Below, piece after piece: positions 1-64,000 of a DNA stretch of 64,000 nt; position 1 is the first letter of the stretch; the number at the start of each line of letters is the position of its first letter. Under the pieces are notes generated by a model. That model worked only from the letters and a program-made list of their open reading frames with translations. It ran no database searches and was not told the DNA's origin. The stretch covers positions 126,286 to 190,285 of the forward strand of contig NZ_FNQT01000002.1 in NCBI RefSeq assembly GCF_900107665.1. The letters are read 5' to 3'. The translations under genes were made by a program, and so were the position numbers. Source of the DNA: Haloplanus vescus (GTDB lineage Archaea > Halobacteriota > Halobacteria > Halobacteriales > Haloferacaceae).

Positions 1-62
1 CTTCGGTAGTCGTAATCGCCCGCCTGCGACGGATCGTCCGCGGGGTCGCCTCTCGTTGCCAT
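1..62 (-). CDS. 5' end of a gene, possibly FAD-linked (D-)lactate dehydrogenase (partial)
   Basis: An ATG at 60-62 on the minus strand opens a reading frame (MATRGDPADDPSQ...) that runs off the window edge after about 20 codons. A TATA-like element (87-96, GCATTTTATG on the minus strand) lies about 28 bp upstream, the spacing of a leaderless haloarchaeal promoter, which supports a real start. The N-terminus ends in a DYDY segment that, from memory only, resembles the start of haloarchaeal FAD-binding/Fe-S lactate dehydrogenases. Its place downstream of the lactate permease makes that plausible, but too little is visible to prove a function. Confidence 0.45.
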   Translation of the reverse strand, partial: MATRGDPADDPSQAGDYDYR

Positions 63-86
63 TGGCGGCCACTTAGCGCATGGCCG

Positions 87-96
87 CATAAAATGC
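87..96 (-). promoter_or_regulatory. TATA-like box for the partial gene starting at 62
   Basis: An AT-rich decamer is centred about 28 bp upstream of the ATG at 62 in otherwise GC-rich DNA. It implies that this gene has its own leaderless transcript rather than being only co-transcribed with the permease gene. Confidence 0.45.
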
Positions 97-101
97 GTGG
101 A

Positions 102-119
102 CTAGACCCGCAGGTCTAG
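102..119 (-). terminator. Inverted repeat at the 3' end of lctP
   Basis: CTAGACC and GGTCTAG are perfect 7-bp arms around CGCA. The right arm contains the lctP stop codon. It could be a transcript-end hairpin or a protein site; there is no T-tract. Confidence 0.35.
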
Positions 120-1825
120 AACACGCCGGGGAAGAGGACGTACCCGAACAGGAGCGTCAGGATACCCGTCATCGTCGCGTAGTACGCGAGCGGGATGAGT
201 TCGTAGCGGATAACCCGACCCTCCTCGCCGACGAGACCGACGACGGCGAGCGCTGCGACGACGTTGTGAACGGCGATGAGGTTCCCGATGGCACCACCGA
301 CGGCCTGCGCGCCGAGCAGGATGGTGTGCGGGAAGCCAATCGTGTCAGCAACGCCGTACTGGAACGTCCCGAACAGGATGTCGGAGACGGTGTTCGACCC
401 GGCGAGGAACGCCCCGAGCGCGCCGACGAGCGACGCGAAGAAGGGGTAGGCCCCGCCAGCGAGGTTCGCCATGGCGTCCGAGAGGATGATGAGCATCCCG
501 TCGGTGTTCGTGGCGGTCCCCGACTGAAGCATAATCTGGACCGTCGCGACTGCGAACAGCAGGGCGATGACGGCGGGCGTCACCTTCTCGATGGTTTCGG
601 TCCACGAGCCCTTGATTTCCTCAGTGGACATCCCGTGGAGCGGGATGGTGAGGAGGTGGACGGCGACGAACACCGCACCGGGCAGGTACAGCACCGCGAG
701 CGACCCGGACAGCGACGTGCCGAGGATGGACTGCCACTGCAGGACGAGCGTCGACTGCAGGAACGAGGTCACCGGACCGACGACGCGAGTAACGACCAGG
801 AGAATCGCCACGAGGGCGTAGGGCGCCCACGCTCGCGGCAGGGACATCGTCTGGACCGTCCCGCCGTCGGCGGCGACCTGCGTGTCTCGGTCCGAGGATT
901 CACCGGGTTCGATGTCGCCGACCCAGTGTTCGGGCCACTGCGACTGCGGGCCGAAGTCCCACTCGTCGTCCGGGTGGAAGAAGCCGGCCTTGAGTGCACT
1001 GACCGTGATGAACAGCCCGACCATGGCGCCGATGAGCCCCGGGAACTCCGGCCCGAGGAAGTACGCCGTCGCCCAGTAGGGCGCGGCGAAGGACGCCCAC
1101 GCGAACAGGCACAGCGGCAGCACTTCGAGGGCGGGCTTGATGGAGCGCTCCTCACCGAAGAAGCGCGTCATCATCGCCACGCCGATGAACGGGAGGATGG
1201 CACCGACGACGACGTGGAAGGAGGCGGCCCACACCGCGATTTCGCCGACCCACGCTTCCACGGTCAGTCCCTGGGCCGCGACGGCCGAGGAGATGACTTC
1301 GACGTCCTCGAAGATGTCGATCATCCCGATAATGAGCGGTGTCCCGACGGCGCCGAACGTAATCGCCATCAGGTTACCGGTAAGCGCGACCACGACGGCG
1401 GCCAGCGGCGGGAAGCCGAGGCCGACGAGCAGCGGACCGACGATGGCTGCCGGCGTCCCGAACCCGGCGGCCCCCTCGATGAACGACCCCATCAGGAAGA
1501 CGAGCAGGACGACCTGCACGCGTCGGTCGTCGCTGATCGACGCGAAGCCCTGACTGATGGCGTCGAACGCGCCAGTGCGCTTGAGCGTATAGAGCAACAG
1601 GATCGCCCCGAAGACGATCCACAGGATGCTCGCAGCCGTGATGAAGCCGTTAATAGTTGCTGCAGCAATCCATTGGAAGGACATTCCCCAGCCGACATAG
1701 CCGGCCGCGATGGCGACGACCCACGCGATGGGCATCGCTCGCGTCGCGGGCCAGAACCGCCCGACCATCAGATACGCGATGGCCACGAGCGGCAACACCG
1801 CGACGAGGATGTCTATAGCTGCCAT
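116..1825 (-). CDS. lctP: L-lactate permease (LctP/LldP family)
   Basis: A 569-residue polytopic membrane protein with a dozen or more hydrophobic helices, matching LctP-family proton-coupled lactate/glycolate importers in length and character: N-terminal [13 protein letters not shown] helix, conserved [14 protein letters not shown] segment near residues 115-130, and a C-terminal TVSDILFG / AVGGAIGN region. The family imports lactate and glycolate across the cytoplasmic membrane. The start is supported by GGAGGG four bases upstream of the ATG (1830-1835) and a TATA box at 1916-1926, giving a leader of roughly 70 nt, unlike the leaderless genes elsewhere in the window. It is divergent from the regulator at 2147 and beside Lut-type lactate oxidation genes, so lactate is the most likely substrate. 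Confidence 0.93.
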
Positions 1826-2146
1826 ACTGCCCTCCGGCGCGACTCGGCGGTCGCGCCCATTCCACGATCATTCTTGATTCGATCGAACATCGGTCCATGC
1901 CACCAACTCCCTTGGTTTATATTTAACGTTCCTCGCTTTTCGTTATAGTTCTCGGTCGATAATCATCGACTCGTGGAGAAATTCTAACACGTATAGAAGA
2001 CACATCTCCGGTTTCAGCGGCTTTGAATGGGTTTTCTGACGGTTTCGGTTCACGGGAACATACGTCTGTAGAGGCGAGTGCAGTCGTATGAATGGCCATT
2101 CTCTCGTGTGCAAAGGCTTATACTGTCGTGTGTAATGGCGCATGGT
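1826..2146. promoter_or_regulatory. Divergent intergenic region between lctP and the winged-helix regulator
   Basis: About 320 bp without a gene and noticeably AT-richer than its surroundings. It holds the lctP Shine-Dalgarno (1830-1835) and TATA box (1916-1926, TTTATATTTAA on the plus strand), a perfect 12-bp palindrome GAATGGCCATTC (2090-2101), and a TATA-like GCTTATAC (2116-2123) 28 bp before the ATG at 2147. The palindrome just upstream of that TATA is the best operator candidate for the neighbouring regulator. Confidence 0.55.
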
Positions 2147-2710
2147 ATGGGTGAACAGGGCGAACGACCGCGGAATACCGACGGACAGTACGCCGACCGC
2201 ATCCCACCCGAGGCCGTACTCGACGTGTTCGACGACCGAGAGGACATGGCTCGCCCACTCACCGCGGGCGACGTGATGGACGCGCTGGACTGTTCGCGGC
2301 GGACCGCCCACAACAAACTCTCGACGCTGGTCGACCGCGGGACGTTGGAGACCCGGAAGGTCGGCGCGCGGAGTCGCGTCTGGTGGGTCCCGATGCCGCG
2401 CGGCCCGGAGTCTCGGACCGACGAGCGTCCGCTTCCGGTCACGAACGCCATTCAGGATGCGAGCCTCCCGGGGAGTGGACCAACGCTCGAGGCGCGGCGT
2501 GAGGCGCTATCGGCCGCCTACGACTACCTCGCGGCTAACCCCGAGGCGAAGAAGGCCGATTTCCTGCGCGACGTCTATCACGACCATCCGGCGGGGTACG
2601 AGTCCCCCGAAGCGTGGTGGAACGCGCTGCATCCGGCGCTGAAGGACCTCCCCGGCGTCGACCCGCCAGCCGAGCGCGGCCACCTCTGGCACTTCCTCGG
2701 GGGTGATTGA
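2147..2710 (+). CDS. Winged helix-turn-helix regulator, probable lactate-locus regulator
   Basis: 187 residues. The first 80 form a winged HTH: PLTAGDVMDALDCSRRTAHNKLSTLVDRG is a clear recognition-helix segment, followed by a wing ending in VWWVP. The C-terminal half (ARREALSAAYDYLAANPEAKKADFLRDVY...) is a small helical domain with aromatic-rich HPAGYESPEAWWNALHP, which I do not assign to a family. The ATG at 2147 is preferred over the upstream in-frame ATGs at 2078 and 2135 because a TATA-like box sits 28 bp before it. Being divergent from lctP and upstream of the Lut genes suggests local regulation; that is inference from position. Confidence 0.75.
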   Translation: MGEQGERPRNTDGQYADRIPPEAVLDVFDDREDMARPLTAGDVMDALDCSRRTAHNKLSTLVDRGTLETRKVGARSRVWWVPMPRGPESRTDERPLPVTNAIQDASLPGSGPTLEARREALSAAYDYLAANPEAKKADFLRDVYHDHPAGYESPEAWWNALHPALKDLPGVDPPAERGHLWHFLGGD

Positions 2711-2808
2711 TCGGGTGGTTTTTTCAGCTGTACTCCGAGTAGTTTGCCAGCACATGTCCGTGCGGTCGAGACAGCGCGACTACCGACCTCTCCCCGACGG
2801 TTCCAACC

Positions 2809-4539
2809 GTGGCTGAGGACGCGACCGACGCCCCGCCCGACGACGGCGACGACGGCCCCGTGTACGCGTCCGAAGTCGAGGGGCGCCAGTACCGCGGGAC
2901 GTGGTACTGCCCGCTCCCGTACGACGACCTCGACCGCGCGCCAGAGACCGACGACTACCCCGACCGAGGCTCTGGTGGTGCCTTCCGGCTGGCAGAACTC
3001 CCCCGCGTCCCCCGCCTCAGGGACGTTGTCGGCCCGAGCGCCATCATGCTCGGTGCCTCGCTCGGGAGCGGCGAGACGCTGTTCTGGCCCGGACTCATCG
3101 CGCGTCACGGCTGGGGCCTCTACTGGGCGTTCGTCGTCGGCATCCTCACCCAGTTCGTCGTCAACACCGAACTCCAGCGGTGGACGCTCGCCACCGGCGA
3201 GAGCGTCTTCCGCTCCTACGTTCGAGTTCATCGCGCGTGGCCGTGGGCGTTCCTCCTCGCCGGCCTCCTGAGTCTCGGGTGGCCCGGCTGGGCCGCCGGC
3301 GCCGCACAGGTCGTCGCCACCGCGGCCGGCCTCGCGGGGTCGACGCTCCTCGGTCTTCCCGCGTGGAAGCCCCTCGCTGTCGGCCTCCTCCTCGTCGTCT
3401 GGCTCTCGTACCAGGTATCGTCAGTCGCGTACAACGCGGTTGAGGCGGTGCAGGTCGGCCTCCTCCTCGTTGCCCTCGTGACTGCCCTCTCCCTCGCCGT
3501 CGTCAGCGGTGCTATCCTCGAACTCGACTCCATCCCAACGGCCGTCGCCGGTATCGGGACGCTCCCGGCGCAGATGGACGTAGCCGTCTTCCTTGGCGGC
3601 CTCGCGTTCGCTGGCGCCGGTGGGTATCTGAATCTTTCGCAGAGTCTCTGGGTGCGCGAGAAGGGGTACGGCATGGGCAACTATCAGGGCCGCGTCCGCA
3701 ACCCGCTGAGCGGGGACGACCCCGAACCCATCCGCCCTGATGGCTTCACCTTCCGCCCGACGCGACTGAACCTGAAACGGTGGCGTGGCTGGTGGCGCGT
3801 CACCCGGGCCGAGCACTTCCTCACCTTCGTCGTCGGCCTCCTCGGCGTCGCGACGGTGCTCATGGCCGTCGCCCACCGCCACGCACCGGGCACGTCGACG
3901 AACGCCCTCGAAATGTGGCTCGGTGAAATCGCTCCTGCGCTCGGCGGCTTGGGTGGCGTCCTCGTGTTCGTCCTCCTCTTCGTCGCGCTGTTCACCACCG
4001 AGTATGCCATCGTCGAGTCTTTCGTCCGGAACTCCGCCGACGCCATCTACGAGACGTTCGCCCGCGACGCCGGCTGGGACCTCTCCCGACTGTTCTGGTG
4101 GCTGCTCACCGCCTTCACGCTCTGGGGCGTCGTCATCATCGTCCTGTTCACCACGCCACTCGGCACCCAAGGCCCCTTCTTCTTGCTCGTCGTCGGTGCC
4201 GCCCTCTCCGGGATGATGATGTGGCCCTACACCATCCTGACGCTCTTGGTCAACACCGAACGCCTGCCCGAACACCTCCAGCCAAGTTGGGGTCGCGTCG
4301 TCGCCATGTGGTGGGCAGCGGGTTTCTACGGGTTCTTCAGCGTCCTCTTACTCGGCGAGACAGCCACGATGGTCGGTCTCGATGCCCTCGACACGGCGGT
4401 CACCGTCGCCGGGAGCGCGCCCGGGGGGTACGTCATCTGGATCGGCTACGCGCTCGTCCAAGGCTACGCCGTCGTCCGCTCCGTCCGCGCCAAGCGGACC
4501 GCATCGGGCACCGTCGACGCCCTGAGTGCGCTCGATTAA
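2809..4539 (+). CDS. NRAMP-fold transporter lacking the canonical metal-binding motifs
   Basis: A 576-residue membrane protein with a GTG start, a cytoplasmic N-terminus of about 70 residues and roughly 11 TM helices. The fold resembles haloarchaeal proteins annotated as Nramp-family metal transporters: GPSAIMLGASLGSGETLFWP (residues 75-94) occupies the TM1 position and AGAGGYLNLSQSLWVREKG the TM6 position. Canonical NRAMPs carry DPGN in TM1 and MPH in TM6 to bind Mn or Fe; neither is present here. The substrate is therefore unknown. Position between the lactate regulator and LutC suggests a role in organic-acid metabolism, by inference. The GTG start is uncertain. Confidence 0.7.
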   Translation: MAEDATDAPPDDGDDGPVYASEVEGRQYRGTWYCPLPYDDLDRAPETDDYPDRGSGGAFRLAELPRVPRLRDVVGPSAIMLGASLGSGETLFWPGLIARHGWGLYWAFVVGILTQFVVNTELQRWTLATGESVFRSYVRVHRAWPWAFLLAGLLSLGWPGWAAGAAQVVATAAGLAGSTLLGLPAWKPLAVGLLLVVWLSYQVSSVAYNAVEAVQVGLLLVALVTALSLAVVSGAILELDSIPTAVAGIGTLPAQMDVAVFLGGLAFAGAGGYLNLSQSLWVREKGYGMGNYQGRVRNPLSGDDPEPIRPDGFTFRPTRLNLKRWRGWWRVTRAEHFLTFVVGLLGVATVLMAVAHRHAPGTSTNALEMWLGEIAPALGGLGGVLVFVLLFVALFTTEYAIVESFVRNSADAIYETFARDAGWDLSRLFWWLLTAFTLWGVVIIVLFTTPLGTQGPFFLLVVGAALSGMMMWPYTILTLLVNTERLPEHLQPSWGRVVAMWWAAGFYGFFSVLLLGETATMVGLDALDTAVTVAGSAPGGYVIWIGYALVQGYAVVRSVRAKRTASGTVDALSALD

Positions 4540-4545
4540 CAGATT

Positions 4546-4558
4546 GGGTGTTTTACCC
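4546..4558 (+). terminator. Short hairpin after the NRAMP-like gene
   Basis: GGGT-GTTTT-ACCC lies just after the stop codon and is followed by TTTG. It is a weak intrinsic-terminator-like structure in the 116-bp gap before lutC. Confidence 0.3.
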
Positions 4559-4655
4559 TTTGTCGGTGGTCAGGACCGGGGCCACGTCGTGCGATGCCTG
4601 ACACGTGCGAGCGCGGACCGAAGCTACAAAGCCGCCTCAACACGTCGATTAGGGT

Positions 4656-5168
4656 ATGGCAACGACGACCACGAACCCGACGCTCTCGGCGTTCGAGGAG
4701 TCCCTCGCGGCCCTCGATGTCGAACTCACCCGGACGACGGTCGACGATTTCGCCGCGACGCTCGACGATATCGTCCGCGACCCCGCCGTCGGCGTCCCCC
4801 TCCCCTTCGACGTCGACTACCCCGACAGCGTGACCGTGGACCCAACGCCCGCGGCCGTCGAACGGGCGACGACGGGTGTGACGCCCGCCTCCTACGGCAT
4901 CGCCAACTACGGCAGCGTCGTCCTGCCCTCTACTGACTCGGGCGCCGAACTCGTCAGCCTCTATCCCGAACTCCACGTCCCCGTCGTCCACGCGGACGAT
5001 ATCCTGCCCGACCTGCCGTCCGCGCTCGACCGATTCGGGGACGCCGCTCGCGACGACGACCTGAGCGCCATCGTCGCCACCGGGCCGAGCGCCACCGCCG
5101 ACATGGGTGACCTCGTCCTCGGAGCGCACGGCCCGAAGGCGGTCCACGTGGTGATGCTCGATGAGTAA
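4656..5168 (+). CDS. lutC: LUD-domain protein, LutC-type lactate utilisation subunit
   Basis: A 170-residue soluble protein with the LUD fold typical of LutC/YkgG: an N-terminal helix (LSAFEESLAALDVEL), ASYGIANYGSVVLPS, where LUD proteins carry a 'tag/no-tag' loop, then HVPVVHADDI and a C-terminal TGPSATADMGDLVLGAHGP, which is strongly conserved in the family (SxTADIE...GVHGP). LutABC oxidises L-lactate to pyruvate in the cytoplasm or at the membrane in bacteria; LutC is needed but its chemistry is not settled. It overlaps the next gene by 8 bp, so the two are translationally coupled. Confidence 0.88.
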   Translation: MATTTTNPTLSAFEESLAALDVELTRTTVDDFAATLDDIVRDPAVGVPLPFDVDYPDSVTVDPTPAAVERATTGVTPASYGIANYGSVVLPSTDSGAELVSLYPELHVPVVHADDILPDLPSALDRFGDAARDDDLSAIVATGPSATADMGDLVLGAHGPKAVHVVMLDE

Positions 5169-7353
5169 GGGTGACCGCGCCGCCGAGATTCGGCGACTCA
5201 TGGCGACCGAAGGCCCCGCCATCGAGGAGAACACCAAGGGGTTCAACCGGAAGCGACAGGAGGCCGTCGCCGACCTGGAGAACTACGAGGAACTTCGCAC
5301 GCGCGCCCGCGAGATCAAAGAGGACGCCATCGACCGCCTCCCCGAACTCGTCGACGAGTTGCGCGAGAGCGTCGAGGACAACGGCGGCACTCTCTACATC
5401 GCCGACGACGCCGAGGATGCGAACCGCTACATCCGCGACCTGGCGGCCGACAAAGACGCCGACAGCGTCGTCAAGAGCAAGTCGATGACCACCGAGGAAC
5501 TGGAGGTCAACGACGCCCTCGAAGCCGACGGCGTCGACGTGGTCGAGACCGACCTCGGCGAGTGGGTCGTCCAGCTCGCCGACGAATCCCCGTCACATCT
5601 CATCGCACCCGCCATCCACCGGTCCCGCGAGAGCATCGCCGAACTGTTCCAAGAGGTGTTCGACCCCGAGGACCCGCCGAAGACGGCGAGCGAACTCACC
5701 ATGTTCGCCCGCGAGAAACTGGGCGCGCGCATCCGCGACGCCGACATCGGCATGACCGGCGCCAACTTCATCACCGCCGACAGCGGGACGATGGCACTCG
5801 TCACCAGCGAGGGCAACGCCCGGAAGTGTGCGGTCACGCCCGACACCCACGTCGCAGTCGCCGGCGTCGAGAAGATTATCCCCTCGACCGACGACCTCTC
5901 GCCGTTCCTCGAACTCCTCGCACGCTCTGGGACGGGGCAGGACCTCACCGCCTACGTCTCCATGCTCACCCCGCCCGTCGACTCTCCCTCCATCGACTTC
6001 GACGACGACGAGACGCCCCTCTCGGAGCTCGACTCGGACCGCGAGTTCCACCTTGTCCTCGTCGACAACGGTCGGATGGCGATGCGCGAGGACGACCAAC
6101 TCCGCGAGACGCTCTACTGCATCCGGTGTGGTCAGTGTTCGAACTCCTGTGCCAACTTCCAGCACATCGGCGGCCACGGCTTCGGCGGCGAGACCTACTC
6201 TGGCGGCATCGGCACCGGATGGGAAGCGGGCATCGAGGGCCTCGACACCGCCGCCGAGTTCAACGACTTCTGTACCGGCTGTTCGCGCTGTGTGAACGGC
6301 TGCCCGACCAAAATCGACATCCCGTGGATAAACACGGTCGTCCGCGACCGAATCAACCGCGGCGAGGAACCCGACGGCGTCGACCACCTCGTCGAGGGAC
6401 TGACGCCCGACGAGGAACCCGGTGGTCTCGACCTCGGCAAGCGCCTGTTCGGTAACTTCGAGACGCTCGCGAAACTCGGGAGTGCGACCGCGCCGGTCTC
6501 CAACTGGCTCGCCGACGCCGCACCCGCCCGGTGGGCGCTCGAACGCGTCGCGGGCGTCGACGCGCGCCGCGACCTCCCCGAGTTCCAGCGCGAGACGCTC
6601 GTCGAGTGGTTCGAGAACCGCGTCGCCACCGTCTCCGACCCGACCCGAGAGGTCGTGCTCTACCCCGACGTGTACACCAACCACGTGCAGGTCGAACGCG
6701 GGAAAGCCGCCGTCCGGGTGCTCGAAGCTCTCGGCGTCTCGGTCCGGATTCCGTCGGTCCGGTCGAGCGGTCGCGCGCCCCTCTCACAGGGGATGATCGC
6801 CACTGCCGAAGACCACGCCCACGACGTCTACGGCAGCCTCGCCGAACACCTCGACGCCGGGCGCGACGTGGTCGTCATCGAACCCTCCGACATCGCCATG
6901 TTCGAGAACGAGTACGAGCGGTTCCTCTCCGAGAGGTCCGCCGAGCGCCTGCGCGACAATTCCTACGAGATCATGGAGTACGTCTACGGCCTGTTGGAGA
7001 ACGGCGCCGACGCCGGCGCGCTCCGCGGTGGCTCGGGCGAGGAAGTCGCGTACCACGCCCATTGCCAGCAGCGCACGCTCGGCCTCGAAGCCCACACCGT
7101 CGCGGTGCTCGAAGACCTCGACTACGACGTCATCACCTCCGACGTGGAGTGCTGTGGCATGGCCGGGTCGTTCGGTTACAAGGACACCTACTACGAACTG
7201 AGCATGGACGTGGGCGACGACCTCGCCGAGCAGTTCTCGACGCCGGAAGCCCGTGACCGGACGGTCGTCGCCAGCGGTACCTCCTGTCTGGAGCAACTCG
7301 ACGCCCTGCTCTCGCGGCCCACGACGCACCCGGTGGAACTCGTCGCGCCGTAA
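5161..7353 (+). CDS. Fused LutB-LutA type lactate oxidation iron-sulfur protein
   Basis: 730 residues joining two bacterial subunits. Residues 1-310 are a LUD domain like LutB (GMTGANFITADSGTMALV). Residues about 315-400 hold two 4Fe-4S motifs, CIRCGQCSNSC and CTGCSRCVNGCP. The remainder resembles LutA/GlpC, with one intact CCG motif (VECCGMAGSFG, near residue 660). The position of the first CCG motif reads SSGRAPLSQG, without cysteines. The expected role is electron transfer from L-lactate oxidation to the respiratory chain. The ATG lies inside the end of lutC. Arrangement and motifs make the family assignment firm; the fused architecture and loss of one CCG motif are visible directly. Confidence 0.88.
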   Translation: MSKGDRAAEIRRLMATEGPAIEENTKGFNRKRQEAVADLENYEELRTRAREIKEDAIDRLPELVDELRESVEDNGGTLYIADDAEDANRYIRDLAADKDADSVVKSKSMTTEELEVNDALEADGVDVVETDLGEWVVQLADESPSHLIAPAIHRSRESIAELFQEVFDPEDPPKTASELTMFAREKLGARIRDADIGMTGANFITADSGTMALVTSEGNARKCAVTPDTHVAVAGVEKIIPSTDDLSPFLELLARSGTGQDLTAYVSMLTPPVDSPSIDFDDDETPLSELDSDREFHLVLVDNGRMAMREDDQLRETLYCIRCGQCSNSCANFQHIGGHGFGGETYSGGIGTGWEAGIEGLDTAAEFNDFCTGCSRCVNGCPTKIDIPWINTVVRDRINRGEEPDGVDHLVEGLTPDEEPGGLDLGKRLFGNFETLAKLGSATAPVSNWLADAAPARWALERVAGVDARRDLPEFQRETLVEWFENRVATVSDPTREVVLYPDVYTNHVQVERGKAAVRVLEALGVSVRIPSVRSSGRAPLSQGMIATAEDHAHDVYGSLAEHLDAGRDVVVIEPSDIAMFENEYERFLSERSAERLRDNSYEIMEYVYGLLENGADAGALRGGSGEEVAYHAHCQQRTLGLEAHTVAVLEDLDYDVITSDVECCGMAGSFGYKDTYYELSMDVGDDLAEQFSTPEARDRTVVASGTSCLEQLDALLSRPTTHPVELVAP

Positions 7354-7479
7354 GCGGTCGCATCCGTCGTGCCGTCAGACTCCGATTTCCCCCTGCGTGC
7401 GGCAACCTCGCCTCCCCCACGACGAGTCTCGCCGCACGCCACGATTCGGCCGAGGGTACAAATTGTCAGTCCGTAACGC

Positions 7480-7498
7480 GACGACAACCCCTGTCGTC
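7480..7498. terminator. Perfect hairpin between convergent genes
   Basis: GACGACA-ACCCC-TGTCGTC, a perfect 7-bp stem with a 5-nt loop, in the 159-bp gap between the lactate operon and the convergent regulator gene. It could end transcription from either side. It is one of the few convergent gaps in the window large enough to hold such a structure. Confidence 0.45.
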
Positions 7499-7512
7499 TC
7501 CGCTCGGTCGCT

Positions 7513-8298
7513 TCAGACCGTCGTCTTGTGCGTCGACTCGTCGCGATACCGCTCGAATATCGACTCGGCGGCCGTCCGTAGCTCCGGGTCCGTCGACACC
7601 GCGAGCGCGTGCGGTTGGCCGTCCTTCGAGGCGCCGAACGCCGCGGTGTCGTCCATGACGCCCACGAAAAACGAGATTGGCTTCGGATGGACGTAGATAT
7701 CGACCGAATCCGACTCGATGGTGGTCTCGTGGCCCTCGCGGTAGTCGATCCGTTCACTCGCCCGTTCGCTCGCTCGTTCGGAGATGACCGTCTCCACGTC
7801 GAACTCCTCACCGCGCCGAATCCGAGAGGCCAGTTGGTCGATGCTCTCCTGTTGGACCGCCGGGGCCACCTCCCGGATGTACGTCGACTCCGCCCGGAGC
7901 GAGAGCACGCGGTCGAGGATGCTGAATGGGTCCGCACTCGATGCGACGAGGAGCTCGGCGCCAGACAGCGCGTCGATGGGCAGGTCACGGAAGACGGGCG
8001 GGCCGTTCCGAAGGAGCGTCTCGAACTCGACTGCCGCCGCCGTCCGGTCGAGCGCGTCATCGAACCGCGTCGCGATACCTGCGCCGAAGGGCGTGAGTCG
8101 GAGTTCGCGGTCGGCCTGTCGGAGGTAGCCCCGCTCTTCGAGGGAGTTGACGACGCGGACGACCGTCCGGTGTGACGCGTCGAGTCGTGACTCCAGCGCC
8201 GAGCGGTCGACGGGTTCGTCGTCTGCGACGATACCGAGCGCCTCGGCTCGGTTGTCGGACTGTGTGAGATATCGGAGTTCCGCGACGGCGTCTTCCAT
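7513..8298 (-). CDS. HTH transcriptional regulator with FilR1-like C-terminal domain
   Basis: 261 residues. The N-terminal winged helix (residues 5-80) has RSALESRLDASHRTVVRVVNSLEERGYL followed by a wing. The rest (about 100-255) matches the ligand-sensing/middle domain (FilR1/DUF1724-like) common in haloarchaeal regulators: FEVE/LLRNGPPVFRDLPIDAL, the VISERASERASER strand-helix, and IYVHPKPISFFVGVMDD near the end. It is monocistronic and convergent with the lactate operon; its targets are unknown. Confidence 0.75.
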   Translation of the reverse strand: MEDAVAELRYLTQSDNRAEALGIVADDEPVDRSALESRLDASHRTVVRVVNSLEERGYLRQADRELRLTPFGAGIATRFDDALDRTAAAVEFETLLRNGPPVFRDLPIDALSGAELLVASSADPFSILDRVLSLRAESTYIREVAPAVQQESIDQLASRIRRGEEFDVETVISERASERASERIDYREGHETTIESDSVDIYVHPKPISFFVGVMDDTAAFGASKDGQPHALAVSTDPELRTAAESIFERYRDESTHKTTV

Positions 8299-8375
8299 AC
8301 GCGCTACTCGTCCGTCGCTAACTTAAACAGATACGAACGGCCGGGCCGGGTGTGTCGCGTCGCCCCCTTCCGCGA

Positions 8376-8384
8376 ACTATTAAG
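8376..8384 (+). promoter_or_regulatory. TATA-like box of the PRC-barrel gene
   Basis: ACTATTAAG is centred 28 bp before the ATG at 8409. It selects that ATG over the in-frame start 57 bp upstream and implies a leaderless transcript. Confidence 0.55.
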
Positions 8385-8408
8385 ACCCGCGGCGAACAGG
8401 TGGTTCGT

Positions 8409-8699
8409 ATGGACGGTACGCCACAGGAGATTACGACGCTCGTCGGGCGCGAGGTGTATTCGAACAACGGGGTCTTCGTCGGCGAAGTCGAGGACGTTCG
8501 TCTCGACCTGAGTCAGCAGACGGTCACCGGGCTCGCGCTCGGCGAACTGAGTCAGGAACTGTTCGCCGGGCGCATCGAGTCCGGCAAGGGCGTGATGATT
8601 CCGTACCGGTGGGTTCGTGCCGTCGGCGACGTGATTCTCATCAACGACGTGGTCGAACGACTCGAAGACGACGGCGAGGACGAGGAAGTCATCGCTTAA
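8409..8699 (+). CDS. PRC-barrel domain protein
   Basis: 96 residues, essentially a single PRC-barrel beta fold: TTLVGREVYSNNGVFVGEVEDVRLDL (residues 8-33), VTGLALGE, then IPYRWVRAVGDVILINDVV. PRC barrels occur in photosynthetic reaction centre H subunits and RimM; the small stand-alone archaeal forms have been linked to cell division in haloarchaea (CdpB-type proteins), which this one may resemble. An acidic C-terminal tail (EDDGEDEE) follows. Its TAA stop shares a TTAA tetranucleotide with the stop of the convergent gene. Confidence 0.8.
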   Translation: MDGTPQEITTLVGREVYSNNGVFVGEVEDVRLDLSQQTVTGLALGELSQELFAGRIESGKGVMIPYRWVRAVGDVILINDVVERLEDDGEDEEVIA

Positions 8700-10156
8700 C
8701 TGCCGTTTCCGGACTCTGACGCGCTCTCGACACCCATCGCGTCGAACAGTTTCTTCCGCACCGCTTCCTCGGCCAGCGAGAGGAGCGTATCGCGGTTGTC
8801 CTCGCTCGCCTCGATGCCCGTGAAGAGACCGAGCGGAATCTCGACGCTCCCCTGCGTCGAGTGCCCACCCGTCTCCCCGATACCGCCGTAGGCGTCTTCG
8901 AGGACGTTCCCGATATTGATGCGGATGTCCTTCGAACGCGCCGCGAGGTAGATGGTGTCGTCGGCGATGCCGAACACGGCGGTGGTCGTGATGCCCTCTA
9001 GGTTGAGGAGGTGTTGGGCGGCCTGGGCGAGGGCGTCCCGGTCACGGATGAAGCCCGCGTTCGAGACGAGGTGACTCCCCTGCACCTGCCGGTTCTGGAT
9101 GGCCTCGGCGAGGACGTCGAGCGTCTCCGGCGACATCGACGGCGACTCCACCTGCTCCAGCGTGTCGTGGTTGGCGAAGGGGTAGAGATACGCCGCGGCC
9201 GTCAGGTCCGCGGGCGTCGTGTCGCGCTTGAAATCCAGTGTCTCGGCGCGAATGCCGTACAGGAGCGCCGTCGCGACGGCTTCGTCCGGCGAGAGGTTGA
9301 ACTCCTGGATGTACTTCGTGAGAATCGTCGACGTCGAGGAGACGTTGGGGCGGACGTCCATGAAGTCGGCGTCGTAGTCCGACTCCGGTTCGTAGTGGTC
9401 GATGAAGACGTCGACGCCGGTTTCGAGGCCGATGTCCCCCGACTTCATGTGGTCGACGAGGGCGACGAGTCCGTAGTCGTCGAGCGACGCCACCTCCGTC
9501 AGCGGTAGGAGTTCGATGCCGAGAAGGTTCACGAACGCGCGGTTCTCCTGATGGCCGATATCGCCGTGATAGAGGATGTCCGCGTCGACGTCGTGGGCCT
9601 CGGCGATGGCCTGTAGCGCCACCGCGCTGGCGATGGAGTCGGGGTCCGGGTTGTCGTGTGTGAGGATGGCGAGTCCGCCCTCGCCGCCGGTGCGGAGTAG
9701 GTCGGCGAGTTGCTGGGCCTTGTATTCGAGTTCGCCCGTCTCCAGGGCTCGAAGCGCCGACTCCGCGATGACCTGCGACGGGTTGATGACGACGTCCGCG
9801 CCCGCTTCGGTGAGTTCGTCCTCCGAGACGGGGTCGGACGCACGTACGATGATGAACTGGTCGCCGCCACGCTCTCGAATCGTCGATACCGCCGCCTTGT
9901 TCGCCTCCACGTCGGACGCGAGGATGAGAAGCACCTCGCGGTCGGCGACCAGGTCCGCCACCTCGTCGTCGCGGATGTCGGTCTGGCGCGCGTTGAGGTC
10001 CTGATCGCGCAGCGCCTCGACCCGGCTCTCGTCTCGGTCGAGGATGAGCACGTTCTTGCCCTCGTCCGCGAGCTCCTCGGCGACAGCGTGCCCGACGCTC
10101 CCGCACCCGAGAATCGCGTACGACGACATTGTCGAGACCGTAGCCGCCTTACTCAT
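8696..10156 (-). CDS. NAD-binding (TrkA-N/RCK)-DHH-DHHA1 phosphoesterase fusion
   Basis: 486 residues. A Rossmann domain with GCGSVG (residues 17-22) and an acidic ILDRDE strand end is typical of TrkA-N/RCK domains (about 12-130). A DHH phosphoesterase core starts at residue about 150 with HDNPDPDSIAS (from residue 167), VDHMKSGD (near 236) and IDHYEPE (near 255), followed by a DHHA1 substrate-binding domain. The signature DHH appears as DHM and DHY. DHH enzymes cleave small nucleotides such as pAp, nano-RNA or c-di-AMP; a ligand-gated link between NAD(H) or a nucleotide and phosphoesterase activity is plausible but unproven. The start at 10156 has a TATA-like box 29 bp upstream. Confidence 0.85.
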   Translation of the reverse strand: MSKAATVSTMSSYAILGCGSVGHAVAEELADEGKNVLILDRDESRVEALRDQDLNARQTDIRDDEVADLVADREVLLILASDVEANKAAVSTIRERGGDQFIIVRASDPVSEDELTEAGADVVINPSQVIAESALRALETGELEYKAQQLADLLRTGGEGGLAILTHDNPDPDSIASAVALQAIAEAHDVDADILYHGDIGHQENRAFVNLLGIELLPLTEVASLDDYGLVALVDHMKSGDIGLETGVDVFIDHYEPESDYDADFMDVRPNVSSTSTILTKYIQEFNLSPDEAVATALLYGIRAETLDFKRDTTPADLTAAAYLYPFANHDTLEQVESPSMSPETLDVLAEAIQNRQVQGSHLVSNAGFIRDRDALAQAAQHLLNLEGITTTAVFGIADDTIYLAARSKDIRINIGNVLEDAYGGIGETGGHSTQGSVEIPLGLFTGIEASEDNRDTLLSLAEEAVRKKLFDAMGVESASESGNGS

Positions 10157-10180
10157 ATGTCCTGAATATTCCTGCCGTCA

Positions 10181-10190
10181 CACTTAACGG
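10181..10190 (-). promoter_or_regulatory. TATA-like box of the DHH fusion gene
   Basis: CCGTTAAGTG on the minus strand is centred about 29 bp upstream of the ATG at 10156, indicating a leaderless transcript and choosing this start over the internal ATG at 10129. Confidence 0.5.
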
Positions 10191-10226
10191 CGTCCCTTCG
10201 ACCCCTCCGCCCCGAAGGGAAACGCC
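10189..10226. promoter_or_regulatory. Interrupted palindrome between two divergent promoters
   Basis: GGCGT-CCCTTC (10189-10199) pairs with GAAGGG-aa-ACGCC (10214-10226), followed by TTTT. It lies exactly between the promoter of the DHH fusion gene and the TATA element of tRNA-Lys, overlapping the edges of both. It could be a regulator site, a cruciform, or an insulating terminator. Confidence 0.45.
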
Positions 10227-10235
10227 TTTTAGTAG
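10226..10235 (+). promoter_or_regulatory. TATA-like box of tRNA-Lys
   Basis: CTTTTAGTAG is centred 26-27 bp upstream of the first tRNA base, the archaeal TATA-to-start spacing. Confidence 0.5.
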
Positions 10236-10256
10236 CCCTCCGGTAGCGAAAGGCGA

Positions 10257-10330
10257 GGGCCGGTAGCTCAGTCAGGTAGAGCGACGGACTCTTAATCCGT
10301 CGGTCGGGGGTTCAACTCCCTCCCGGCCCG
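10257..10330 (+). tRNA. tRNA-Lys (anticodon CTT)
   Basis: A 74-nt cloverleaf: acceptor GGGCCGG with CCGGCCC, D-stem GCTC/GAGC, anticodon stem ACGGA/TCCGT with loop CTCTTAA (anticodon CTT), T-stem GGGGG/CCCTC (one G-U pair) with loop TTCAACT, discriminator G. No intron and no encoded CCA. The last 22 bases recur exactly 113 bp downstream. Confidence 0.97.
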
Positions 10331-10334
10331 TAAG

Positions 10335-10361
10335 AAATCCGCGAGCGACAGCGAGCGGTTT
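10335..10361 (+). repeat. Hairpin 1 directly after tRNA-Lys
   Basis: AAAtCCGC pairs with GCGGTTT (one bulged T) around a GAGCG-rich loop, starting 5 nt after the tRNA. A stronger hairpin occupies the same place after the initiator tRNA-Met. Confidence 0.5.
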
Positions 10362-10373
10362 CGAACGACCCGT

Positions 10374-10443
10374 GGTGGGCGTTGAACGAGAGAACGCCGA
10401 GTGGTAACGAGGCGTTCGCGTGGTTCAACTCCCTCCCGGCCCG
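10374..10443 (+). repeat. Hairpin 2 carrying an exact copy of the tRNA-Lys 3' end
   Basis: The 22 bp at 10422-10443 are identical to the last 22 bases of tRNA-Lys (10309-10330), ending at the discriminator base. An inverted partner at 10374-10387 (containing GTTGAAC) matches the copy at 12 of 14 positions (10423-10436). A second nested stem AACGCC/GGCGTT (10393-10398 and 10411-10416) lies inside. Direct duplication of a tRNA 3' end is what tyrosine-recombinase integration leaves (attL/attR), but only about 90 bp separate the copies and no integrase is present. Confidence 0.75.
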
Positions 10444-10536
10444 CTTCTGCGAGGAACGACGGTGACGAGCGGAGCGACGACTCCTTCGACCCAAAACCCA
10501 CGACGCTGATATGGGATACCCTCGTTAGCGACATAC

Positions 10537-11319
10537 ATGGACCGCGGACACCTGACGACTGGACTCGTGTTGCTACTCGTCGTCTTGGCGGGCTGTTCCG
10601 GCCCCGGCGGGAACGGTGGCGAGACGGCCACGGCGGCACCCACCGCGACGCCGGCGTCGACACCCGCCTCGACACCGACCGCCACGCAGTCGGCCGAGTC
10701 GTACCCCGACGGGTGGTCGGCGTCGGGCGTCGAGGACGCGCAGGCGGCCCGCGACTCGCATTATCGGGCGGTGCTCGCGGGTCCGTCGACGACCGTTGAG
10801 TACCAGTCGCGGGTCCTCGAATCGGCGAACGACACGGGCCACGACACCACGCTGGAGATGGCACTCGACACGCAGAACCGGCGGCTCTACGCCGACATCG
10901 AGGGCGCCGACGCCCATCGACAGGTGTTTTTCGCCGACGGTCGGCTCTCGCGGTGGGATGTCGCCAACGAGACGGTCGTCTCCGAGTCTGAGACGCAGTT
11001 CCACCTCGTCGCGCAGTCGGTCGACCGAGGCGTCCTCGTCTCGCATCTCCTGCTCTACGAACTCGAAGAGAACGGGACGGTTCGTCGAAGCGGCGTCACG
11101 GCCCGTCGCTACGAGGTGACCGGCGTCCATCGGAACACGCTCTCGAACGCTTACGGGTCGGCCACGGCCGCCGACGGCCACCTCGTCGTCGGACCGAGCG
11201 GCCGACTCATCGAACTCGAGACGACGGTGACGTTCTCCCGGGCGCGGGTCCGCTACCACTACCAGCACTCGAACTTCGGCCAGACGACGGTGCAGACCCC
11301 CGACTGGCGGGCGGCGTAA
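10537..11319 (+). CDS. Haloarchaeal lipoprotein of unknown function
   Basis: 260 residues with a signal peptide (TTGLVLLLVVLAGC) whose lipobox LAGC puts the modified cysteine at residue 20. A low-complexity Ala/Thr/Pro linker (about 30-55) of the kind used to span the cell surface follows, then a mostly beta domain (60-255) with DTTLEMALDTQNRRLYADIEG and RRSGVTARRYEVTGVHR, similar in layout to LppX/LolA-like outer-surface lipoproteins seen widely in haloarchaea. Function unknown. It is convergent with the next gene, with only 3 bp between stops. Confidence 0.8.
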   Translation: MDRGHLTTGLVLLLVVLAGCSGPGGNGGETATAAPTATPASTPASTPTATQSAESYPDGWSASGVEDAQAARDSHYRAVLAGPSTTVEYQSRVLESANDTGHDTTLEMALDTQNRRLYADIEGADAHRQVFFADGRLSRWDVANETVVSESETQFHLVAQSVDRGVLVSHLLLYELEENGTVRRSGVTARRYEVTGVHRNTLSNAYGSATAADGHLVVGPSGRLIELETTVTFSRARVRYHYQHSNFGQTTVQTPDWRAA

Positions 11320-11322
11320 GCG

Positions 11323-12339
11323 TCAGTCGATGCTGACGACGACTTTTCCTTGGTGCTCGCCGGCGTCGACGTAGCGGTAGGCCTCGCGGGCGTCCTCGAA
11401 GTCGAAGACGCGGTCGATGACCGGTTCCAGCTCTGCGACGGCCATCGCGTCGAGCATCCGGTCGAACATCGCGCGACTGCCGACGCCGATGACGCCCTCC
11501 ACGTCGAGGCCCTTGTGGAGAATCGCGCTGGGGTCGACCTGTCCCGCCTGCCCGGCGAGGACGCCGATGAGGTGGACGTGGCCGCCGAAGCCCGCCGCCG
11601 TCAGCGAGCGTTCGAGCGTCCCCGGACCGCCGACTTCGACGACGTGGTCGACGCCGCCCGTTCGCTCCAAGACTGCGTCGCCCCAGTCGGGTGTCTCCTC
11701 GTAGTTGAGTGTCTGTGCGGCGCCGAGCTCGCGCGCCCGATCGAGTTTCTCGTCGCTGGAGGAGGTCACGATAGTCTCCGCGCCGTGGAGGGTGGCGAAC
11801 TGGAGCGCGAAGGTGGAGACGCCGCCGGTGCCGAGTGCGAGCACCGTCTCGCCGGCCCCGAGGTCGCCGTCTTCCGCGAGGGCGCGCCACGCCGTGAGGC
11901 CCGCACACGACAGCGTCGCCCCGGCCTCGTAGGAGAGGTAGTCGGGGAGGACGGGCAGACTCTCGGCGGGGAAGGTGGCGTACTCCGCGAGCGCACCGTC
12001 GACGTTGCCGCCGGTCGTGCGCTGGATTTTCTCGGTCGTCGCGGGGCCGTCGATCCAGTCGGGGGCGAAGGGGGTCGCGACGCGGTCGCCCGCAGCGAGG
12101 CGGTCTACGTCCGCACCGACCTCGACGACTTCGCCGGCACCGTCCGAGAGCGGGACGACGGGGAGCGACATGCCGGGGTAGGCCAGGTCAGCGTTCGCGA
12201 TGGCGAGGTCGCGGTAGTTGAGCGACGCGGCTCGAAGCCGAATCAGCGCCTCGTCGTCGGCCGGCGTCGGCCGGTCACGCTCGACTTCGACGACGCCCTC
12301 GTAGTCACTGTCGGTCTCCTGAACTTCGTAGGCTCGCAT
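11323..12339 (-). CDS. MDR-family NAD(P)-dependent oxidoreductase (quinone reductase/alcohol dehydrogenase-like)
   Basis: 338 residues, medium-chain dehydrogenase/reductase fold. The N-terminal GroES-like domain (1-120) contains VPLSDGAGEVVEVG. The Rossmann domain has VLALGTGGVSTFALQ (near 155-170) and C-terminal ILHKGLDVEGVIGVGSR. The four-cysteine structural zinc lobe of classical alcohol dehydrogenases is absent, so a zinc-free, quinone-reductase-like enzyme is more likely. Substrate unknown. The ATG at 12339 is the first with a matching family N-terminus (MRAYEV); longer upstream frames lack similarity. Confidence 0.85.
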   Translation of the reverse strand: MRAYEVQETDSDYEGVVEVERDRPTPADDEALIRLRAASLNYRDLAIANADLAYPGMSLPVVPLSDGAGEVVEVGADVDRLAAGDRVATPFAPDWIDGPATTEKIQRTTGGNVDGALAEYATFPAESLPVLPDYLSYEAGATLSCAGLTAWRALAEDGDLGAGETVLALGTGGVSTFALQFATLHGAETIVTSSSDEKLDRARELGAAQTLNYEETPDWGDAVLERTGGVDHVVEVGGPGTLERSLTAAGFGGHVHLIGVLAGQAGQVDPSAILHKGLDVEGVIGVGSRAMFDRMLDAMAVAELEPVIDRVFDFEDAREAYRYVDAGEHQGKVVVSID

Positions 12340-12508
12340 TGGCCCATCACGGTGACGGTCGCATTTGAGTGCTGGGGAGGGGTCGGTTCGTGCCGGTTCG
12401 CGGACGCGTTCGACGGAGTATTTGCGTGTGTCGTGGTCACGCTTGCCAATTCCGCGCGAATAGAAACTTGCTTTTGCATGGGTTTCTGACGCCAACATAC
12501 ACACACAG

Positions 12509-12550
12509 ATGAGCTATCCGTCTACTCTCCCCGAATGGGTTCCGAGGTGA
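12509..12550 (+). other. Possible 13-codon upstream ORF before the cytochrome bc operon
   Basis: ATG at 12509 opens MSYPSTLPEWVPR, ending at the TGA 12548-12550. That stop overlaps the strong Shine-Dalgarno of the next gene. It could be a leader peptide coupling translation to the bc-complex operon, or chance. Confidence 0.35.
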
Positions 12551-12552
12551 TC
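12544..12552 (+). promoter_or_regulatory. Extended Shine-Dalgarno deciding the GTG start at 12558
   Basis: GAGGTGATC is a 9-base complement of the haloarchaeal 16S 3' end, five bases before GTG. It is unusually good for this window, where most genes are leaderless, and it strongly supports the GTG. Confidence 0.7.
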
Positions 12553-12557
12553 AGTGC

Positions 12558-13130
12558 GTGCGAATCGAACGCGAAGCGGTCCTGATCGTCGTCCTCATCG
12601 GCCTCGTCCTCACCCCGATGTGGTATTTCGCGATAGCGAGTGGCGAGCCGACGCCCGGCGTTCAGTTGCAGAGCGACAGCGACACGGAAATCGTGCCCAC
12701 CGAGACGTTCCTTCCGACGCCGAACGAAGTCAACACCAACGTCTCCGGTGTGGTGACGTGGCTCGCCCTGTTCGTCCTCGTGGCGATGATCGTCTACACG
12801 AGGCGATTCACCGAGCGGGTCGGGCGGGCGACCGACGCCCTCAGGCTTGACGGCACCGTCCTGCCGTCGTGGCTGACCTCCGAGCACCGGTCGGTGCTCG
12901 CCTACTGGCCGGCCCGCACGCCCTCGGCAGGGTTGGTAACGCTCGCCCTTCTCACGTGGGCCGTCGTCTCCTTCGCCGGCCTGCTCGCGTGGGAGGGTCT
13001 CAACTACGCCCGCACGCAGTTCATCGGCGTCTACATGGGATTGATGCTGCTCACGATGGGCGTCTGGATGGCTGTCTACATGACGTGGTTCATGCCGAGT
13101 ATCACGGTCGCAGAACAACGAGAGCACTAA
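12558..13130 (+). CDS. Small membrane subunit associated with the cytochrome bc complex
   Basis: 190 residues, GTG start after an excellent Shine-Dalgarno. TM helices near residues 7-27, 63-82, 123-145 and 150-172; a soluble segment with a TPNEV... stretch precedes helix 2. No cofactor motif is visible. It is the first gene of a tight operon (3-bp gap to the Rieske gene), so it is probably an accessory or assembly subunit of the haloarchaeal bc complex; the helices and loop pattern alone give no function. Confidence 0.75.
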   Translation: MRIEREAVLIVVLIGLVLTPMWYFAIASGEPTPGVQLQSDSDTEIVPTETFLPTPNEVNTNVSGVVTWLALFVLVAMIVYTRRFTERVGRATDALRLDGTVLPSWLTSEHRSVLAYWPARTPSAGLVTLALLTWAVVSFAGLLAWEGLNYARTQFIGVYMGLMLLTMGVWMAVYMTWFMPSITVAEQREH

Positions 13131-13133
13131 CCA

Positions 13134-13781
13134 ATGACTGACGACGACATTCCAGACGACGCGGTATCGCTCGACGAAACTGACCACGAGATATCGGTGA
13201 CGACGCGCCGTAACGTCGCCAAGGTCCTCGGCGTGATGGGCGGAGCCGCCGCCATCGGGGCCTTCTCCGTCAACTTCATCACCGGACTGGCCGACGCCGG
13301 CCTCGCGAGCGGTGAGGCCGACCTCACCTACGAGAACATCTACGTCGAGGGCACGCACCTCGTCGACCAAGACGGTGAGCGCATCTCCGCCGACCAGATA
13401 GAACAGGGCAGCGGCGACACCATCACCGCTCTCCCGGAGAAAGAGGGCGGTGGCGCTCTCGAAAACAAGAAGGCGACGACGCTACTCGCACGCTTCGGCC
13501 CCGACGACTTCGAGGAGCCGACCGAACTCGATTGGACGGCCGACGGCTACGTCGCCTACTCCATGGTCTGCACCCACGAGGAGTGTCTGGTGTCGGGCCG
13601 CGACGGAGACGACCTCTTCTGCCCGTGTCACGGCACCTCGTACGACCCGCTGCGCGGCGCCGAGGTAGTCGGTGGTCCCGCCCCCGACCCGCTCCCGCAG
13701 CTTCCCATCGGCGTCAGTGACGAGGGCAATCTCCTGCTCGCGACCGGTCCCTTCGAGGGCCCAATCGGAGCCTCGCACTAA
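13134..13781 (+). CDS. Rieske 2Fe-2S protein of the cytochrome bc complex
   Basis: 215 residues. An N-terminal TTRRNVAKVLG twin-arginine-type sequence precedes one membrane anchor (about 28-50). The Rieske fold has cluster ligands C146/H148 in CTHEEC and C163/H166 in CPCHGTSY, with C151 and C165 as the disulfide pair. The first box is CxHxxC rather than the usual CxHLGC. It oxidises quinol at the Qo site of the next gene's product and passes electrons to a blue copper protein such as the halocyanin at 16028. One base separates it from cytochrome b. Confidence 0.95.
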   Translation: MTDDDIPDDAVSLDETDHEISVTTRRNVAKVLGVMGGAAAIGAFSVNFITGLADAGLASGEADLTYENIYVEGTHLVDQDGERISADQIEQGSGDTITALPEKEGGGALENKKATTLLARFGPDDFEEPTELDWTADGYVAYSMVCTHEECLVSGRDGDDLFCPCHGTSYDPLRGAEVVGGPAPDPLPQLPIGVSDEGNLLLATGPFEGPIGASH

Positions 13782-13782
13782 C

Positions 13783-15156
13783 ATGACCGACGAACTCTCT
13801 GACGACACGACGGACGTCGAGACGCGCCCCGACGGCGGCGTCGAGCGATACGAGCACAGTCGGCTCTATCGCTGGCTTGACGACCGACTCGACCTCGACG
13901 ACGACTCGTTCGGGAAGGCGTTCCCCGACGACCGATACGGCTCGTTCCTGCTCGGCGAGGTGGCGCTGTTCTCCTTCGTCATCCTCGCGGCCACGGGGAC
14001 GTTCCTCGGACTGATGTACACGCCCCACGCCTCCGAAGTCGTCTATCAGGGGCAGGTTGCCCAGTACGCCGGCGAGTCGGTCCCCGGCGCGTTCGCGAGC
14101 GTCCTGCGCATTTCCTACGACGTTCGCTTCGGGATGTTCATTCGGATGGCCCACCACTGGGCGGCGTACCTCTTCCTCGCCGCCATCGGCCTGCACATGT
14201 TCCGCGTCTTCTTCACCGGCTCGTACCGCAACCCGCGCGAGCCGAACTGGGTCGTCGGAAGCGTCCTCCTCTTGCTGGCGCTCGGCGAGGGGTACTTCGG
14301 CTACGCGCTCCCCTACGACGACTTCAGTGAGACGGCAACGACCATCGGATTCCAGATGACGTCTTCGATTCCGGTCGTCGGGACGACGCTGAAGAACCTC
14401 ATCTTCGGCGGGAACTTCCCCGCGGACGCGACGTACATCCTGCCGAGATTCTTCTTCTATCACGTCTTCCTGCTCCCGGCGATCATGGCGGGCCTCATCG
14501 GCCTGCACATGTTCATCCTGCTCCGCCAGAAGCACACGGAGCACGCGGAGAGTTCGCGTGACGCGGACTCGCCCGTCGGCCCCGACCCCGACGACGAGAG
14601 CGTCGTCGTCGGCGTGCCGATGTGGCCGAATCAGGCGGCGATGTCCGTCGTCATCTTCCTCTTCACCGCCTCCATCGTGTCGTTCCTCGCGGCACTCTTC
14701 CCGGTGCAACGGGTCGCCATCATCGGCCCCGCGTCGCCGCTCACCCAACCGTCGGGCGTCCGCCCCGACTGGTTCTTCATGTGGGTGTTCGGCGCGCTGA
14801 ACATGACGCCGAATATCTTCGCCGGCTACGGGCGATTCATCGGCGGCGTGCTCTTCCCCGGCATCGTCACCGGCGTGATGGCGATGTGGGCGTTCATCGA
14901 CCGCCACGACGAGCCGGTTCACTTCACCGCGAACCCGCTCGACCGGCCGATGCCCACCGCCGTCGGCGTCGCTGCCATCTCGATGATTATCGTCCTCTCC
15001 ATCGCCGGCATGAACACGTTCATCGCCGAGACGCTGGGGGTGAGCGGAGGCGCCATCTACCCCTACCTGCTCGCGATGACGATTCTCGTCCCGCCGTTGC
15101 AGGGACTCATCGTCTACGTCGCGCTCAAGCGACGGCAGTCGCGCTTGGAGGACTGA
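13783..15156 (+). CDS. Cytochrome b, single-chain (b6 plus subunit IV regions)
   Basis: 457 residues. Eight TM helices in one polypeptide covering both the b6-like and the subunit-IV-like parts. Heme ligands: H124 and H138 (13 residues between) and H227 and H242 (14 between); the latter spacing is that of cytochrome b6 rather than mitochondrial cytochrome b. The Qo-site PEWY motif is PDWFF (in VRPDWFFMWVFGALNM). It forms the quinol-oxidising core with the Rieske protein in the cytoplasmic membrane. The ATG immediately after the Rieske stop is favoured over longer upstream frames. Confidence 0.95.
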   Translation: MTDELSDDTTDVETRPDGGVERYEHSRLYRWLDDRLDLDDDSFGKAFPDDRYGSFLLGEVALFSFVILAATGTFLGLMYTPHASEVVYQGQVAQYAGESVPGAFASVLRISYDVRFGMFIRMAHHWAAYLFLAAIGLHMFRVFFTGSYRNPREPNWVVGSVLLLLALGEGYFGYALPYDDFSETATTIGFQMTSSIPVVGTTLKNLIFGGNFPADATYILPRFFFYHVFLLPAIMAGLIGLHMFILLRQKHTEHAESSRDADSPVGPDPDDESVVVGVPMWPNQAAMSVVIFLFTASIVSFLAALFPVQRVAIIGPASPLTQPSGVRPDWFFMWVFGALNMTPNIFAGYGRFIGGVLFPGIVTGVMAMWAFIDRHDEPVHFTANPLDRPMPTAVGVAAISMIIVLSIAGMNTFIAETLGVSGGAIYPYLLAMTILVPPLQGLIVYVALKRRQSRLED

Positions 15157-15163
15157 GACCCAG

Positions 15164-15334
15164 ATGCAGCTCTCCCCCCGAGTGTATTTCGCGGTCGACC
15201 GACTGACGAAACTCGTGGGTCTGCTCGCGCTGGCTGGCGGTATCGGCGGCGCGTTCGGCTCACTCTCCCCCGTCGTCGCCATCGCCGGCGCTATCGTCGG
15301 CGTTGCGACGGTGTTCGTCGAGTCGTCGGGCTAG
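15164..15334 (+). CDS. Small membrane protein at the end of the bc operon
   Basis: 56 residues, beginning MQLSPRVYFAVDRLTKLVGL, with two hydrophobic segments (about 16-33 and 35-52). The gene starts 8 bp after the cytochrome b stop and reads in the same direction, so it is probably the last gene of the operon and a small subunit or assembly factor. Its TAG stop shares CTAG with the stop of the convergent gene. Confidence 0.7.
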   Translation: MQLSPRVYFAVDRLTKLVGLLALAGGIGGAFGSLSPVVAIAGAIVGVATVFVESSG

Positions 15335-15573
15335 CCGAGCATCTGTTTCGCTCGCACGCCGAGCAACCAGAGCCCACAGAGGCCGAGGACGACCATCCCG
15401 CCGAGGCCGGTGAGTCCCGAGAGGAAAAAGAGGGTTCCACTCGTCGTCGGCGCGGTCCCGCGGAGGCCCAACCCGACTGCGGCCACGAGGAAGGAGCCAG
15501 CCCACAGGGCCGCGCCGGCCGTCGCCACGCGGGCGAGACGCGGATGGACGAAGCGGTCGAAAAACGACGCCAT
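15331..15573 (-). CDS. Small membrane protein (DUF, 80 aa)
   Basis: 80 residues with two TM helices (about 17-37, 46-70) and a basic N-terminus. Convergent with the preceding small gene, with overlapping stops. Function unknown; the location next to respiratory genes may be incidental. Confidence 0.65.
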   Translation of the reverse strand: MASFFDRFVHPRLARVATAGAALWAGSFLVAAVGLGLRGTAPTTSGTLFFLSGLTGLGGMVVLGLCGLWLLGVRAKQMLG

Positions 15574-15677
15574 ACCCGTCTATTCTCGCCACCTCTCAAC
15601 ACCGTTGCGATTCGGGTCGACAGGATTTACCGACGGACAGCGACAGTATTAGGAATCAGCGACAGCTACCTCGGCCT

Positions 15678-15968
15678 GTGTCTTCCGACGAGTCGTCCCC
15701 GGAATCGACTGCCGACGCGACGCCCGTGACCGTCACCGTCTACACGCGCGAGGAGTGTCACCTCTGTCACGAGGCCATCGAGACCATCGAGCGCGTCGCC
15801 GACTCGGTGGCGCGCCCGGTGTCGATAGAGACGGTCGACGTCGACACCGACCCCGACCTCCAAGACGAGTACGGCGAGCGCGTACCGTACGTCCTCGTCG
15901 CCGACCGCCCCGCGTTCAAGTACCGCGTCGACGCCGACGAGTTTCGCGCGACGCTCGCCGAGCGATAG
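15678..15968 (+). CDS. Glutaredoxin-like thiol protein
   Basis: 96 residues, GTG start. A thioredoxin fold with a CHLC active site (C27/C30) after a VTVTVYTREE strand, a conserved cis-proline region VPYVLV, and the C-terminal DEFRATL helix. It matches the family of small glutaredoxins that act as thiol reductants or Fe-S carriers. A charged N-terminal stretch of 15 residues precedes the fold. It stands alone between bc-complex genes and the halocyanin. Confidence 0.85.
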   Translation: MSSDESSPESTADATPVTVTVYTREECHLCHEAIETIERVADSVARPVSIETVDVDTDPDLQDEYGERVPYVLVADRPAFKYRVDADEFRATLAER

Positions 15969-16027
15969 GACTGCGCTGATGTCGATTCCGAAATGGATTC
16001 AAAGGTACTACACGGAGATACGGGTAC

Positions 16028-16720
16028 ATGGTTCAGAACGGCACGAAGCGGTCGACCGGCGCACGCAGTCGTCGGGGCTTTCTGCGGACTGTCGGCGGCG
16101 TGACTGTGGGTGCCCTCGCCGCCACGCCCGCCACGGCCCAGAGCGGCGGCGGGACGACGCATACGATTTCGATGCTGACCGAGGGTGGCTCTTACTACTT
16201 CGACCCTATCGGCCTGCACGTCGAACCCGGCGACACCGTCGAGTGGGTCAACGAGAGCGGCCAGCACTCGGCCACGTCCTACACGTCGGACAACCCCCGC
16301 TACGACGGTGACCGTCGCATCCCGTCCGGAGCGGAATCGTGGAATAGCGGCGTCTTCGAGGAGTCGGGGGCGACCTTCTCCTACACGTTCGAGGAGACGG
16401 GCACGTACGACTACTACTGCATTCCCCACCGGACGCTCGGCATGGTCGGCCGCATCGTCTGTGGCTCTCCCGGCGGGCCTGCCGCGGAGAACGAGTTCCC
16501 CGAATCGGACTCGCCGCAAGGCACTATGCCGTCCTCGGAGACCATCGTCGAGGAGGGCAGCCTCGAGTGGCCGTACGTTCCGACGACCGACCACGGCGGC
16601 CCGCCGCTCCTGTTCTGGGGTGGCGTCGGCGCCCTCGGCGCCACGAGCGCCTACCTGTTCACGGTGTACGACCGCGCGTCCGGTCGCTACTCCACGCCCG
16701 ACCTGCCCGGCAACGAGTAA
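16028..16720 (+). CDS. Halocyanin-type blue copper protein with C-terminal membrane anchor
   Basis: 230 residues. A Tat signal (SRRGFLR at 14-20, then a hydrophobic stretch ending ATAQ). A cupredoxin domain (43-145) has copper ligands H80, C131, H134 and M139, the type-1 set. A Pro/Ser-rich linker and a C-terminal TM helix (about 193-213) follow. The protein would sit outside the membrane and carry electrons from the bc complex to a terminal oxidase, as halocyanins do. Halocyanins are more often lipid-anchored at the N-terminus; here the anchor is C-terminal. Confidence 0.92.
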   Translation: MVQNGTKRSTGARSRRGFLRTVGGVTVGALAATPATAQSGGGTTHTISMLTEGGSYYFDPIGLHVEPGDTVEWVNESGQHSATSYTSDNPRYDGDRRIPSGAESWNSGVFEESGATFSYTFEETGTYDYYCIPHRTLGMVGRIVCGSPGGPAAENEFPESDSPQGTMPSSETIVEEGSLEWPYVPTTDHGGPPLLFWGGVGALGATSAYLFTVYDRASGRYSTPDLPGNE

Positions 16721-16847
16721 TCCTGTCGGCTACGTCGATACGGACAGTCGGCATCTCGAACGCCGACCTGCTCGACTCGGCCACACCGACAGCACGAGCC
16801 GCTGACACACCCGAACTCGGTACGTTCTTGTAACTGTATGCACAATT

Positions 16848-17579
16848 GTGGTCGTGGCTTCCGACGCTCCGCTGTCGATACTGCACGTCGACGACGACGG
16901 CTCTTTCGGTGAGTTGGTACAGATATATCTCGAACGGGCGACCGAATTCGACTGTACGGTTCGGTCGGTCACTTCGCCGGACGACGCCCTTGACGTGATT
17001 CGGAGCGACGGCGACGACATCGACTGTGTCGTCAGCGACTACCGCATGCCCGGCACCAACGGCATCGAACTCCTGCGTGCCGTCCGTGAGACACACCCCG
17101 AACTCCCCTTCCTGCTCTTTTCGGGCGAGGAGACGGACGACGTAGCTGCCGAAATCGTCCGCGCGGGCGTGACAGACTACCTCCAGAAGGGATACGGGAC
17201 CGACCAGTACACGACCCTCGTGCGACGTGTAGAACACGCCGTCGGGTCGGAAGGCTGCTTCGACGCGGACGGGTCGCTAGAACTCGACGCCGTGGGTATC
17301 GTCGGCCCGGACGACCGGTTCGACCACGTCGACGCCGGCTACGCCAGCCTCTACGATTACGACGCCGAGGAGGTAGAGGGCAAACACTGGTCTGCCCTCC
17401 ACCCCGACGACGAGGTGGCGCACATCCGCACGCACGTGTTGCCCGTGGTGCGGACGGGCGGCAAGTGGACCGGACAGAGCACGGGTCTGCGCGCCGACGG
17501 GAGCACCTTCACCGAGTCGAAACTGGTGACGACCCTCGACGACGACCGCCTCCTCATCGCGGTGTCGGCGATATCCTAA
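16848..17579 (+). CDS. Response regulator with receiver and PAS domains
   Basis: 243 residues. The receiver (8-130) has the acidic pair D15/D16, phospho-acceptor D64 (VVSDYRMPG) and the conserved Lys of LQKGYG. A PAS domain occupies about 140-240 (VGPDDRFDHVDAGYASLYDYDAEEVEGKHWS). There is no output DNA-binding or kinase domain, common in haloarchaeal receivers. It is followed 57 bp later by a histidine kinase in the same direction; the kinase, however, has its own TATA box. GTG at 16848 is used; GTG at 16854 is an alternative. Confidence 0.87.
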   Translation: MVVASDAPLSILHVDDDGSFGELVQIYLERATEFDCTVRSVTSPDDALDVIRSDGDDIDCVVSDYRMPGTNGIELLRAVRETHPELPFLLFSGEETDDVAAEIVRAGVTDYLQKGYGTDQYTTLVRRVEHAVGSEGCFDADGSLELDAVGIVGPDDRFDHVDAGYASLYDYDAEEVEGKHWSALHPDDEVAHIRTHVLPVVRTGGKWTGQSTGLRADGSTFTESKLVTTLDDDRLLIAVSAIS

Positions 17580-17604
17580 CTCTGAAAGCGACCCACCCCG
17601 ATTA

Positions 17605-17612
17605 TTTATAAT
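17605..17612 (+). promoter_or_regulatory. TATA box of the histidine kinase gene
   Basis: TTTATAAT is centred 28 bp before the GTG at 17637, one of the best TATA boxes in the window. It indicates a leaderless, separately transcribed kinase gene. Confidence 0.65.
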
Positions 17613-17636
17613 TCTGCGCCCGAACCCCGAGACGAC

Positions 17637-19388
17637 GTGACTCGCGTACTGCTCGCTCACCCGTCGCCCGAGACGGCGACACGCCTCGCGACCGCACTCG
17701 GTGACGCCAACCCGACTACGTCGGTCGTCGTCGCGACGGCCGTCGACGAGGCGGTCGACCAGTCGTCGGACGCCGACTGCGTCGTCGTCGCGTTCGACCC
17801 CGTCGACCAGTCCGGCGTCGACCTGCTTCGGGCGCTCCGCACGACCGCCCCCGACGTACCACAGGTCCTCGCCCCCGGCGCCGACGCCGCCGACGCCGAC
17901 TCACTCGCCGACCGCATCGCGGCGTCGACGGCCGTTCCGGCGAGTGACCTCCTCGACGGCGTGCCGGGCATCGGCTGTGTCGTCACGCCAGACGGTGACC
18001 CCGTTCGAGCGAACGCCCGGTGTCGCGAGGTGCTGGGCGACCCGCCCCACGACGTGACCGACCTCGTTCCGGCCGTGGAGCGCGACCATCTACTCGCCGC
18101 GGTGGACGGCGCGGTCGAGGAGGGACAGGTCACGGCACAGATGCCGGCCGCGGCCGACGAGCGACCGCCACACGAGTGGACGCTGACTCGTCTCGACCAA
18201 GTCGTCAGCGTCGTCGGCCTCGACGTGTCCGCGCGCGAGGACTTCGCCGCCGAACTCCGGGACACCGAAGCGGCGCTCGCGGCGCTCTACGATACGCTTT
18301 CGAACCGCGACCTCTCCTTCGAGGCGCGCTTGGAGCGGATTCTCGAACTCGGCTGTGAGCGCCTCGGCGTCGATTACGGCTTCCTCACGCGAATCAACGG
18401 CGACACGCAGCGAATCGTCGCCTCGCGGGGCACGCACCCACTGCTGCAACCGGGCGAAGAGTGCCCGCTCTCGGAAGCCTACTGCCGCAAGGCGATACAG
18501 AGCGACGGCCTCCTCGGCATTCACGACGCCATCGCCGCGGGGTGGGAGTCCGACCCCGCGTACAACACCTTCGGCCTCGGCTGTTATCTCGGCGGCAAAA
18601 TCGTCGCCGACGACCACCTCTACGGCACGCTCTGTTTCGCGGACGACGACCCGCGCGGCATGACGTTCACCGACTCCGAGCGGACGTTCGTCGAACTGCT
18701 GACGCGGTGGGTGAGCTACGAACTCGAAGAGCGGATGGCCCGGGAGGACTTGGAGCGCCAGAACGACCGCCTCGCGGAGTTCGCGAGCATCGTTTCCCAC
18801 GACATCCGCAATCCGCTGAACGTCGCGAAAGGGAAGTTACAGGTCGCCCAAGAGACGGACGACCCGACGCATCTCGACGAGGTGGCGGACGCCCTCGACC
18901 GGATGGAGCAGCTGGTCACCGGGTTGCTCGACCTCGCCAAACAGGGGTCGGTCATCGAATCCGTCGAGGAGGTACGGTTGAGCGACGTGGTTGAGGACGC
19001 GTGGGCGAACGTGGCGACTGACGGCGCGACCCTGACCGTCGACGACGACGGCCTCGTCGAGGCTGACCCCGGGCGATTCCTGCAGTTGCTGGAGAATCTC
19101 ATTCGTAATAGTATCGAACACTGCGCCACGCCCGACACCCTTACCGTCCACGTCGGCGTCCTTACCAACGGCTTCTACGTCGCCGACACCGGTCCCGGCA
19201 TCGACCCGGAGGAACGCGAAGCCATCTTCGAACGCGGCCACACCACCGGCGGTGGCTCCGGCCTCGGGTTGACTATCGTCCGCGCCGTCGCCGACGCGCA
19301 CGGCTGGACCATCGACGTGACCAACGCCGCCGACGGCGGCGCCCGCTTCGAGTTCTCTGGCGTCGAACGCCCTGCCGACCCCGAGTAG
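17637..19388 (+). CDS. Sensor histidine kinase with pseudo-receiver, PAS-like and GAF domains
   Basis: 583 residues, soluble (no TM helix). Residues 1-100 align with a receiver but the acidic pocket is lost and the phospho-acceptor position reads A (VVVAFDPVDQSG), so it cannot be phosphorylated normally. PAS-like region about 105-200, GAF about 215-355, HisKA H-box SHDIRNPL (H near residue 387), then HATPase_c with N-box ENLIRNS and G-boxes TGPGID and GGGSGLGL. Cytoplasmic sensing of an unknown signal; the phospho-receiver at 16848 is the obvious candidate partner. Confidence 0.9.
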   Translation: MTRVLLAHPSPETATRLATALGDANPTTSVVVATAVDEAVDQSSDADCVVVAFDPVDQSGVDLLRALRTTAPDVPQVLAPGADAADADSLADRIAASTAVPASDLLDGVPGIGCVVTPDGDPVRANARCREVLGDPPHDVTDLVPAVERDHLLAAVDGAVEEGQVTAQMPAAADERPPHEWTLTRLDQVVSVVGLDVSAREDFAAELRDTEAALAALYDTLSNRDLSFEARLERILELGCERLGVDYGFLTRINGDTQRIVASRGTHPLLQPGEECPLSEAYCRKAIQSDGLLGIHDAIAAGWESDPAYNTFGLGCYLGGKIVADDHLYGTLCFADDDPRGMTFTDSERTFVELLTRWVSYELEERMAREDLERQNDRLAEFASIVSHDIRNPLNVAKGKLQVAQETDDPTHLDEVADALDRMEQLVTGLLDLAKQGSVIESVEEVRLSDVVEDAWANVATDGATLTVDDDGLVEADPGRFLQLLENLIRNSIEHCATPDTLTVHVGVLTNGFYVADTGPGIDPEEREAIFERGHTTGGGSGLGLTIVRAVADAHGWTIDVTNAADGGARFEFSGVERPADPE

Positions 19389-19516
19389 AACAGGAACGTT
19401 TATGATAGATGGGCCGTTCGTATCTGGTAATGCGCTCTCACGTCGTACCTGTACGCGACTAATCCTTCTCCACTGACAGGTATCGACGTTCAACCGATTT
19501 CGCCGCCATCTCGCGC

Positions 19517-19711
19517 ATGAGTACGCCTCACCCGACACACACCCAGACCGACCGCACCGCTACCGAACCGACGCTCACCGACGGCCGCTGGCGCGCCGAC
19601 CCGCCAGCTGCTCCCGACTCTGCCGTCCACGACGCGCCGCGACAGTTCTCACTCTCGACGCAACGCCTCTACAACCTCATCGACGACGAAAATCGCGCGA
19701 TGCTCGACTAG
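19517..19711 (+). CDS. Small hypothetical protein
   Basis: 64 residues, ATG start. The N-terminal half is Thr/Pro-rich and probably disordered; the C-terminal segment ([23 protein letters not shown]) looks like a folded amphipathic helix. The stop forms CTAG with the thrS stop on the other strand, the arrangement seen at other genuine gene ends here. No function can be suggested. Confidence 0.55.
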
Positions 19712-21630
19712 TCCAGGAAGTCCGGTTCGATTCGCTTCTCGTCGCGTTCCGCCTGGACGTGGGCGACGAACGACTCCATGTCGACGTCTTTCTGCTCGCG
19801 TTCTTTCCGGTCACGCACCGAGACGGTGCCGCTCTCCTCCTCGTCGTCGCCGACGATGAGCATGTACGGCACGCGGTCGCTGTGTGCCTGCTGAATCTTT
19901 CGCCCGACGGTCCACGAGCGGTCTTCGACTTCGACGCGGAAGCCGTCGAGTTCGTTCTTGAGGCGGTGGGCGTAGCCCAAGTTGTCGTCGCTGACGGGGA
20001 GGATGCGCACCTGTTCGGGTGCCAGCCAGAGCGGGAACTTCCCGTTGAAGTGCTCGATGAGCACCATCAGGAATCGCTCGTAGCTTCCGTAGAGCGCGCG
20101 GTGGAGCATGACTGGGCGGTGGTCCTCGTTGTCCTCGCCGGTGTAGGTGAGGTCGAACCGCTCGGGCATGTTGAAGTCGAGTTGGACGGTCGGGCCGTCC
20201 CACTTTCGCCCGAGGGCGTCCTCGAACGCGAAGTCGATTTTCGGGCCGTAGAAGGCGCCGTCACCCGACTCAACGTCGTAGTCGATGCTCTGGGAGTCGA
20301 GGACCGAACGCAGCTGCGATTCGGCGCGCTCCCAGATTTCGTCGCTCCCGACCGATTTCTCCGGCCGAGTCGCGAGCGCGACTTCCGCGTCGAGGTCGAA
20401 CGTCTCGAAGACGCGGAAGATGTTGTCGATGACGAGGGTCACCTCCGACTCGATTTGGTCCGGGCGGACGAACACGTGGCCGTCGTCGATGGTGAACGAC
20501 CAGACCCGGGAGAGCCCCGAGAGTTCGCCACGCTGTTCCTTGCGGTACACCTTGCCGTCTTCGAAGTAACGGACGGGAAGGTCGCGGTAACTCCACGAGG
20601 ACTGGTCGAAGATGGTCGCGTGGCCCGGGCAGTTCATCGGCTTCAGGCCGTACTCCTCGTCGTTGACGTCGAGGAGGAACATGTCGTCGACGTAGTTCTC
20701 GTAGTGGCCCGACTTCTTCCACAGTTCCGTCCGGAAGAGGTGTGGCGTCTCGACGGGGTCGTAGCCCGCGTCGAGGTTCATCTGCCGCGCGAAGTCCGAG
20801 AGTTCGTCGAGGACGCGCTTCCCGTTGGGGTGATAGAGCGGCAGGCCCGGGCCAGTCGTCTCGTCGATGGAGAACAGGTCGAGCTCCCGGCCGAGCTTTC
20901 GGTGGTCGCGCTCTTGGGCCTCGCGGCGGCGTTCGAGATAGTCCTCCATGTCCGACTCGTCGGCGAAGGCCGTGCCGTAGACTCGCGTCAGCGTGTCGTT
21001 GTCCTCGTCGCCCCGCCAGTACGCCGACGAGATGTTGAGGAGGGTGAAGGCGCCGATTTCGCCCGTGGAGTCGACGTGCGGTCCCTGACAGAGGTCCTCG
21101 AAGTCGCCCTGCTGGTAGAGGGAGACGGGGTCTTCGCCCGCCGCCTCCGTCTCGAGGATGTCCCGTTTGTACGGGTTGTCGTCGTACTGCGCTTTCACCT
21201 CGTCGCGCGAGCGTTCGACGCGTTCGATGTCGAGGTCGGACGCGATGATGTCCTCGGCCTCGGCCTCGATATCCTCGAGGTCCTCGCTGTCGAGGTCGAC
21301 GTTCGCCACGTCGTAGTAGAAGCCGTCGTCGGTCGGCGGGCCGATGGCGAGGTTGGCGTCGGGGTACAGTCGCTGGAGCGCCTGTGCGAAGACGTGGGCC
21401 GCCGAGTGGCGCAACACGCGCAGGTACTCGTCGCTGTCTTCGGTGACGATGACGAGTTCCACGTCGTCGTGAAGCGGCGTGACCTTGGCCACGAGGTCGC
21501 CGTCGACGACGCCCGCCACCGTGTCGCGACCGAGACCGGGACCGATCTCGAAGGCGACGTCCTCGACCGTCGACCCCTCCTCGACGGTGAGTTCAGAGCC
21601 GTCAGGAAGCGTCACTACGATTTCGCTCAT
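19708..21630 (-). CDS. thrS: Threonyl-tRNA synthetase, bacterial type
   Basis: 640 residues. TGS domain (1-62), then the bacterial-type editing domain (SAD) with HSAAH and [13 protein letters not shown], and the class II core with MNCPGH (zinc Cys), [11 protein letters not shown] and [12 protein letters not shown], plus the anticodon-binding domain at the C-terminus ([12 protein letters not shown]). Charges tRNA-Thr and hydrolyses Ser-tRNA-Thr. Many archaea instead carry an N-terminal DTD-like editing domain, so this is the bacterial architecture. The start at 21630 has AATAATA 27 bp upstream. Confidence 0.97.
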
Positions 21631-21653
21631 ATCGGTCGAAGTCGGACGAACGG

Positions 21654-21660
21654 AATAATA
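21654..21660 (-). promoter_or_regulatory. TATA-like box of thrS
   Basis: TATTATT on the minus strand is centred about 27 bp upstream of the ATG at 21630, consistent with leaderless transcription and with excluding the longer in-frame extension. Confidence 0.55.
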
Positions 21661-21738
21661 CTGTCGAACAGGAGGCGTGTGTCGGGTTCGTACCGCCCCC
21701 TGCGTAAGGTATGTCTCCCTCCCGCCCCCACGGACGCC

Positions 21739-23163
21739 GTGTCGCGCGCTCGCCCCCTCGGCCGTCGCCACGTCGTCGCCGTCGCTCTCGGTCTACCGCT
21801 GGGAGCGGGCGTGTTCGCCCTGCCACGCGGCGTCGAGAACCTCGGCGGCCCGGCCACACCTATCGCCTACCTCGTCGGGACGCTCGCCCTCTCGGCCGTC
21901 GCGACGGCCTACGCCGTCTACCTCTCCTCGCCGCTCGCGACCCGTGACGGACTCCTCTATCTCGCCGTCTCTCGGACGTGGGGGTCGCGACGCCTCGGCT
22001 TCCTCGTCGCGTGGCCGGCCGTGGGCGCGTACGCCGCTATCCTCGCCGCCCTCGTCGCGGCGCTCGGGCGGTCGTTCGCCGGCGTGTCGCCGCTCTCGCC
22101 GACCGTCGCCGCCCTCACCGTCCTCGTCGCTGTCGTCGTCGTTCACGCCCTCGGCCCCGCCGTCGCGGCGCGCTGTCAGCTCTTGGTGACCGGCCCGCTC
22201 CTCCTCGCACTCCTCGTGATGGCCGCCGTCGGACTGACCGCCGTCGCCCCCGACAACTTCGCCCCACTGTTCCCGACGCCGACGCTCCGCACGAACCCGC
22301 TCGGCGCCATCCGAACGACCACCGTCGCGACCCTCTTCGGCTTCGTTGGCTTCGAGGCCGGGGCCGCGCTCTCGCCGGCCGTCCGCGACCCGCGGCGGAC
22401 CACACCCCGCGCCCTCCTCGTCGGCGCGGTGGTCGCCGGCCTCGTCGCCGCCGTCGCCGCCACCGTCGCCCTCGGCGTCATCCCGTGGACGCGATTGGTG
22501 TTCGCGACGGCGCCGTTCGCCGACGCGGCCGCGAGTGGACTCGGCGTCCAGACGGCGACGCTCCTCGGCCCGGGCACCCTCGTCGCCACCTTCGGGGCCG
22601 CGCTGGCGACGGCGTGGCTCCCGACGCGGACGCTCCGTGGCCTCGCCGAGACGGTTCCGGGGCTCGACCGCGAGACGCCGCCGGGCGTTCCCGACCCCGC
22701 GCTCGCCGTGACGGGCGCCCTCGCGGGCGCCGTCGTCGCTCTCGACGCCGTTGGACCGGCGCTCTATCTCGCGCTTCCGGGCGTCTTCATCGGGTACGCG
22801 GCGCTCTCCCTGTCGGTCGCCGTCCTCCCCTCTCTCCGCCCGGCGCTGTCCAGTCGATGTCGACTCTCCCTTCCGCCCGCGGCCCTCGCGGGCGTCGGCC
22901 TCCTCGGTGCGCTCGTCGCCGGCAGCGTCCTCGCGGCGACGCTCACCCGCGACCCGGCCACGTCGCTCGGATACACGCGTTTCGCTCCCGCGCTGGCCGT
23001 CGTCGACGGCGCGGTCCTCGTGCGTGACCCCCTGTCGTCGGTGGTGCCCGCCCTCCTCCTGTGGGAACTCGCCGGTGTCGTCGTCCTCGCCGTTGCCGCC
23101 GACTACCGCGCCGACCGCGGGGTCGAACGCCCGCCCCTCGATACGGCTTACGAGGACGAGTAA
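21739..23163 (+). CDS. APC-superfamily amino acid permease
   Basis: 474 residues, probable GTG start ([18 protein letters not shown]); no ATG is available in this frame near the start. About 11-12 TM helices; TM1 has the unwound glycine motif [12 protein letters not shown] typical of APC transporters, and [27 protein letters not shown] matches the TM6 to cytoplasmic loop region. The family imports amino acids or amines by proton or sodium coupling; the substrate cannot be read. Divergent from thrS, with promoters in a 108-bp gap. Confidence 0.85.
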
Positions 23164-23201
23164 AGCGAAACCGGGAAGCCCCGCGCCGCCAACGCCGTGG
23201 C

Positions 23202-24113
23202 ATGGAACGCGGCGCCATCCCCCTCGCCGATATCGGCCCGTTCGACCTGCAGGCGACCGTCGAGAGCGGGCAGAGCTACCTCTGGGACCGGGCGGACGGA
23301 GGGATGTACGACCAGACCGACGCCCACGGCGGCGACGCGTGGTACGAGACGGTCGTGCCACCCATCGAGGGCGTGGGCAACGACCGCGCCGTCGTCCGCG
23401 TGCGCCAGACCGACGACCGACTGGAGTGGGAGTCGACCACCGACGCCGTTCCGCTCTTGACCCACCTCCTGCGCTTGGATGACGACTTGGACGCCATCCT
23501 CGCGGCGACGCCCGACGACCCGCTCTTGGACCGCGCGTACGACGCCTACCGCGGCATGCGACTGGTCCGGGACCCACCTTTCCCCTGTCTCGTCTCCTTC
23601 ATCTGCTCGGCTCAGATGCGCGTCTCGCGCATCCACCGGATGCAACGTGCACTCGCGCGGACGTACGGCGACGAACTCGTCGTCGACGGGGAGACGTACC
23701 ACGCCTTCCCGACGCCGAGCCAACTCGCGGCGCCCAGCGAGGGCGCCCTCCGCGACCTGAAACTCGGGTATCGCGCGCCCTACGTCCAGCGCACGGCGTC
23801 GATGGTCGCCGGGGGCGAGGCCACGCCGGAGGACGCTCGCGGCCGCGACTACGAGGACGCGCGGACGTATCTCACGCAGTTCGTGGGCGTGGGGGAGAAG
23901 GTGGCCGACTGCGTCCTCTTGTTCTCGCTCGACTATCTCGAAGCGGTGCCGCTCGATACGTGGATTCGCTCGGCTATCGCCGACCACTACCCCGACTGCG
24001 ACCGGGGGTCGTACGCCGACACCTCGCGAGCGATTCGCGAACGCCTCGGCGGCGCGTACGCCGGCTACGCCCAGACGTATCTGTTCTACTACCTCCGCGC
24101 TGGCGGGGAGTGA
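23202..24113 (+). CDS. 8-oxoguanine DNA glycosylase (Ogg1-type, HhH-GPD)
   Basis: 303 residues. N-terminal TBP-like domain (FDLQATVESGQSYLWDR), then the HhH-GPD core. The hairpin GVGEKVADCVLLF provides the Schiff-base lysine (near residue 232) and VPLDTWIRSA the catalytic aspartate (near 250), the arrangement of eukaryotic OGG1 and archaeal Ogg2-like enzymes. It excises 8-oxoguanine paired with C and nicks the strand. The start at 23202 is 39 bp after the permease stop. Three bases separate it from arsC on the other strand. Confidence 0.88.
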   Translation: MERGAIPLADIGPFDLQATVESGQSYLWDRADGGMYDQTDAHGGDAWYETVVPPIEGVGNDRAVVRVRQTDDRLEWESTTDAVPLLTHLLRLDDDLDAILAATPDDPLLDRAYDAYRGMRLVRDPPFPCLVSFICSAQMRVSRIHRMQRALARTYGDELVVDGETYHAFPTPSQLAAPSEGALRDLKLGYRAPYVQRTASMVAGGEATPEDARGRDYEDARTYLTQFVGVGEKVADCVLLFSLDYLEAVPLDTWIRSAIADHYPDCDRGSYADTSRAIRERLGGAYAGYAQTYLFYYLRAGGE

Positions 24114-24116
24114 CGC

Positions 24117-24533
24117 TTACGCCGATTCGATGTCGTCGAAGAGGGCGACGACGCGTCGCTCCACCTCGTCTCGAATCTCGCGGACGCGCTCCGGGTCCGA
24201 GCCGTCCGGGTCGTCGAGCGCCCAGTCGCGGACGACGGTATCGACATCGCCGAGGTCGAGGGTGGAACACCCCATCGTGGCGACGTGGTCACAGGACCGG
24301 AGTTCGTCGTCGGTGATTTCGCGCGGCGTCCGCCCCGAGATGTCGACCCCTATCTCGCGCATCGCGTCGACGACCACGTCGTGGACGTGGTCGGCGGGGT
24401 GGGTGCCGCCGGTCAGGATTTCGACGTCGAGGCCGCGACGCTCGCGTTCGCGTTCGGCGAAGGCAGTCGCCATCTGCGAGCGGCCGGCGTTCTGTACGCA
24501 GACGAATCCGAGTCGGGTGGGTGACTCTGTCAT
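24117..24533 (-). CDS. arsC: Arsenate reductase / low-molecular-weight phosphatase family
   Basis: 138 residues with the LMW-PTPase P-loop CVQNAGRS (nucleophile C12, R18) and the general-acid loop near DWALDDPDGSD. Third gene of arsR-acr3-arsC, with a 2-bp gap after acr3. In ars operons this family reduces As(V) to As(III) using a thiol system; the exact reductant in haloarchaea is not evident. A protein-tyrosine-phosphatase role is possible but context favours arsenate. Confidence 0.88.
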   Translation of the reverse strand: MTESPTRLGFVCVQNAGRSQMATAFAERERERRGLDVEILTGGTHPADHVHDVVVDAMREIGVDISGRTPREITDDELRSCDHVATMGCSTLDLGDVDTVVRDWALDDPDGSDPERVREIRDEVERRVVALFDDIESA

Positions 24534-24535
24534 GG

Positions 24536-25675
24536 TCAGTCGGAGGTGGTGGTCGGTTGGTCGTCGGTTCGGCCACGCCAGTCGAATCGGCGCTGGAAGT
24601 AGAGCGCGACGTTGACCAGCGCGAGTAGGACGGGCACCTCGATAAGCGGGCCGACGACGGTGGTGAACGCGACGCCGGAGCCGACGCCGAACACCGCGAC
24701 GGCGACGGCGATGGCGAGCTCGAAGTTGTTCGAGGCGGCCGTGAAGCCGATGGCGGTGGTCGTCGAGTAGTCCGCGCCGATGCTTCGCCCCATGCCGAAG
24801 CTCACGAGGAACATCACGACGAAGTAAATCGTGAGCGGAACGGCGATGAGGAGCACGTCACCGGGTGACGCGACGATGGCGCCACCCTGCGTCGCGAACA
24901 TGACGATGACGGTAAAGAGGAGGGCGACGAGCGTCAGCGGGTCGATTCGGGGGACGAACTCCTCGTCGTACCACGTCTCCCCCTTCACTCGCGTGCCGAC
25001 GTAGCGCGTGAGAATCCCGGCCGCGAAGGGGATTCCGAGGAAGATGGCGATGGCGCGGAACACCTGCATCGGCGTCACGTCGAAGGTGGTGACGCCGGCG
25101 ACCAGTGATTCGAGACCGAGTAGCGGCGGGATGACGAGGCCGAACAGCCAGACGTAGACGCCGTAGGTGACGATTTGAAAGATGCTGTTGAACGCCACCA
25201 GCCCGGTGACGTACTCCGTCGACCCCTCGGCGAGTTCGTTCCAGACGAGCACCATCGCGATACACCGGGCCATGCCGATGAACACGAGGCCGAGGAAGTA
25301 TTCGGGCCGCGCGGGCAGGCCGGGGACGACGCCGCCGAAGAAGACGACGGCGAGGCCGAACATGAGCGTCGGGCCGATGAGCCAATTCTGGACGAGGCTC
25401 AGGCTGAGGACGCGCCAGTTCCGAAAGACCGTCCACAGTCGCGAGTAATCTGCCTTCGCCAGCGGCGGGTACATCATCACGATGAGGCCGAGTTCGACGA
25501 GATGGAGGTTCCCGATTGGCTCCGTCACCGACGGCACGGCGTACCCCACGCCGACGCCGACGGCCATCGCGCCGAGAATCCAGACGGTGAGGTACTTGTC
25601 CAGGACGTCCATCCCCCGCGGGTCGCCACAGCTCGCACAGTCGCAGTTCGGGCCGTGCTCGTGGGCGTTACTCAT
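24536..25675 (-). CDS. acr3: Arsenite efflux transporter, Acr3 family
   Basis: 379 residues, about 10 TM helices. The N-terminus carries a Cys/His-rich tail (HEHGPNCDCASCG) that could bind metal. The family-conserved cysteine lies in MARCIAMVLVWNELAEG, and the broken-helix segment TAIGFTAASNNFELAIAVAV near residue 310 is diagnostic. Exports As(OH)3 driven by the membrane potential or proton gradient. Overlaps arsR by 8 bp, so the two are coupled. Confidence 0.95.
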   Translation of the reverse strand: MSNAHEHGPNCDCASCGDPRGMDVLDKYLTVWILGAMAVGVGVGYAVPSVTEPIGNLHLVELGLIVMMYPPLAKADYSRLWTVFRNWRVLSLSLVQNWLIGPTLMFGLAVVFFGGVVPGLPARPEYFLGLVFIGMARCIAMVLVWNELAEGSTEYVTGLVAFNSIFQIVTYGVYVWLFGLVIPPLLGLESLVAGVTTFDVTPMQVFRAIAIFLGIPFAAGILTRYVGTRVKGETWYDEEFVPRIDPLTLVALLFTVIVMFATQGGAIVASPGDVLLIAVPLTIYFVVMFLVSFGMGRSIGADYSTTTAIGFTAASNNFELAIAVAVAVFGVGSGVAFTTVVGPLIEVPVLLALVNVALYFQRRFDWRGRTDDQPTTTSD

Positions 25676-26063
25676 CGACGCTTCCCTCCAGCACCGTCAC
25701 GAGCGCGACGGCGCGGTTCGTCGCGCGGTACTTCTTCCAGCGGCCGTCCTTCCGGCTCTCGACCAGTCCCGCCTCGACGAGCGTCGAGAGCGCGTGACTC
25801 AGGCCGCTCTCGCTCACGTCGACTACGGCGTGTAACTCACAGACACAGAGCTCCTCGCCGGCGGCGACGAGCGCTCGCGCGAGCGTGTAGCGCGTTTCGC
25901 TCGCGAGCGCCGAGAGCACGTCGAGTTCGGCCCGCGCCTGTGCCGTCCCCAGCGTCGCTTCGAGCGTACCGAGTTCGTCGAGTCGCTGCTCGACGTCTTC
26001 GGCCCGACACTCGCCGAGTTCGTCGTCGAGATACCGCCGGAGTCGTTCCGTCCCTTGACTCAT
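25668..26063 (-). CDS. arsR: ArsR-family metal(loid)-responsive repressor
   Basis: 131 residues. An N-terminal helical extension of about 40 residues, then a winged helix with the ArsR metal-site motif ELCVCEL (two Cys at the start of helix 3) and recognition helix SESGLSHALSTLVEAGLV. It would repress its own operon until As(III) or Sb(III) binds the cysteines. Upstream at 26072-26087 are two GTTCA direct repeats one helical turn apart. Confidence 0.93.
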   Translation of the reverse strand: MSQGTERLRRYLDDELGECRAEDVEQRLDELGTLEATLGTAQARAELDVLSALASETRYTLARALVAAGEELCVCELHAVVDVSESGLSHALSTLVEAGLVESRKDGRWKKYRATNRAVALVTVLEGSVDE

Positions 26064-26071
26064 GGAAATCA

Positions 26072-26087
26072 GTTCAGTATCTGTTCA
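26072..26087 (-). promoter_or_regulatory. Candidate ArsR operator
   Basis: GTTCA repeats at 26072-26076 and 26083-26087 are spaced 11 bp, 9-24 bp upstream of the arsR ATG, where a repressor would block a leaderless promoter. Confidence 0.35.
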
Positions 26088-26247
26088 AGTAAGTATTCCG
26101 ATTAGGTGCCGAAAATCGGCTATAGTACGGTATATAGCGATATATCGAAAATCAGTTGTTCGGACGTTCAAGTGTGGTACTCCGAGGGTTTCCCACAGCC
26201 TGTCGGGGCGAAATTTCATGACGGTGGATATACAAGTGTAGTGTGGT

Positions 26248-26697
26248 ATGGACTGTCGAGTCGTCGTCGAGGCCGCAGTTCCGGTGTACGACGTAGCGAC
26301 CCCCGACGAGGCGATCCGGATTGCCATCGCCAAGACCGGCGAGATGTTGAACCCGGACCTCAACTACGTCGAAATCGAGATGGGGTCTCGGACGTCGCCG
26401 TCGGGCGAAGAGCTGCCGCCCGCGTTCATCGCCGCCGACGAGGCACTCGTCGCACTCGAACTCGAGATGAAGGTGTTCAACGTCGAGCAAGAGGAACACG
26501 CCTCGCGCATCGCGCGCAAGGAAATCGGGCAGCGACTCGACAACGTGCCGCTCTCCGTGCTCGACGTGGATACTATCGAGTCAGACGACGACGAGGCGGA
26601 GTCCGACGCAGCGGAGGAGACAGAGTCCGACGCGGCCGAAGAAACCGACGACGAGGACGACCTGATTCCGGAGTTCGAAGAACTCGTCGACGAGTGA
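26248..26697 (+). CDS. UPF0212 (DUF555) family protein
   Basis: 149 residues. The first 110 match the archaeal UPF0212 family: VVVEAAVPVYDVATPDEAIRIAIAKTGEMLNPDLNYVEIE and ALVALELEMKVFNVEQEEHASRIARKEIGQRL. The last 40 residues are an acidic haloarchaeal tail with a repeated ESDAAEET motif. No biochemical role is established. It lacks CxxC motifs found in some relatives. Confidence 0.85.
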   Translation: MDCRVVVEAAVPVYDVATPDEAIRIAIAKTGEMLNPDLNYVEIEMGSRTSPSGEELPPAFIAADEALVALELEMKVFNVEQEEHASRIARKEIGQRLDNVPLSVLDVDTIESDDDEAESDAAEETESDAAEETDDEDDLIPEFEELVDE

Positions 26698-26754
26698 CGG
26701 CGTCGTGACTCAGTGGGGGTGGTGTCGGGTAGGCACTACACTGTGCCGTCGAAC

Positions 26755-26988
26755 TCAGTCTGCGTGAGGAGCGACGCGCTCCTCGGTCGTATCCAAGGAA
26801 GAAGTGATGCCTTTTGCCAGTTTGAAAACAGCCGCCTTGTGGTCCGTCTTCGATTTGTGAATCGATGTGGGTCGTACCCCCATCTCCTCATAGGCGGTCA
26901 GGTCAATTTCGTCGTCATGCCACGCTGCGCACTGTTTCTCTACCTCCGCGAGGAGGCCGTGCAGGTGAATGAGCTCCTGCTTCTTCAT
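26755..26988 (-). CDS. UPF0058 family protein
   Basis: 77 residues beginning MKKQELIHLHGLLAEV, characteristic of archaeal UPF0058, a small helical family of unknown function abundant in haloarchaea. The ATG at 26988 is chosen over the one 18 bp upstream because a strong TATA (GGTTATATTATT, plus strand) lies 25-36 bp upstream. Confidence 0.9.
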   Translation of the reverse strand: MKKQELIHLHGLLAEVEKQCAAWHDDEIDLTAYEEMGVRPTSIHKSKTDHKAAVFKLAKGITSSLDTTEERVAPHAD

Positions 26989-27012
26989 AACAACCATCCA
27001 TAGCAAGTCGAA

Positions 27013-27024
27013 GGTTATATTATT
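27013..27024 (-). promoter_or_regulatory. TATA box of the UPF0058 gene
   Basis: A run of ten A/T bases centred about 30 bp upstream of the ATG at 26988; leaderless promoter. Confidence 0.6.
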
Positions 27025-27060
27025 ATCTTGAGTGGAGTTACCATGCGTCTATCGAGACAG

Positions 27061-27086
27061 TGTGTCATTCGACGGGTCGTGACACA
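27061..27086. promoter_or_regulatory. Interrupted palindrome between divergent UPF0058 and aIF2-beta promoters
   Basis: TGTGTCA (27061-27067) and TGACACA (27080-27086) are perfect 7-bp arms, with a nested CGAC/GTCG inside. It lies between two divergent promoters and may be an operator; nothing else occupies the 27025-27150 gap. Confidence 0.35.
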
Positions 27087-27181
27087 CCCCACAATACCCC
27101 AATCGGTCGGTTCACGGGAAGATTCGTCCAACCCCGACCGCTTCTGAAACGTTTTAGTCGCGCCCGCTGTCACGTCTATCC

Positions 27182-27589
27182 ATGGATTACGAAGATAGTC
27201 TCGAACGCGCGCTCACCGAGACGCCCGAAGTCGGCGACGCGGCCGACCGATTTCAGGTCCCCGACCCCGACGTTCGACCCGAGGGCAACGTAACCATCTA
27301 CGAGAACTTTCAGGCCACCTACGACCGACTGAACCGAGACGAGGAGCACCTCCTCAAGTTCTTCCAGTCGGAACTCGGCACCAGCGCAAGCATCGACGAC
27401 CGAGGGCGAGCGCGCTTCACCGGCGACTTCAAGCAGTCGCGCGTGGCGGACGCTCTCGACGAGTACGTCGAATCGTTCGTGACGTGTTCCGAGTGTGAGT
27501 CGCCCGACACGCGGCTGGTCGAAGAGCAGGGCGCCACGGTACTGAAATGCGACGCCTGCGGGGCGCTGTCCGCAATCCCCGACCTCTAA
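27182..27589 (+). CDS. Translation initiation factor aIF2 subunit beta
   Basis: 135 residues. The central fold (GNVTIYENFQATYDRLNRDEEHLLKFFQSELGTSASID) and a C-terminal zinc ribbon with CSEC...CDAC identify aIF2-beta. It is part of the heterotrimer that delivers initiator tRNA-Met to the ribosome. GTTTTAG 28 bp upstream supports leaderless initiation. The stop abuts the stop of the convergent zinc-ribbon gene with no base between. Confidence 0.95.
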   Translation: MDYEDSLERALTETPEVGDAADRFQVPDPDVRPEGNVTIYENFQATYDRLNRDEEHLLKFFQSELGTSASIDDRGRARFTGDFKQSRVADALDEYVESFVTCSECESPDTRLVEEQGATVLKCDACGALSAIPDL

Positions 27590-27772
27590 CTACTCCTCGA
27601 ACTGCTTGACGAGTTCCAGGTCCCGTTCGGTCCGCATGAACTCCGCGAGCCGTCGGGTCGCGTGGCAGTCTGGGCAACTGAAGTTCTTCCGGTGACTGGG
27701 CAGGTCTGTCGGCGCCTCCTCCCAGTCCTTGTCACATTCGGGACACACCAGTCTGACAAACGCTTCGACCAT
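27590..27772 (-). CDS. Small zinc-ribbon protein
   Basis: 60 residues, MVEAFVRLVCPECDKDW... with CPEC and CPDC knuckles about 20 residues apart and a charged C-terminal helix. One zinc ion is expected. Haloarchaea have many such single-ribbon proteins of unknown function. Divergent from the ABC exporter gene. Confidence 0.8.
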   Translation of the reverse strand: MVEAFVRLVCPECDKDWEEAPTDLPSHRKNFSCPDCHATRRLAEFMRTERDLELVKQFEE

Positions 27773-27857
27773 ACCCCGTCTGCACCCGCGAGTTCCTTCA
27801 AAGGTTCGCCGAATCGCAGTACGTGGTGTTTTGGTCGCCCGTCCCGTTCGTGTGGTC

Positions 27858-29726
27858 GTGTCCGGGGACGCCGTACCGGCGGGCGACCACGACGCACCGC
27901 TCAGTCGCGTGCTGACGACGCACGGCCGCGCCCATCTCCCCGAATTCGTCCTCGGCGGCGTCGCCAGCGTGTTCTCCATCGCGCTCGAACTCGTCCCCTC
28001 CTACCTGCTCGGCGTGGCCATCGACGTGTTCTTCACGAACGAGCGTCCCTTCTCGCTCCCGCTGATTCCGGACGCGTGGCTCCCCACCGCCACGCGCGAG
28101 CAGTTCGTCTTGCTCGTCGGCCTCGCGTTCGGTCTGTATCTCACCGCCGCGGCGCTCGCGTGGGTCAACAGTCTGGCGTGGAACCACTTCGCCCAACACC
28201 TCCAACACGAGGTGCGGACCGCGGCCTATCGGTCGGTCCAGGGGTTCGAACTCGCCTTCTTCGAGGGGACCCAGACCGGCGAGGTGATGAGCGTCCTCAA
28301 CAACGACATCAACCAACTCGAGGAGTTCCTGACGACGGGGCTCCACAACGCGATGCGTATCGTCACGCGCGTCGTCGTCATCGCGGCCATCATGTTCTGG
28401 CTGAACTGGCAGCTCGCGTTCGTTGCCCTGCTGATGGTCCCGCTTCTCGTCGCCGTCTCCGTGGGGTTCGTGCGCCGCATCCAGCCCAAATACGGCGCCG
28501 TCCGCGAGCGAGTGGGGACGCTCAACGCCCGCTTGGAGAACAACCTCGGCGGCATCGAGACGGTGAAAGCCTACACGAACGAGGACTTCGAGAGCGGACG
28601 CGTCACCGACGCGTCGCGCGCGTATCTCGACGACCAGTGGGACGCCATCCGCGTCCGCGTCGCCTTCTTCCCCGTCCTTCGGGTGCTCACCGCCACCGGC
28701 TACGCGCTCACCTTCCTGCTCGGCGGGTGGTGGGTGCTCTTTGGCCCGCCGCTGGTCTTCACCGAACCCCTCTCGCCGGGCGTCCTCGTCACCTTCCTCC
28801 TCTACAGCCGCCGGTTTCGCTACCCGATGCGACGCGTCGGCGAGGTGCTCGACGACTACCAGTACGCCCGCGCCGCCGCCGCGCGCATCCTCGGCATCGA
28901 CGAGCGCCGCCCCCGACTCCCCGAGTCCGACGACGCCGTCAACCTCGTCGACCCAGACGGCCGCGTCGCCTACGAGGGCGTCACCTTCCGCTACCCCGGC
29001 ACCGAGGAAGTCGTCCTCGATGACGTGACGTTCACCGTCGACCCCGGCCAGTTCGTCGGCGTCGTCGGCCCCACGGGCGCGGGCAAGACGACGCTCCTGA
29101 AGCTCCTCCTCCGATTCTACGACGCAGACTCCGGGTCGGTTCGCATCGACGGCCACGACGTGCGCGACCTGACGCGCGCCAGTCTCCGCGAGGCCGTCGG
29201 CTACGTGAGTCAGGAGCCGTACCTGTTCCACGGCACCGTCGCGGAGAACGTCCGGTACGGGCGGGCCGACGCCGACCGTGCGGCGGTAATCGAGGCGTCG
29301 AAACGCGCCGGCGCCCACGAGTTCGTCGCCGAGTTGCCCGACGGCTACGACACCACCGTGGGTGAACGCGGCGTGAAGCTCTCGGGCGGCCAGCGCCAAC
29401 GCCTCGCTATCGCGCGGGCGCTCCTGACCGACCCCGACCTGTTCGTCCTCGACGAGGCGACGAGCCACGTCGACAACGAGACGGAGTCGGTGATTCGCCG
29501 CCAACTCGCCGACCTGACCGCCGACCGGACCACCTTCGCCATCGCGCACCGCCTCTCGACGGTGCGCGACGCGGACCAGATTCTCGTCCTCGACGACGGC
29601 CGACTGGTCGAGCAGGGCACCCACGAGGAACTCCTCGCGCGCGACGGTCTGTACGCCGACCTCTGGGCCGTCCAGGTGGGCTCGGTCGAGGAGTTGCCCG
29701 AGCGCTTCGCCGACGGTGCGGGCTAG
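27858..29726 (+). CDS. ABC exporter half-transporter (fused permease and ATPase)
   Basis: About 622 residues. Six-helix type-I exporter TMD (about 25-330) and a C-terminal nucleotide-binding domain with Walker A GPTGAGKTT, Q-loop YVSQEP, signature LSGGQRQR, Walker B LFVLDEATS and H-loop AIAHRLS. It would homodimerise in the membrane; related proteins export lipids, drugs or peptides, and the substrate is unknown. The GTG at 27858 is preferred (GTG 27852 possible), with a TGTTTTGG box 27 bp upstream; longer upstream frames would overlap the divergent zinc-ribbon gene. Confidence 0.88.
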   Translation: MSGDAVPAGDHDAPLSRVLTTHGRAHLPEFVLGGVASVFSIALELVPSYLLGVAIDVFFTNERPFSLPLIPDAWLPTATREQFVLLVGLAFGLYLTAAALAWVNSLAWNHFAQHLQHEVRTAAYRSVQGFELAFFEGTQTGEVMSVLNNDINQLEEFLTTGLHNAMRIVTRVVVIAAIMFWLNWQLAFVALLMVPLLVAVSVGFVRRIQPKYGAVRERVGTLNARLENNLGGIETVKAYTNEDFESGRVTDASRAYLDDQWDAIRVRVAFFPVLRVLTATGYALTFLLGGWWVLFGPPLVFTEPLSPGVLVTFLLYSRRFRYPMRRVGEVLDDYQYARAAAARILGIDERRPRLPESDDAVNLVDPDGRVAYEGVTFRYPGTEEVVLDDVTFTVDPGQFVGVVGPTGAGKTTLLKLLLRFYDADSGSVRIDGHDVRDLTRASLREAVGYVSQEPYLFHGTVAENVRYGRADADRAAVIEASKRAGAHEFVAELPDGYDTTVGERGVKLSGGQRQRLAIARALLTDPDLFVLDEATSHVDNETESVIRRQLADLTADRTTFAIAHRLSTVRDADQILVLDDGRLVEQGTHEELLARDGLYADLWAVQVGSVEELPERFADGAG

Positions 29727-29771
29727 CTGGATTTCAAAACCCTTAACGCCGTCTCGCGAATAGAACCCAGT

Positions 29772-29846
29772 AGCGGGATGGGATAGCCAGGAGATTCCGC
29801 CGGGCTCATAACCCGGAGATCGGTAGTTCAAATCTACCTCCCGCTA
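29772..29846 (+). tRNA. Initiator tRNA-Met (anticodon CAT)
   Basis: A 75-nt cloverleaf: acceptor AGCGGGA/TCCCGCT (A1-U72), anticodon loop CTCATAA in a stem with three G-C pairs (CGGG/CCCG), T-arm GGTAG-TTCAAAT-CTACC, discriminator A. The A1-U72 pair and G-C run identify the archaeal initiator. No intron and no CCA. The last 21 bases recur exactly 136 bp downstream. Confidence 0.97.
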
Positions 29847-29847
29847 T

Positions 29848-29904
29848 TTTCGAGCGGACATCGTGAACGAGGAGCGGAGCGACGAGTGAACCGTCCGCTC
29901 GAAA
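29848..29904 (+). repeat. Hairpin 1 directly after initiator tRNA-Met
   Basis: TTTCGAGCGGAC (29848-29859) and GTCCGCTCGAAA (29893-29904) are perfect 12-bp arms, starting 2 nt after the tRNA. It has the same position as the weaker hairpin after tRNA-Lys. Confidence 0.7.
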
Positions 29905-29911
29905 CGGCCCA

Positions 29912-29982
29912 GTAGATTTGAAGCAGGGAGTGACGTGAGCGAAGCGAGCGGAACGACCGTGGTTCAAATCTACCTCCCGCTA
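29912..29982 (+). repeat. Hairpin 2 carrying an exact copy of the initiator tRNA 3' end
   Basis: The 21 bp at 29962-29982 equal the last 21 bases of the tRNA (29826-29846), ending at the discriminator. Inverted partner GTAGATTTGAA (29912-29922) pairs perfectly over 11 bp with TTCAAATCTAC (29963-29973). The loop contains the GAGCGAAGCGAGCGG-type motif. Same architecture as the tRNA-Lys locus. Confidence 0.8.
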
Positions 29983-30022
29983 CGTTCTGGCAGATGAGAA
30001 GTCGAACGACGACAGCGACGGT

Positions 30023-30166
30023 CTACTCTTCCTGTTTCGTCCGCCCGAGATAGGCATAGCAGTTCGGACACTGAATCGGGCGGGCGCCGTGTCGGTCCGG
30101 GTCACCGACGAAGCGCGTGTGTGAGTACCCTCGGCCACACTCTTCGCAGGTCACGATAACGACCAC
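30023..30166 (-). CDS. Very small zinc-ribbon protein
   Basis: 47 residues from GTG at 30164-30166 (or 43 from GTG at 30152-30154). VTCEECGRGYSHTRFVGDPD... then IQCPNCYAYLGRTKQEE: two CxxC knuckles separated by about 26 residues, a typical minimal zinc ribbon. Codon usage and the two knuckles support a real gene. It lies just beyond the duplicated tRNA-Met end. Role unknown. Confidence 0.65.
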   Translation of the reverse strand: MVVIVTCEECGRGYSHTRFVGDPDRHGARPIQCPNCYAYLGRTKQEE

Positions 30167-30200
30167 ACTGGCCGAAGTCGCTCCGCGCACTTGGCGGTGT

Positions 30201-30953
30201 CTATCCCTCGGTCGATGCCTCGTCCTCGCCGCTCGGTCGGACGAGATTGGCGAGGGTCACGAGAACGCCGAGCGCCCACCCGACCGGTACCGCGATGCCG
30301 CCCCACAGCCCCACGTGCGCGAATCCCACGAGTTCGAACCGCTGTCGGAGGAGGGTGTTCAGGCCGCGGTAGGCAAAGAGCGAGTCGAGCAGCCACACTG
30401 CGAGCGTCTCGCTCCGGGGGAAGACGGCGCTCGCGAGCGTCGGCGAGTAGAGCGCGGCGACCACCGGCGGGAGGAAGACGGCGACGACGGCGAAAGGATA
30501 GGCGACGAGGACGGTGGTCACGCGCCCGCCCACGCGCCGGAACAGGAGGGCGAGTATCGTCGCGACGACGGCGACGCTCCCCGCGGCGGCGACGGCGAGA
30601 AAGCCGGTCGTCGAGAAGCGCAGACGGGCGAGCGCGGTCAGCGCGCCCCAGACGAGGGCAGCCAGGAGGACGGTCCCGACGGCGCCCAATCGCGTCGCCG
30701 TGCGGTCGAATCGGCGGACGTGAAACCGGGCCAGCAGGCCGACCACGGCGAACGGATACCCCACGACCAGGCCGACGACGCCGAGGAGCGACCAAGCGGT
30801 GTAGCACGCTCGTTCGCCCGTCGTCGTCGGTTCCCACCCAGTCACGACCGGATGTGTCTCTCGCAGCTGTGGAAAGGCGATTCGCATCCAGAGGCCGTGG
30901 AGGCGCCGAAGGTCGTAGGACACGTCGGCGACTAGGCTCAGTACGACACCCAT
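30201..30953 (-). CDS. Polytopic membrane protein of unknown function
   Basis: 250 residues with six or so TM helices starting at about residue 52; the first 50 residues contain LRRLHGLWMRIAFP and look cytoplasmic. No motif of a known transporter is seen. Monocistronic. The acidic C-terminal tail (PSGEDEASTEG) is typical of haloarchaea. Confidence 0.7.
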   Translation of the reverse strand: MGVVLSLVADVSYDLRRLHGLWMRIAFPQLRETHPVVTGWEPTTTGERACYTAWSLLGVVGLVVGYPFAVVGLLARFHVRRFDRTATRLGAVGTVLLAALVWGALTALARLRFSTTGFLAVAAAGSVAVVATILALLFRRVGGRVTTVLVAYPFAVVAVFLPPVVAALYSPTLASAVFPRSETLAVWLLDSLFAYRGLNTLLRQRFELVGFAHVGLWGGIAVPVGWALGVLVTLANLVRPSGEDEASTEG

Positions 30954-31099
30954 CGACCGTCGATTCGGTCAGACTGGGTGTTAACGGTTCGGGTGCGCGA
31001 AAACGGACGGGGACGAAAGGCGGCTAGTCACGAGGCTCGTGCGGCATGTCACGGGTGGTGAGTTCTCTCGATAGACTGTCCGATCACCTCTCTAAACTA

Positions 31100-31119
31100 T
31101 GGTATGGCACGTCATACCA
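31100..31119. promoter_or_regulatory. Perfect inverted repeat downstream of the carbamate kinase gene
   Basis: TGGTATG (31100-31106) and CATACCA (31113-31119) flank six bases. It lies 47 bp past the carbamate kinase stop in a gene-free stretch (30954-31165) that otherwise shows nothing. Terminator hairpin or protein site. Confidence 0.35.
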
Positions 31120-31165
31120 AGAAACTTGTGGCCGATCAGTCGCTATGGATGCTTCGTCTCGCCGA

Positions 31166-32093
31166 TTACGGAACCACGCGCGTCCCCGTCTCGTCGGCCA
31201 GCGCGGCGGGTAGGTTCTCCGGCGTGGTGATGACCGCTCGCTCCCCCCCCCCGGCCTCGACGAATCGGAGGCATGCCTCGACTTTCGGGCGCATCGTCCC
31301 CGCGGCGAACTCGTCGGCGTCGAGGTGCGCGCGGAGGTCCGACGCGGCGATTTCGCCCAGTGCCCGTTGCTCCGGGTCGCCGTAGTTCACGTACGCGTGT
31401 TCGATGTCGGTCAACACGACGAGCGTGTCGGCACCGAGCGCCGTCGCCAGCGACGCGCTCGTTAGGTCCTTGTCGACCACGGCCTCGACGCCACGGAGGC
31501 CGTCGTCGCGGACGACTGGGACGCCACCCCCCACCCCCGCATATCACCGGCCCGCCGCGTTCGAGAAGGCGGGCGATTTCCTCCGCCTCGACGACTTCGA
31601 CCGGGTCCGGGGAGGGGACGACGCGACGGTACGGGCGCTTCCCGTCGGAGACGCGGGCCGTCTCGAACGGCTTCGTCTCGGCCTCCGTCTCGGTGTAGAA
31701 CGGGCCGACGGGTTTCGTCGGGTCGTCGAAGGCAGGGTCGTCGGCGTCGACTACCACCTGCGTCACGAGCGTCATCGCCATCGCTCCTCCCTGGCTGTCG
31801 AGCGCCTGCTGCAGCAGATAGCCGATTTGGGCCTGCGTCTCCGCGACCAACACGTCGAGCGGGTGTTGTGGCGTCTCGCTCGCCGCCGCCTGCTGGACGA
31901 GCAGGTTCCCCACCTGCGGGCCGTTGCCGTGCGTGAGCACGAGTCCGTCCGTCGCTACCGCGTCGGTGAGTGTCGCCACCGACGCTTCGACCGCCTCGCG
32001 CTGTTCGGCCGCCGTCCACGGCCCGTGCTCGCCGAGTAGCGTGTTTCCGCCGAGTGCGACGACCACTGGTGCGTTCGTGCCCGGAGTCGCCAT
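31166..32093 (-). pseudogene. arcC: Carbamate kinase with a one-base frameshift
   Basis: The N-terminal part (VVALGGNTLLGEHG..., LTHGNGPQVGNLL, ALDSQGGAMAMTLVTQVVV...) reads in one frame until a C-run on the plus strand (CCACCCCCCACCCCC, 31525-31538). The C-terminal part (GGGVPVVRDDGLRGVEAVVDKDLTSA..., NYGDPEQRALGEI..., GTMRPKVEACLRFVEAGGGERAVIT) continues in the other. Deleting one base in the six-C run restores ICGGGGGVPVV, the expected ATP-site loop. Together the parts cover a full carbamate kinase (about 309 residues). All catalytic segments are intact, so a sequencing error at the homopolymer or a very recent mutation is likely. Confidence 0.85.
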
Positions 32094-32180
32094 ACCCGCC
32101 CGACACGCGCCGGCCAGTTAGTGGTGCGCCCTCACCTGTGTGGCCGGGGAACTATCCGGCCGCGCGAGACGAGAGTCGGT

Positions 32181-33518
32181 ATGCCGACCCGAATCGTCAT
32201 CATGGGCGCCGCGGGGCGTGATTTCCACGACTTCAACACCGTCTTTCGCGGCGACCCCTCCTACGAGGTGGTCGCGTTCACCCGAACCGACGCGCAGAAC
32301 CTCGGCGAACTCGACGAGCCACCGAGCCGTCGCTACCCCCCGGAACTCGCCAGCGACGGCTACCCCGAGGGCATCCCGATTCGCCCCGAATCGGACCTCG
32401 AAACGGTCGTCGCGGAGGAAGACGTCGACACCGTCGTCTTCTCCTACTCCGACGTGTCCCACGAGTACGTGATGCACCAAGCGTCGCGGGCCCTCGCCGC
32501 GGGCGCGGACTTCCGTCTTCTCGGCCCCGACCGGATGACCCTCGACGCCGACGTGCCCGTCGTCGCCGTCGACGCGGTCCGAACCGGGTGTGGTAAGTCC
32601 CAGACCGCCCGGAAGTTCGCCAGTCTGCTCGACGACCGCGGCGCGACGGTCGTCGTCGTCAGAGAGCCGATGCCCTACGGCGACCTCGCCGCCCAACGCG
32701 TCCAGCGATTCGCCAGCCTCGACGACCTGGACGCCCACGACGCCACCATCGAGGAACGCGAGGAGTACGAGAGTCACATCGAACGCGGCCACGTCGTCTA
32801 CGCGGGCGTCGACTACGCCGCCATCCTCGACCGTGCACAGGCCGAGGCGGATGTCATCGTCTGGGACGGCGGCAACAACGAACTCCCCTTCTACGCCCCC
32901 GACGTGCACGTCGTCCTCGCCGACCCACACCGCGCCGGCGACGAACGGCGCTACCACCCCGGCGAGGCGAACCTCCGACTCGCGGACTACGTCCTAATCA
33001 ACAAGGAAAACACCGCCGACGCCGCAGACATTCGGACCGTCGAGGAGAACGTCCGCGAGGCCAATCCCGACGCCGAGATTCTCCACGCCGACTCCGTCGT
33101 CACCGCCGACGAATCCGCCATCAGGGGCAAGCGCGCCCTCGTCGTCGAAGACGGGCCGACGCTCACCCACGGCGGCGCGTCCCACGGCGCCGGCTTGCTC
33201 GCGGCCCGGAAGTACGGCGCGAGCGATATCGTCGACCCCGAACCCGCCGCCGTCGGGTCGCTCGAACGGGTCTTCGAGCAGTACGACCACCTCGACACCG
33301 TCCTCCCCGCGATGGGCTACTCGGAGGGGCAGGTCGACGATTTGGAGGCGACGATTCGCAACGCCGACCCCGACGTGGTGGTGTCGGGGACGCCCCACGA
33401 CCTCGCCCGACTGATCGACGTCGACGTGCCCGTCGTCCGCGTCCGCTACGAACTCGCCGAGAAGACGCGCACGCTGGACGAGATTCTGGACCGGCATGCC
33501 GAGACGCTGGGGCTCTGA
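32181..33518 (+). CDS. COG2403-type P-loop GTPase / cyclic 2,3-diphosphoglycerate synthetase-like protein
   Basis: 445 residues. An N-terminal Rossmann-like domain (MPTRIVIMGAAGRDFHDFN) is followed by a P-loop TGCGKSQTAR near residues 133-143, IVWDGGNNELPFY near 230, and NKENTADA near 275. This matches the archaeal/bacterial family annotated as predicted GTPase or cPGS-like; true cyclic 2,3-diphosphoglycerate synthesis is known from methanogens and is not established here. It is divergent from the carbamate kinase (87 bp gap); the same pairing, as I recall, occurs in purine/carbamoyl-phosphate catabolic clusters. Confidence 0.8.
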   Translation: MPTRIVIMGAAGRDFHDFNTVFRGDPSYEVVAFTRTDAQNLGELDEPPSRRYPPELASDGYPEGIPIRPESDLETVVAEEDVDTVVFSYSDVSHEYVMHQASRALAAGADFRLLGPDRMTLDADVPVVAVDAVRTGCGKSQTARKFASLLDDRGATVVVVREPMPYGDLAAQRVQRFASLDDLDAHDATIEEREEYESHIERGHVVYAGVDYAAILDRAQAEADVIVWDGGNNELPFYAPDVHVVLADPHRAGDERRYHPGEANLRLADYVLINKENTADAADIRTVEENVREANPDAEILHADSVVTADESAIRGKRALVVEDGPTLTHGGASHGAGLLAARKYGASDIVDPEPAAVGSLERVFEQYDHLDTVLPAMGYSEGQVDDLEATIRNADPDVVVSGTPHDLARLIDVDVPVVRVRYELAEKTRTLDEILDRHAETLGL

Positions 33519-33522
33519 AGCG

Positions 33523-33699
33523 TCACTCGCGTAGCCAGTCGCTCCGATACAGAGCGACGGTGATGGCGGTGGTGCCGAGCATCGTCGCGACGAACGCCAC
33601 GACGCCCGTCGGGTCGGGGACGAACAGGATACCGAGTGGGACGCCGGCGAAGAGGCCGACGACGAGACAGAGAGCGAGGCGGGTGGAGGGCGACGCCAT
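33523..33699 (-). CDS. Small two-helix membrane protein
   Basis: 58 residues: MASPSTRLALCLVVGLFAGVPLG, then a VVAFVATMLGTTAITVALY helix. Four bases from the stop of the convergent gene. No function visible. Confidence 0.6.
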   Translation of the reverse strand: MASPSTRLALCLVVGLFAGVPLGILFVPDPTGVVAFVATMLGTTAITVALYRSDWLRE

Positions 33700-33826
33700 G
33701 GGCGGGCGTTCGACCGGAAGCCAATAAAGAGTGTTCTCGGTGGCGCGTTCGGGACTGTCTCTTAGAGACACCGCTCGCGATGAAGTGAAACCGAAATGAG
33801 TTGGCTGGGGAGTTGCGGCCCCAGTC

Positions 33827-33841
33827 CCGGGGAAACCCCGG
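33827..33841 (-). terminator. Perfect hairpin downstream of tRNA-Ile
   Basis: CCGGGG-TTT-CCCCGG on the minus strand, 9 nt past the tRNA 3' end. Unlike the other two tRNA loci there is no copy of the tRNA end here. Confidence 0.5.
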
Positions 33842-33850
33842 AAAGTTGGA

Positions 33851-33924
33851 TGGGCCAACGCGGATTTGAACCGCGGACCTCCCGGTTATCAGCCGAGCGC
33901 TCAACCTAACTGAGCTATTGGCCC
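33851..33924 (-). tRNA. tRNA-Ile (anticodon GAT)
   Basis: A 74-nt cloverleaf: acceptor GGGCCAA/TTGGCCC, D-stem GCTC/GAGC, anticodon loop CTGATAA (GAT), T-arm CGCGG-TTCAAAT-CCGCG, discriminator A. No intron, no CCA. TTAAAC about 35-40 bp upstream is a plausible TATA element. Confidence 0.97.
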
Positions 33925-34006
33925 AAGTGAGCGCATCAATTGCTTGCGCCGTCGTTTGTTTAAGAGTTTCTTTTCGTTTCCCGTCGGTCGACCAACAGGC
34001 GGGGAG

Positions 34007-34492
34007 TCACTCGTCGTTGACCCGGTACGAACTCCCGTCCACGTCGTACACGTCGTCGTCGCCGCTCTCGTTCGGGAAGCCGCCGATGTAGACGTTGCCG
34101 CTGACGAATCCGCCGCTCTTCTTGTCGAGGTAGGGGCGGACCACGAGGCGTTCGAGGCCGGCCCGAATCGGCGCGCGAGTGAGGGGCACGCCGATGAGGA
34201 AGCCGATGGCGTCCGTGACGAGGCCGGGCGTGAGCAGGAAGGCCCCGGCGGCGATGAGGAGGCCACCGTCCATGAGCTCCTTCGTGGGAACCTCGCCCGT
34301 CGCGAGTCGTTGCTGGAGGCGCTGAACCGTGTGTCGGCCCTCGGCCCGGACCAGCAGCATACCGATGAGGCCGGTGAGGACGACCAGCGCGACGGTCATC
34401 GGCGCGCCGATGGCGTCGGCGACGACGACGAGAAACAGGGCGTCGGCCAGTGGGATGAGCAACAGCAGCGCGATCACCCAGCGCAGGCGCAT
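34007..34492 (-). CDS. FxsA family membrane protein
   Basis: 161 residues. The FxsA signature: helices at about 5-26 and 30-48, then LLVRAEGRHTVQRLQQRLATGEVPTKELMDGGLLIAAGAFLLTPGLVTDAIGF, followed by an acidic soluble tail (about 120-161). In E. coli FxsA affects exclusion of phage T7; the role in archaea is unknown. Confidence 0.9.
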   Translation of the reverse strand: MRLRWVIALLLLIPLADALFLVVVADAIGAPMTVALVVLTGLIGMLLVRAEGRHTVQRLQQRLATGEVPTKELMDGGLLIAAGAFLLTPGLVTDAIGFLIGVPLTRAPIRAGLERLVVRPYLDKKSGGFVSGNVYIGGFPNESGDDDVYDVDGSSYRVNDE

Positions 34493-34573
34493 ACCCCCAC
34501 TATCGGCCCCCCGCCCATAGCCCTTTTGACGCCGGGACGAAGCCCTTAGGCCCGCCCGTCACTCAGGGGTCGT

Positions 34574-36160
34574 ATGACCGACGGGACGCGTGTCGAGTGG
34601 CGCGAGTGGGGGACGGCGGCGTTCGACGAGGCACGTCGGCGCGGCGCGCCCGTCCTCCTCGTGCTGACGGCGACGTGGTGTGGCGAGTGTCACGAGATGG
34701 ACGCCCGAACCTACGGCGAGCCACGAATCGCGGCCAACCTGAACGACGGGTTCGTCCCCGTCCGCGTTGACGTCGACCGACACCCGCGGGTACGCGAACG
34801 CTACAACGTCGGCGGCTTCCCCTCCACCGTCTTCTGTACCCCCGATGGGAAACGCATCGCTGGCGCCGGCTTCCTCGGCCCGGACGGCATGCGACAGGTG
34901 ATCGACCGCGTGCGCGAGCGATGGGACGCCAGCGGCATGGACGCCGGCCGCGTTCCCCGGTCGCTCGGGGGCGACCCGCCGCCCGCGGGCGAGGTGACCG
35001 ACCGCATCGAGGCACACCTCGCTGGCCAGCTCGACGCCCAGTTCGACGCAGAGTTCGGCGGGTGGGGCGACTCTCCGAAGTTCCCGCTCCCGAACACTAT
35101 CGAGTTCGCCCTCAAGCGCGACCGGGCGAAGGCCCGCCAGACCCTCGACGCCGTCACCCGCGGCCTGTTCGACGAGTCTGAGGGCGGCTTCTACCGCTAC
35201 GCGCGGACCCGCGACTGGGGCGACCCCGACCGGGCGAAACTGCTCGCCGACAACGCGGCGCTGGTCCGCGCGTTCGCCCACGCCTACTGTTACACCGGCG
35301 AGGAGGCCTATCGCCGCCCCGCCGACCGGACCGTCGAGTTCCTGACCGACGACCTCTGGAACGGGTCGGCCTTCGGCGGGAGCCAAGGCCCCGAGACGGA
35401 ATCGGGCACCCGAACCGACCTGACCGCCTTCGCCGATTCGAACGCCCTCGCCGTCGACGCCCTCCTCACGCTCACCGCCTACACCGACGCCGACGAGCCA
35501 CGGACCTACGCCCGGCGGGCGCTCTCGACGCTCCAGTCCGAGTTCGTCGACGACGACGGCACTGTCCGCCACTGGGCCGACGACGCGGCACCGACCTGCT
35601 GTCTCGACGACCAGGCGCACACGGTCGCTGCCGGCGTCCGCGCCGCACAGGTACTCGGCGACGACGACGCCCTCGAGATGGCGCGCCGCGTCGCCGACCG
35701 GACCATCGACGCACTCTTCGACGGCGACGCGTTCCGCGACGGTCCCGCGACGGGGCCGGGGCTGTTGGACCGACCGCTCTATCCCCTCGACGGCGCCGTC
35801 ACCCTCGCCGACGCGTTCCTCGACCTCGCCGTCCTGACCGGTGACGACCGCTATCGGACCGTCGCCCGCGACGCCGTCGGTGCGTTCGCGGGGGCGTGGG
35901 ACCGCTTTGGCGTACAGGTCGCCGGCTACGGCGCTGTCTGTGCGCGACTCTGTGGCGACTCGCTGGTCGTCTCGGTGGGCGAAGGCGCCGGCTCGGACCT
36001 CCACCGCGCCGCGCTCCGAATCGCAGACCACGAGAAGGTCGTCGTCCCGGACGCCTCGGAGCCAGAGTCGGGTACGGCCGTCGTCGCCGTCGGCGATCGC
36101 TCGCGGACCGTCTCGTCGCCGTCCGACCTCGCGGACGCCGTCGCGTCGCTCGCCGAGTAA
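34574..36160 (+). CDS. YyaL/SSP411-like protein: thioredoxin domain fused to an alpha/alpha barrel
   Basis: 528 residues. DUF255-type thioredoxin fold with WCGECHEM (C36/C39) and a cis-proline in VGGFPSTVF, then six-hairpin glycosidase-like repeats (EFGGWGDSPKFPLPNTIEF, the strongest family signature, near residue 160; SNALAVDALLTLTAY). Usual family members are about 680 residues, so this haloarchaeal form is shorter. Function is not established; thiol-redox activity is likely from the CxxC. Confidence 0.85.
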   Translation: MTDGTRVEWREWGTAAFDEARRRGAPVLLVLTATWCGECHEMDARTYGEPRIAANLNDGFVPVRVDVDRHPRVRERYNVGGFPSTVFCTPDGKRIAGAGFLGPDGMRQVIDRVRERWDASGMDAGRVPRSLGGDPPPAGEVTDRIEAHLAGQLDAQFDAEFGGWGDSPKFPLPNTIEFALKRDRAKARQTLDAVTRGLFDESEGGFYRYARTRDWGDPDRAKLLADNAALVRAFAHAYCYTGEEAYRRPADRTVEFLTDDLWNGSAFGGSQGPETESGTRTDLTAFADSNALAVDALLTLTAYTDADEPRTYARRALSTLQSEFVDDDGTVRHWADDAAPTCCLDDQAHTVAAGVRAAQVLGDDDALEMARRVADRTIDALFDGDAFRDGPATGPGLLDRPLYPLDGAVTLADAFLDLAVLTGDDRYRTVARDAVGAFAGAWDRFGVQVAGYGAVCARLCGDSLVVSVGEGAGSDLHRAALRIADHEKVVVPDASEPESGTAVVAVGDRSRTVSSPSDLADAVASLAE

Positions 36161-36201
36161 ACAGCCGATTCGTTTTTGAGTCCGGGTCTCTTCCCGCTCG
36201 T

Positions 36202-37020
36202 ATGGCATCACTTCGCGACCTCGGGCTGTCGGAATACGAATCCCGGACGTATCAAGCACTTCTCGACGAGGCTCCGGCAACCGCCAAGGAGTTGTCGACG
36301 TCGAGCGAGGTGCCGATGGGCCGTATCTACGACGTGCTCAACGGACTGGAGGGCAACGGCCTCGTGCGGAGTCAGGCCGCGAGTCGCCCCAAGAAGTACA
36401 TCGCGGTCGAACCCGATACGGCACTCGACCGCCTCGTAGAGGCACGAAAGCGGGAGCTCGACCAGCAGGCCGAGCGCTACGAGGCGGTCGCCGCGGACCT
36501 GGTCGACGACCTCGACGCCGCCAACCCCGTCGACGGCCAGTTCTGGACCGCGGCGGTCGGGCCGGAGGAGACGATCGACCTGTTGCTGGAACGCCTCTCG
36601 GCCGCCGACGAGGAGATTCATCACGCCGCCGGCATCCCCTCGCCACAGGTCGATCTCAGCGACGTTGGCCTGCGCGTCCTCGAAGCCTTCGAGGCGGCGC
36701 TGGACCGCGGCGTGACCGTGTCGGCGCTTGTCGACGACGAACTCGTTGACACCGTCTCCGACGACCTGCGGATGGCCTACGCCACGCGACTCGGTGACCA
36801 CGAGAACTACGCGAGTCGACGCTCCGCTGCCATCGACGGGACGTTCATCCTCATCGACGGGGAAGAGGTGTGTATCGAGGTACCGAATCCGCTCGACTCC
36901 GGCGAGGCCTTCGCGATGATCGACTTCAAGGACGCCGCGTTCGCCGACGACGTGCACACCGTCTTCGAGGAACAGTGGGAAGACTCGGAGCCGCTGGATT
37001 TCCGGGCCGCGCCCCGGTAG
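36202..37020 (+). CDS. TrmB-family transcriptional regulator
   Basis: 272 residues. Winged helix (1-75) with LGLSEYESRTYQALLDEAPATAKELSTSSEVPMGRIYDVLNGLEGNGLV, a coiled-coil linker (80-115) and a TrmB C-terminal effector domain. Proteins of this kind sense sugars or other metabolites. TTTTTGAG 25 bp upstream supports leaderless initiation at 36202. Its own stop abuts that of mptA on the other strand. Confidence 0.88.
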   Translation: MASLRDLGLSEYESRTYQALLDEAPATAKELSTSSEVPMGRIYDVLNGLEGNGLVRSQAASRPKKYIAVEPDTALDRLVEARKRELDQQAERYEAVAADLVDDLDAANPVDGQFWTAAVGPEETIDLLLERLSAADEEIHHAAGIPSPQVDLSDVGLRVLEAFEAALDRGVTVSALVDDELVDTVSDDLRMAYATRLGDHENYASRRSAAIDGTFILIDGEEVCIEVPNPLDSGEAFAMIDFKDAAFADDVHTVFEEQWEDSEPLDFRAAPR

Positions 37021-37947
37021 TTACTGGCCGACTTCTTCGCGGAGAGCGTCGAGCGTGAGTTCGCGTTCGGCGTGGGCGTTGTGCTGGTGGATGGACTCGT
37101 CGTTCGACTGCTTCATGTGAATCACCGCGTCTCCGGGCAGGTGGTCGAACTCCTCCACGGCGGACTCGGCGAGCGAGCGCACGCAGTCCTCGACGAACTT
37201 GGCGTTCGCGTGGGCGTGGTAGGTCATGTGGTCCTCGTCGGGCCGCTTCGCGAGGTTGTAGATGCGGGCACTCATCGCGTCGCGAGCGACGTCGATAATG
37301 TCCCGGAGGTCAACGTCGGGCGACCCATCGCTCGTGATGGTGAGGGTGGCGTGGCCGCGCTGAGAGTGGCCGGGTTGGGGCACTTCGTCTAGGAACGCCT
37401 CGGTCGTCTCCTCGTCGACGCCGAGACTGCTGAGCGTTTCGCGGGCGCGCGCCTCGGACATGCCCTGCGAACAGGGGCAGACGGTCATGCCGGTGACCTG
37501 GGCACCGATTTCCTCGCGAGTGCCGTCCTCGGTGGCGACGGCGCCGGCGATGATGGTCGCCGTGTTCTGCGTGTCGAGGTCGGATGCGGGCGTCTTCTCG
37601 CGAGTGACGTAGTCGGCTTCCATCCGAACCTCCGCGGTGGAGGTGTAGTCGTGTTTCTCGAGGAGGCGCTCGGCAACGTCGCCGCACACCTCCTCCACCC
37701 GGTAGGACGGTTCGGAGACGGCGCGTTCGAGCGTCTCGTCGATAACCTGCATGTTGCGACTCATGTCGATGCCCTTCCGACCGCTCGGCAGGTCGACGAA
37801 CACTTCGAACTCCGCCATCAGAACGATTGGGCGTTTCCCGTTTCGGTCGATTTTGACGAGTTTCTCGACGCCGGTCACCCCGACTTGGCTGAGTCCGACC
37901 GTCACGTCGGGCTGGCTTGCCTGCACGTCGGGCAGCTGGTGGCTCAT
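37021..37947 (-). CDS. mptA: GTP cyclohydrolase MptA (FolE2-like)
   Basis: 308 residues. [27 protein letters not shown] at the N-terminus, [15 protein letters not shown] with the metal-binding Cys/Ser loop, and QRGHATLTI, all characteristic of archaeal MptA. It converts GTP to dihydroneopterin 2',3'-cyclic phosphate for tetrahydromethanopterin/folate-type pterins, using Fe(II). A cytoplasmic homotetramer in the family. Confidence 0.95.
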
Positions 37948-37989
37948 CGACTATCGGCAAGGACCCGTCGCGATTAGGACTTTCGGTCG

Positions 37990-38400
37990 CTACGGCCAGT
38001 CGTCGCGCGTCTCTGCCTCGAAGGGGTCTTCGGCGTCCTCCGTTTCGCCGAGGTCCCACTCCGCGAACTCCGCGGCCTCCTCGATGGAGAGGTACTCCCA
38101 GTCGTGTGCCTCCGCAGTCGCCCGGTCTTCCTCCGTCGTCCCGATGAAGACGTGGCGGTCCGTTTCGAACTGCTCGGCGACGCCGTCGAGGCTCTCCTCG
38201 ACGCCCCGCGGGCCGGAGAAGAAGTCCTGTCGCAGGCGTCGCTTCCGGGTGAAGTTCGTGACGACGTAGGTCGGCTCGTCGCTCAAGACGCCCACGTACT
38301 CCGTCCACTTCCGGGCGTCGTCGAACACCGCGTTCGGGTCGGCGAGTTCCTTCAGCGCCTCGAACTCGAACGCGAGGGTCATCGTCCCGCTGCTGTCCAT
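37990..38400 (-). CDS. Conserved haloarchaeal protein of unknown function
   Basis: 136 residues (or 130 from the ATG at 38382, MTLAFEFEALKELADPNAVFDDAR). Alpha/beta character with a WTEYVGVLSD / PTYVVTNFTRKRRLRQDFFSGPRGVEESL segment, a central VFIGTTEEDRATAEAHDWEYLSIEEAAEFAEW segment reminiscent of a small receiver or PLP-like half, and an acidic tail. I recognise it only as a haloarchaeal family. Confidence 0.7.
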   Translation of the reverse strand: MDSSGTMTLAFEFEALKELADPNAVFDDARKWTEYVGVLSDEPTYVVTNFTRKRRLRQDFFSGPRGVEESLDGVAEQFETDRHVFIGTTEEDRATAEAHDWEYLSIEEAAEFAEWDLGETEDAEDPFEAETRDDWP

Positions 38401-38442
38401 AGCGGGTCTATCGCGAGGCCAGACAAAACGGCTTCGGTCCGC

Positions 38443-38655
38443 CTACTCGATGCGGTAGTACTCCGTGAATACGACGACATCGCCCTCCGACAACCCCGGA
38501 AGCGTCGTCGGGTCACGCGGCGATGCACCCTCCGTGACGTTGACGAGGTACTCCTGCGTGCGCTCGTCGAGTTCGTCGAAGTGCCGTACTCGACCGCTCC
38601 TCGGCACGACTACGGACTGGTTCACGTCGAAGTCGGTGTCGACGGCTCGGGCCAT
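38443..38655 (-). CDS. Small haloarchaeal protein of unknown function
   Basis: 70 residues starting MARAVDTDFDVNQSVVVPRSGRV. It is beta-rich with a VTEGASPRDPTTLPGLSEGDVVVF C-terminus, possibly an OB- or PRC-like mini barrel. Preceded by an extended AT-rich promoter with direct repeats. No function can be given. Confidence 0.7.
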   Translation of the reverse strand: MARAVDTDFDVNQSVVVPRSGRVRHFDELDERTQEYLVNVTEGASPRDPTTLPGLSEGDVVVFTEYYRIE

Positions 38656-38667
38656 GTCATAAACATT

Positions 38668-38691
38668 GTGATTAATCGTGATAAATATTTT
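38668..38691 (-). promoter_or_regulatory. TATA box and direct repeats upstream of the gene at 38655
   Basis: AAAATATTTAT on the minus strand (38681-38691) is centred about 30 bp upstream of the ATG. Two ATCAC copies (38668-38672 and 38678-38682), 10 bp apart, lie between TATA and start, so a bound protein would block initiation. AT content is far above the surroundings. Confidence 0.5.
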
Positions 38692-38741
38692 GCCGGGGTG
38701 CGAACTATCGGCGAATCGTCGAAAAACGGAGACGACGGGCG

Positions 38742-39980
38742 TTACTGCTCTTGGGACTGCGCGAGGTCGTCGAGGTCGACGGACTGCTGAAGGAGCGCTT
38801 CCTTCTGGTCGGCGACGACGCGCCCTTCGCGCATCAACTGCTTGTACGCGCTCTGGGGCGAGAGGTCGCCGATGAGCACGCCGCCGACGATTTTGCCGTC
38901 CTTGAACGCCAGTCGGCGCCACTCGGTGTCGGAGTACTTGCGTTCGCACTCGTCGTCGCCGATGGTCGGGTGGCCGAAGGAGAGGAAGGGGAAGTCGAAG
39001 TGAGTGATGGAGTACGAGGAGACGAAGCGGAACTCCTCGGATTCGGGTTCGAGCATGTTCTTCGCGGCGATAGTGCCCTGCGCCTTGGCGCTGTCCCACG
39101 AACCGTTCTGGGCGCGTTCGCCGAGGATGGTGTCGTGATACCGGGTGATGTCGCCCGCGGCGAAGATGTCGTCGGCGCTCGTCCGCATGTACTCGTCGAC
39201 GAAGATACCGCCGTCGCGTTCGATGCCCGTCCCCTGCAGAATCTCCGTGTTGAAGTTGAGGCCGATGGCGATGCCGACGAAGTCGCCGTCGTAGCGGTCG
39301 CCGTTGGGGTCGATGGCCGCCGTGACGTGGCCGTCGTCGTCCGTCTCGAAGTGGTCGACGCCGCTCTGGAAGACGGGTTCGACGCCGCGTTCGCGCATCG
39401 CGTCGTGGAGAATCTCCGCGCCCTCCGTCGAGAGCGCGTAGCGCCACCAGGAATCACCGCGCATCAGGTAGTGAGCCTCTACGTCCTGCGCACCGCAGAT
39501 GGCCGCGAGGTCGATACCCAGCAGGCCCGCACCGACGATGATGCCCGTGTCCGCGTCCTCGGCGTGATTTCGGATGGAGCGGGCGTCCTGGAACGTCCAG
39601 AAGTGGTGGATGCCCTCGGCGTCGCTGTTCTCGACCGGCAGCTGCGTGGGCGTCCCGCCCGTCGCGACGAGGAGCTTGTCGTACTCGATGATTTCGTCCT
39701 CGTGGGTCTTGATTCGGTGCCCGTCAGGGTCGATGTTCGTGACCAGCGTGTTGAGCTGCAGGTCGATGTCGCGCTCCTCGTACCACTCCGGCTCGTGGAT
39801 GGAGATGGGCATCTCCGGGAGCTTGCCCTTCGCGAACTCCTTGATGAGAATGCGGTTGTAGAGTGCCTCGCCTTCGTCCGTGATGACTGTGATGTCGGCG
39901 TCCGGCGCCTCCTCGCGGAGCGTCTCTGCGGCGGAACTCCCCGCGATGCCGTCGCCGATGATAACATACGACTGAGTCAT
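38742..39980 (-). CDS. NAD(P)/FAD-dependent oxidoreductase (pyridine nucleotide-disulfide family)
   Basis: 412 residues. FAD-binding GDGIAGSSAAETL (residues 9-21), central NAD-binding GAGLLGIDLAA (near 150), and the FAD ADP-binding FAAGDITRYHDTILG motif (near 275) as in rubredoxin reductases and nitrite reductase large-subunit flavodomains. No redox-active Cys pair (CxxxxC) is seen, so it is a reductase of the NADH-rubredoxin/ferredoxin type or NDH-like. Electron acceptor unknown. The start at 39980 fits the flavin-binding N-terminus (MTQSYVIIGDG). Confidence 0.85.
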   Translation of the reverse strand: MTQSYVIIGDGIAGSSAAETLREEAPDADITVITDEGEALYNRILIKEFAKGKLPEMPISIHEPEWYEERDIDLQLNTLVTNIDPDGHRIKTHEDEIIEYDKLLVATGGTPTQLPVENSDAEGIHHFWTFQDARSIRNHAEDADTGIIVGAGLLGIDLAAICGAQDVEAHYLMRGDSWWRYALSTEGAEILHDAMRERGVEPVFQSGVDHFETDDDGHVTAAIDPNGDRYDGDFVGIAIGLNFNTEILQGTGIERDGGIFVDEYMRTSADDIFAAGDITRYHDTILGERAQNGSWDSAKAQGTIAAKNMLEPESEEFRFVSSYSITHFDFPFLSFGHPTIGDDECERKYSDTEWRRLAFKDGKIVGGVLIGDLSPQSAYKQLMREGRVVADQKEALLQQSVDLDDLAQSQEQ

Positions 39981-40132
39981 ATATGCCGAAGTTTCGGGGG
40001 ACAGGTTAATGTCGATTGTTATCTGCGAAATTCGCCGCAATCGTCGATACCGGGGTTCGACTACCGTTGATTCCGTGGGAGAGTGTGTGATGGAACGGTG
40101 GCTTGAAGGCCGAACGAGTCGAACAACCGACA

Positions 40133-40708
40133 ATGAAACTTCGTCAGAACGTTCGCCACTTCGCCGCCAAACAGGCGCTCACGATGCCAGTCGTCGGCGA
40201 GATGGTCCGTGACCGCCTCGTCGACCTGCACGTCGACGTCTTCGGGTCGAAAGCCGCCGAGGGCCACCGCGAGGAACGCGAACCCCGACTGGAGGCCTTC
40301 TTCGACCGGACGTTCGACACCTACGTCGACGCCCTCGACGCCGGCTTCACCGAGGCCAAAGCCCGCGAAATCACGCACATCCAGGCGAATTTCGATTTCT
40401 ACAACCACGGCTGGACCGAGATGATGGAGTTCCCTGCCGACGAACTCGACGCCCACTACGACCGCTACCGCGAGTTCTTCGAGCGCCACGGCATCACCAT
40501 CGCCGACCCCCTCGGCGAGTACGGCGGTGACGTCCCCGACGCCCCCTCGACGCCCGAACGACTCGACGACCCGGTCCACCCCCACGCCGAGGGCGGCTTC
40601 GCCGACGACGTCTACGTCGAAGACGACGACGGGAACCTCGTCGTCGGCGGGACGGACGAACCCGACGACGTGGACGTGACGGCCGCACCCGGCGTCGACG
40701 AGGACTAG
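40133..40708 (+). CDS. Conserved haloarchaeal protein, DUF6149-like
   Basis: 191 residues. A helical N-terminal region (MKLRQNVRHFAAKQALTMPVVGEMVRDRLVDLHVDVFG) and EAKAREITHIQANFDFYNHGWTEMMEFPADELDAHYDRYREFF, then an acidic, probably disordered C-terminus of 60 residues. I recall this family as DUF6149 but cannot verify it. Stop forms CTAG with the next gene's stop. Confidence 0.65.
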   Translation: MKLRQNVRHFAAKQALTMPVVGEMVRDRLVDLHVDVFGSKAAEGHREEREPRLEAFFDRTFDTYVDALDAGFTEAKAREITHIQANFDFYNHGWTEMMEFPADELDAHYDRYREFFERHGITIADPLGEYGGDVPDAPSTPERLDDPVHPHAEGGFADDVYVEDDDGNLVVGGTDEPDDVDVTAAPGVDED

Positions 40709-42012
40709 TCCGCGAGCAGGTCCGCACACTCGAAGCCCGCGACGACGCCGCCGTTGAGGCTCCGTTCCGGGTACTGCGCCCGACTCGCCATCCCCGCGTA
40801 GTAGACGCCCTCACCGACTTCTTCGCGCAGGTCGTACGGAATCACCATGTCGAGATAGCCGCGTTCGTACACCGGTGCCGCCCGCGGGTTGCGCGCCACG
40901 CGGAACTCCCGGACGCTCGCCCGGTCGAACGACGGGAACATCTCCTCGATGTGCCCAAGCCACGTCGTCTCCAACTCCGCGTCGTCCATCTGCCACACCG
41001 CCTCCGACTCGTCTTGGACGTAGCTCGCGATGTAGAGCAGGTGGTCGCCGCCGTAGCGGGCGGGCGAGACGAAGTTCGTGTGTTCGATGAGCGCCCCGAA
41101 GGGGGCGTCGTGGGCCACGTTGAGCCAGTACGTCTCCGTCAGGGGTTCGTCCATCGTCACCGTGGCACAGACCGCGCCTTGGAAGTCGATGTCGCAGGTG
41201 TACCCCGTCAGCGATTCGAGGACGTTCGGCATCGTCGCGACGACGACACCCTCGGTCGGGTGGGTTTCCGTCCCCGCTTCGGTCTGGACAGTGAGCGAGT
41301 CGACGCCGTCCGGCCCGACCGTCAGGTCCGTCGCGCGCGCACCGGTCACGATGTTCTCCCGGCCCACCGCGTCCACGAGGGCGTCGATGAGGACGGCAAA
41401 GCCGCCCTCGAAGTAGCCCAGAATTTCGCCGCGGCGGAGGTCACGCTCCCCGCGGAACTTGATTCGTCCGAGGAGCCACGCGGCGCTCACGTCGTCCTTT
41501 CGGTCCCCGAACTTCGCGTCGAGCAGGGGTTCGAAGAAGTTCTCGTAGACGCCGCGGGTGGTGTGTTCGAGGAGGAACTGCTTGATGGGAACGTCCTCGA
41601 AATCGGTCAGGTCGTCGTAGGTGTCGAACTTCGGCCACCCGCCGCGCACGTCGATTTCGAGGGTCAACAGCCCCAGTCGGAACGTGTCGTAGAGGCTCAG
41701 ACCCGGGTAGGCGGCTATCTGTGGCAGGGTGTCGAGGGGGTGGACCACGCCGTCGACGTAGTAGGCGTTCTTGCCGACCAGCCACTCGACGCGGTCACCG
41801 AGTCCGAGGTCCTCGGCCAACTCGACGATGGTCTCCTCGGATTTCGAGAGGTGGTGGTAGAACTTCTCGATGTCGTCGCCGGCAGTCTCGTACGTCGCGG
41901 CTAAGCCGCCGAGGTCGTCGCTCGCCTCCACCACCGTCACCTCGTGGCCGTGTGATTGGAGGCGGTACGCGGCCGCCAGTCCGGCGATGCCGCCGCCGAC
42001 GACGTGAATCAT
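40705..42012 (-). CDS. FAD-dependent amine oxidase/phytoene-desaturase-like oxidoreductase
   Basis: 435 residues. N-terminal GGGIAGLAAAYRLQSHGHEVTVVEA FAD-binding motif, the GGLAATY substrate loop, GYFEGGFAVLIDAL near residue 200, and a C-terminal YYAGMASRAQYPERSLNGGVVAGFECADLL typical of protoporphyrinogen oxidase/phytoene desaturase-like enzymes. The substrate cannot be deduced; related haloarchaeal genes are often misannotated as protoporphyrinogen oxidase. Confidence 0.85.
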   Translation of the reverse strand: MIHVVGGGIAGLAAAYRLQSHGHEVTVVEASDDLGGLAATYETAGDDIEKFYHHLSKSEETIVELAEDLGLGDRVEWLVGKNAYYVDGVVHPLDTLPQIAAYPGLSLYDTFRLGLLTLEIDVRGGWPKFDTYDDLTDFEDVPIKQFLLEHTTRGVYENFFEPLLDAKFGDRKDDVSAAWLLGRIKFRGERDLRRGEILGYFEGGFAVLIDALVDAVGRENIVTGARATDLTVGPDGVDSLTVQTEAGTETHPTEGVVVATMPNVLESLTGYTCDIDFQGAVCATVTMDEPLTETYWLNVAHDAPFGALIEHTNFVSPARYGGDHLLYIASYVQDESEAVWQMDDAELETTWLGHIEEMFPSFDRASVREFRVARNPRAAPVYERGYLDMVIPYDLREEVGEGVYYAGMASRAQYPERSLNGGVVAGFECADLLAD

Positions 42013-42058
42013 ACTCTCTCTCGTCCCAGCGGGGGTAAGTGGATTGTGGATTGCGGAC

Positions 42059-43306
42059 TCAGAGCCACGGGGTCGACCGCGTCTGCAACTCGCCGGCGAC
42101 CGACTCCTCCATCGCCGCCGCGGGGTCGTCGCGGTTCGCCAGCACCCACATCAGCTTCGCCGTCGCCGTCTCGGGCAGGGTGTCGCCCGCCTCGACGACG
42201 CCGGCGTCCAGCAGGTCCCGGCCCGTGTCGTACACGCGGTCACAGACGCGGCCTTCGAGACACTGACTCGTCATGGCGACGACGGTGCCCGCGTCGGTCA
42301 GCGACTCGATGCGGTCGATCCAGTCCGTCGCGACGTGGCCCAGTCCCGTCCCCTCGATGACGACGCCCGCCGCGTCGTCGAGGTGGTCCAGAGCTGCGGG
42401 GTTCATCCCCGGCGTGAACTTCACGAGTTCGACGCTCGTCTCCAGGTCCGGCGCGAGCGACAGGTCGGTGTCGCCGCGCTCGGGGCCGTCGCGTCGGAAC
42501 GACACCGTCTCGGAGTCGTAGTCGACGCGACCGATTGGCTCCGCGCCGACCGTCTCGAAGGCGTCGCGACGCGAGGTGTGGTTCTTCCGGACGCGGGTGC
42601 CGCGGTGGAGCGCGCAGGCGTCGTCGCTCGGCGACTCGTGCATGCACACCAGCACCTCGGCGCGGTCGCTCTTCGCCGCCTCGACGGCACAGACCGCGTT
42701 CATCACGTTGTCGCTGGAGGGGCGGTCCGCCGACCGCTGACTCCCCGTGAAGACGATGGGCACCGGCGTATCGAGCATGAACGCGAGCGCCGACGCCGTG
42801 TACTGCATCGTGTCCGTCCCGTGCATGACGACGACGCCGTCCGCGCCGGCCTCGATTTCCTCGTGGACCGCCTTGGCGAGGTCCTGCCACACGTCGGGCG
42901 TCATGTTCTCGGAGAGGATATTGGCGACGACGCGCCCGCGGTAGTTGGCCCGGCCCGCGAGGTCCGGCACCGCGCGGAGGACGTCCTCCGCGTCGAACTG
43001 CGCGGTCACCGCGCCGGTCCGGTAGTCGACCGTCGAGGCGATGGTGCCGCCGGTCGAGATGAGCGAGATAGTCGGCAGGTCGTCATCGAATTCGATGGTC
43101 GACTCGTCGCCGTCGCCGGCCCCCGCGCTCTCGACGTCGTACACGTCGCGTTCGAGCACTTCGACCGCGGCGTCGTCGCGGGCGATGCCCACGTTGTAGC
43201 CACCGGGCAACTTCACGACGAGGTTGTCCGCTGTCGTCGACGGCATGAGGACGCCCTCGTTCTCGACGTCCCCGCGTTCGACGCGGACGCGATCCCCTGG
43301 GTTCAT
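42059..43306 (-). CDS. gatD: Glu-tRNA(Gln) amidotransferase subunit D
   Basis: 415 residues. N-terminal barrel (GDRVRVERGDVENEGVLMPS) followed by an asparaginase-like domain with ISTGGTIASTVDYRTGAV (catalytic Thr) and VVVMHGTDTMQYTASALAFML. Works with GatE to turn Glu-tRNA(Gln) into Gln-tRNA(Gln) in archaea; gatE is not in the window. The ATG at 43306 is preferred because the preceding 88 residues of the open frame are low-complexity. Confidence 0.95.
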   Translation of the reverse strand: MNPGDRVRVERGDVENEGVLMPSTTADNLVVKLPGGYNVGIARDDAAVEVLERDVYDVESAGAGDGDESTIEFDDDLPTISLISTGGTIASTVDYRTGAVTAQFDAEDVLRAVPDLAGRANYRGRVVANILSENMTPDVWQDLAKAVHEEIEAGADGVVVMHGTDTMQYTASALAFMLDTPVPIVFTGSQRSADRPSSDNVMNAVCAVEAAKSDRAEVLVCMHESPSDDACALHRGTRVRKNHTSRRDAFETVGAEPIGRVDYDSETVSFRRDGPERGDTDLSLAPDLETSVELVKFTPGMNPAALDHLDDAAGVVIEGTGLGHVATDWIDRIESLTDAGTVVAMTSQCLEGRVCDRVYDTGRDLLDAGVVEAGDTLPETATAKLMWVLANRDDPAAAMEESVAGELQTRSTPWL

Positions 43307-43388
43307 ACGCCGAGGTATCGTCCGGGCGGACTTGAATCCACTCGTTGCGCGCCGCAAGCCACTTCTCGCTCCGTCCCCGAGGCGAGGT

Positions 43389-43817
43389 ATGCGCCTTGCA
43401 GGCGACGACGACGCCGACGGTGCCTCGACCAGTCGATTCGCACTCGGCCCTCGCCTGCGACGGCTCTTTTCCCCTCGCGTGTTCTTCCTCGCCCTCTGTC
43501 TCTCGGTCGTCGGCGTCGTCGCCGGCGGCGCCATTCCGATTGTGGGCATCCTCGGACGCTTCCTCGGCATCGCCCTCGCGGGCTTCGTCCTCGCCTTCCT
43601 CGCTTCGGGTCGGCGGTACGCCGAAGCGGCCGCTGGCGGCGCCGTCGCTGCCGGGTTCGGGTTCGTCCTCGGGTCGCTCGGCGCGGTGACGCTCCCCGTC
43701 GTCGCCGACTACGGGGTCCAGATTGCGGGGGTCGGCATCACGACCGGCCTCGTCGCGGCGCTCGTCGGGCATTACCTCGGCCGTGACTTGCGGGACGGCC
43801 TGACGCGCGACCTCTGA
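43389..43817 (+). CDS. Glycine-rich membrane protein (haloarchaeal)
   Basis: 142 residues, four TM helices from about residue 32. It contains ALCLSVVGVVAGGAIPIVGILGRFLGIALAGFVLAFLASGRRYAEAAAGGAVAAG, the layout of small DUF456-like/halobacterial membrane proteins. Unknown role. Its TGA stop abuts the convergent gene's stop to form TGATCA. Confidence 0.7.
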   Translation: MRLAGDDDADGASTSRFALGPRLRRLFSPRVFFLALCLSVVGVVAGGAIPIVGILGRFLGIALAGFVLAFLASGRRYAEAAAGGAVAAGFGFVLGSLGAVTLPVVADYGVQIAGVGITTGLVAALVGHYLGRDLRDGLTRDL

Positions 43818-44471
43818 TCAGGCGAGCTGCCACTCGTCGCCGCGCTGGCCGACCAGTCCGCGGTCGGCGAGGGTGTTGAGCGCGCCCCGAACCGCGTCCG
43901 TGGGCGCGTCGACGGCCTCCACGATATCCGCCGTCGTCTTCGACCCCGTGGCCACCGCCGCCAACACCTCCGCGTGGAAGCGACTGTCCGCGTCGACGCC
44001 CAGATGGTCGTTCAACCGGTCGAGCACCTCGGTAACCCGACCGTACACCCACCGCTGGGCGAGCGAGAGTTCGTCTTCGAGCGCCTGTAACTGGTCGAAC
44101 GCCTGCGCGAGTTCTTCCACGTCGTCGTCCGCCTCGCCCGGCGCGTCGAGCGAGACGTGCCGACACTGGCCGTTCATATCGAGCGTCGAACTCGCGGGAT
44201 ACGCGCTCTTGGCGCCGAAACCGTACGGCGAGACGCTCACTTCGAGTCGGAGATTGCGCGAGATGTGGAAGTACTTCCGGCGCTGGTCGTCCGTGTGACT
44301 CTCGACGAGTCCCGCCTCTTCGAGTTTCCGGAGGTGGTCGATAACCGCCTTCGGACTCACGCCGAGATACTCGCTAATCTCGGTGACGTAACAGGGTTTG
44401 CGCGCTAAGAGCCGCAGAATCCGCCGGCGGTTCTCGTTGCCGAGTAAATCGAGTAGTACCGCCGAGTCCAT
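43818..44471 (-). CDS. ArsR-type winged-helix regulator with C-terminal helical domain
   Basis: 217 residues. N-terminal winged helix: LLDLLGNENRRRILRLLARKPCYVTEISEYLGVSPKAVIDHLRKLEEAGLV, then a wing (VESHTDDQRRKYFHIS). The C-terminal part contains helices (VEELAQAFDQLQALEDELSLAQRWVYGRVTEVLDRL) and a second HTH-like repeat, TTADIVEAVDAPTDAVRGALNTLADRGLV. Two DNA-binding-like domains in one protein make it look like a dual-HTH repressor. No metal-binding CxC motif. Target unknown. Confidence 0.82.
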   Translation of the reverse strand: MDSAVLLDLLGNENRRRILRLLARKPCYVTEISEYLGVSPKAVIDHLRKLEEAGLVESHTDDQRRKYFHISRNLRLEVSVSPYGFGAKSAYPASSTLDMNGQCRHVSLDAPGEADDDVEELAQAFDQLQALEDELSLAQRWVYGRVTEVLDRLNDHLGVDADSRFHAEVLAAVATGSKTTADIVEAVDAPTDAVRGALNTLADRGLVGQRGDEWQLA

Positions 44472-44576
44472 GACGTAAGGTAAGCGTCGCGAAGTGATAA
44501 GGGCTACGCGTGCGGCCGGGTGACACGTGGCGGGTTCGGTCCTACGTTTTTGTGCTCGTCCCGTGTACGGTGTGGT

Positions 44577-44993
44577 ATGACATCACACGTCCTCGTTCCG
44601 TTCGACGGCAGCACGCAGTCCGAGGCCGCCCTGCAGTTCGCCGTCGACGAGTGGCCGGGCGCCGACCACACGCTGTTGTACGTCGTCGACCCGATTACCG
44701 CCGGGTTCGGCGAGCGAACACTCCCCGGGAGCTCCGAAGCGTGGTTCGAACGCGCCCGCGAGACGGCCCAGGCGCAGTTCGACGAGGCGACGGAACTCAC
44801 CGGGCGGCCCTTCGACACCCGAATCGAGGTCGGGAGCCCCGCCCGCGTCATCGTCGACGTCGCCGCCGAGGACCCATTCGACCACGTCGCCCTCGGGAGT
44901 CACGGGCGCGAGGGCGTGTCGCGCGTCCTCCTCGGGAGCGTCGCCGAAACCGTCGTCCGGCGGTCGCCCGTCCCCGTCACCGTCGTTCGGTAA
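44577..44993 (+). CDS. Universal stress protein (UspA family)
   Basis: 138 residues. Rossmann-like fold with VLVPFDGSTQSEAALQFAVD at the N-terminus and the nucleotide-binding GSHGREGVSRVLLGSVAETVVRRSPVPVTVVR at the C-terminus (the GSxxR...GSVA motif suggests an ATP-binding type). A haloarchaeal genome usually has many copies; the role here is unknown. Confidence 0.92.
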   Translation: MTSHVLVPFDGSTQSEAALQFAVDEWPGADHTLLYVVDPITAGFGERTLPGSSEAWFERARETAQAQFDEATELTGRPFDTRIEVGSPARVIVDVAAEDPFDHVALGSHGREGVSRVLLGSVAETVVRRSPVPVTVVR

Positions 44994-45067
44994 TCGGTAC
45001 CGGGTGCCACCCGGCGAGTTCGGCCGACTTCCGCCGATTCTTGTCCGTGCAGACCCTTGTACCGATA

Positions 45068-45709
45068 ATGGAGTTCGACGACGTCATTCAGACCCGGCGC
45101 TCCGTCCACCAGTATTCGGACGCCGACATCGACGACGAAACGCTGTACGACATCTTCGAGGACGTCCGCCAGACGCCCTCCTCGTTCAACCTGCAACCGT
45201 GGGAGTTCCTCGTCGTCCGCGGGGACGACCTCGCCGACCTCCAGTCGGTCGCCTACGGACAGGAACACGTCACCGACGCCGCGGCGGCGGTGGTCGTCCT
45301 CGGCACCCTCGACCCGAGCGACCACGCCGACCGCGTCACCTCGGACCTCCTCGAGAAGGGCTACCTCCCCTCGGAGGACGCCGCCGACGCCCGCCTCGAC
45401 ACCGTCGACGGCCTCGCGGACGCCGACAGTGAGACGCGGCGCCTCTGGACCTCCCAGAGCAGCAGTCTCGCCGCCATGACACTCATGCACGCCGCGTGGG
45501 ACCGCGGCATCGCCTCCTGTCCCATGGGTGGCTTCGATGCCGATGCCCTCCACGAGACGTTCGACATCGGCGACGACTACGAAGCGGTGATGCTCGTCAC
45601 CCTCGGCTACCCCGAGGACGAGGCCGCCGACATCGAACGCCCCCGGAAGTTCCGGCGGTCCACCGACGAAATCGTCCACCTCGACGAGTTCGACCCGGCC
45701 GCTCGCTAG
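45068..45709 (+). CDS. Nitroreductase-family flavoprotein
   Basis: 213 residues. MEFDDVIQTRRSVHQYSD is the FMN-binding N-terminus; TPSSFNLQPWEFLVVRG and the C-terminal GIASCPMGGFD are standard for FMN-dependent NAD(P)H nitroreductases. The substrate is not evident. Stop shares CTAG with the KaiC-like gene opposite. Confidence 0.92.
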   Translation: MEFDDVIQTRRSVHQYSDADIDDETLYDIFEDVRQTPSSFNLQPWEFLVVRGDDLADLQSVAYGQEHVTDAAAAVVVLGTLDPSDHADRVTSDLLEKGYLPSEDAADARLDTVDGLADADSETRRLWTSQSSSLAAMTLMHAAWDRGIASCPMGGFDADALHETFDIGDDYEAVMLVTLGYPEDEAADIERPRKFRRSTDEIVHLDEFDPAAR

Positions 45710-46881
45710 AAGATGTTCGCCTGCCGGTAGACGCTCAGCCCCGTGTCCGTGATTTCGTAGGGCTTCGTCTCCCGGGAGTGGTTCGCGTCCCGAATTTTCT
45801 GGATTTCCACGGCCAGTCGCGTCTCCTGAAAGTCGGAGGCGCGCACGTACTGCAGGATGAACACCGCGTCGGCCAGATACTCGATGATGCCGTACCGGGA
45901 GTTGTACGGGTTGTCGCTGTCGGCCTCGCTGGTGACGAGTGTCGTCACGCCCGCGTCCTTGAGCGCCTTCGAGAACTCGTACACCTCACTCCGGCGGTCC
46001 GACGAGCGGTCATACATCATTTCCAAGAGCGACACCGAGTCGAGGACGAGGCGGTCGGCGTCGAACTCCTCGATGAGGTCCGGGAGTTCGCTCCGGATGC
46101 TCGAGAGGCTATTCGCCATCTCGATGGGGTCGAGGTGGACGACGGCGAGGCGGCCCTCGTCGGCGTACTCCCTGAACGGCCAGCCCTTCTCGGCCGCCGT
46201 GTCGTAGATGCGCTCCGTCGTCTCTTCGAGCGTGAGGTAGATGCCGCGGTTCCCGTTCGACAGCGCCTCGTTCAGGAACTGGAGGCCGAACGTGGTCTTC
46301 CCCGTCCCCGCCGACCCGATGATGGAGATGAGCGACCGCGCCGGCACGCCGCCGAGAATCATGTTGTCGAGGCCCTCGATGCCGAGATCGAGGCGGTCTA
46401 TCGCGGAGTCGAAATCGGCGTCGTCGTCCGCGAACGGTTCGTTACTGCCGATGTCGGGCGGCCCCCCACCGGGCGGTCCGCCACCCGGCGGTCCCGCCTG
46501 CCCGCCGCCGCCGAAGGGGTTCCCACCCGTCTCCCCCCCGATGTCGGGGGCGTTCTCGAACGCGCTGGCGAAGTCTTGGTCGAACGGGGAGTCGTCACCG
46601 GCGTCACCCGGCGACGGCCCGCCCGAGTCGGACCCGAGGTCGGCGAACCCACCGAGGTCCTCGACGTCCGGCGCGTCCGGTTCTTCCACCGCTTCGTCGT
46701 CTCCGGGCTCGATGTCTTCCGTCTCGCTTTCCGCCGTTTCGTCGCTCTCAGTTTCGCCATCCTCGCTCTCCATCTCGTCGTCTCCCGACTCGGACACGTC
46801 TGGTTCCGTCGTCTCCGCCGTCTCCTCGTCGTCGCTCTCGCGGAGCGCTCGTTCGAACCAGTCCTCGTCGTCTTCACTCAT
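45706..46881 (-). CDS. KaiC/RAD55-like ATPase with acidic disordered N-terminus
   Basis: 391 residues. Residues 1-155 are low complexity: acidic Asp/Glu/Ser-rich then a Gly/Pro-rich stretch (GGGGQAGPPGGGPPGG). Residues about 160-385 are one RecA-like KaiC domain with Walker A GSAGTGKTT, Walker B RLVLDSVS and the family-specific GLDNMILGGVPARSL. No CII domain. Similar proteins in haloarchaea regulate or accompany signalling, but a function is not known. The disordered tail is long even for this group. Confidence 0.85.
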   Translation of the reverse strand: MSEDDEDWFERALRESDDEETAETTEPDVSESGDDEMESEDGETESDETAESETEDIEPGDDEAVEEPDAPDVEDLGGFADLGSDSGGPSPGDAGDDSPFDQDFASAFENAPDIGGETGGNPFGGGGQAGPPGGGPPGGGPPDIGSNEPFADDDADFDSAIDRLDLGIEGLDNMILGGVPARSLISIIGSAGTGKTTFGLQFLNEALSNGNRGIYLTLEETTERIYDTAAEKGWPFREYADEGRLAVVHLDPIEMANSLSSIRSELPDLIEEFDADRLVLDSVSLLEMMYDRSSDRRSEVYEFSKALKDAGVTTLVTSEADSDNPYNSRYGIIEYLADAVFILQYVRASDFQETRLAVEIQKIRDANHSRETKPYEITDTGLSVYRQANIF

Positions 46882-47008
46882 CCTATCTCTCCGTCTCGCG
46901 ACGGACGTGCGCCGACACGCCCTCGCGATGCCATTTGGCACTCACGCGCGAGTGGCATGAATGTTGTCCGTCCGGTGGGCTTTTTTTCTCCCGCGGCGAG
47001 GCCGGAGT

Positions 47009-47830
47009 ATGCACGTCGGTCTCGTCGCGCAGCGAGGGAACAGTCGGGCCACGTTTCTCGCGTCCGAGTTGCGACGACGGCTCCGAGCCGAAGACGTCTC
47101 CGTCTCCATCGATACCACCACCGCCGAGGCGCTTGGCCTGGAAGGCACGCCCGTCGAATCCTTCGACGCCTGCGACCTCATCGTCAGCATCGGCGGCGAC
47201 GGCACCTTCCTGTACGCCGCCCGCGACGCCGCCGGCACGCCCATCCTCGGCGTCAACCTCGGCGAAGTCGGCTTCCTCAACGCCGTCGGCCCCGAGAAGG
47301 CGGTCGACGTCGTCCTGCAAGAGGTAGACGCCTTTCGCGCCGACGAGATGCCCGTCCGCGAGACGCCACGCTTGGCCGCCTCGGGTGACGGCTGGACCGC
47401 GCCACCGACCACCAACGAAGTCGTCGTGCAGGGGCCGATTCGAGGGCCGAGCGGCGGTGTCGACATCGAGGTCCGCGTCGACGACTCGACGTACTCGGCC
47501 AGTCGCGCCGACGGTGTCCTCGTTGCCACCCCGACCGGCAGCACAGCCTACAACCTCAGCGAATCGGGGCCGCTCGTCCACCCGGGCGTCGACGCCCTCG
47601 TCATCAACGAGATGTGCGCCGACGGCGGGATGCCGCCCCTCGTCGTCGGCCCGGACAGCGACATCACGGTCCATCTCTCCGGCACCGACCAGGCCATCGT
47701 CGTCGGCGACGGTCGGGTCCTCCGCGAACTCGACCCGCCGACGGCGGTGCAGGTCGGCCGCGCCGACTCGCCGATGCGGGTCGCTGGCCCCACGTCCGAC
47801 TTCTTCGAAGCGCTCGGAAAACTAGAGTAG
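47009..47830 (+). CDS. nadK: NAD kinase
   Basis: 273 residues. [12 protein letters not shown] (catalytic Asp of the GGDGT motif) near residues 65-77, [13 protein letters not shown] and the [15 protein letters not shown] segment are the conserved NAD kinase blocks. Phosphorylates NAD+ (and, in archaea, perhaps NADH) to NADP(H). Upstream is a T-rich box (TTTTTTT at 46980-46987) about 25 bp before the ATG. Confidence 0.95.
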
Positions 47831-47854
47831 CGGCGTGAACGCCGCCTCAGTCGC

Positions 47855-50800
47855 TTACTCGCCGCCCCACTGCTTCTGAATCTTCGGCCGGTCCGAAGTT
47901 GCCTGCACGTCGATGGGGTCGTCGTAGTGACGCAGGCCCTCGAGCACCGCTTGGGCCGACGCCTCCGTCGAGAAGTACGTCACGTCTTCCTCGACGGCGA
48001 CTTCCAGCGCGTCGCGGTTCCGCGAGACGATGATGTCGACTTCCCCTGCGCGAATCGCGGCGGCCAGGTCGTCGAACTCGCGCACGTCGAAGAACTCGCC
48101 GAAGTCGTCGACGAGTGCCTGTCCCGCCTCGCTGTCGGGGTCGGGGAACTCCGCCGCCGAGAGGTCGACGACGGCCGTCCCCTCGTTCGGGATGGCCTTA
48201 CCCGTCGCGGACTGGGCCTTCTCGTAGGCCTTGCCGAAGTGTTCGGCGGTGCCCATCACTTCGCCCGTCGACTTCATCTCCGGGCCGAGGCGCGGGTCGC
48301 TACCGGGCAGGCGGTCGAAGGGCAGGACGACTTCCTTGACGCTCACCTTCTCCGGAATCTGCTCCTGCGCATCGAGTTCGTCGAGCGAGTGCCCCGCCAT
48401 CACCTTCGCCGCGAGTTTGGCGATGGGGACGCCCGTCGCCTTCGAGACGAAGGGAACCGTCCGCGAGGAGCGTGGGTTGGCTTCGAGGACGTACACCGTG
48501 CCGTCCTGAACCGCCAACTGGACGTTCATGAGGCCCACAGTGTCGAGTTCGCGCGCGATTTCCAGCGTCACTTCGCGCACGCGGTCCATCACGTCGAGCA
48601 CTTCGTCGGCCTGCGGCGGAATCATACACGCCGAGTCGCCGGAGTGGACGCCGGCGCTCTCGACGTGTTCCATCACGCCGCCGATGAGGACGTCCTCGCC
48701 GTCGGCGACGGCGTCCACGTCGAGTTCCACCGCGTCCTCAAGGAAGTCGTCGATGAGGATGGGCTTGTCCGGCGAGACGCGAACCGCCTCCTCGATGTAC
48801 TCTTTCAGCTCCGCGTCGTCGTAGACCACGTCCATCGCGCGGCCACCGAGGACGTACGAGGGACGGACGAGGACGGGGTAGCCGATGTCGTTGGCGAGTT
48901 CGAGCGCCTCGGACTCGCTCGTCGCCGACCCGCCTTCCGGCTGAGCGATGCCGCGGTCGTCCATCAGGCGGTTGAAGCGGTCGCGGTCCTCCGCGAGGTC
49001 CATCGCGTCGACGCTCGTGCCGAGAATCTCACAGTCGAGGCCGCGACGCTCCAGTTCCGCCTCCAGCGGGTGACCGATGTTGACCGAGGTCTGGCCACCG
49101 AACTGTACCATCACGCCGTCGGCGTCGGACGCTTCGACCACGTCCGCCACCTCCTCGGCGGTGATGGGTTCGAAGAACAGGCCGTCGGAGGTGTCGTAGT
49201 CCGTCGACACCGTCTCGGGGTTGTTGTTGACGACGTGCGCGTCGATGCCCTCCTCGCGGAGCGCCTGAATCGCGTGGACCGAGCAGTAGTCGAACTCGAC
49301 GCCCTGCCCGATGCGGATGGGCCCGCCGCCGACGACGACGACGCTCTCCACGTCGCGGTCGACGCGGAGTTCGCCCGCCGCCGCTTCGCCCTCGAACGGG
49401 CCGGTGACGTACTCGGGCTTGCGCGAGGAGTAGTAATACGGCGTCTGGGCCGCGAACTCGCCCGCGCAGGTGTCGACCTGCTTGTACGTGCGGCCGGGGA
49501 CTGCCGACTCGACGGTTCCCACGTCGGCACCGGCCGTCGACGCGATTTCCGTATTGGTGACGCCCTTGACCGCGGCTTCGGTGAAGTCGCCGTTCGCGGC
49601 GTCGGCAACCGCCTCGGAGACACGCGAGAAGCGTTCGACATACCACTCCTTGATGCCGGTCAGGTCGACCACGTCGTCGACGGTGTAGCCGCGGTCGAAC
49701 GCCTCGAAGATTGCGTAGGGACGGTCAGGTGTCGGCCGTGCCAGATACTCTGCTTCGAGCGTCTCGTCGTCGACGGTCGACATGTCGACTGCGGGGTCGT
49801 ACTCCGTCGAGCGGAGCGCCTTCAACAGCGACTCCTCGAAGGTGCGGCCGATGGACATCGCCTCGCCCGTCGATTTCATCGCCGTCCCGAGCGTGAAGTC
49901 CACGTCACCGAACTTGTCTATCGGCCACCGCGGAATCTTCGTGACGACGTAGTCGATTGCCGGCTCGAACGCCGCCGTCGTCTCGCCCGTGATTTCGTTC
50001 TCGATTTCGTGGAGGCGCTTGCCGAGCGCCACCTTCGCCGTGACGCGGGCGATGGGGTAGCCCGTCGCCTTCGACGCCAGCGCCGAGGAACGGGAGACGC
50101 GGGGGTTCACCTCGACGACGCGGTACTCGCCGCCGGGGGTGCCGTCGTCGTGCCACGCGAACTGGATGTTACAGCCACCCTGAATGCCGAGTTCGCGAAT
50201 CACTTCGAGCGCGGCGTCGCGCATCTCCTGGTGGCCGTCGTCGGGAATCACCTGCGACGGCGTGACGACCATCGACTCGCCCGTGTGGATGCCCATCGGG
50301 TCGAGGTTCTCCATGTTGCAGATGATGATGGTCGAGTCGTCGGCGTCGCGCATCACTTCGTACTCCAGTTCGACCCAGCCGGCGATGGACTCGGTGATGA
50401 GCACCTCGCTGTTGCGCGAGAGACGGAGGCCCTTCCGGACGCGTTCGATGAGCTCGTCCATCTCGTCGACGACGCCCGACCCGGAGCCACCGAGCGTGTA
50501 CGTCGTCCGGGCGATGACGGGCAGGCCGCCGACTTCGTCGACGGCGGCTTCGACGCGTTCGCGAAGCGCCGCCTCGTCGAGTTCGCTCACCTCTTCGCCC
50601 TCGTCAAGCGAGATAGTGACCGAACCGGGGACTGGCTGACCGATCTTCTCCATGCGCTGACGGAAGAGGTCGCGGTCCTCCGTCGCGTAGATAGTGTCCA
50701 GCGGCGTCCCCATGATTTCCACGTCGTGTTCCTCAAGGACGCCTTCTTCGGCGAGTTCGGCGGTGACGTTCAGTCCCGTCTGACCGCCGAGTCCGGCGAT

Positions 50801-51091
50801 GACGCCGTCTGGCTGTTCCTGCCGGATGATCTCCGCAATGGCCTCGGTCGTGATGGGTTCGATGTACACCCGGTCGGCCATGTCCGGGTCGGTCATGATG
50901 GTCGCGGGGTTCGAGTTGACGAGGACGACTCGCGCCCCCTCCTCCTGCAGGGCTCGGCAGGCCTGCGCGCCGGAGTAGTCGAACTCGGCGGCCTGCCCGA
51001 TCTGAATCGGGCCGCTCCCGATCAACAGTATCGTCCGATCCTCGGAGTCGGTGGCGGAACCTCCGTCCGCCACGGTGGCCTCGTCAGTCAT
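47855..51091 (-). CDS. carB: Carbamoyl-phosphate synthase large chain
   Basis: 1078 residues, full length. Two homologous ATP-grasp halves (first with DRDLFRQRMEKIGQPVPGSVTI, second with DRDRFNRLMDDRGIAQP), the oligomerisation region around 400-550, and the C-terminal MGS-like allosteric domain (VDIIVSRNRDALEVAVEEDVTYFSTEASA). Makes carbamoyl phosphate for arginine and pyrimidine synthesis with the small chain CarA, which is not in this window. Confidence 0.98.
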   Translation of the reverse strand: MTDEATVADGGSATDSEDRTILLIGSGPIQIGQAAEFDYSGAQACRALQEEGARVVLVNSNPATIMTDPDMADRVYIEPITTEAIAEIIRQEQPDGVIAGLGGQTGLNVTAELAEEGVLEEHDVEIMGTPLDTIYATEDRDLFRQRMEKIGQPVPGSVTISLDEGEEVSELDEAALRERVEAAVDEVGGLPVIARTTYTLGGSGSGVVDEMDELIERVRKGLRLSRNSEVLITESIAGWVELEYEVMRDADDSTIIICNMENLDPMGIHTGESMVVTPSQVIPDDGHQEMRDAALEVIRELGIQGGCNIQFAWHDDGTPGGEYRVVEVNPRVSRSSALASKATGYPIARVTAKVALGKRLHEIENEITGETTAAFEPAIDYVVTKIPRWPIDKFGDVDFTLGTAMKSTGEAMSIGRTFEESLLKALRSTEYDPAVDMSTVDDETLEAEYLARPTPDRPYAIFEAFDRGYTVDDVVDLTGIKEWYVERFSRVSEAVADAANGDFTEAAVKGVTNTEIASTAGADVGTVESAVPGRTYKQVDTCAGEFAAQTPYYYSSRKPEYVTGPFEGEAAAGELRVDRDVESVVVVGGGPIRIGQGVEFDYCSVHAIQALREEGIDAHVVNNNPETVSTDYDTSDGLFFEPITAEEVADVVEASDADGVMVQFGGQTSVNIGHPLEAELERRGLDCEILGTSVDAMDLAEDRDRFNRLMDDRGIAQPEGGSATSESEALELANDIGYPVLVRPSYVLGGRAMDVVYDDAELKEYIEEAVRVSPDKPILIDDFLEDAVELDVDAVADGEDVLIGGVMEHVESAGVHSGDSACMIPPQADEVLDVMDRVREVTLEIARELDTVGLMNVQLAVQDGTVYVLEANPRSSRTVPFVSKATGVPIAKLAAKVMAGHSLDELDAQEQIPEKVSVKEVVLPFDRLPGSDPRLGPEMKSTGEVMGTAEHFGKAYEKAQSATGKAIPNEGTAVVDLSAAEFPDPDSEAGQALVDDFGEFFDVREFDDLAAAIRAGEVDIIVSRNRDALEVAVEEDVTYFSTEASAQAVLEGLRHYDDPIDVQATSDRPKIQKQWGGE

Positions 51092-51213
51092 CGTCGAATC
51101 GGAGTTCGCACATCGTAATAAGCCCCACGAAAGGGTACGAGATGCGAAGCGAAATTACGGATTTCGAAGCGACAATCGGTGCCACGGGGCCCTGTCACAC
51201 GGTGTAGGCAGCA

Positions 51214-51426
51214 TCAGTTGTTCAGTCGATAGCGGTAGGGACTGCCCTGTAACACTTCCACGTCACCCTCGTCGGCCCAGCGGCCGAGAATCGTCGCGAC
51301 CCGGTGGGCGCTCTCGAACTCCGCGCGCTCTTCGACGAGCGTCAGAATCTCCTTCGCTGTCAACGGCTCATCGGCCTCGGAGAGCACGCCCCGGAGTTGC
51401 TCGTATTCCCTCGATTGGGGGCGCAT
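51214..51426 (-). CDS. Small winged-helix protein
   Basis: 70 residues, essentially one winged helix: EPLTAKEILTLVEERAEFESAHRVATILGRWADEGDVEVLQGSPYRYRLNN. Haloarchaeal families of this size act as transcription factors with few other domains. Regulated target unknown. Confidence 0.75.
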   Translation of the reverse strand: MRPQSREYEQLRGVLSEADEPLTAKEILTLVEERAEFESAHRVATILGRWADEGDVEVLQGSPYRYRLNN

Positions 51427-51549
51427 ACGTCACACAACGGCCGGGAACGCCTTAGTGTTCAGTGAGACGACCGTCCGACGACTGTCAGACGGTTGGCGGC
51501 GTTCGACGACGACCTTTCATACAATCGCACGACGCCGCCCGAACAGCCG

Positions 51550-52086
51550 TTACGCGTTGCCGTACACGTCGTCGGCCTCGAGGTCTCGCTCCGCGCGGTA
51601 CTGGTCGACGAACGACGAGACGTCGAACTCGACCATCTGCTGTTCGAACTCCTGAATCGTCGCGTCGTCCTCTGCGTGGCTGACGGCGTGTTCCATCAGT
51701 TCGATGACGAGCTCGACGACGACTTCGTGGAGGCGGCGCGAATCGAACGTCGTCACCCACAGGAGCGCGTAGCCAACGTCGCCCTCGTCGCTCAGGTCTT
51801 CGACGGCAACGTGCTCCGGGAACTCCTCCAAGACGACGCCCAGCAAGTGTGGCGTGTCGAACTCCGGCATCTCTTCGCTGCTCGTCTCGACGGTCTCTCG
51901 CAGGAGGTCGACCAGAAATTCGGGGAGGAACCGCTCCGGCGGGTGGACGTCCATCACGACGGCGTGGGCGTCGCCACAGGTACACTCGAACTCCCGCATC
52001 CCCAAGTCGAGGTCGGTGGCACGGACGGTCTCTCCGCAGGGGAGGTCGACCGTCACCGTCTCGCCGGGGACGTCCGGTTTCGTCAT
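51550..52086 (-). CDS. Conserved haloarchaeal protein, DUF5815-like
   Basis: 178 residues. N-terminal VDLPCGETVRATDLDLGMREFECTCGDAHAVVMDVHPPERFLPEFLVDLL has a CxC...C pattern suggesting a zinc site; the rest is helical (GVVLEEFPEHVAVEDLSDEGDVGYALLWVTTFDSRRLHEVVVELVIELMEHAVSHAEDD). I recall the family as DUF5815, unverified. Function unknown. Confidence 0.68.
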   Translation of the reverse strand: MTKPDVPGETVTVDLPCGETVRATDLDLGMREFECTCGDAHAVVMDVHPPERFLPEFLVDLLRETVETSSEEMPEFDTPHLLGVVLEEFPEHVAVEDLSDEGDVGYALLWVTTFDSRRLHEVVVELVIELMEHAVSHAEDDATIQEFEQQMVEFDVSSFVDQYRAERDLEADDVYGNA

Positions 52087-52129
52087 ATCGCTGGTTGTAC
52101 CCTCGGTCGGTTAAACGTCGCGCTCCGCG

Positions 52130-52381
52130 TCAGCGTCCGGCCGTCACCCACAGCACCGGCCCCACGACCAGGAAGACGATGCCGAGGAACAGGTAGTGTA
52201 TCGGCGCGAGCGACTGCGGCGTCATGATGAACACCAGTCCGAACAGCGTCACGTTGGCGGCGATGATCCGCCGAGATTTCAACGGGAGCGCCCCGACCGT
52301 CGCGAGGACGAACACCAGCAACAGCGCCTGCCCGACGTTGTAGTTGAGCAGGAAACTGTCGATAACCTGTAGCGGGAGCAT
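52130..52381 (-). CDS. Small membrane protein, three TM segments
   Basis: 83 residues starting MLPLQVIDSFLLNYNVGQALLLVF. TM helices at about 14-30, 38-55 and 60-78. The start at 52381 is preferred to the one 12 bp upstream. No function recognised. Confidence 0.65.
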   Translation of the reverse strand: MLPLQVIDSFLLNYNVGQALLLVFVLATVGALPLKSRRIIAANVTLFGLVFIMTPQSLAPIHYLFLGIVFLVVGPVLWVTAGR

Positions 52382-52438
52382 TCCTAGACACAAGTCGCCC
52401 GGAATCGGGCATTAAAGTTCCGCTTACCGACCGCCCCC

Positions 52439-52657
52439 TCAGCGCCCACTCGGCCCGGTGATGTCGAGCGGTCGAATCCAGCCGTACCACAGCAGTATCA
52501 CCATCGTCCCGTACCCCACGACGAAGATTGCCGACCCGAGGGCACCGTATCCGCGTTCGGCGAGCAGTCCGCGGGCCAGTCCCGACCCGCCGATACCCAC
52601 GACGAGGAGCAACAGGATGAGGGCCGTATCCCGGGTCAGAAACGCATCGGCGTCCAT
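52439..52657 (-). CDS. Small membrane protein, two TM segments
   Basis: 72 residues with a hydrophobic stretch at 11-31 and another at 39-62. It is in the same direction as its two neighbours and might be co-transcribed with the gene at 52130. No function recognised. Confidence 0.6.
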   Translation of the reverse strand: MDADAFLTRDTALILLLLVVGIGGSGLARGLLAERGYGALGSAIFVVGYGTMVILLWYGWIRPLDITGPSGR

Positions 52658-52719
52658 ACCCGGCCTACGGACTCACCGCTACTCAATGGCTCGGTTCGCG
52701 AAAAACCTCGACAGCGCGG

Positions 52720-53181
52720 TTACTGCGGCGCCGTCGAGCGAGCGATGGTGTTGGTGCTGCCGCCGCTGGGGTTCGTCCAGATGACGCGGATGGTCTCGCC
52801 GGAGTTGACGCCTGCCCACTCCGAGGAGCCACCAGATTGGATGGTATCTGACGGCCAGTTCCCGTTCGCGACGCCGTTTGTCGTTCCGACACTACCGCTC
52901 GTGTTACTGCCCTCGACATCGATAGTGCTCGCTTCGAGCGTTTCACCGCCTTCGTGGGTCACGGTGACGTTGTCGCCAGACTCACCGTTGAACGTACTCC
53001 CGTTCGCGGAGAAATCGAAACTGAAGCTCGCCTGCGGTGCGTTCTCGCTCACTTGGTCGCCCAGTCCGAGGACGAAGGTGCCGATTACAGCGGCGAGAAT
53101 GACGGTGATAGCCACCATCAGAATCACGCCGATGACCGGGCTTACTGCGCGGTCTTCTGTCAGTAGTTCTTTGAAATTCAT
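52720..53181 (-). CDS. Type IV pilin (PilA-like), first of a tandem pair
   Basis: 153 residues. Archaeal pilin signal KELLTEDRAVSPVIGVILMVAITVILAAVIG, to be processed by prepilin peptidase after the A of DRA; hydrophobic H-domain residues 14-38. The soluble part is Ser/Thr/Gly/Asn-rich, ending ETIRVIWTNPSGGSTNTIARSTAPQ. Would assemble into adhesion pili outside the membrane. Nearly identical H-domain and C-terminus to the gene at 53368, with a divergent middle. Confidence 0.92.
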   Translation of the reverse strand: MNFKELLTEDRAVSPVIGVILMVAITVILAAVIGTFVLGLGDQVSENAPQASFSFDFSANGSTFNGESGDNVTVTHEGGETLEASTIDVEGSNTSGSVGTTNGVANGNWPSDTIQSGGSSEWAGVNSGETIRVIWTNPSGGSTNTIARSTAPQ

Positions 53182-53213
53182 GGTGTCTTGAGACGACGGA
53201 GCCAGGCGAGGAA

Positions 53214-53234
53214 CTCCCGCTCGGACACGCGTCG
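53214..53234 (-). repeat. Shared leader motif upstream of pilin 1
   Basis: A 21-bp block (CTCCCG then a GGACACGCGTCG core on the plus strand) 33-53 bp upstream of the ATG at 53181, with one mismatch to the block before pilin 2 (53871-53891). Confidence 0.55.
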
Positions 53235-53367
53235 ACTTACTAATCCGATAGAGACGGGTGTCACTAATAAATTCGGCTAGCTACGTATCACGAGCGATAG
53301 ACAGGCTCGCATGGCAGTCGCTCGCGGGTTTAGCGTTCGAAAAAATATCCGAAAGTCGCCGGCGCGA

Positions 53368-53829
53368 TTACTGCGGTGCGGTCGCGCGGGCGATGGTGTT
53401 GGTGCTGCCGCCAGCTGGGTTCGTCCAGATGACGCGGATGGTCTCGCCGGCGTTGACGCCTTCGTAGTCAGTCGAGTCACCGGAGGAGATGGTGGTAGGC
53501 CACGAGCCACCTTGCAGGCCGCTATCGCCACCGACACCTACCGATGAATTACTGCCTTCGACGTTGATAGTGCTGGATTCGAGCGTCTCACCGCCCTCGT
53601 GAGTCACGGTGACGTTGTCACCGGCCTCACCGTTGAATCCGTTACCTCCTGATGATGAGAAGTCGAAGCTAAAGCTCGCCTGCGGTGCACTTTCGCTCAC
53701 CTGATCGCCCAGACCGAGGACGAAGGTGCCGATCACGGCCGCGAGAATGACGGTGATAGCCACCATCAGAATCACGCCGATGACCGGGCTTACTGCGCGG
53801 TCTTCTGTGAGTAGTTCTTTGAAATCCAT
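53368..53829 (-). CDS. Type IV pilin (PilA-like), second of a tandem pair
   Basis: 153 residues, the same length and signal as the downstream neighbour (KELLTEDRAVSPVIG). The two differ mainly in residues about 55-125. The gene order and parallel orientation indicate a recent tandem duplication with diversification of the exposed middle. The ATG at 53829 gives the family N-terminus MDFKELLTED. Likely adhesion pilus subunit. Confidence 0.92.
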   Translation of the reverse strand: MDFKELLTEDRAVSPVIGVILMVAITVILAAVIGTFVLGLGDQVSESAPQASFSFDFSSSGGNGFNGEAGDNVTVTHEGGETLESSTINVEGSNSSVGVGGDSGLQGGSWPTTISSGDSTDYEGVNAGETIRVIWTNPAGGSTNTIARATAPQ

Positions 53830-53870
53830 GGTTGTATGGACACGCCGTGTCGGAGCCGGGGGGAACGATG

Positions 53871-53891
53871 CTCCCGCGCGGACACGCGTCG
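53871..53891 (-). repeat. Shared leader motif upstream of pilin 2
   Basis: 20 of 21 bases match the block before pilin 1. It lies 42-62 bp upstream of the ATG at 53829, so it may be part of an untranslated leader or operator common to both pilin genes. Confidence 0.55.
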
Positions 53892-54019
53892 GCGTGCTTG
53901 CATATTGAAATGAGGCACTGACTGATAAATCAACTGGATAAATATCAAGTAGGAGAATCTGCCTGCCGGAGCGAGCGGCACTCACCGCCGACGCGGTGAG
54001 ACCGGCCGCGCTCGCCCCG

Positions 54020-55843
54020 TCAGTAACTCCGCTCTTTCGGCTCGTACGTCTTCTTCTCGCCTTCGAGCACCACGGGTTTGTACCACAGGTCGGGCGACCC
54101 GTCGTTCCACGACACCATCGTGTGTTTGAGCCACTCGTCGTCCTTGCGCTCTTGGTGTTCCTTCCGCCAGTGGGCGCCGCGGAACTCCTCGCGTGCGAGC
54201 GCGCCGAGAGTAATCATCTCCGCGATGTCGAGCAGGTTCCGCGTCTCGATGGTCTGGATCAGGTCCGTGTTGTACGTGCTCGACGGGTCCTCGACGGCCA
54301 CCTCGCGGTAGCGCTCGCGAGCGGCGCTGATGTCGGCTAATGCGTCCTGCAGCGCCGATTCCTCGCGGAAGACGTTGACGTTCTCGGTCATCGTGTGCTG
54401 GACGGCCGACCGAATCTCCGAGTGGTGGAGCCCATCGTCGCGTTCGAGCAGGCGGTCGACGCGTTCGCGTTCGCGTTCGAGCGTTCGCTCCACGACGGCC
54501 GTCGCCGTCGTCGCGCCGCCGTCCGCGACGGCCTCGTCGGTCCACGGTTCGCCCAGTTCGACCGGCGAATCCACATCGCCCGGCTCCGCGTCGTCCGTCC
54601 GACCCACCGAAATTTCAGGCTCGTCGGTGTCGCCGCCGGCGGCGCGCGTGCCAGTTCGCTTCCCGAACACCGTGAGCTCGGGGAGAGCGTTGCCCCCGAG
54701 GCGGTTCGCACCGTGGACGCTCGCACACGCACACTCGCCGACGGCGTAGAGGCCGTCGACGCAGGTCTGGCCGTACTCGTCGGTTTCGATGCCGCCCATC
54801 GCGTAGTGTTGGCCGGGCTTGACCGGCATCGGCTCTTCGAGGCCGTCGACGCCCTCGAAGTCCTCGGCGAGGTGGAGGATGTTCTCCAACCGGTCGACGA
54901 TGCGCTCCTCGCCCAGATGCCGCATATCGAGGTGGACGTACTCGTCCTCGATGCCACGGCCCGCGTTGATTTCGGTCAATTCGGCGCGCGAGACCACGTC
55001 ACGCGAGGCGAGTTCGCCCGCGTTGTTCGCGTACCCGCGTTCGAACATGAAGCGCTCACCCTCGTCGTTGTAGAGGATGCCACCCTCGCCGCGGACCCCC
55101 TCGGAGATGAGGACGCCCGTCGACGGGAGTGTGGTCGGGTGGAACTGAATCATCTCCATGTCCTCGACGGGGACGCCCGCGCGGTAGGCCATCGCGATGC
55201 CGTCGCCCGTGTTCGCGACGGCGTTGGTCGTGTGGTCGTACACCTGCCCCAACCCGCCCGTGGCGAGGATGACCCCGTCGCGCGCGGTGAACGCTTCTAT
55301 GTTCCCCGTCGCCGTCTCGTAGGCGACGACGCCGTGGCAGGTCCGGTCCGACGGGTCGTCCTCGTCCGAGACGGCGAGGTTCAGCACGTACCACTCGTCG
55401 AACACCTCGATGCCTCGTTTGACGACCTGTTCGTAGAGCGTGTGCAGGAGGTGATGGCCTGTCTCCGCGCCCGCGAACGTCGTCCGCGGGAAGGAGAGGC
55501 CACCGAAGGGTCGCTGTGAGACGCGGCCGTCGTCCTCGCGGGAGAACGCCATCCCCCAGTGTTCGAGTTGGATGGCCTCTTCCGGGCTCTCCTGACACAG
55601 CGCTTCCGCGGCGGGGGCGTCCGCGAGGTAGTCCGACCCCTTCATCGTGTCGTAGGCGTGGAGTTCCCAGTCGTCGCCCTCGCGGAGGGCAGCGTTGATG
55701 CCGCCTTCCGCGGCGCCCGTGTGGCTCCTGACGGGATGGAGCTTCGTGACCATCGCCACGTCTGCCCCCGCTTCCTGTGCCGCGATGGCCGCGCGCAGGC
55801 CCGCCCCGCCCGCGCCGACCACGATGACGTCGTATTCGTGCAT
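54020..55843 (-). CDS. sdhA: Succinate dehydrogenase flavoprotein subunit
   Basis: 607 residues from ATG 55843 (a TTG nine bases upstream is possible). FAD-binding VVGAGGAGLRAAIAA, covalent-FAD histidine in SHTGAAEGG (H41), substrate-binding GANRLGGNALPE region and the C-terminal HWRKEHQERKDDEWLKHTMV. Oxidises succinate to fumarate. Last gene of sdhCDBA; starts 2 bp after the sdhB stop. Confidence 0.97.
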   Translation of the reverse strand: MHEYDVIVVGAGGAGLRAAIAAQEAGADVAMVTKLHPVRSHTGAAEGGINAALREGDDWELHAYDTMKGSDYLADAPAAEALCQESPEEAIQLEHWGMAFSREDDGRVSQRPFGGLSFPRTTFAGAETGHHLLHTLYEQVVKRGIEVFDEWYVLNLAVSDEDDPSDRTCHGVVAYETATGNIEAFTARDGVILATGGLGQVYDHTTNAVANTGDGIAMAYRAGVPVEDMEMIQFHPTTLPSTGVLISEGVRGEGGILYNDEGERFMFERGYANNAGELASRDVVSRAELTEINAGRGIEDEYVHLDMRHLGEERIVDRLENILHLAEDFEGVDGLEEPMPVKPGQHYAMGGIETDEYGQTCVDGLYAVGECACASVHGANRLGGNALPELTVFGKRTGTRAAGGDTDEPEISVGRTDDAEPGDVDSPVELGEPWTDEAVADGGATTATAVVERTLERERERVDRLLERDDGLHHSEIRSAVQHTMTENVNVFREESALQDALADISAARERYREVAVEDPSSTYNTDLIQTIETRNLLDIAEMITLGALAREEFRGAHWRKEHQERKDDEWLKHTMVSWNDGSPDLWYKPVVLEGEKKTYEPKERSY

Positions 55844-55845
55844 AG

Positions 55846-56715
55846 TTACCAAAATTTCAGGTTGCTCTTGACTGCCTCACGCTTCAGCTCCTGGATGTGC
55901 TCGGTCAACGGGATGTCCTTCGGACACACCTCGGTACAGGAGAACTGCGTCTGACACCGCCAGACGCCGTGTTCCTGTTCGATGATTTCGAGGCGCTGCT
56001 GTTTCATGTCCTCGCCCTCGCGTTCGTCCATCGCGAACCGGTAGGCCTTGTTGATGGCCGCCGGGCCGAGATACTCGTTGTCGCCTGCCGCGATGTTGCA
56101 CGAGGACATGCACGCGCCACACCAGATACACCGCGTCGATTTCTTGATTTTCTCGCGGTTCTCGCGGCTCTGTCGTTGCTCCTCTAACTCGCCCTCCGGT
56201 CGCTCCGACGTCTGGAAGTACGGCTCGACAGCTTCCATCTGGTCGTAGAAGTGCTCCATGTCGACGACGAGGTCCTTCACCACGTCGGCGTGGGGGAGTG
56301 GTTCGACCCGAACCGGTTGGTCGAGGTCCGAGAGTTGGGTCTGACACCCGAGCCGCTGTGACCCGTTGATGAAGAGGGCGTCCGAGCCACAGATGGCCTG
56401 CCGACACGAGTGTCGGAAGGTGAGGCTGGCGTCGAACTCGTCGCGCGCGTAGATGAGTGCGTCGAGGACGGTCATCCCCGTCTCGTAGGGAACGTGGAAG
56501 CTGTCGAAGCGTGGCTCCTGTTTGCCCTCGACTTCGGGGTCGTAGCGGAACACCTTCAGGTGGTAACGCTCCGCCTCGGCGGCGGCCCGTTCCTCGGCTT
56601 CGACGCGCTTTCGCTCTCGCCGCTCGGCGCTCTGGCGCGCCTCGTCGCGTTGCTCCTCCGACGTGGTTTCCGCGCTCTCCGTCTCGGTCTCTGGCTGTTG
56701 GCGTTGCGTGCTCAT
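55846..56715 (-). CDS. sdhB: Succinate dehydrogenase iron-sulfur subunit
   Basis: 289 residues. [2Fe-2S] motif CRQAICGSD (the Asp replaces a Cys, as in E. coli SdhB) with GSQRLGC; [4Fe-4S] CIWCGACMSSC; [3Fe-4S] region CQTQFSCTEVCP. Unusual feature: an N-terminal extension of about 50 charged residues (QRQQPETETESAETTSEEQ... then RRERKRVEAEERAAAEAERY) before the ferredoxin fold, longer than in bacterial SdhB. Confidence 0.97.
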   Translation of the reverse strand: MSTQRQQPETETESAETTSEEQRDEARQSAERRERKRVEAEERAAAEAERYHLKVFRYDPEVEGKQEPRFDSFHVPYETGMTVLDALIYARDEFDASLTFRHSCRQAICGSDALFINGSQRLGCQTQLSDLDQPVRVEPLPHADVVKDLVVDMEHFYDQMEAVEPYFQTSERPEGELEEQRQSRENREKIKKSTRCIWCGACMSSCNIAAGDNEYLGPAAINKAYRFAMDEREGEDMKQQRLEIIEQEHGVWRCQTQFSCTEVCPKDIPLTEHIQELKREAVKSNLKFW

Positions 56716-57092
56716 AGGATGGGAAGGAGGTCGATGCCGGCCCACGCGTTCGCGGTGCGGAACCCTTGCACGAGCAAGAGGAGGCTGGCGACGATGAGGG
56801 CGCCCTTGACGATTCGGCGCTTCGTCCCGGTCAGCCCGACGTTGATGAGCGCGTTGTAGACGCCGTTGACGCCGTGGAACGTCGCGGTCACCAGAAAGAG
56901 AATCATCAGCGAGTAGTAACTCCACGTCTCCATCCGCCCGGCGCTCATGGCGAAGGTCACTTCGTCGGCGTGGTGGACGAAGTGGAGGAGGAAGAAGTGG
57001 AAGGCGAGGACGACGACGAGGAAGGCGGCGGTGATGCGCTGCCAGAGCCACAGCCGACCGCCCGCCTCGAACGAGGAGTAGCGCTCCGCCAT
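56712..57092 (-). CDS. sdhD: Succinate dehydrogenase membrane subunit
   Basis: 126 residues with three TM helices (about 15-40, 58-78, 92-115). A likely quinone/heme region lies in FHFFLLHFVHHADEV (several His). Overlaps sdhC by one base and sdhB by 4 bp. Anchors the complex in the membrane and delivers electrons to quinone. Confidence 0.92.
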   Translation of the reverse strand: MAERYSSFEAGGRLWLWQRITAAFLVVVLAFHFFLLHFVHHADEVTFAMSAGRMETWSYYSLMILFLVTATFHGVNGVYNALINVGLTGTKRRIVKGALIVASLLLLVQGFRTANAWAGIDLLPIL

Positions 57093-57520
57093 CAGAGCGA
57101 CACCCCCGCGAGGAAGGTGGGGATGCTCGCGACGACGATGGCACCCGTCAGAATCAGGGAGGCGTAGAAGCTCTTGTCCTGCGCTTCGAGGCCGATTCCG
57201 AGGTCGACCAAGAGGAGTCGCGTCCCGTTCAGCATGTGGAAGACTGCCACCGCCAGCAGTCCGACTTCGAGGATTCGGACCACGAACAGACCCTCCAGCG
57301 TCCGGATGGTCTGCGTGTAGAGGTCCTGATTCGCCGCGACCGTCGCGGGGTCGGCGCTGGCCGACGTGAGCGCCGTACTCAGGACGGCGATGTGGGTGAA
57401 GAGATACCCGATCAGCACCCAGCCGGTGAACTTGTGGAAGATCCAGGCCCACATTCCGGCCGAGAACTCCCGCCATCGACCGAAGTCCTCGATGAGGCCC
57501 CGATCATAGGACTGACTCAT
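57092..57520 (-). CDS. sdhC: Succinate dehydrogenase cytochrome b-type membrane subunit
   Basis: 142 residues with three TM helices (about 24-50, 75-100, 112-135). [20 protein letters not shown] carries candidate heme-ligand histidines. First gene of the operon; TATA at 57544-57553 and a palindrome (57524-57541) between it and the ATG. Confidence 0.93.
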
Positions 57521-57523
57521 GCT

Positions 57524-57541
57524 CGTCCGGGAGTCCGGACG
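57524..57541 (-). promoter_or_regulatory. Perfect palindrome upstream of sdhC
   Basis: CGTCCGG-GAGT-CCGGACG, 7-bp arms, 4-21 bp upstream of the sdhC ATG and just downstream of GATAGTATAG (57544-57553, TATA-like). A regulator bound here would control succinate dehydrogenase. Confidence 0.45.
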
Positions 57542-57578
57542 CTGATAGTATAGAAGTTACGTACGTTTCGACCGACGA

Positions 57579-58580
57579 TCATCGACCTGCCTGTCGGCGT
57601 GCGACGATGGCTGCCGTCTCGGCGTCGAGCTCCGCCACGTGACAGATGGGGTTGCCCGGATAGACCACGGGGTTTTCGAGGACGCCGATGAGGACGCCGG
57701 TAAAGGGCGCGTGGACCGGCGTCCCCTCCGCCTTGAACGGGTCGGTGATGGTGCAGACACGGTCGCCCTCGCGGACGAGGGCACCGCGGTCGTAATGCAT
57801 GTCGACCATCCCGCCGGCATCGGCCCGGAGCCACGTCTTCTCTGTCACGACCGTCCGCCACCCCGGCCAGCGGACGCGGTCAGCGTCGCGCAGGCCGTAC
57901 TCCGCGAACACGCTCTCGACGCCGTCGAGGGCGTCGTCGATGAGTCCGCGTTCGAACCGGTGGGCCTGCCCCATCTCGACGGTCACCGTCGGCACGCCCG
58001 CCCGCGTCGCCTCGCCGCGGAGCGTCCCGTCGCTCCCCGCGCCGTCGATGACGACGCTCGCGCCGAAGGCGTGGGCCAGCCGAGAGACTGCGTTGTCGTC
58101 CGTGTCCGCCCGGACGTGGAGCATGTTCGTCCGCCCGCGCGTCGACGTGTGGAAGTCGAGGCCGAAGTCGCAGGGCTCGATGAAGTTCCTGAAGATGGCG
58201 TCGGCCATCCGCTTCGCACTCGTCGAGTCGGGGTCCCCCGGAAACGACCGGTTGAGGTCGCGGTCGTAGATGGGGAGGTAGCGCTGCTGGGTGAGAAAGC
58301 CCGGCACGTTCAACACCGGCAGGCAGACGATGGTCCCCGCGAGGTCGTCGAGGTCCCACTCGAAGGCCACCTCGCGGACCACTTCGATGCCGTTGAGTTC
58401 GTCGCCGTGGGCCGCCGCCGACAGGAACACCGTCGGCCCCGGTCGCTCGCCGTTGACGATAGTCACCGGAATCCGCACCGGGTCGCCGAGATACGTCTCG
58501 CTGACCGCGTAGCGCAGGTTCTGTCGCTCGCCGGGGGCGACCTTCCCGCCGTTGTATGTGAAGGCCGCGTCCGCGTCCAT
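57579..58580 (-). CDS. Succinylglutamate desuccinylase/aspartoacylase-family protein
   Basis: 333 residues from ATG 58580. Zn-binding motif HGDELNGIE (His and Glu), FHTSTRGRTNM and VEMGQAHRFE, the blocks of the AstE/AspA zinc carboxypeptidase fold. The C-terminal third is a biotinyl-lipoyl-like beta domain (GVLIGVLENPVVYPGNPICHVAELDAETA), typical of the 'M14-like deacylase' archaeal branch. The substrate (N-acyl amino acid or other amide) is unknown. CTTAAAT 24-31 bp upstream supports the start. Confidence 0.85.
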   Translation of the reverse strand: MDADAAFTYNGGKVAPGERQNLRYAVSETYLGDPVRIPVTIVNGERPGPTVFLSAAAHGDELNGIEVVREVAFEWDLDDLAGTIVCLPVLNVPGFLTQQRYLPIYDRDLNRSFPGDPDSTSAKRMADAIFRNFIEPCDFGLDFHTSTRGRTNMLHVRADTDDNAVSRLAHAFGASVVIDGAGSDGTLRGEATRAGVPTVTVEMGQAHRFERGLIDDALDGVESVFAEYGLRDADRVRWPGWRTVVTEKTWLRADAGGMVDMHYDRGALVREGDRVCTITDPFKAEGTPVHAPFTGVLIGVLENPVVYPGNPICHVAELDAETAAIVARRQAGR

Positions 58581-58665
58581 GCCCACCCATCCGCGAGGCT
58601 GGGACTTAAATGACCGACCCGCCGACGCGACAGGTTTTACCCCCGACCGACCCAGTGAGTGACCG

Positions 58666-59331
58666 ATGAGTTCGTTCGACGGCGGTCGCTACCTGGAGTA
58701 CTACCTCGGTCACGCCCCGAGTCTCTCGACGCTCCTCGTCGCCAACGGCCTCGCCTTCCTCGTCGGCGTGAGCTTCTACGTCCACGCCGACCCCTCGCTC
58801 GCCGACCTACCCTCCCTCCTCTATCCGCTCTTCGGCGACTCGCCGACGGCGCTCGCACTCGTCACGCTCTCGCTCGCGACGTTGCTGCCGACGCTCGGGA
58901 CGCCCGTCAGCGACGCCCCCGCGAACGTCCCGCTGGCCTATCTCCACACGTTCGCGTTCGTCTGGCTAATCAAATACGGTCTCTGGACCGTCGTCGCACT
59001 CAACCTCCATCCCGAACTGTACGTGGGATTCAGCGGCGCCGCGCTCTGGGACTACTGGGGCATCATGCTCACGCACGCGCTCTTCGTCGTCGAGGCGTTC
59101 GCCATCCCCTACTACGGCCGGACGACCGGCCGCGCACTCGTCGTCGCCCTCGCGGCGCTTCTCGTCAACGACGCCTTCGACTACGGCCTCGGCTACTACC
59201 CGCCGCTCCGCTACGAACCGGGACTGCCGCTACTCCTCGCGACGGTCCTGCTCTCGGTCGGTGCCGTCGTCCTCGCGCACCGCCACTTCGACCGACTGGG
59301 TGGCGACGCTTCACGGGGGGCCGAGCGATGA
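58666..59331 (+). CDS. DUF1405 membrane protein
   Basis: 221 residues, six or so TM helices; YHTFAFVWLIKYGLWTVVALNLHPELY and GIMLTHALFVVEAFAIPYYGR are DUF1405 signatures. Function unknown. Its stop overlaps the start of the next gene by 4 bp (ATGA), so the two are co-translated. Confidence 0.85.
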   Translation: MSSFDGGRYLEYYLGHAPSLSTLLVANGLAFLVGVSFYVHADPSLADLPSLLYPLFGDSPTALALVTLSLATLLPTLGTPVSDAPANVPLAYLHTFAFVWLIKYGLWTVVALNLHPELYVGFSGAALWDYWGIMLTHALFVVEAFAIPYYGRTTGRALVVALAALLVNDAFDYGLGYYPPLRYEPGLPLLLATVLLSVGAVVLAHRHFDRLGGDASRGAER

Positions 59332-59909
59332 CCGACGCCGACCCGCACGATATCCTCCGCACCGACCCCGTGATGGCCGGACTCGTCGACACGCACGGCC
59401 CGCTGACGGTCCAGCCCGCCGACGACGAGTTCCGCCGCCTCGTCGTCAGCATCGTCAACCAGCAACTATCGACGGCGAGCGCGTCGGCCATCCGCGAGCG
59501 ACTCTTCGACCACCTCGGCGACGTGACGCCCGCCGCGATACTGGACGCCGACACCGAGGCGCTCCGTGAGACGGGGCTCTCCGGCACCAAAGTCGAGTAC
59601 CTCCGCAACGCCGCCCGCGCCTTCGAGGAGCGTGACCTCACCCGCGCGGGCCTCGCCGACCACCCCGACGACGCCGTCGTCGACGAACTCACTCGGATTC
59701 GCGGCGTCGGGGAATGGACCGCCGAGATGTACCTCCTGTTCGTCCTCGGGCGCGAGGACGTCCTCCCACTCGGTGACCTCGCGATTCGCCGAGGGCTGGA
59801 GGACCTGTACGGCTGTGACTCCCGCGAGGAGATGCGCGAGGTGGCGGCGGCGTGGCGCCCCTACCGCTCCTACGGCACGCGCTACGTGTGGGCGCACTAC
59901 GAGAGCTGA
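59328..59909 (+). CDS. DNA-3-methyladenine glycosylase, AlkA-type HhH-GPD
   Basis: 193 residues. Helix-hairpin-helix IRGVGEWTAEMYLLF and catalytic Asp in LPLGDLAIRRGL, with the SIVNQQLSTASASAIRERL region in front. Removes alkylated purines. Shorter than E. coli AlkA because the N-terminal TBP-like domain is missing. Second DNA glycosylase of the window (compare 23202). Confidence 0.9.
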   Translation: MTDADPHDILRTDPVMAGLVDTHGPLTVQPADDEFRRLVVSIVNQQLSTASASAIRERLFDHLGDVTPAAILDADTEALRETGLSGTKVEYLRNAARAFEERDLTRAGLADHPDDAVVDELTRIRGVGEWTAEMYLLFVLGREDVLPLGDLAIRRGLEDLYGCDSREEMREVAAAWRPYRSYGTRYVWAHYES

Positions 59910-59911
59910 TT

Positions 59912-60976
59912 TCAGCTGCTGTCGCCGTACGCTCGGTCGAGCGGGTCTTCGAGCTCGCCCATCACCGCCTCCAGCGCGTCCGTCGCCGTCAGGAGACCGA
60001 CCACCTCGCCGTCTTCGAGCACCAACGCGAGTTCCTGCTCTTGGGTCTGGAACTGGTCGAACGCGTCGCTGACGTTCGTCGTCGCGGCGAGCGTCATCGG
60101 TGGCGCGGCGATATCCTCGAACGTCCGTTCGCCCCGCTCTAGCGCCTCCAGATGCGTCAGCACCGAGGGCGTGTAGACCACGCCCCGGAAGTCCGCGAGC
60201 GTCTCCCCGACCAGCGGGAACCGGACGTGCGGCGTCGCCCGCATCGTCGCGAGGTTCTCCTCGACCGACGCCGTCGTCGACACCGCCACGATGTCCTCGG
60301 GGGGCGTCACGATGTCCGAGACGGGCGTTTCGTCGACGGCGAGGGCGTTGAGCACCTCCTCTCGGCGCTCGTCGGCGAGGTCACCCTCGTCGAGGAGCGA
60401 GCCGAGTCGGTTGCGGAGGTCCGCCCGCGACTCGATGACCTGCTCTTCGGTTTCGAGCCATGCGCCCGTCATCTCGATTCCGAACAGCTTGAGCGTCCCC
60501 TTCGCCACGCTGTCGCCGACTCGCATGATGGGCGAGATGAGTTTCGCGAACCAGTAGAGCGGGCGCGCCCCGTAGCGACAGACGAACTTCGAGCGCTCGA
60601 CGCCGAGATACGTCGGCGTCTGCTCCCCGTGGGTGAGGTGGACGAGGTTGATAATCGCGAACGCGACGATTGCGCCCGCGCCCACCGACGCCAGCGCCGT
60701 CCCGGCGACGTAGGGTTCGACCAGCGCCGCGAGCGCCGGTTCGGCGACGATACCGACCGCGATGCTGGAGGCGGTGATGCCCACCTGACAGCTCGTCAGG
60801 TAGATTTCGAGGTCCTGTGTCATCTCCCACGCGCGTTCGAGCGCGGGCGTGTCGAACTCCGATTCGGGGTACTGGCGGACCCGCGTGAGCGCGAACTCGA
60901 TGGCGACGAAGAAGCCGTTGGTGAGTATCAGGAGGAGACCGGCGATTAACCGAAGGCCGACCTCGAGCGGTGTCAT
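59912..60976 (-). CDS. CNNM/CorC-type membrane protein with tandem CBS domains
   Basis: 354 residues. Four N-terminal TM helices of the CNNM domain (FFVAIEFALTRVR, SCQVGITASSIAVGIVAEP), then a CBS pair (VSDIVTPPEDIVAVSTTASVEENLATM and VSDAFDQFQTQEQELALVLEDGEVVGLLTATDALEAVM). The usual CorC/HlyC C-terminal domain is absent. Related to Mg2+/Co2+ transporters and nucleotide sensors. It ends 2 bp from the glycosylase stop, with an AGCTGA-TT-TCAGCT inverted repeat across the junction. Confidence 0.88.
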   Translation of the reverse strand: MTPLEVGLRLIAGLLLILTNGFFVAIEFALTRVRQYPESEFDTPALERAWEMTQDLEIYLTSCQVGITASSIAVGIVAEPALAALVEPYVAGTALASVGAGAIVAFAIINLVHLTHGEQTPTYLGVERSKFVCRYGARPLYWFAKLISPIMRVGDSVAKGTLKLFGIEMTGAWLETEEQVIESRADLRNRLGSLLDEGDLADERREEVLNALAVDETPVSDIVTPPEDIVAVSTTASVEENLATMRATPHVRFPLVGETLADFRGVVYTPSVLTHLEALERGERTFEDIAAPPMTLAATTNVSDAFDQFQTQEQELALVLEDGEVVGLLTATDALEAVMGELEDPLDRAYGDSS

Positions 60977-61018
60977 GTCGTCAGCCTTCCGTCAGGAGAC
61001 GGAAAAGCCTCGGGGCCG

Positions 61019-62371
61019 TTACTCCTCGAGTATCTCGCCCGCGTCTCGCTCGTCGTCGTCCGCCCGTCGCCGCACGTCGACGCGGTAGTGCTCGAGCACG
61101 TCCCGCCCGAGGAGGAGCGGGTAGTCCATGTGACTCCGGTCCTCGACGCTCGCGGTGACGGTGTGTTGCATCCCGCCGATGCCGATGACGAGGTCGACCA
61201 CAGGCCGGGCCTTCCCGGACTTGACGCTCCCCGATTTCACGCGCGTCATGCTCTTGATGGGGCCGGCGCCGATGTCGGCGGCGAGGCCGGTGTCGATGCT
61301 CGTCCGCGTCGCCCCCGTGTCGGATTTCGCTTTCACCTGTGTCGACCCGCTGGTGCCGCTGACGACGACTTCCTCGATGTAGCCGATGATGGGGAGGTCC
61401 TCCTGTTGGGGCGGGGTAGTGCGGGGTTTGCAGGCGGGCGTCGAGTCGTCGAGCGTCGCCGCGAGGTTCTCGACGCGTTCCTCGTCGACCGACCCGCCGG
61501 CGCGTTCGATGGCGAGTTTCGCCACGTAGGGGGCGGGGCTGGTCCCCGTCGCCTCGTACAGCCCCTTGAACCCCGCCGTCGGGTTGATTTCGAGGACGAA
61601 CCAGCCGTCGTCGCCCTCGATGAGGTCGACGCCAGCGTAGTCCAGTCCCATCACTTCGGTCGTGTAGAGCGCCGTCTCCGCTGCCGCTTCGGGGAGGTCC
61701 GAGGCCGCGTCGGCCACGGCGCCGCCGAGGGCGACGTTGGTGCGCCACTCCCCCTCCGGCGCGTAGCGATACATCGCGCCCACGATGTCGCCGTCGACGA
61801 CGTACACCCGGAGGTCGCGGTGTTCGTTCTCGTCGCGTTCGACGAGGTCCTGCAGGAACGCCTGTCGGTTGCCGACTCGCGGGTTGACCGGTTCGGTGAG
61901 GTCGACCTTCCACGTCCCGCCGCCGTGAGTGCCGATGGCCGTCTTGTAGACTCCCACGTCGCCGAAGCGTTCGCGGCCGCTGTTGAGGCGGTCGTTCGAC
62001 AGGGCGAGGAAGGCGTCGGGGACGCGGACGTTCCAGTCCGCGAGCGTCGCCGCCGTCGCGAACTTGTGAATCGCGGTCAGCACCGCGTCGGGTTCGTTCA
62101 GCATGGGGCGGATGCGGTTGAACGTCGTTGCCAACCCCAGCAGCTCCGCCGGTTCGTTCGTCGTCGACAGCAGGAGGCGGTTGGCCACCACGTCCACGTC
62201 CGGGTCGACCGTCACCTCGCTGTCCTCGATGCTGACGGTCGTGTTCTCGCGGCGCAGCCACACCGGGTCGTGGCCGAGGTCCTCGACCGCGTTCAGAATG
62301 GCCTTCGTCTCCTTGCTGTTGTGGAGGGACAACACCCCGACGCTGACCGAGCCCTGTTCGTCGGCTGTCAT
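61019..62371 (-). CDS. RimK-type glutamate ligase fused to a RimB-like retropepsin domain
   Basis: 450 residues. N-terminal part (1-300) is an ATP-grasp ligase: KTAIGTHGGGTWKVDL, LRVYVVDGDIVGAMYRYAPEGEWRTNVALGG and FVLEINPTAGFKGLYE match RimK. The C-terminal part (about 330-440) is an aspartyl-protease-like domain: SDTGATRTSID (D-T-G-A catalytic triad equivalent) and LLLGRDVLEHYRVDV, as in RimB. In bacteria RimK adds and RimB removes glutamates on ribosomal protein S6 and related targets as separate proteins. The fusion suggests reversible glutamylation by one polypeptide; target unknown. Confidence 0.85.
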   Translation of the reverse strand: MTADEQGSVSVGVLSLHNSKETKAILNAVEDLGHDPVWLRRENTTVSIEDSEVTVDPDVDVVANRLLLSTTNEPAELLGLATTFNRIRPMLNEPDAVLTAIHKFATAATLADWNVRVPDAFLALSNDRLNSGRERFGDVGVYKTAIGTHGGGTWKVDLTEPVNPRVGNRQAFLQDLVERDENEHRDLRVYVVDGDIVGAMYRYAPEGEWRTNVALGGAVADAASDLPEAAAETALYTTEVMGLDYAGVDLIEGDDGWFVLEINPTAGFKGLYEATGTSPAPYVAKLAIERAGGSVDEERVENLAATLDDSTPACKPRTTPPQQEDLPIIGYIEEVVVSGTSGSTQVKAKSDTGATRTSIDTGLAADIGAGPIKSMTRVKSGSVKSGKARPVVDLVIGIGGMQHTVTASVEDRSHMDYPLLLGRDVLEHYRVDVRRRADDDERDAGEILEE

Positions 62372-62467
62372 GCTTCTCCGTCGAACGCCGCCGGTGAAAG
62401 GCGTGCCGGTGGTTTCGGGTCGCGCGGATGCAACAGCTAGTTAACGGCCCGTGGCGTCGCTTCGAGC

Positions 62468-64000
62468 ATGGACGCCGCGTTGGTCATCCTCGATGGCTGG
62501 GGGCTCGACGGCTCGGAGCGAAACGCCGTCTCGACCGCCGACACACCGACGTTCGACCGGCTCTTCGACACCGGAGCCGCGGGCGTACTCGACGTCTCCG
62601 GCCGCCGGGTCGGTCTCCCCGACGGACAGATGGGCAACAGCGAAGTGGGCCACCTCAACATCGGCGCCGGGCGCGTCGTTACCCAACCCCTCGCGCGCAT
62701 CGACGACGCCATCGACCGCGGCGGCACCGACGCCGACACTGCAGATGACGCCGTCGACGACGGCTCCTTCTTCGAGAACGACGCCCTCTGTGGCGCCGTC
62801 GACCACGTCGCCGAGACGGGCGGCCGCCTCCACGTCATGGGCCTCGTCAGCACCGGCGGCGTTCACTCCCACCAGCGCCACCTCCACGCACTCATCGAAC
62901 TCGCCGCCCGCAACGACGTGGCGGCGGTCACGCACGCCTTCACCGACGGCCGCGACACGGCGCCGACCGACGGCGTCGACTTCCTCGACGAACTCACTGC
63001 CGTCGCCGACGAACACGGCACCGGCGACGTGGCCACCGTCACTGGCCGGTACTACGCGATGGACCGCGACAGCAACTGGGACCGGACGAAACGCGCCTAC
63101 GACGCCATCGTGAACCGCGAGGCCGACCACGTCGAATCGACGGCCGTCGACGCAATCGAGGCCGCCTACGACCGCGACGAAACCGACGAGTTCGTCGAAC
63201 CGACGCTCATCGAGGGCGGGGCGGAGATACGGGACGGCGACGCCATCGTCTTCGCCAACTTCCGCGCCGACCGAGCCAGACAGCTCGTCCGCCTCCTCGC
63301 CGGCGTCGACCCCGAGTGGTCGTTCTCGCTCGACCAACCCGACACGCATCTCGTGACGATGACCGCCTACGACGAGCGGTTCGACTTCCCCGTTGCCTTC
63401 CCGCCGGTCGAACTGACCGACACGCTCGGCGAGGTGCTCTCGAAGGCGGGCAAGACGCAACTCCGCATCGCCGAGTCCGAGAAATACGCCCACGTCACCT
63501 ACTTCCTCAACGGCGGGCGCGAGGTGGAGTTCGAGGGCGAACACCGCCACATCGTCGAGAGCCCGGACGTGCCGACCTACGACCACAAGCCGGAGATGAG
63601 CGCCGCCGCCGTCACCGACGCGGCCATCGAACACATCGAGGCCGAGAATCCGGACGTGCTGGTGTTGAACTACGCCAATCCCGACATGGTGGGCCACACG
63701 GGCGACTTCGACGCCGCCATCGAAGCCGTCGAAGCCGTCGACGCCACCCTCGCGCGACTGGTCGACGCCGTCCACGATGCCGACGGTCACGCCCTCGTCA
63801 CCGCCGACCACGGCAACGCCGAGTCGATGGGTGAGTCCGACGACCCCCACACCGCGCACACGCGAAACGAAGTCCCGTTCATCTACGCCGCCCCGGGCGC
63901 CGACCCCTCCGGCGGGCGTCGCGTCCGCGACGGTGGCTCGCTGTGTGACGTGGCGCCGACTCTCCTCGAACTCGTCGGCGTTGAGAAACCGGCGGCGATG
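62468..64000 (+). CDS. gpmI: Cofactor-independent phosphoglycerate mutase (3' end cut by the window)
   Basis: 511 codons are visible, so only the last few residues are missing. ALVILDGWGL (first metal ligand D9), GQMGNSEVGH (catalytic Ser58), FTDGRDTAPTDGV, FANFRADRARQL, TADHGNAESM, and HTRNEVPFIY are the standard iPGM blocks. Interconverts 3- and 2-phosphoglycerate using two metal ions. ATG at 62468 begins MDAALVILDGWG. Confidence 0.95.
   Translation, partial: MDAALVILDGWGLDGSERNAVSTADTPTFDRLFDTGAAGVLDVSGRRVGLPDGQMGNSEVGHLNIGAGRVVTQPLARIDDAIDRGGTDADTADDAVDDGSFFENDALCGAVDHVAETGGRLHVMGLVSTGGVHSHQRHLHALIELAARNDVAAVTHAFTDGRDTAPTDGVDFLDELTAVADEHGTGDVATVTGRYYAMDRDSNWDRTKRAYDAIVNREADHVESTAVDAIEAAYDRDETDEFVEPTLIEGGAEIRDGDAIVFANFRADRARQLVRLLAGVDPEWSFSLDQPDTHLVTMTAYDERFDFPVAFPPVELTDTLGEVLSKAGKTQLRIAESEKYAHVTYFLNGGREVEFEGEHRHIVESPDVPTYDHKPEMSAAAVTDAAIEHIEAENPDVLVLNYANPDMVGHTGDFDAAIEAVEAVDATLARLVDAVHDADGHALVTADHGNAESMGESDDPHTAHTRNEVPFIYAAPGADPSGGRRVRDGGSLCDVAPTLLELVGVEKPAAM

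Follow-up and report, generated by a model that had tools for sequence, protein, structure and literature searches.

The 3′ ends of tRNA genes are classic hotspots of integration. Short units in arrays are known from integrons, in which short cassettes are bounded by a repeated site (attC) that forms an imperfect hairpin with a variable tip. The anatomy closest to that reported here belongs to the E. coli tyrT/tyrV repeats (RtT RNA, rttR; Rfam RF00391), which lie in tandem behind a tRNA and each end in a tRNA 3′ end. In the predicted fold of the K-12 repeats, nested hairpins are enclosed by pairing of the tRNA-Tyr end copy, AATCCTTCCCCCACC, with an inverted arm that lies upstream, GGGGAAGG(G/A)T, and RtT-like DNA was found in 4695 of 5426 E. 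coli genomes, at 1–14 places in each. At the tyrTV locus of E. coli SK1144 (L444), two tRNA-Tyr genes are followed directly by a desaturase-family gene, and the RtT feature is unannotated there, unlike in K-12. RtT is known as an RNA (PMC4986893) and is not known as a mobile element.

Two further kinds of mobile DNA bear comparison. Archaeal islands that target tRNA genes by means of a tyrosine recombinase duplicate the tRNA 3′ end at the insertion site, as the units described below do, but they are kilobases long and carry an integrase gene (PMC8371274). The SMRs, PATEs and MITEs of Haloquadratum are likewise short, non-coding mobile repeats of haloarchaea that lack a transposase of their own, although the excerpted account describes neither a tRNA 3′-end target nor a 22-nt duplication for them (PMC3119063).

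The locus studied here lies in the window, by which we mean the whole 64,000-nt stretch of Haloplanus vescus DNA that was analysed. It shares with the RtT repeats both a repeat of the tRNA end downstream of the tRNA and the use of that copy as the 3′ arm of a hairpin. RtT itself is bacterial, with a period of 178 bp and a copy that starts within the T-loop and includes CCA, whereas the haloarchaeal units are shorter, belong to another sequence family and are found behind many tRNAs throughout the class. The Rfam RtT model had no match in positions 9900–10900 of the window (E ≤ 1) or in five loci (gathering score), and a known Rfam RNA was rejected as an explanation of the unit, with no match in the six stretches scanned.

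The unit behind tRNA-Lys(CTT)

The window contains two unit-bearing tRNAs, with the following features.

10257–10330, + strand: tRNA-Lys(CTT), with nt 52–73 at 10309–10330 (ARAGORN; Rfam RF00005)
10331–10443, + strand: complete unit, consisting of the body (10331–10421) and then the 22-nt copy
10334–10362, + strand: 5′ (trailer) hairpin module, type A of the tRNA-Lys set (from the fold; also in L014, L004 and L005)
10366–10387, + strand: left arm, an imperfect inverted copy of the tRNA-Lys 3′ end (from fold and sequence)
10388–10421, + strand: central hairpin module, type a (from the fold; type also in L002, L014 and the tRNA-Met locus L053)
10422–10443, + strand: exact direct copy of tRNA-Lys nt 52–73 (from sequence)
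10444–10483, + strand: onset of a second 5′ module, resembling a unit start (type C of relatives, cf. L025), truncated, with neither arm nor copy after it
29772–29846, + strand: tRNA with a CAT anticodon (tRNA-Met), the second unit-bearing tRNA
29847–29982, + strand: second complete unit, with its copy at 29961–29982, identical at nt 53–73 and different at nt 52

The 22 nt GGTTCAACTCCCTCCCGGCCCG occur at both 10309–10330 and 10422–10443, identical at 22 of 22 positions, at an offset of 113 bp and with 91 bp between the copies, as the initial annotation had described. Given its length, an exact match this close by is far above chance expectation, and a chance repeat is ruled out by this identity within 113 bp together with its recurrence in relatives. 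The unit follows the order found in its family: a trailer hairpin, an inverted and imperfect copy of the tRNA's own 3′ end, a central hairpin and the direct 22-nt copy. Positions 10331–10443 are predicted to fold into two hairpins, one adjoining the tRNA (10334–10362) and the other with arms at 10366–10387 and 10423–10443, inside which a further hairpin (10389–10421) is nested. Both the complementary segment noticed earlier at 10374–10387, which matches at 12 of 14 positions, and the nested stem (GAACGCC/GGCGTTC) were found again. In the predicted fold, however, the left arm pairs over its full length with the copy, with scattered mismatches, and in this model it mirrors the whole tRNA-Lys 3′ end, beyond the 14 nt first noted. 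The RNA fold of the unit has a z-score of −4.7, with 0 of 200 shuffles equally stable; as DNA, the z-scores are about −3.4 for the top strand and about −3.1 for the bottom strand. The earlier suggestion that the structure mimics a tRNA 3′ end stands as far as its anatomy is concerned, in the form of a long hairpin with covarying stems, but mimicry of the T-arm is doubtful, since pairing with the inverted arm would keep the T-loop copy from folding as a T-arm.

The initial annotation had also proposed a deletion remnant of an integrative element, while noting that no integrase exists. The latter is true of the 91 bp between the two tRNA-Lys end copies, which contain no gene and hence no integrase gene, but not of the genome, which has six PF00589 matches. 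Integrase islands that use a tRNA as attachment site, whose deletion might leave such scars, are indeed present in this genome: one of 8.3 kb at tRNA-Phe (L352, G000:C3:298700-318699) and one of 9.8 kb at tRNA-Thr(CGT) (L353, G000:C1:652400-672399), each with a PF00589 match in or near it. Yet their end repeats, at 26–29 nt, are longer than that of the unit, start further 5′ (by eye, near nt 49 and near nt 44) and have no inverted arm, and the structure of the units, which stand behind many tRNAs, is uniform throughout the class. We find no support for the remnant proposal at this locus and give the view of the units as scars of ordinary islands hardly any credence.

Units behind other tRNAs and in other genomes

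A comparison of tRNA-Lys(CTT) loci in relatives, which had been proposed beforehand, bore out the presence of the copy: at least one, with at most two mismatches, was found in 11 of 11 readable congeneric loci, a figure that includes the window's own locus and leaves out a twelfth genome in which the contig ends at the tRNA. By BLAST of 12 congeneric genomes, related arrangements were found in most of them, behind tRNA-Lys(CTT) and behind a second tRNA-Lys (TTT), the gene of which bears an intron in several; each locus has one to three extra copies. These congeneric units are mosaics, in which a few 5′ modules, the arm and a few central hairpins are combined differently in different species. 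A unit at Lys-CTT in one congener and one at Lys-TTT in another have 88 of 91 nt in common. In two of the tRNA-Lys(CTT) arrays (L008 of G003 and L004 of G004), intervals of about 1.0 and 1.3–1.4 kb between two tRNA-Lys 3′-end copies contain two short ORFs each. These ORFs resemble what we take to be a toxin–antitoxin pair of the DUF433/DUF5615 type.

In the genome of the window itself, a scan of all tRNA genes found 12 units with an arm of at least 7/9 behind 11 of the 42 genes, and no copy upstream or on the opposite strand at any of the 42 within the DNA searched. Units begin directly after nt 73 of the tRNA, have bodies mostly of about 70–125 bp and end in a second copy of nt 52–73 of that same tRNA. 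With units present in congeners and behind other tRNAs of the same genome, a unique, one-off remnant is rejected. A second unit type copies the acceptor end only (about nt 62–73 or 64–73) and was seen in this genome at tRNA-Arg-CCG (L037), Ala-GGC (L035) and Arg-GCG (L067), as well as at tRNA-Pro in two other genomes, G012 and G018. The sequence CCCCACGCTCGCTGACG is found in the bodies of the acceptor-end-only units at both Arg tRNAs (L037 and L067).

For the analysis of unit borders, a collection of 160 units was reduced to 138 by removing gaps of >190 or <55 nt, duplicates, L076 and all loci from L194 upward, and then to 129 by dropping nine with an arm below 7/9; seven of the nine are second complete tRNA genes, and two, L004 and L009 idx 1, are genuine tRNA-Lys units. 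Among the 129, in which copies with up to four mismatches were accepted, copy and tRNA differ in at most 7 units at any position from nt 52 to 68 (6 at nt 52 itself) and in 18 at nt 73. The left border is sharp, with nt 51 matching in only 20% of 104. Past nt 73, the similarity is weak (61% at +1 and ~40–46% at +2 to +5, against 13–24% in a control at the same positions), which we take as common T-rich starts. Adding 64 of 74 further units gave a set of 193, two of which are from loci titled Woesearchaeota (L083, L120). In this larger set, the outer arm is a better fit to its own tRNA than to tRNAs that end differently (mean 5.69 vs 4.73, p 8e-20, a value that overstates certainty, the 193 units not being phylogenetically independent), whereas a control region further upstream of the arm gave 4.24 for the own tRNA and 4.31 for others. 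A host-specific arm, inverted and direct copies of one sequence and tandem identical units might all be left by template switching and slippage at tRNA ends, a neutral process that would produce neither an element nor a function. We consider this very improbable: bodies and internal-loop motifs are common to unrelated tRNA loci and genera, unlike the outcome of random copying.

The stems of the units have compensatory changes and fixed internal-loop motifs, with 98% of cells paired among 65 family-b and 13 family-c sequences. Of the two strands, the tRNA-sense one has the more stable fold in 172 of 193 units, probably in large part because tandem G-A mismatches sit on the sense strand. The compensatory changes, the conserved internal loops, the strong predicted fold and this strand preference with its tandem purine mismatches all speak for our main rival explanation, that of an RtT-like functional RNA, in which the unit would be co-transcribed with the tRNA, freed by tRNA processing and retained for a putative RNA role, while arrays would change by unequal recombination. 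The E. coli RtT repeats, which have the same anatomy, are annotated as an sRNA, and their RNA is reported to be freed from tRNA operons, that of tyrT included (PMC4986893). Such a role fits less well with the absence of units behind most tRNAs of the window's genome, with tetraloops that are often GNYA and not GNRA (by eye) or, as described below, with turnover between sister species, decay of distal copies and bodies common to different tRNAs. An RtT-like RNA is thus a serious possibility but on the unlikely side; it is compatible with an insertion process, and both may hold.

Within the class, a T-loop palindrome pattern (inverted arm, 15–45 nt, direct copy) is present in 213 of 292 genomes and in 65 of 77 genera; the reversed control pattern was found in none. 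When the pattern was widened slightly, it matched 50 of 53 sampled genomes from the class versus 1 of 241 elsewhere in the phylum, again with none for the reversed control. These class figures are lower bounds, as the pattern catches one kind of T-loop and exact arms only. The single genome among the 241, G436, is from another class and has two matches, on one strand. The matches listed come from Halorubrum, Natrinema, Haloferax, Haloarcula, Natrialba, Halobacterium and other genera, and among them the match follows a same-strand tRNA in 53 of 56 haloarchaeal loci, the other three abutting the end of the available DNA. For the 24 non-haloarchaeal loci among the matches listed, a tRNA precedes the match in two, both from Woesearchaeota. 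In these two MAG contigs (L083, L120), a similar palindrome lies 37–42 nt behind tRNA-Ser, which could reflect either contamination or a genuine spread to DPANN archaea. Plasmids and phages were rejected as carriers, nothing that resembles the window's unit having been found in the ‘plasmids’ and ‘phages’ collections. Matches on viral contigs (80 of at least 120 examined) are mostly phage tRNA-Ser with a long variable arm; one among these 80, L197, looks like a provirus edge with a host tRNA-Glu. No description of haloarchaeal tRNA-end units was found in the literature searched, which covers few subscription journals, so an earlier description is possible.

Turnover between sister species and a proposed insertion process

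Two sister species, G012 and G018, were compared at all tRNAs. Orthologs were paired by anticodon and upstream identity; upstream regions are mostly about 90–100% identical, with some rows as low as 0.23, and the row for Ser-CGA probably reflects an artefact of ARAGORN. Copy number (at most three mismatches) differs in 20 of 43 tRNA rows, in what is one species pair, in which insertion and loss are indistinguishable. The Glu-CTC locus is filled by a 102-bp unit in one of the two and empty in the other, and the flanking sequences meet with nucleotide precision at nt 73 (G012 103-1394 aligned to G018 1-1293, 91%). The three units at tRNA-Pro run P1-P2-P3 in one species but P3-P1-P2 in its sister; P2 and P3 have only nt 64–73 in common, and there must therefore be more than one unit type. 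A class-wide family of tRNA-end units with fast turnover is well supported. An apparent island of ~55 kb was also seen in G018 (G018:C1:1166485-1221320; L372, L350), between tRNA-Arg(TCG) and its unit array. This island contains a cas1 gene and, at its far end, an integrase, and seems to have pushed the array away from the tRNA.

Unit bodies are shared between tRNAs. Eight full-length body pairs, 80–93% identical, stand behind tRNAs with different ends, and in 16 of 16 members of these pairs the right copy is closer to the host tRNA than to the partner tRNA. By eye, the two members of the Lys-TTT/Arg-CCG pair of G018 hardly differ in their 5′ module and central hairpin, but each has an arm specific to its host. 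Within arrays of at least two copies, mismatches are more numerous in the distal copy in 17 of 28 and in the proximal copy in 2, with 9 ties; one array was counted twice, so the first figure is properly 16 of 27. Two of the three copies downstream of tRNA-Arg-TCT in G018 match the functional tRNA end of the sister species exactly and not the present end of the tRNA they follow, and a chimeric copy in the Leu-TAA array of G018 has the acceptor end of Leu-TAG. Distal decay and the Arg-TCT copies fit a picture of old tRNA ends that were displaced and decay away from the tRNA. The Arg-TCT copies also fit ordinary mutation of the tRNA after duplication, nt 50, outside the copied block, having changed too.

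Our best single reading of these data, which we would back about as readily as doubt, is that the units are tiny non-coding elements inserted at tRNA 3′ ends by a dedicated, putative process that duplicates nt 52–73. The body would insert at the tRNA 3′ end with a duplication resembling that of a target site, and insertion would be repeated, each time next to the tRNA, leaving the functional tRNA end intact and the displaced copies to decay. The inverted arm may be rewritten on the template of the neighbouring copy (quasi-palindrome correction), or selection may maintain it as a guide able to pair with the T-loop of the target, and a putative recombinase would be supplied in trans. We favour insertion because units recur behind many tRNAs, always downstream and in one orientation, and are widespread in the class and nearly confined to it; because the left border of the copy is sharp; because their bodies are common to different tRNAs while the flanking 22 nt are the host's own; because their number and order differ between sister species, with an exact empty and filled site; and because the copies nearest the tRNA are best preserved and the arm fits its own tRNA. 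The chimeric Leu-TAA/Leu-TAG copy is better suited to a crossover in the T-loop, or to later recombination of the array, than to simple target-site duplication, and part of the shuffling could be the work of unequal crossing-over and gene conversion between arrays. Terminal inverted repeats were not seen by eye in the units inspected.

That same chimeric copy, along with the sister species' tRNA end in the Arg-TCT copies of G018, would also suit integron-like cassettes, moved by conservative site-specific recombination in the T-loop; the cassette would bring nt 54–73, and the displaced old tRNA end would be the copy. Reordering at tRNA-Pro, the gene-bearing intervals of about 1.0–1.4 kb in two tRNA-Lys arrays and a hairpin site with a variable tip that adjoins a GTT site point the same way. 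However, the acceptor ends that flank cross-tRNA bodies are those of the host and not of the donor in 16 of 16 cases, and the gene-bearing intervals have no inverted arm before the copy (by eye), which makes cassettes of this sort improbable. Unlike integron cassettes, the units are nearly all gene-less and have the host tRNA end on both sides.

Among four families tested for the enzyme that insertion would need, the tyrosine recombinases (PF00589) alone occur in each of the three genomes checked (G000, which is that of the window, G012 and G018). Their occurrence in all three unit-bearing genomes lends weak support to them as a source of mobility. The other three families fared worse. Mobility based on reverse transcriptase is unsupported, with PF00078 in 0 of 3 genomes and control matches in 3 of 14. 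So is mobility through Cas1, as in CRISPR arrays or casposons, PF01867 being present in G000 and G018 but absent in G012, where arrays changed recently, and through a Y1 transposase (PATE or IS200/IS605-derived), PF01797 being present in G012 and G018 but absent in G000.

Implications for tRNA 3′ ends

A wider proposal, which we put forward tentatively and with somewhat more doubt than belief, is that the units are an unrecognised, haloarchaea-wide group of gene-less mobile elements of ~100 bp. They would insert only at tRNA 3′ ends, duplicate nt 52–73 and build tRNA-proximal arrays that record older tRNA ends, each with an arm that complements the T-loop of its target and is brought into line with the host tRNA by rewriting or by selection; RtT repeats of bacteria would then form a second branch. 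With a tRNA-end copy paired to an inverted arm in both, the long-standing puzzle of the E. coli tyrT/RtT repeats becomes testable. If the units are RNAs, they would form a class-wide family of tRNA trailer RNAs, unmatched by Rfam across six scanned stretches. Should the arm guide insertion through pairing with the T-loop, this would be a retargetable insertion system. A gene-less element of ~100 bp that stands behind about one quarter of the tRNA genes in the window's genome and recurs throughout an archaeal class would be a new player at tRNA 3′ ends.

Follow-up and report, generated by a model that had tools for sequence, protein, structure and literature searches.

The rtT repeats (RF00391) are tandem units that follow the E. 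coli tyrT gene for tRNA-Tyr, each carrying the 3'-terminal ~19 bp of the tRNA. In integrons, a cassette array grows from one end, and the attC site is a folded strand whose conserved outer arms begin with G^TT and which also has mismatches, a bulged base and a terminal stem that varies. In archaea, the 3' ends of tRNA genes are the classical attachment sites of integrative elements, such as those of the SNJ2, pNOB8 and SSV types (PMC8371274). For Haloquadratum, PMC3119063 gives a catalogue of small palindromic elements, including MITEs and PATEs, and reports a provirus marked by a 22-nt duplication of a tRNA.

The units described here, found downstream of haloarchaeal tRNA genes, share features with each of these systems. 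Like rtT repeats, they lie in tandem downstream of a tRNA gene and repeat its 3' end. The rtT repeats, however, are associated with a single tRNA in enterobacteria and have a unit of ~178 bp, whereas the haloarchaeal units occur at almost all tRNA kinds, and we know of no inverted T-arm hairpin in rtT. With archaeal integrative elements (PMC8371274), they have in common that the tRNA 3' end is duplicated, the tRNA restored and the copy displaced downstream; the direct repeat with its displaced copy is evident here as a 21-nt copy with sharp ends, at sites that exist in occupied and empty form. Unlike those elements, the units are ~90-150 bp long, non-coding, structured and arrayed, and were not seen as the ends of viruses or plasmids; no integrase or element genes lie between the repeats of the units. 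MITEs and PATEs (PMC3119063) are likewise short, non-coding, palindrome-containing, dispersed and variable in presence, and the units too are too short to code and are present at some sites and absent at others. The units differ in that they lack the terminal inverted repeats of known transposons, occur at tRNA 3' ends only, and carry a 21-nt duplication that varies with the host tRNA.

The initiator tRNA-Met locus

The window, i.e. the whole 64,000-nt stretch of the Haloplanus vescus genome analysed here, contains an initiator tRNA-Met gene followed by a unit of 136 bp, with the following features:

29772..29846, + strand: initiator tRNA-Met (CAT) (Rfam RF00005, 60.5 bits); its positions 53-73 are the segment repeated
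29847..29982, + strand: unit (insert) of 136 bp that includes the 21-nt distal copy; delimited by repeats, fold, and presence or absence of a 136-bp unit at the corresponding site in a further genus of the family
29848..29904, + strand: hairpin 1, perfect 12 bp, arms 29848-29859 and 29893-29904
29911..29923, + strand: inverted T-arm copy AGTAGATTTGAAG, the 5' arm of hairpin 2
29924..29961, + strand: loop module CAGGGAG...CGACCGTG, with tandem G.A pairs, common to other tRNAs
29962..29982, + strand: direct copy of tRNA-Met positions 53-73, providing the 3' arm of hairpin 2 plus the 3' acceptor strand

The 3' end of the tRNA (GTTCAAATCTACCTCCCGCTA) has an exact match at 29962-29982, with a start-to-start spacing of 136, and a perfect 11-bp inverted partner of this copy (GTAGATTTGAA) lies at 29912-29922, both as read in the initial annotation. 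Comparison of the last 24 nt of the tRNA with its own downstream 300 nt gave a self-match score of 21, against a maximum of 16 in cross-tRNA controls and at most 8.5 for upstream self-matches, so that the copy is far beyond chance. A hairpin at 29848-29904 had been placed 2 nt after the tRNA; its 12 bp are indeed perfect, but its start is better given as 1-2 nt past the tRNA, whose limits are 29771-29847 according to ARAGORN. The copy does act as the arm of a hairpin, as proposed, and hairpin 2 exceeds the 11-bp arm then noted, its pairing reaching nearly to the apex GCGAAGC by way of tandem G.A pairs. Folded as single-stranded DNA, the 136-nt unit has a z-score of -4.6 for the tRNA strand and -2.6 for the opposite strand, and folding of the sense strand as RNA gives z = -5.2 relative to shuffles.

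Rfam at gathering threshold detects three tRNAs in the window and no other family, RF00391 included. The second is also followed by a unit, of another loop family:

10257..10330, + strand: tRNA-Lys (CTT), the second host tRNA of the window
10331..10443, + strand: tRNA-Lys unit, with its inverted arm at ~10375-10387 and a 22-nt copy at 10422-10443

The self-match survey detected no unit downstream of the third, a tRNA-Ile (33847-33925, - strand). Elsewhere in the window, a carbamate-kinase-like protein is apparently split over two frames (31143-32093 and 31166-31534, both - strand) near 31530, at a G/C homopolymer, possibly as a pseudogene or through a sequencing error.

Distribution across the genome and the haloarchaeal order

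All 42 RF00005 matches of the genome were surveyed, each tRNA being compared with its own flanks. A repeat of the tRNA's own 21-nt 3' end, with at most 2 mismatches and within 400 bp, was found for 11 of the 42 tRNAs but in only 1 of 5074 wrong-tRNA controls, and about 17 of the 42 have scores within the highest 1.3% of control values. Host tRNAs are those for Lys, Gly (three), Val, Ser, Glu, His, Arg and Asp as well as both initiator Met, and nothing comparable to the 3'-end copies was seen upstream of the tRNAs of this genome. The initial claim of one architecture at two unrelated tRNAs was right but understated: between a quarter and a third of this genome's tRNAs have the unit architecture, and it recurs across the whole order (see below). 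Enrichment over controls, the test to which that claim had been tied, was indeed found.

A second class of unit was also noticed in this genome, for example after Ala-ggc (L005), Arg-ccg (L007) and Arg-gcg (L044) and as a second copy after Gly-tcc (L004). Here the copy starts in the 3' strand of the T-stem, the inverted arm corresponds to the acceptor strand, and an apex of the GCGTCAGC type is on the opposite strand.

Across the haloarchaeal order, units of ~90-150 bp occur singly or in arrays (one to three) behind almost all kinds of tRNA. Of 99 genomes of the order, 43 contain a diagnostic pattern, GATTYGAANCAGGGAGYG, and none contains its reversed control. A same-strand tRNA lies 35-182 bp upstream at 29 of 30 pattern loci, the exception (L070) being located after an upstream copy of a tRNA-Met end. 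None of the 204 genomes of the phylum from outside the haloarchaeal order contains the pattern. In the named collection, haloarchaeal matches sit behind tRNAs (in Halobellus, Natrialba, Haloferax, Halorubrum, Natrinema, Halonotius, Haloarcula and others), and bacterial matches are unrelated sites. As far as searched, the family is thus limited to haloarchaea. A second pattern, designed on the copy boundary, is present in 59 of 96 genomes, with 28 of 30 loci at most 400 bp from a tRNA. At the initiator tRNA-Met, serial exact copies are present in many genomes with a spacing of mostly 103-149 bp, and at least one unit was found at 14 of 30 tRNA-Met loci that had not been selected for carrying units.

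Some tRNA-Met loci are themselves duplicated. Entire tRNA-Met genes with their promoters occur in tandem duplicate in two genomes (L273 in G151, L274 in G161), at L273 with a unit behind each copy. In two others, two initiator-like tRNA-Met genes lie ~24-26 kb apart (L298/L299 in G101, L300/L301 in G150); the second has an altered anticodon arm (CCGGCCTCATGAGCCGG), and related units are found in both arrays.

Anatomy of the units and sharing of loop modules

The common organisation was measured on 142 distinct units. The tRNA is followed by hairpin 1 with its locus-specific arms, typically 7-12 nt, then by the inverted T-arm, the loop module (median 37 nt) and the copy of positions 53-73. Hairpin 1 is general in the family (mean score 7.6, against 5.0 for shuffles). 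In most units the copy is limited by G53 on the left and discriminator base 73 on the right, and identity beyond these limits is near chance except in Met units with a common GTAG and in a few recent tandem duplications. CGTG or CGTA precedes the copy in 75 of the 142 units. All are confined to the tRNA-sense strand and the downstream side, and no genes or gene cassettes were found within these units of about 90-150 bp. One tRNA-Met (L326 in G064) is followed by hairpin 1 alone, with neither inverted arm nor copy, and this half-unit is probably the product of a partial deletion.

The arms follow the host tRNA. At T-stem positions 62-65, the inverted arm has on average 2.58 of 4 matches to its own tRNA and 1.26 to other tRNAs (142 units). 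Extra complementarity of the acceptor part is weak (3.05 vs 2.67), and a full direct-inverted-direct copy including the acceptor is therefore not relied on. The loop modules, in contrast, are shared across tRNAs and species. The Gly-tcc module of this genome has as its nearest relative the Arg-cct module of Halonotius roseus, and that of its elongator Met is closest to a Val-gac module from another family. A Gln module of one genus and a Met module of another are identical at 37 of 38 positions, with both sets of arms fitting their hosts. Nearest neighbours come from the same tRNA with moderate enrichment (32% vs 18%). Homology of loop modules across tRNAs and genera implies that something is exchanged between tRNA loci. 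The statement that the Met unit was not copied from the tRNA-Lys locus accordingly stands for the arms (with the own-tRNA preference just given), and the loop families of the two units also differ (CAGGGAG... for Met, GAGAGAAC... for Lys); it does not extend to the two units being independent inventions, given this homology of loop modules.

Folding of the tRNA strand

The fold of the loop modules is an interrupted helix that contains tandem G.A pairs of the sheared type, 5'-GA/5'-GA being present 174 times and 5'-AG/5'-AG 5 times. Rewarding G.A pairs raises the fold score of the modules by 9.3, compared with 5.1 in shuffles, and rewarding C.T, the opposite-strand equivalent, raises it by 0.4. 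Similarly, GA faces GA atop hairpin 1 in 22 of 90 cases (6.8 expected from shuffles) and TC faces TC in 1. The terminal stem of the short CAGGGAG class shows compensatory change, with 11 double-changed cells against 3.1 in shuffles. A kink-turn RNA was rejected by inspection, the tandem G.A pairs lacking an adjacent 3-nt bulge.

The ratio of G.T to A.C mismatches is 14:14 in hairpin 1, 55:79 in T-arm pairs outside position 53, and 49:31 in loop modules. The lack of a clear G.T excess in hairpin 1 and in the T-arm pairs favours constraint at the DNA level, on a folded strand, a cruciform or through arm-to-arm correction, over constraint on an RNA. Stable-hairpin apices of the form GC-GNA-GC are enriched in tRNA flanks (58/237 vs 57/1008). 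The idea that such hairpins are generic to haloarchaeal DNA was discarded: the GAGCGNAGCGA-type motif is almost limited to tRNA flanks within the window, where perfect short palindromes are moderately above shuffles and no more.

Gain, loss and array order

In a genus from the family of H. vescus, G004 (L309) carries a unit at the tRNA-Met locus, where G052 and G158 have none. Removal of the 136-bp unit from L309 in silico yields CTACTTCTGGACGGACGCCACAC and so regenerates the empty site, which reads CTACTTCTGGACGAACGCCACAC in L320; L324 is similar. In a second set, with matching flanks, a unit is present in G119 (L323) and absent from G044 and G110 (L319, L322). Presence and absence could also be explained if the 21-bp repeats recombined with each other and units were lost in this way.

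Arrays are polarised. Among 34 arrays with a spacing of 90-149, assembled under strict criteria for membership, the best-preserved copy is the one nearest the tRNA in 20 and the farthest in 1, with 13 ties (p = 2e-5). A freshest copy next to the tRNA is as expected for entry of new units at the tRNA with displacement of older ones, although conversion by the tRNA, if dependent on distance, would leave a similar pattern. In G080 and G146, a variant base of the tRNA is also found in its copies, and copies and tRNA thus evolve together.

Origin of the units

We propose that the unit is a non-autonomous mini-element and that a recombinase provided in trans inserts it at tRNA 3' ends. This is the simplest account of the patchiness, the clean occupied and empty sites, the sharp ends, the polarity and the sharing of modules, and we give it a probability of about one half. 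The recombinase, most likely a tyrosine integrase, would recognise the hairpin of inverted T-arm and T-arm copy in extruded or single-stranded form. Insertion may take place at or near G53, with the element making the tRNA 3' end whole again and pushing the former end downstream. Recombination between the displaced copy and the tRNA in polyploid cells could then fit copy and arms to the new host and resize arrays, and correction between the hairpin arms may add to the fitting of the arms. Acceptor sequence of the new host in the copy goes beyond a plain integrase reaction, and either conversion of the direct copy, which is plausible in polyploid haloarchaea, or an origin by template switching has to be assumed. 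The genome of H. vescus has six tyrosine recombinase genes; no integrase-carrying element with unit ends was found in phage or plasmid records or in viral contigs. The sole viral-contig match (L344, IMGVR_UViG_3300000875_000004, 13744-14000) is the flank of a host tRNA-Glu: this haloarchaeal tailed-provirus contig ends in the host tRNA, a complete unit and then a decayed unit.

Alternatively, the unit may be a functional RNA tail, co-transcribed with the tRNA and serving, for example, in 3'-end processing, termination or as a regulatory structure, with the inverted T-arm shared between the tRNA and its copy. Such a tail would fit the restriction to the sense strand and downstream side, the sense-strand fold far better than shuffles, the tandem sheared G.A pairs with compensatory changes and the slight G.T excess in loop modules. 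We nevertheless consider it unlikely, since presence is patchy at the same tRNA among sister species, G.U pairs are not clearly enriched in hairpin 1 or the T-arm pairs, the only Rfam matches in the window are tRNAs, and modules hop between tRNAs.

No dedicated enzyme would be involved if the units had arisen by DNA template switching, i.e. replication-linked snap-back together with jumps by microhomology from one tRNA locus to another at GGTTCRAATCC, the universal T-arm sequence. The direct-inverted-direct order, arms that track the host tRNA, and a distal copy with host acceptor sequence followed by the original flank all agree with such a process, as do the enriched GC-GNA-GC apices and the duplication of leader sequence as well in some arrays. 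The uniform limits at G53 and base 73, the conserved loop families and the CGTR before the copy, however, exceed the regularity of random events, and the complementarity of the acceptor part is weak, as noted above; this origin seems rather improbable to us.

Units and integron attC sites resemble each other in design: the units have folded arms with a G^TT start, a G bulge, mismatches of the G.A kind and a terminal stem that varies, and their arrays, like those of integron cassettes, probably grow from one end. The units differ from integrons in the absence of gene cassettes and in being anchored in tRNA genes. No protein from 39 genomes of the order scored over the cut-off for the integron integrase IntI (TIGR02249), similarity being that of generic tyrosine recombinases. 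With no integrase over cut-off and no genes in the units, membership among integrons was rejected. An integron-like system without genes, with a dedicated recombinase, small cassettes, attC-like folded sites and a crossover core in the T-arm (G53 TTC), is a doubtful prospect: if it were true, tRNA genes would be the anchors of polarised cassette arrays throughout the order.

Least probable are scars of ordinary virus or plasmid integration, with the 21-bp copies as attL and attR and the interval as the remnant of a deleted element: the preference of archaeal attachment sites for tRNA 3' ends (PMC8371274), the duplication at the Haloquadratum provirus (PMC3119063) and the six tyrosine recombinase genes speak for them, but the narrow size range, an internal hairpin conserved in every context and the absence of the structure from provirus and plasmid ends among phages, plasmids and viral contigs speak against, and independent deletions would not all yield one structure.

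Implications

A search of the open-access literature found no description of tRNA-end units, whose structure is not covered in the available portions of PMC8371274 and PMC3119063, and a repeat family that accompanies at least a quarter of this genome's tRNA genes and extends across the order appears to be previously undescribed. If mobile, the unit would be a minimal element parasitising tRNA ends, and its arrays would offer a natural record of insertion order and a route to an archaeal recombinase that recognises folded strands. As an RNA feature, it would give many archaeal pre-tRNAs a structured tail. Under either reading, duplications of tRNA ends in haloarchaea should not automatically be taken as scars of viruses.
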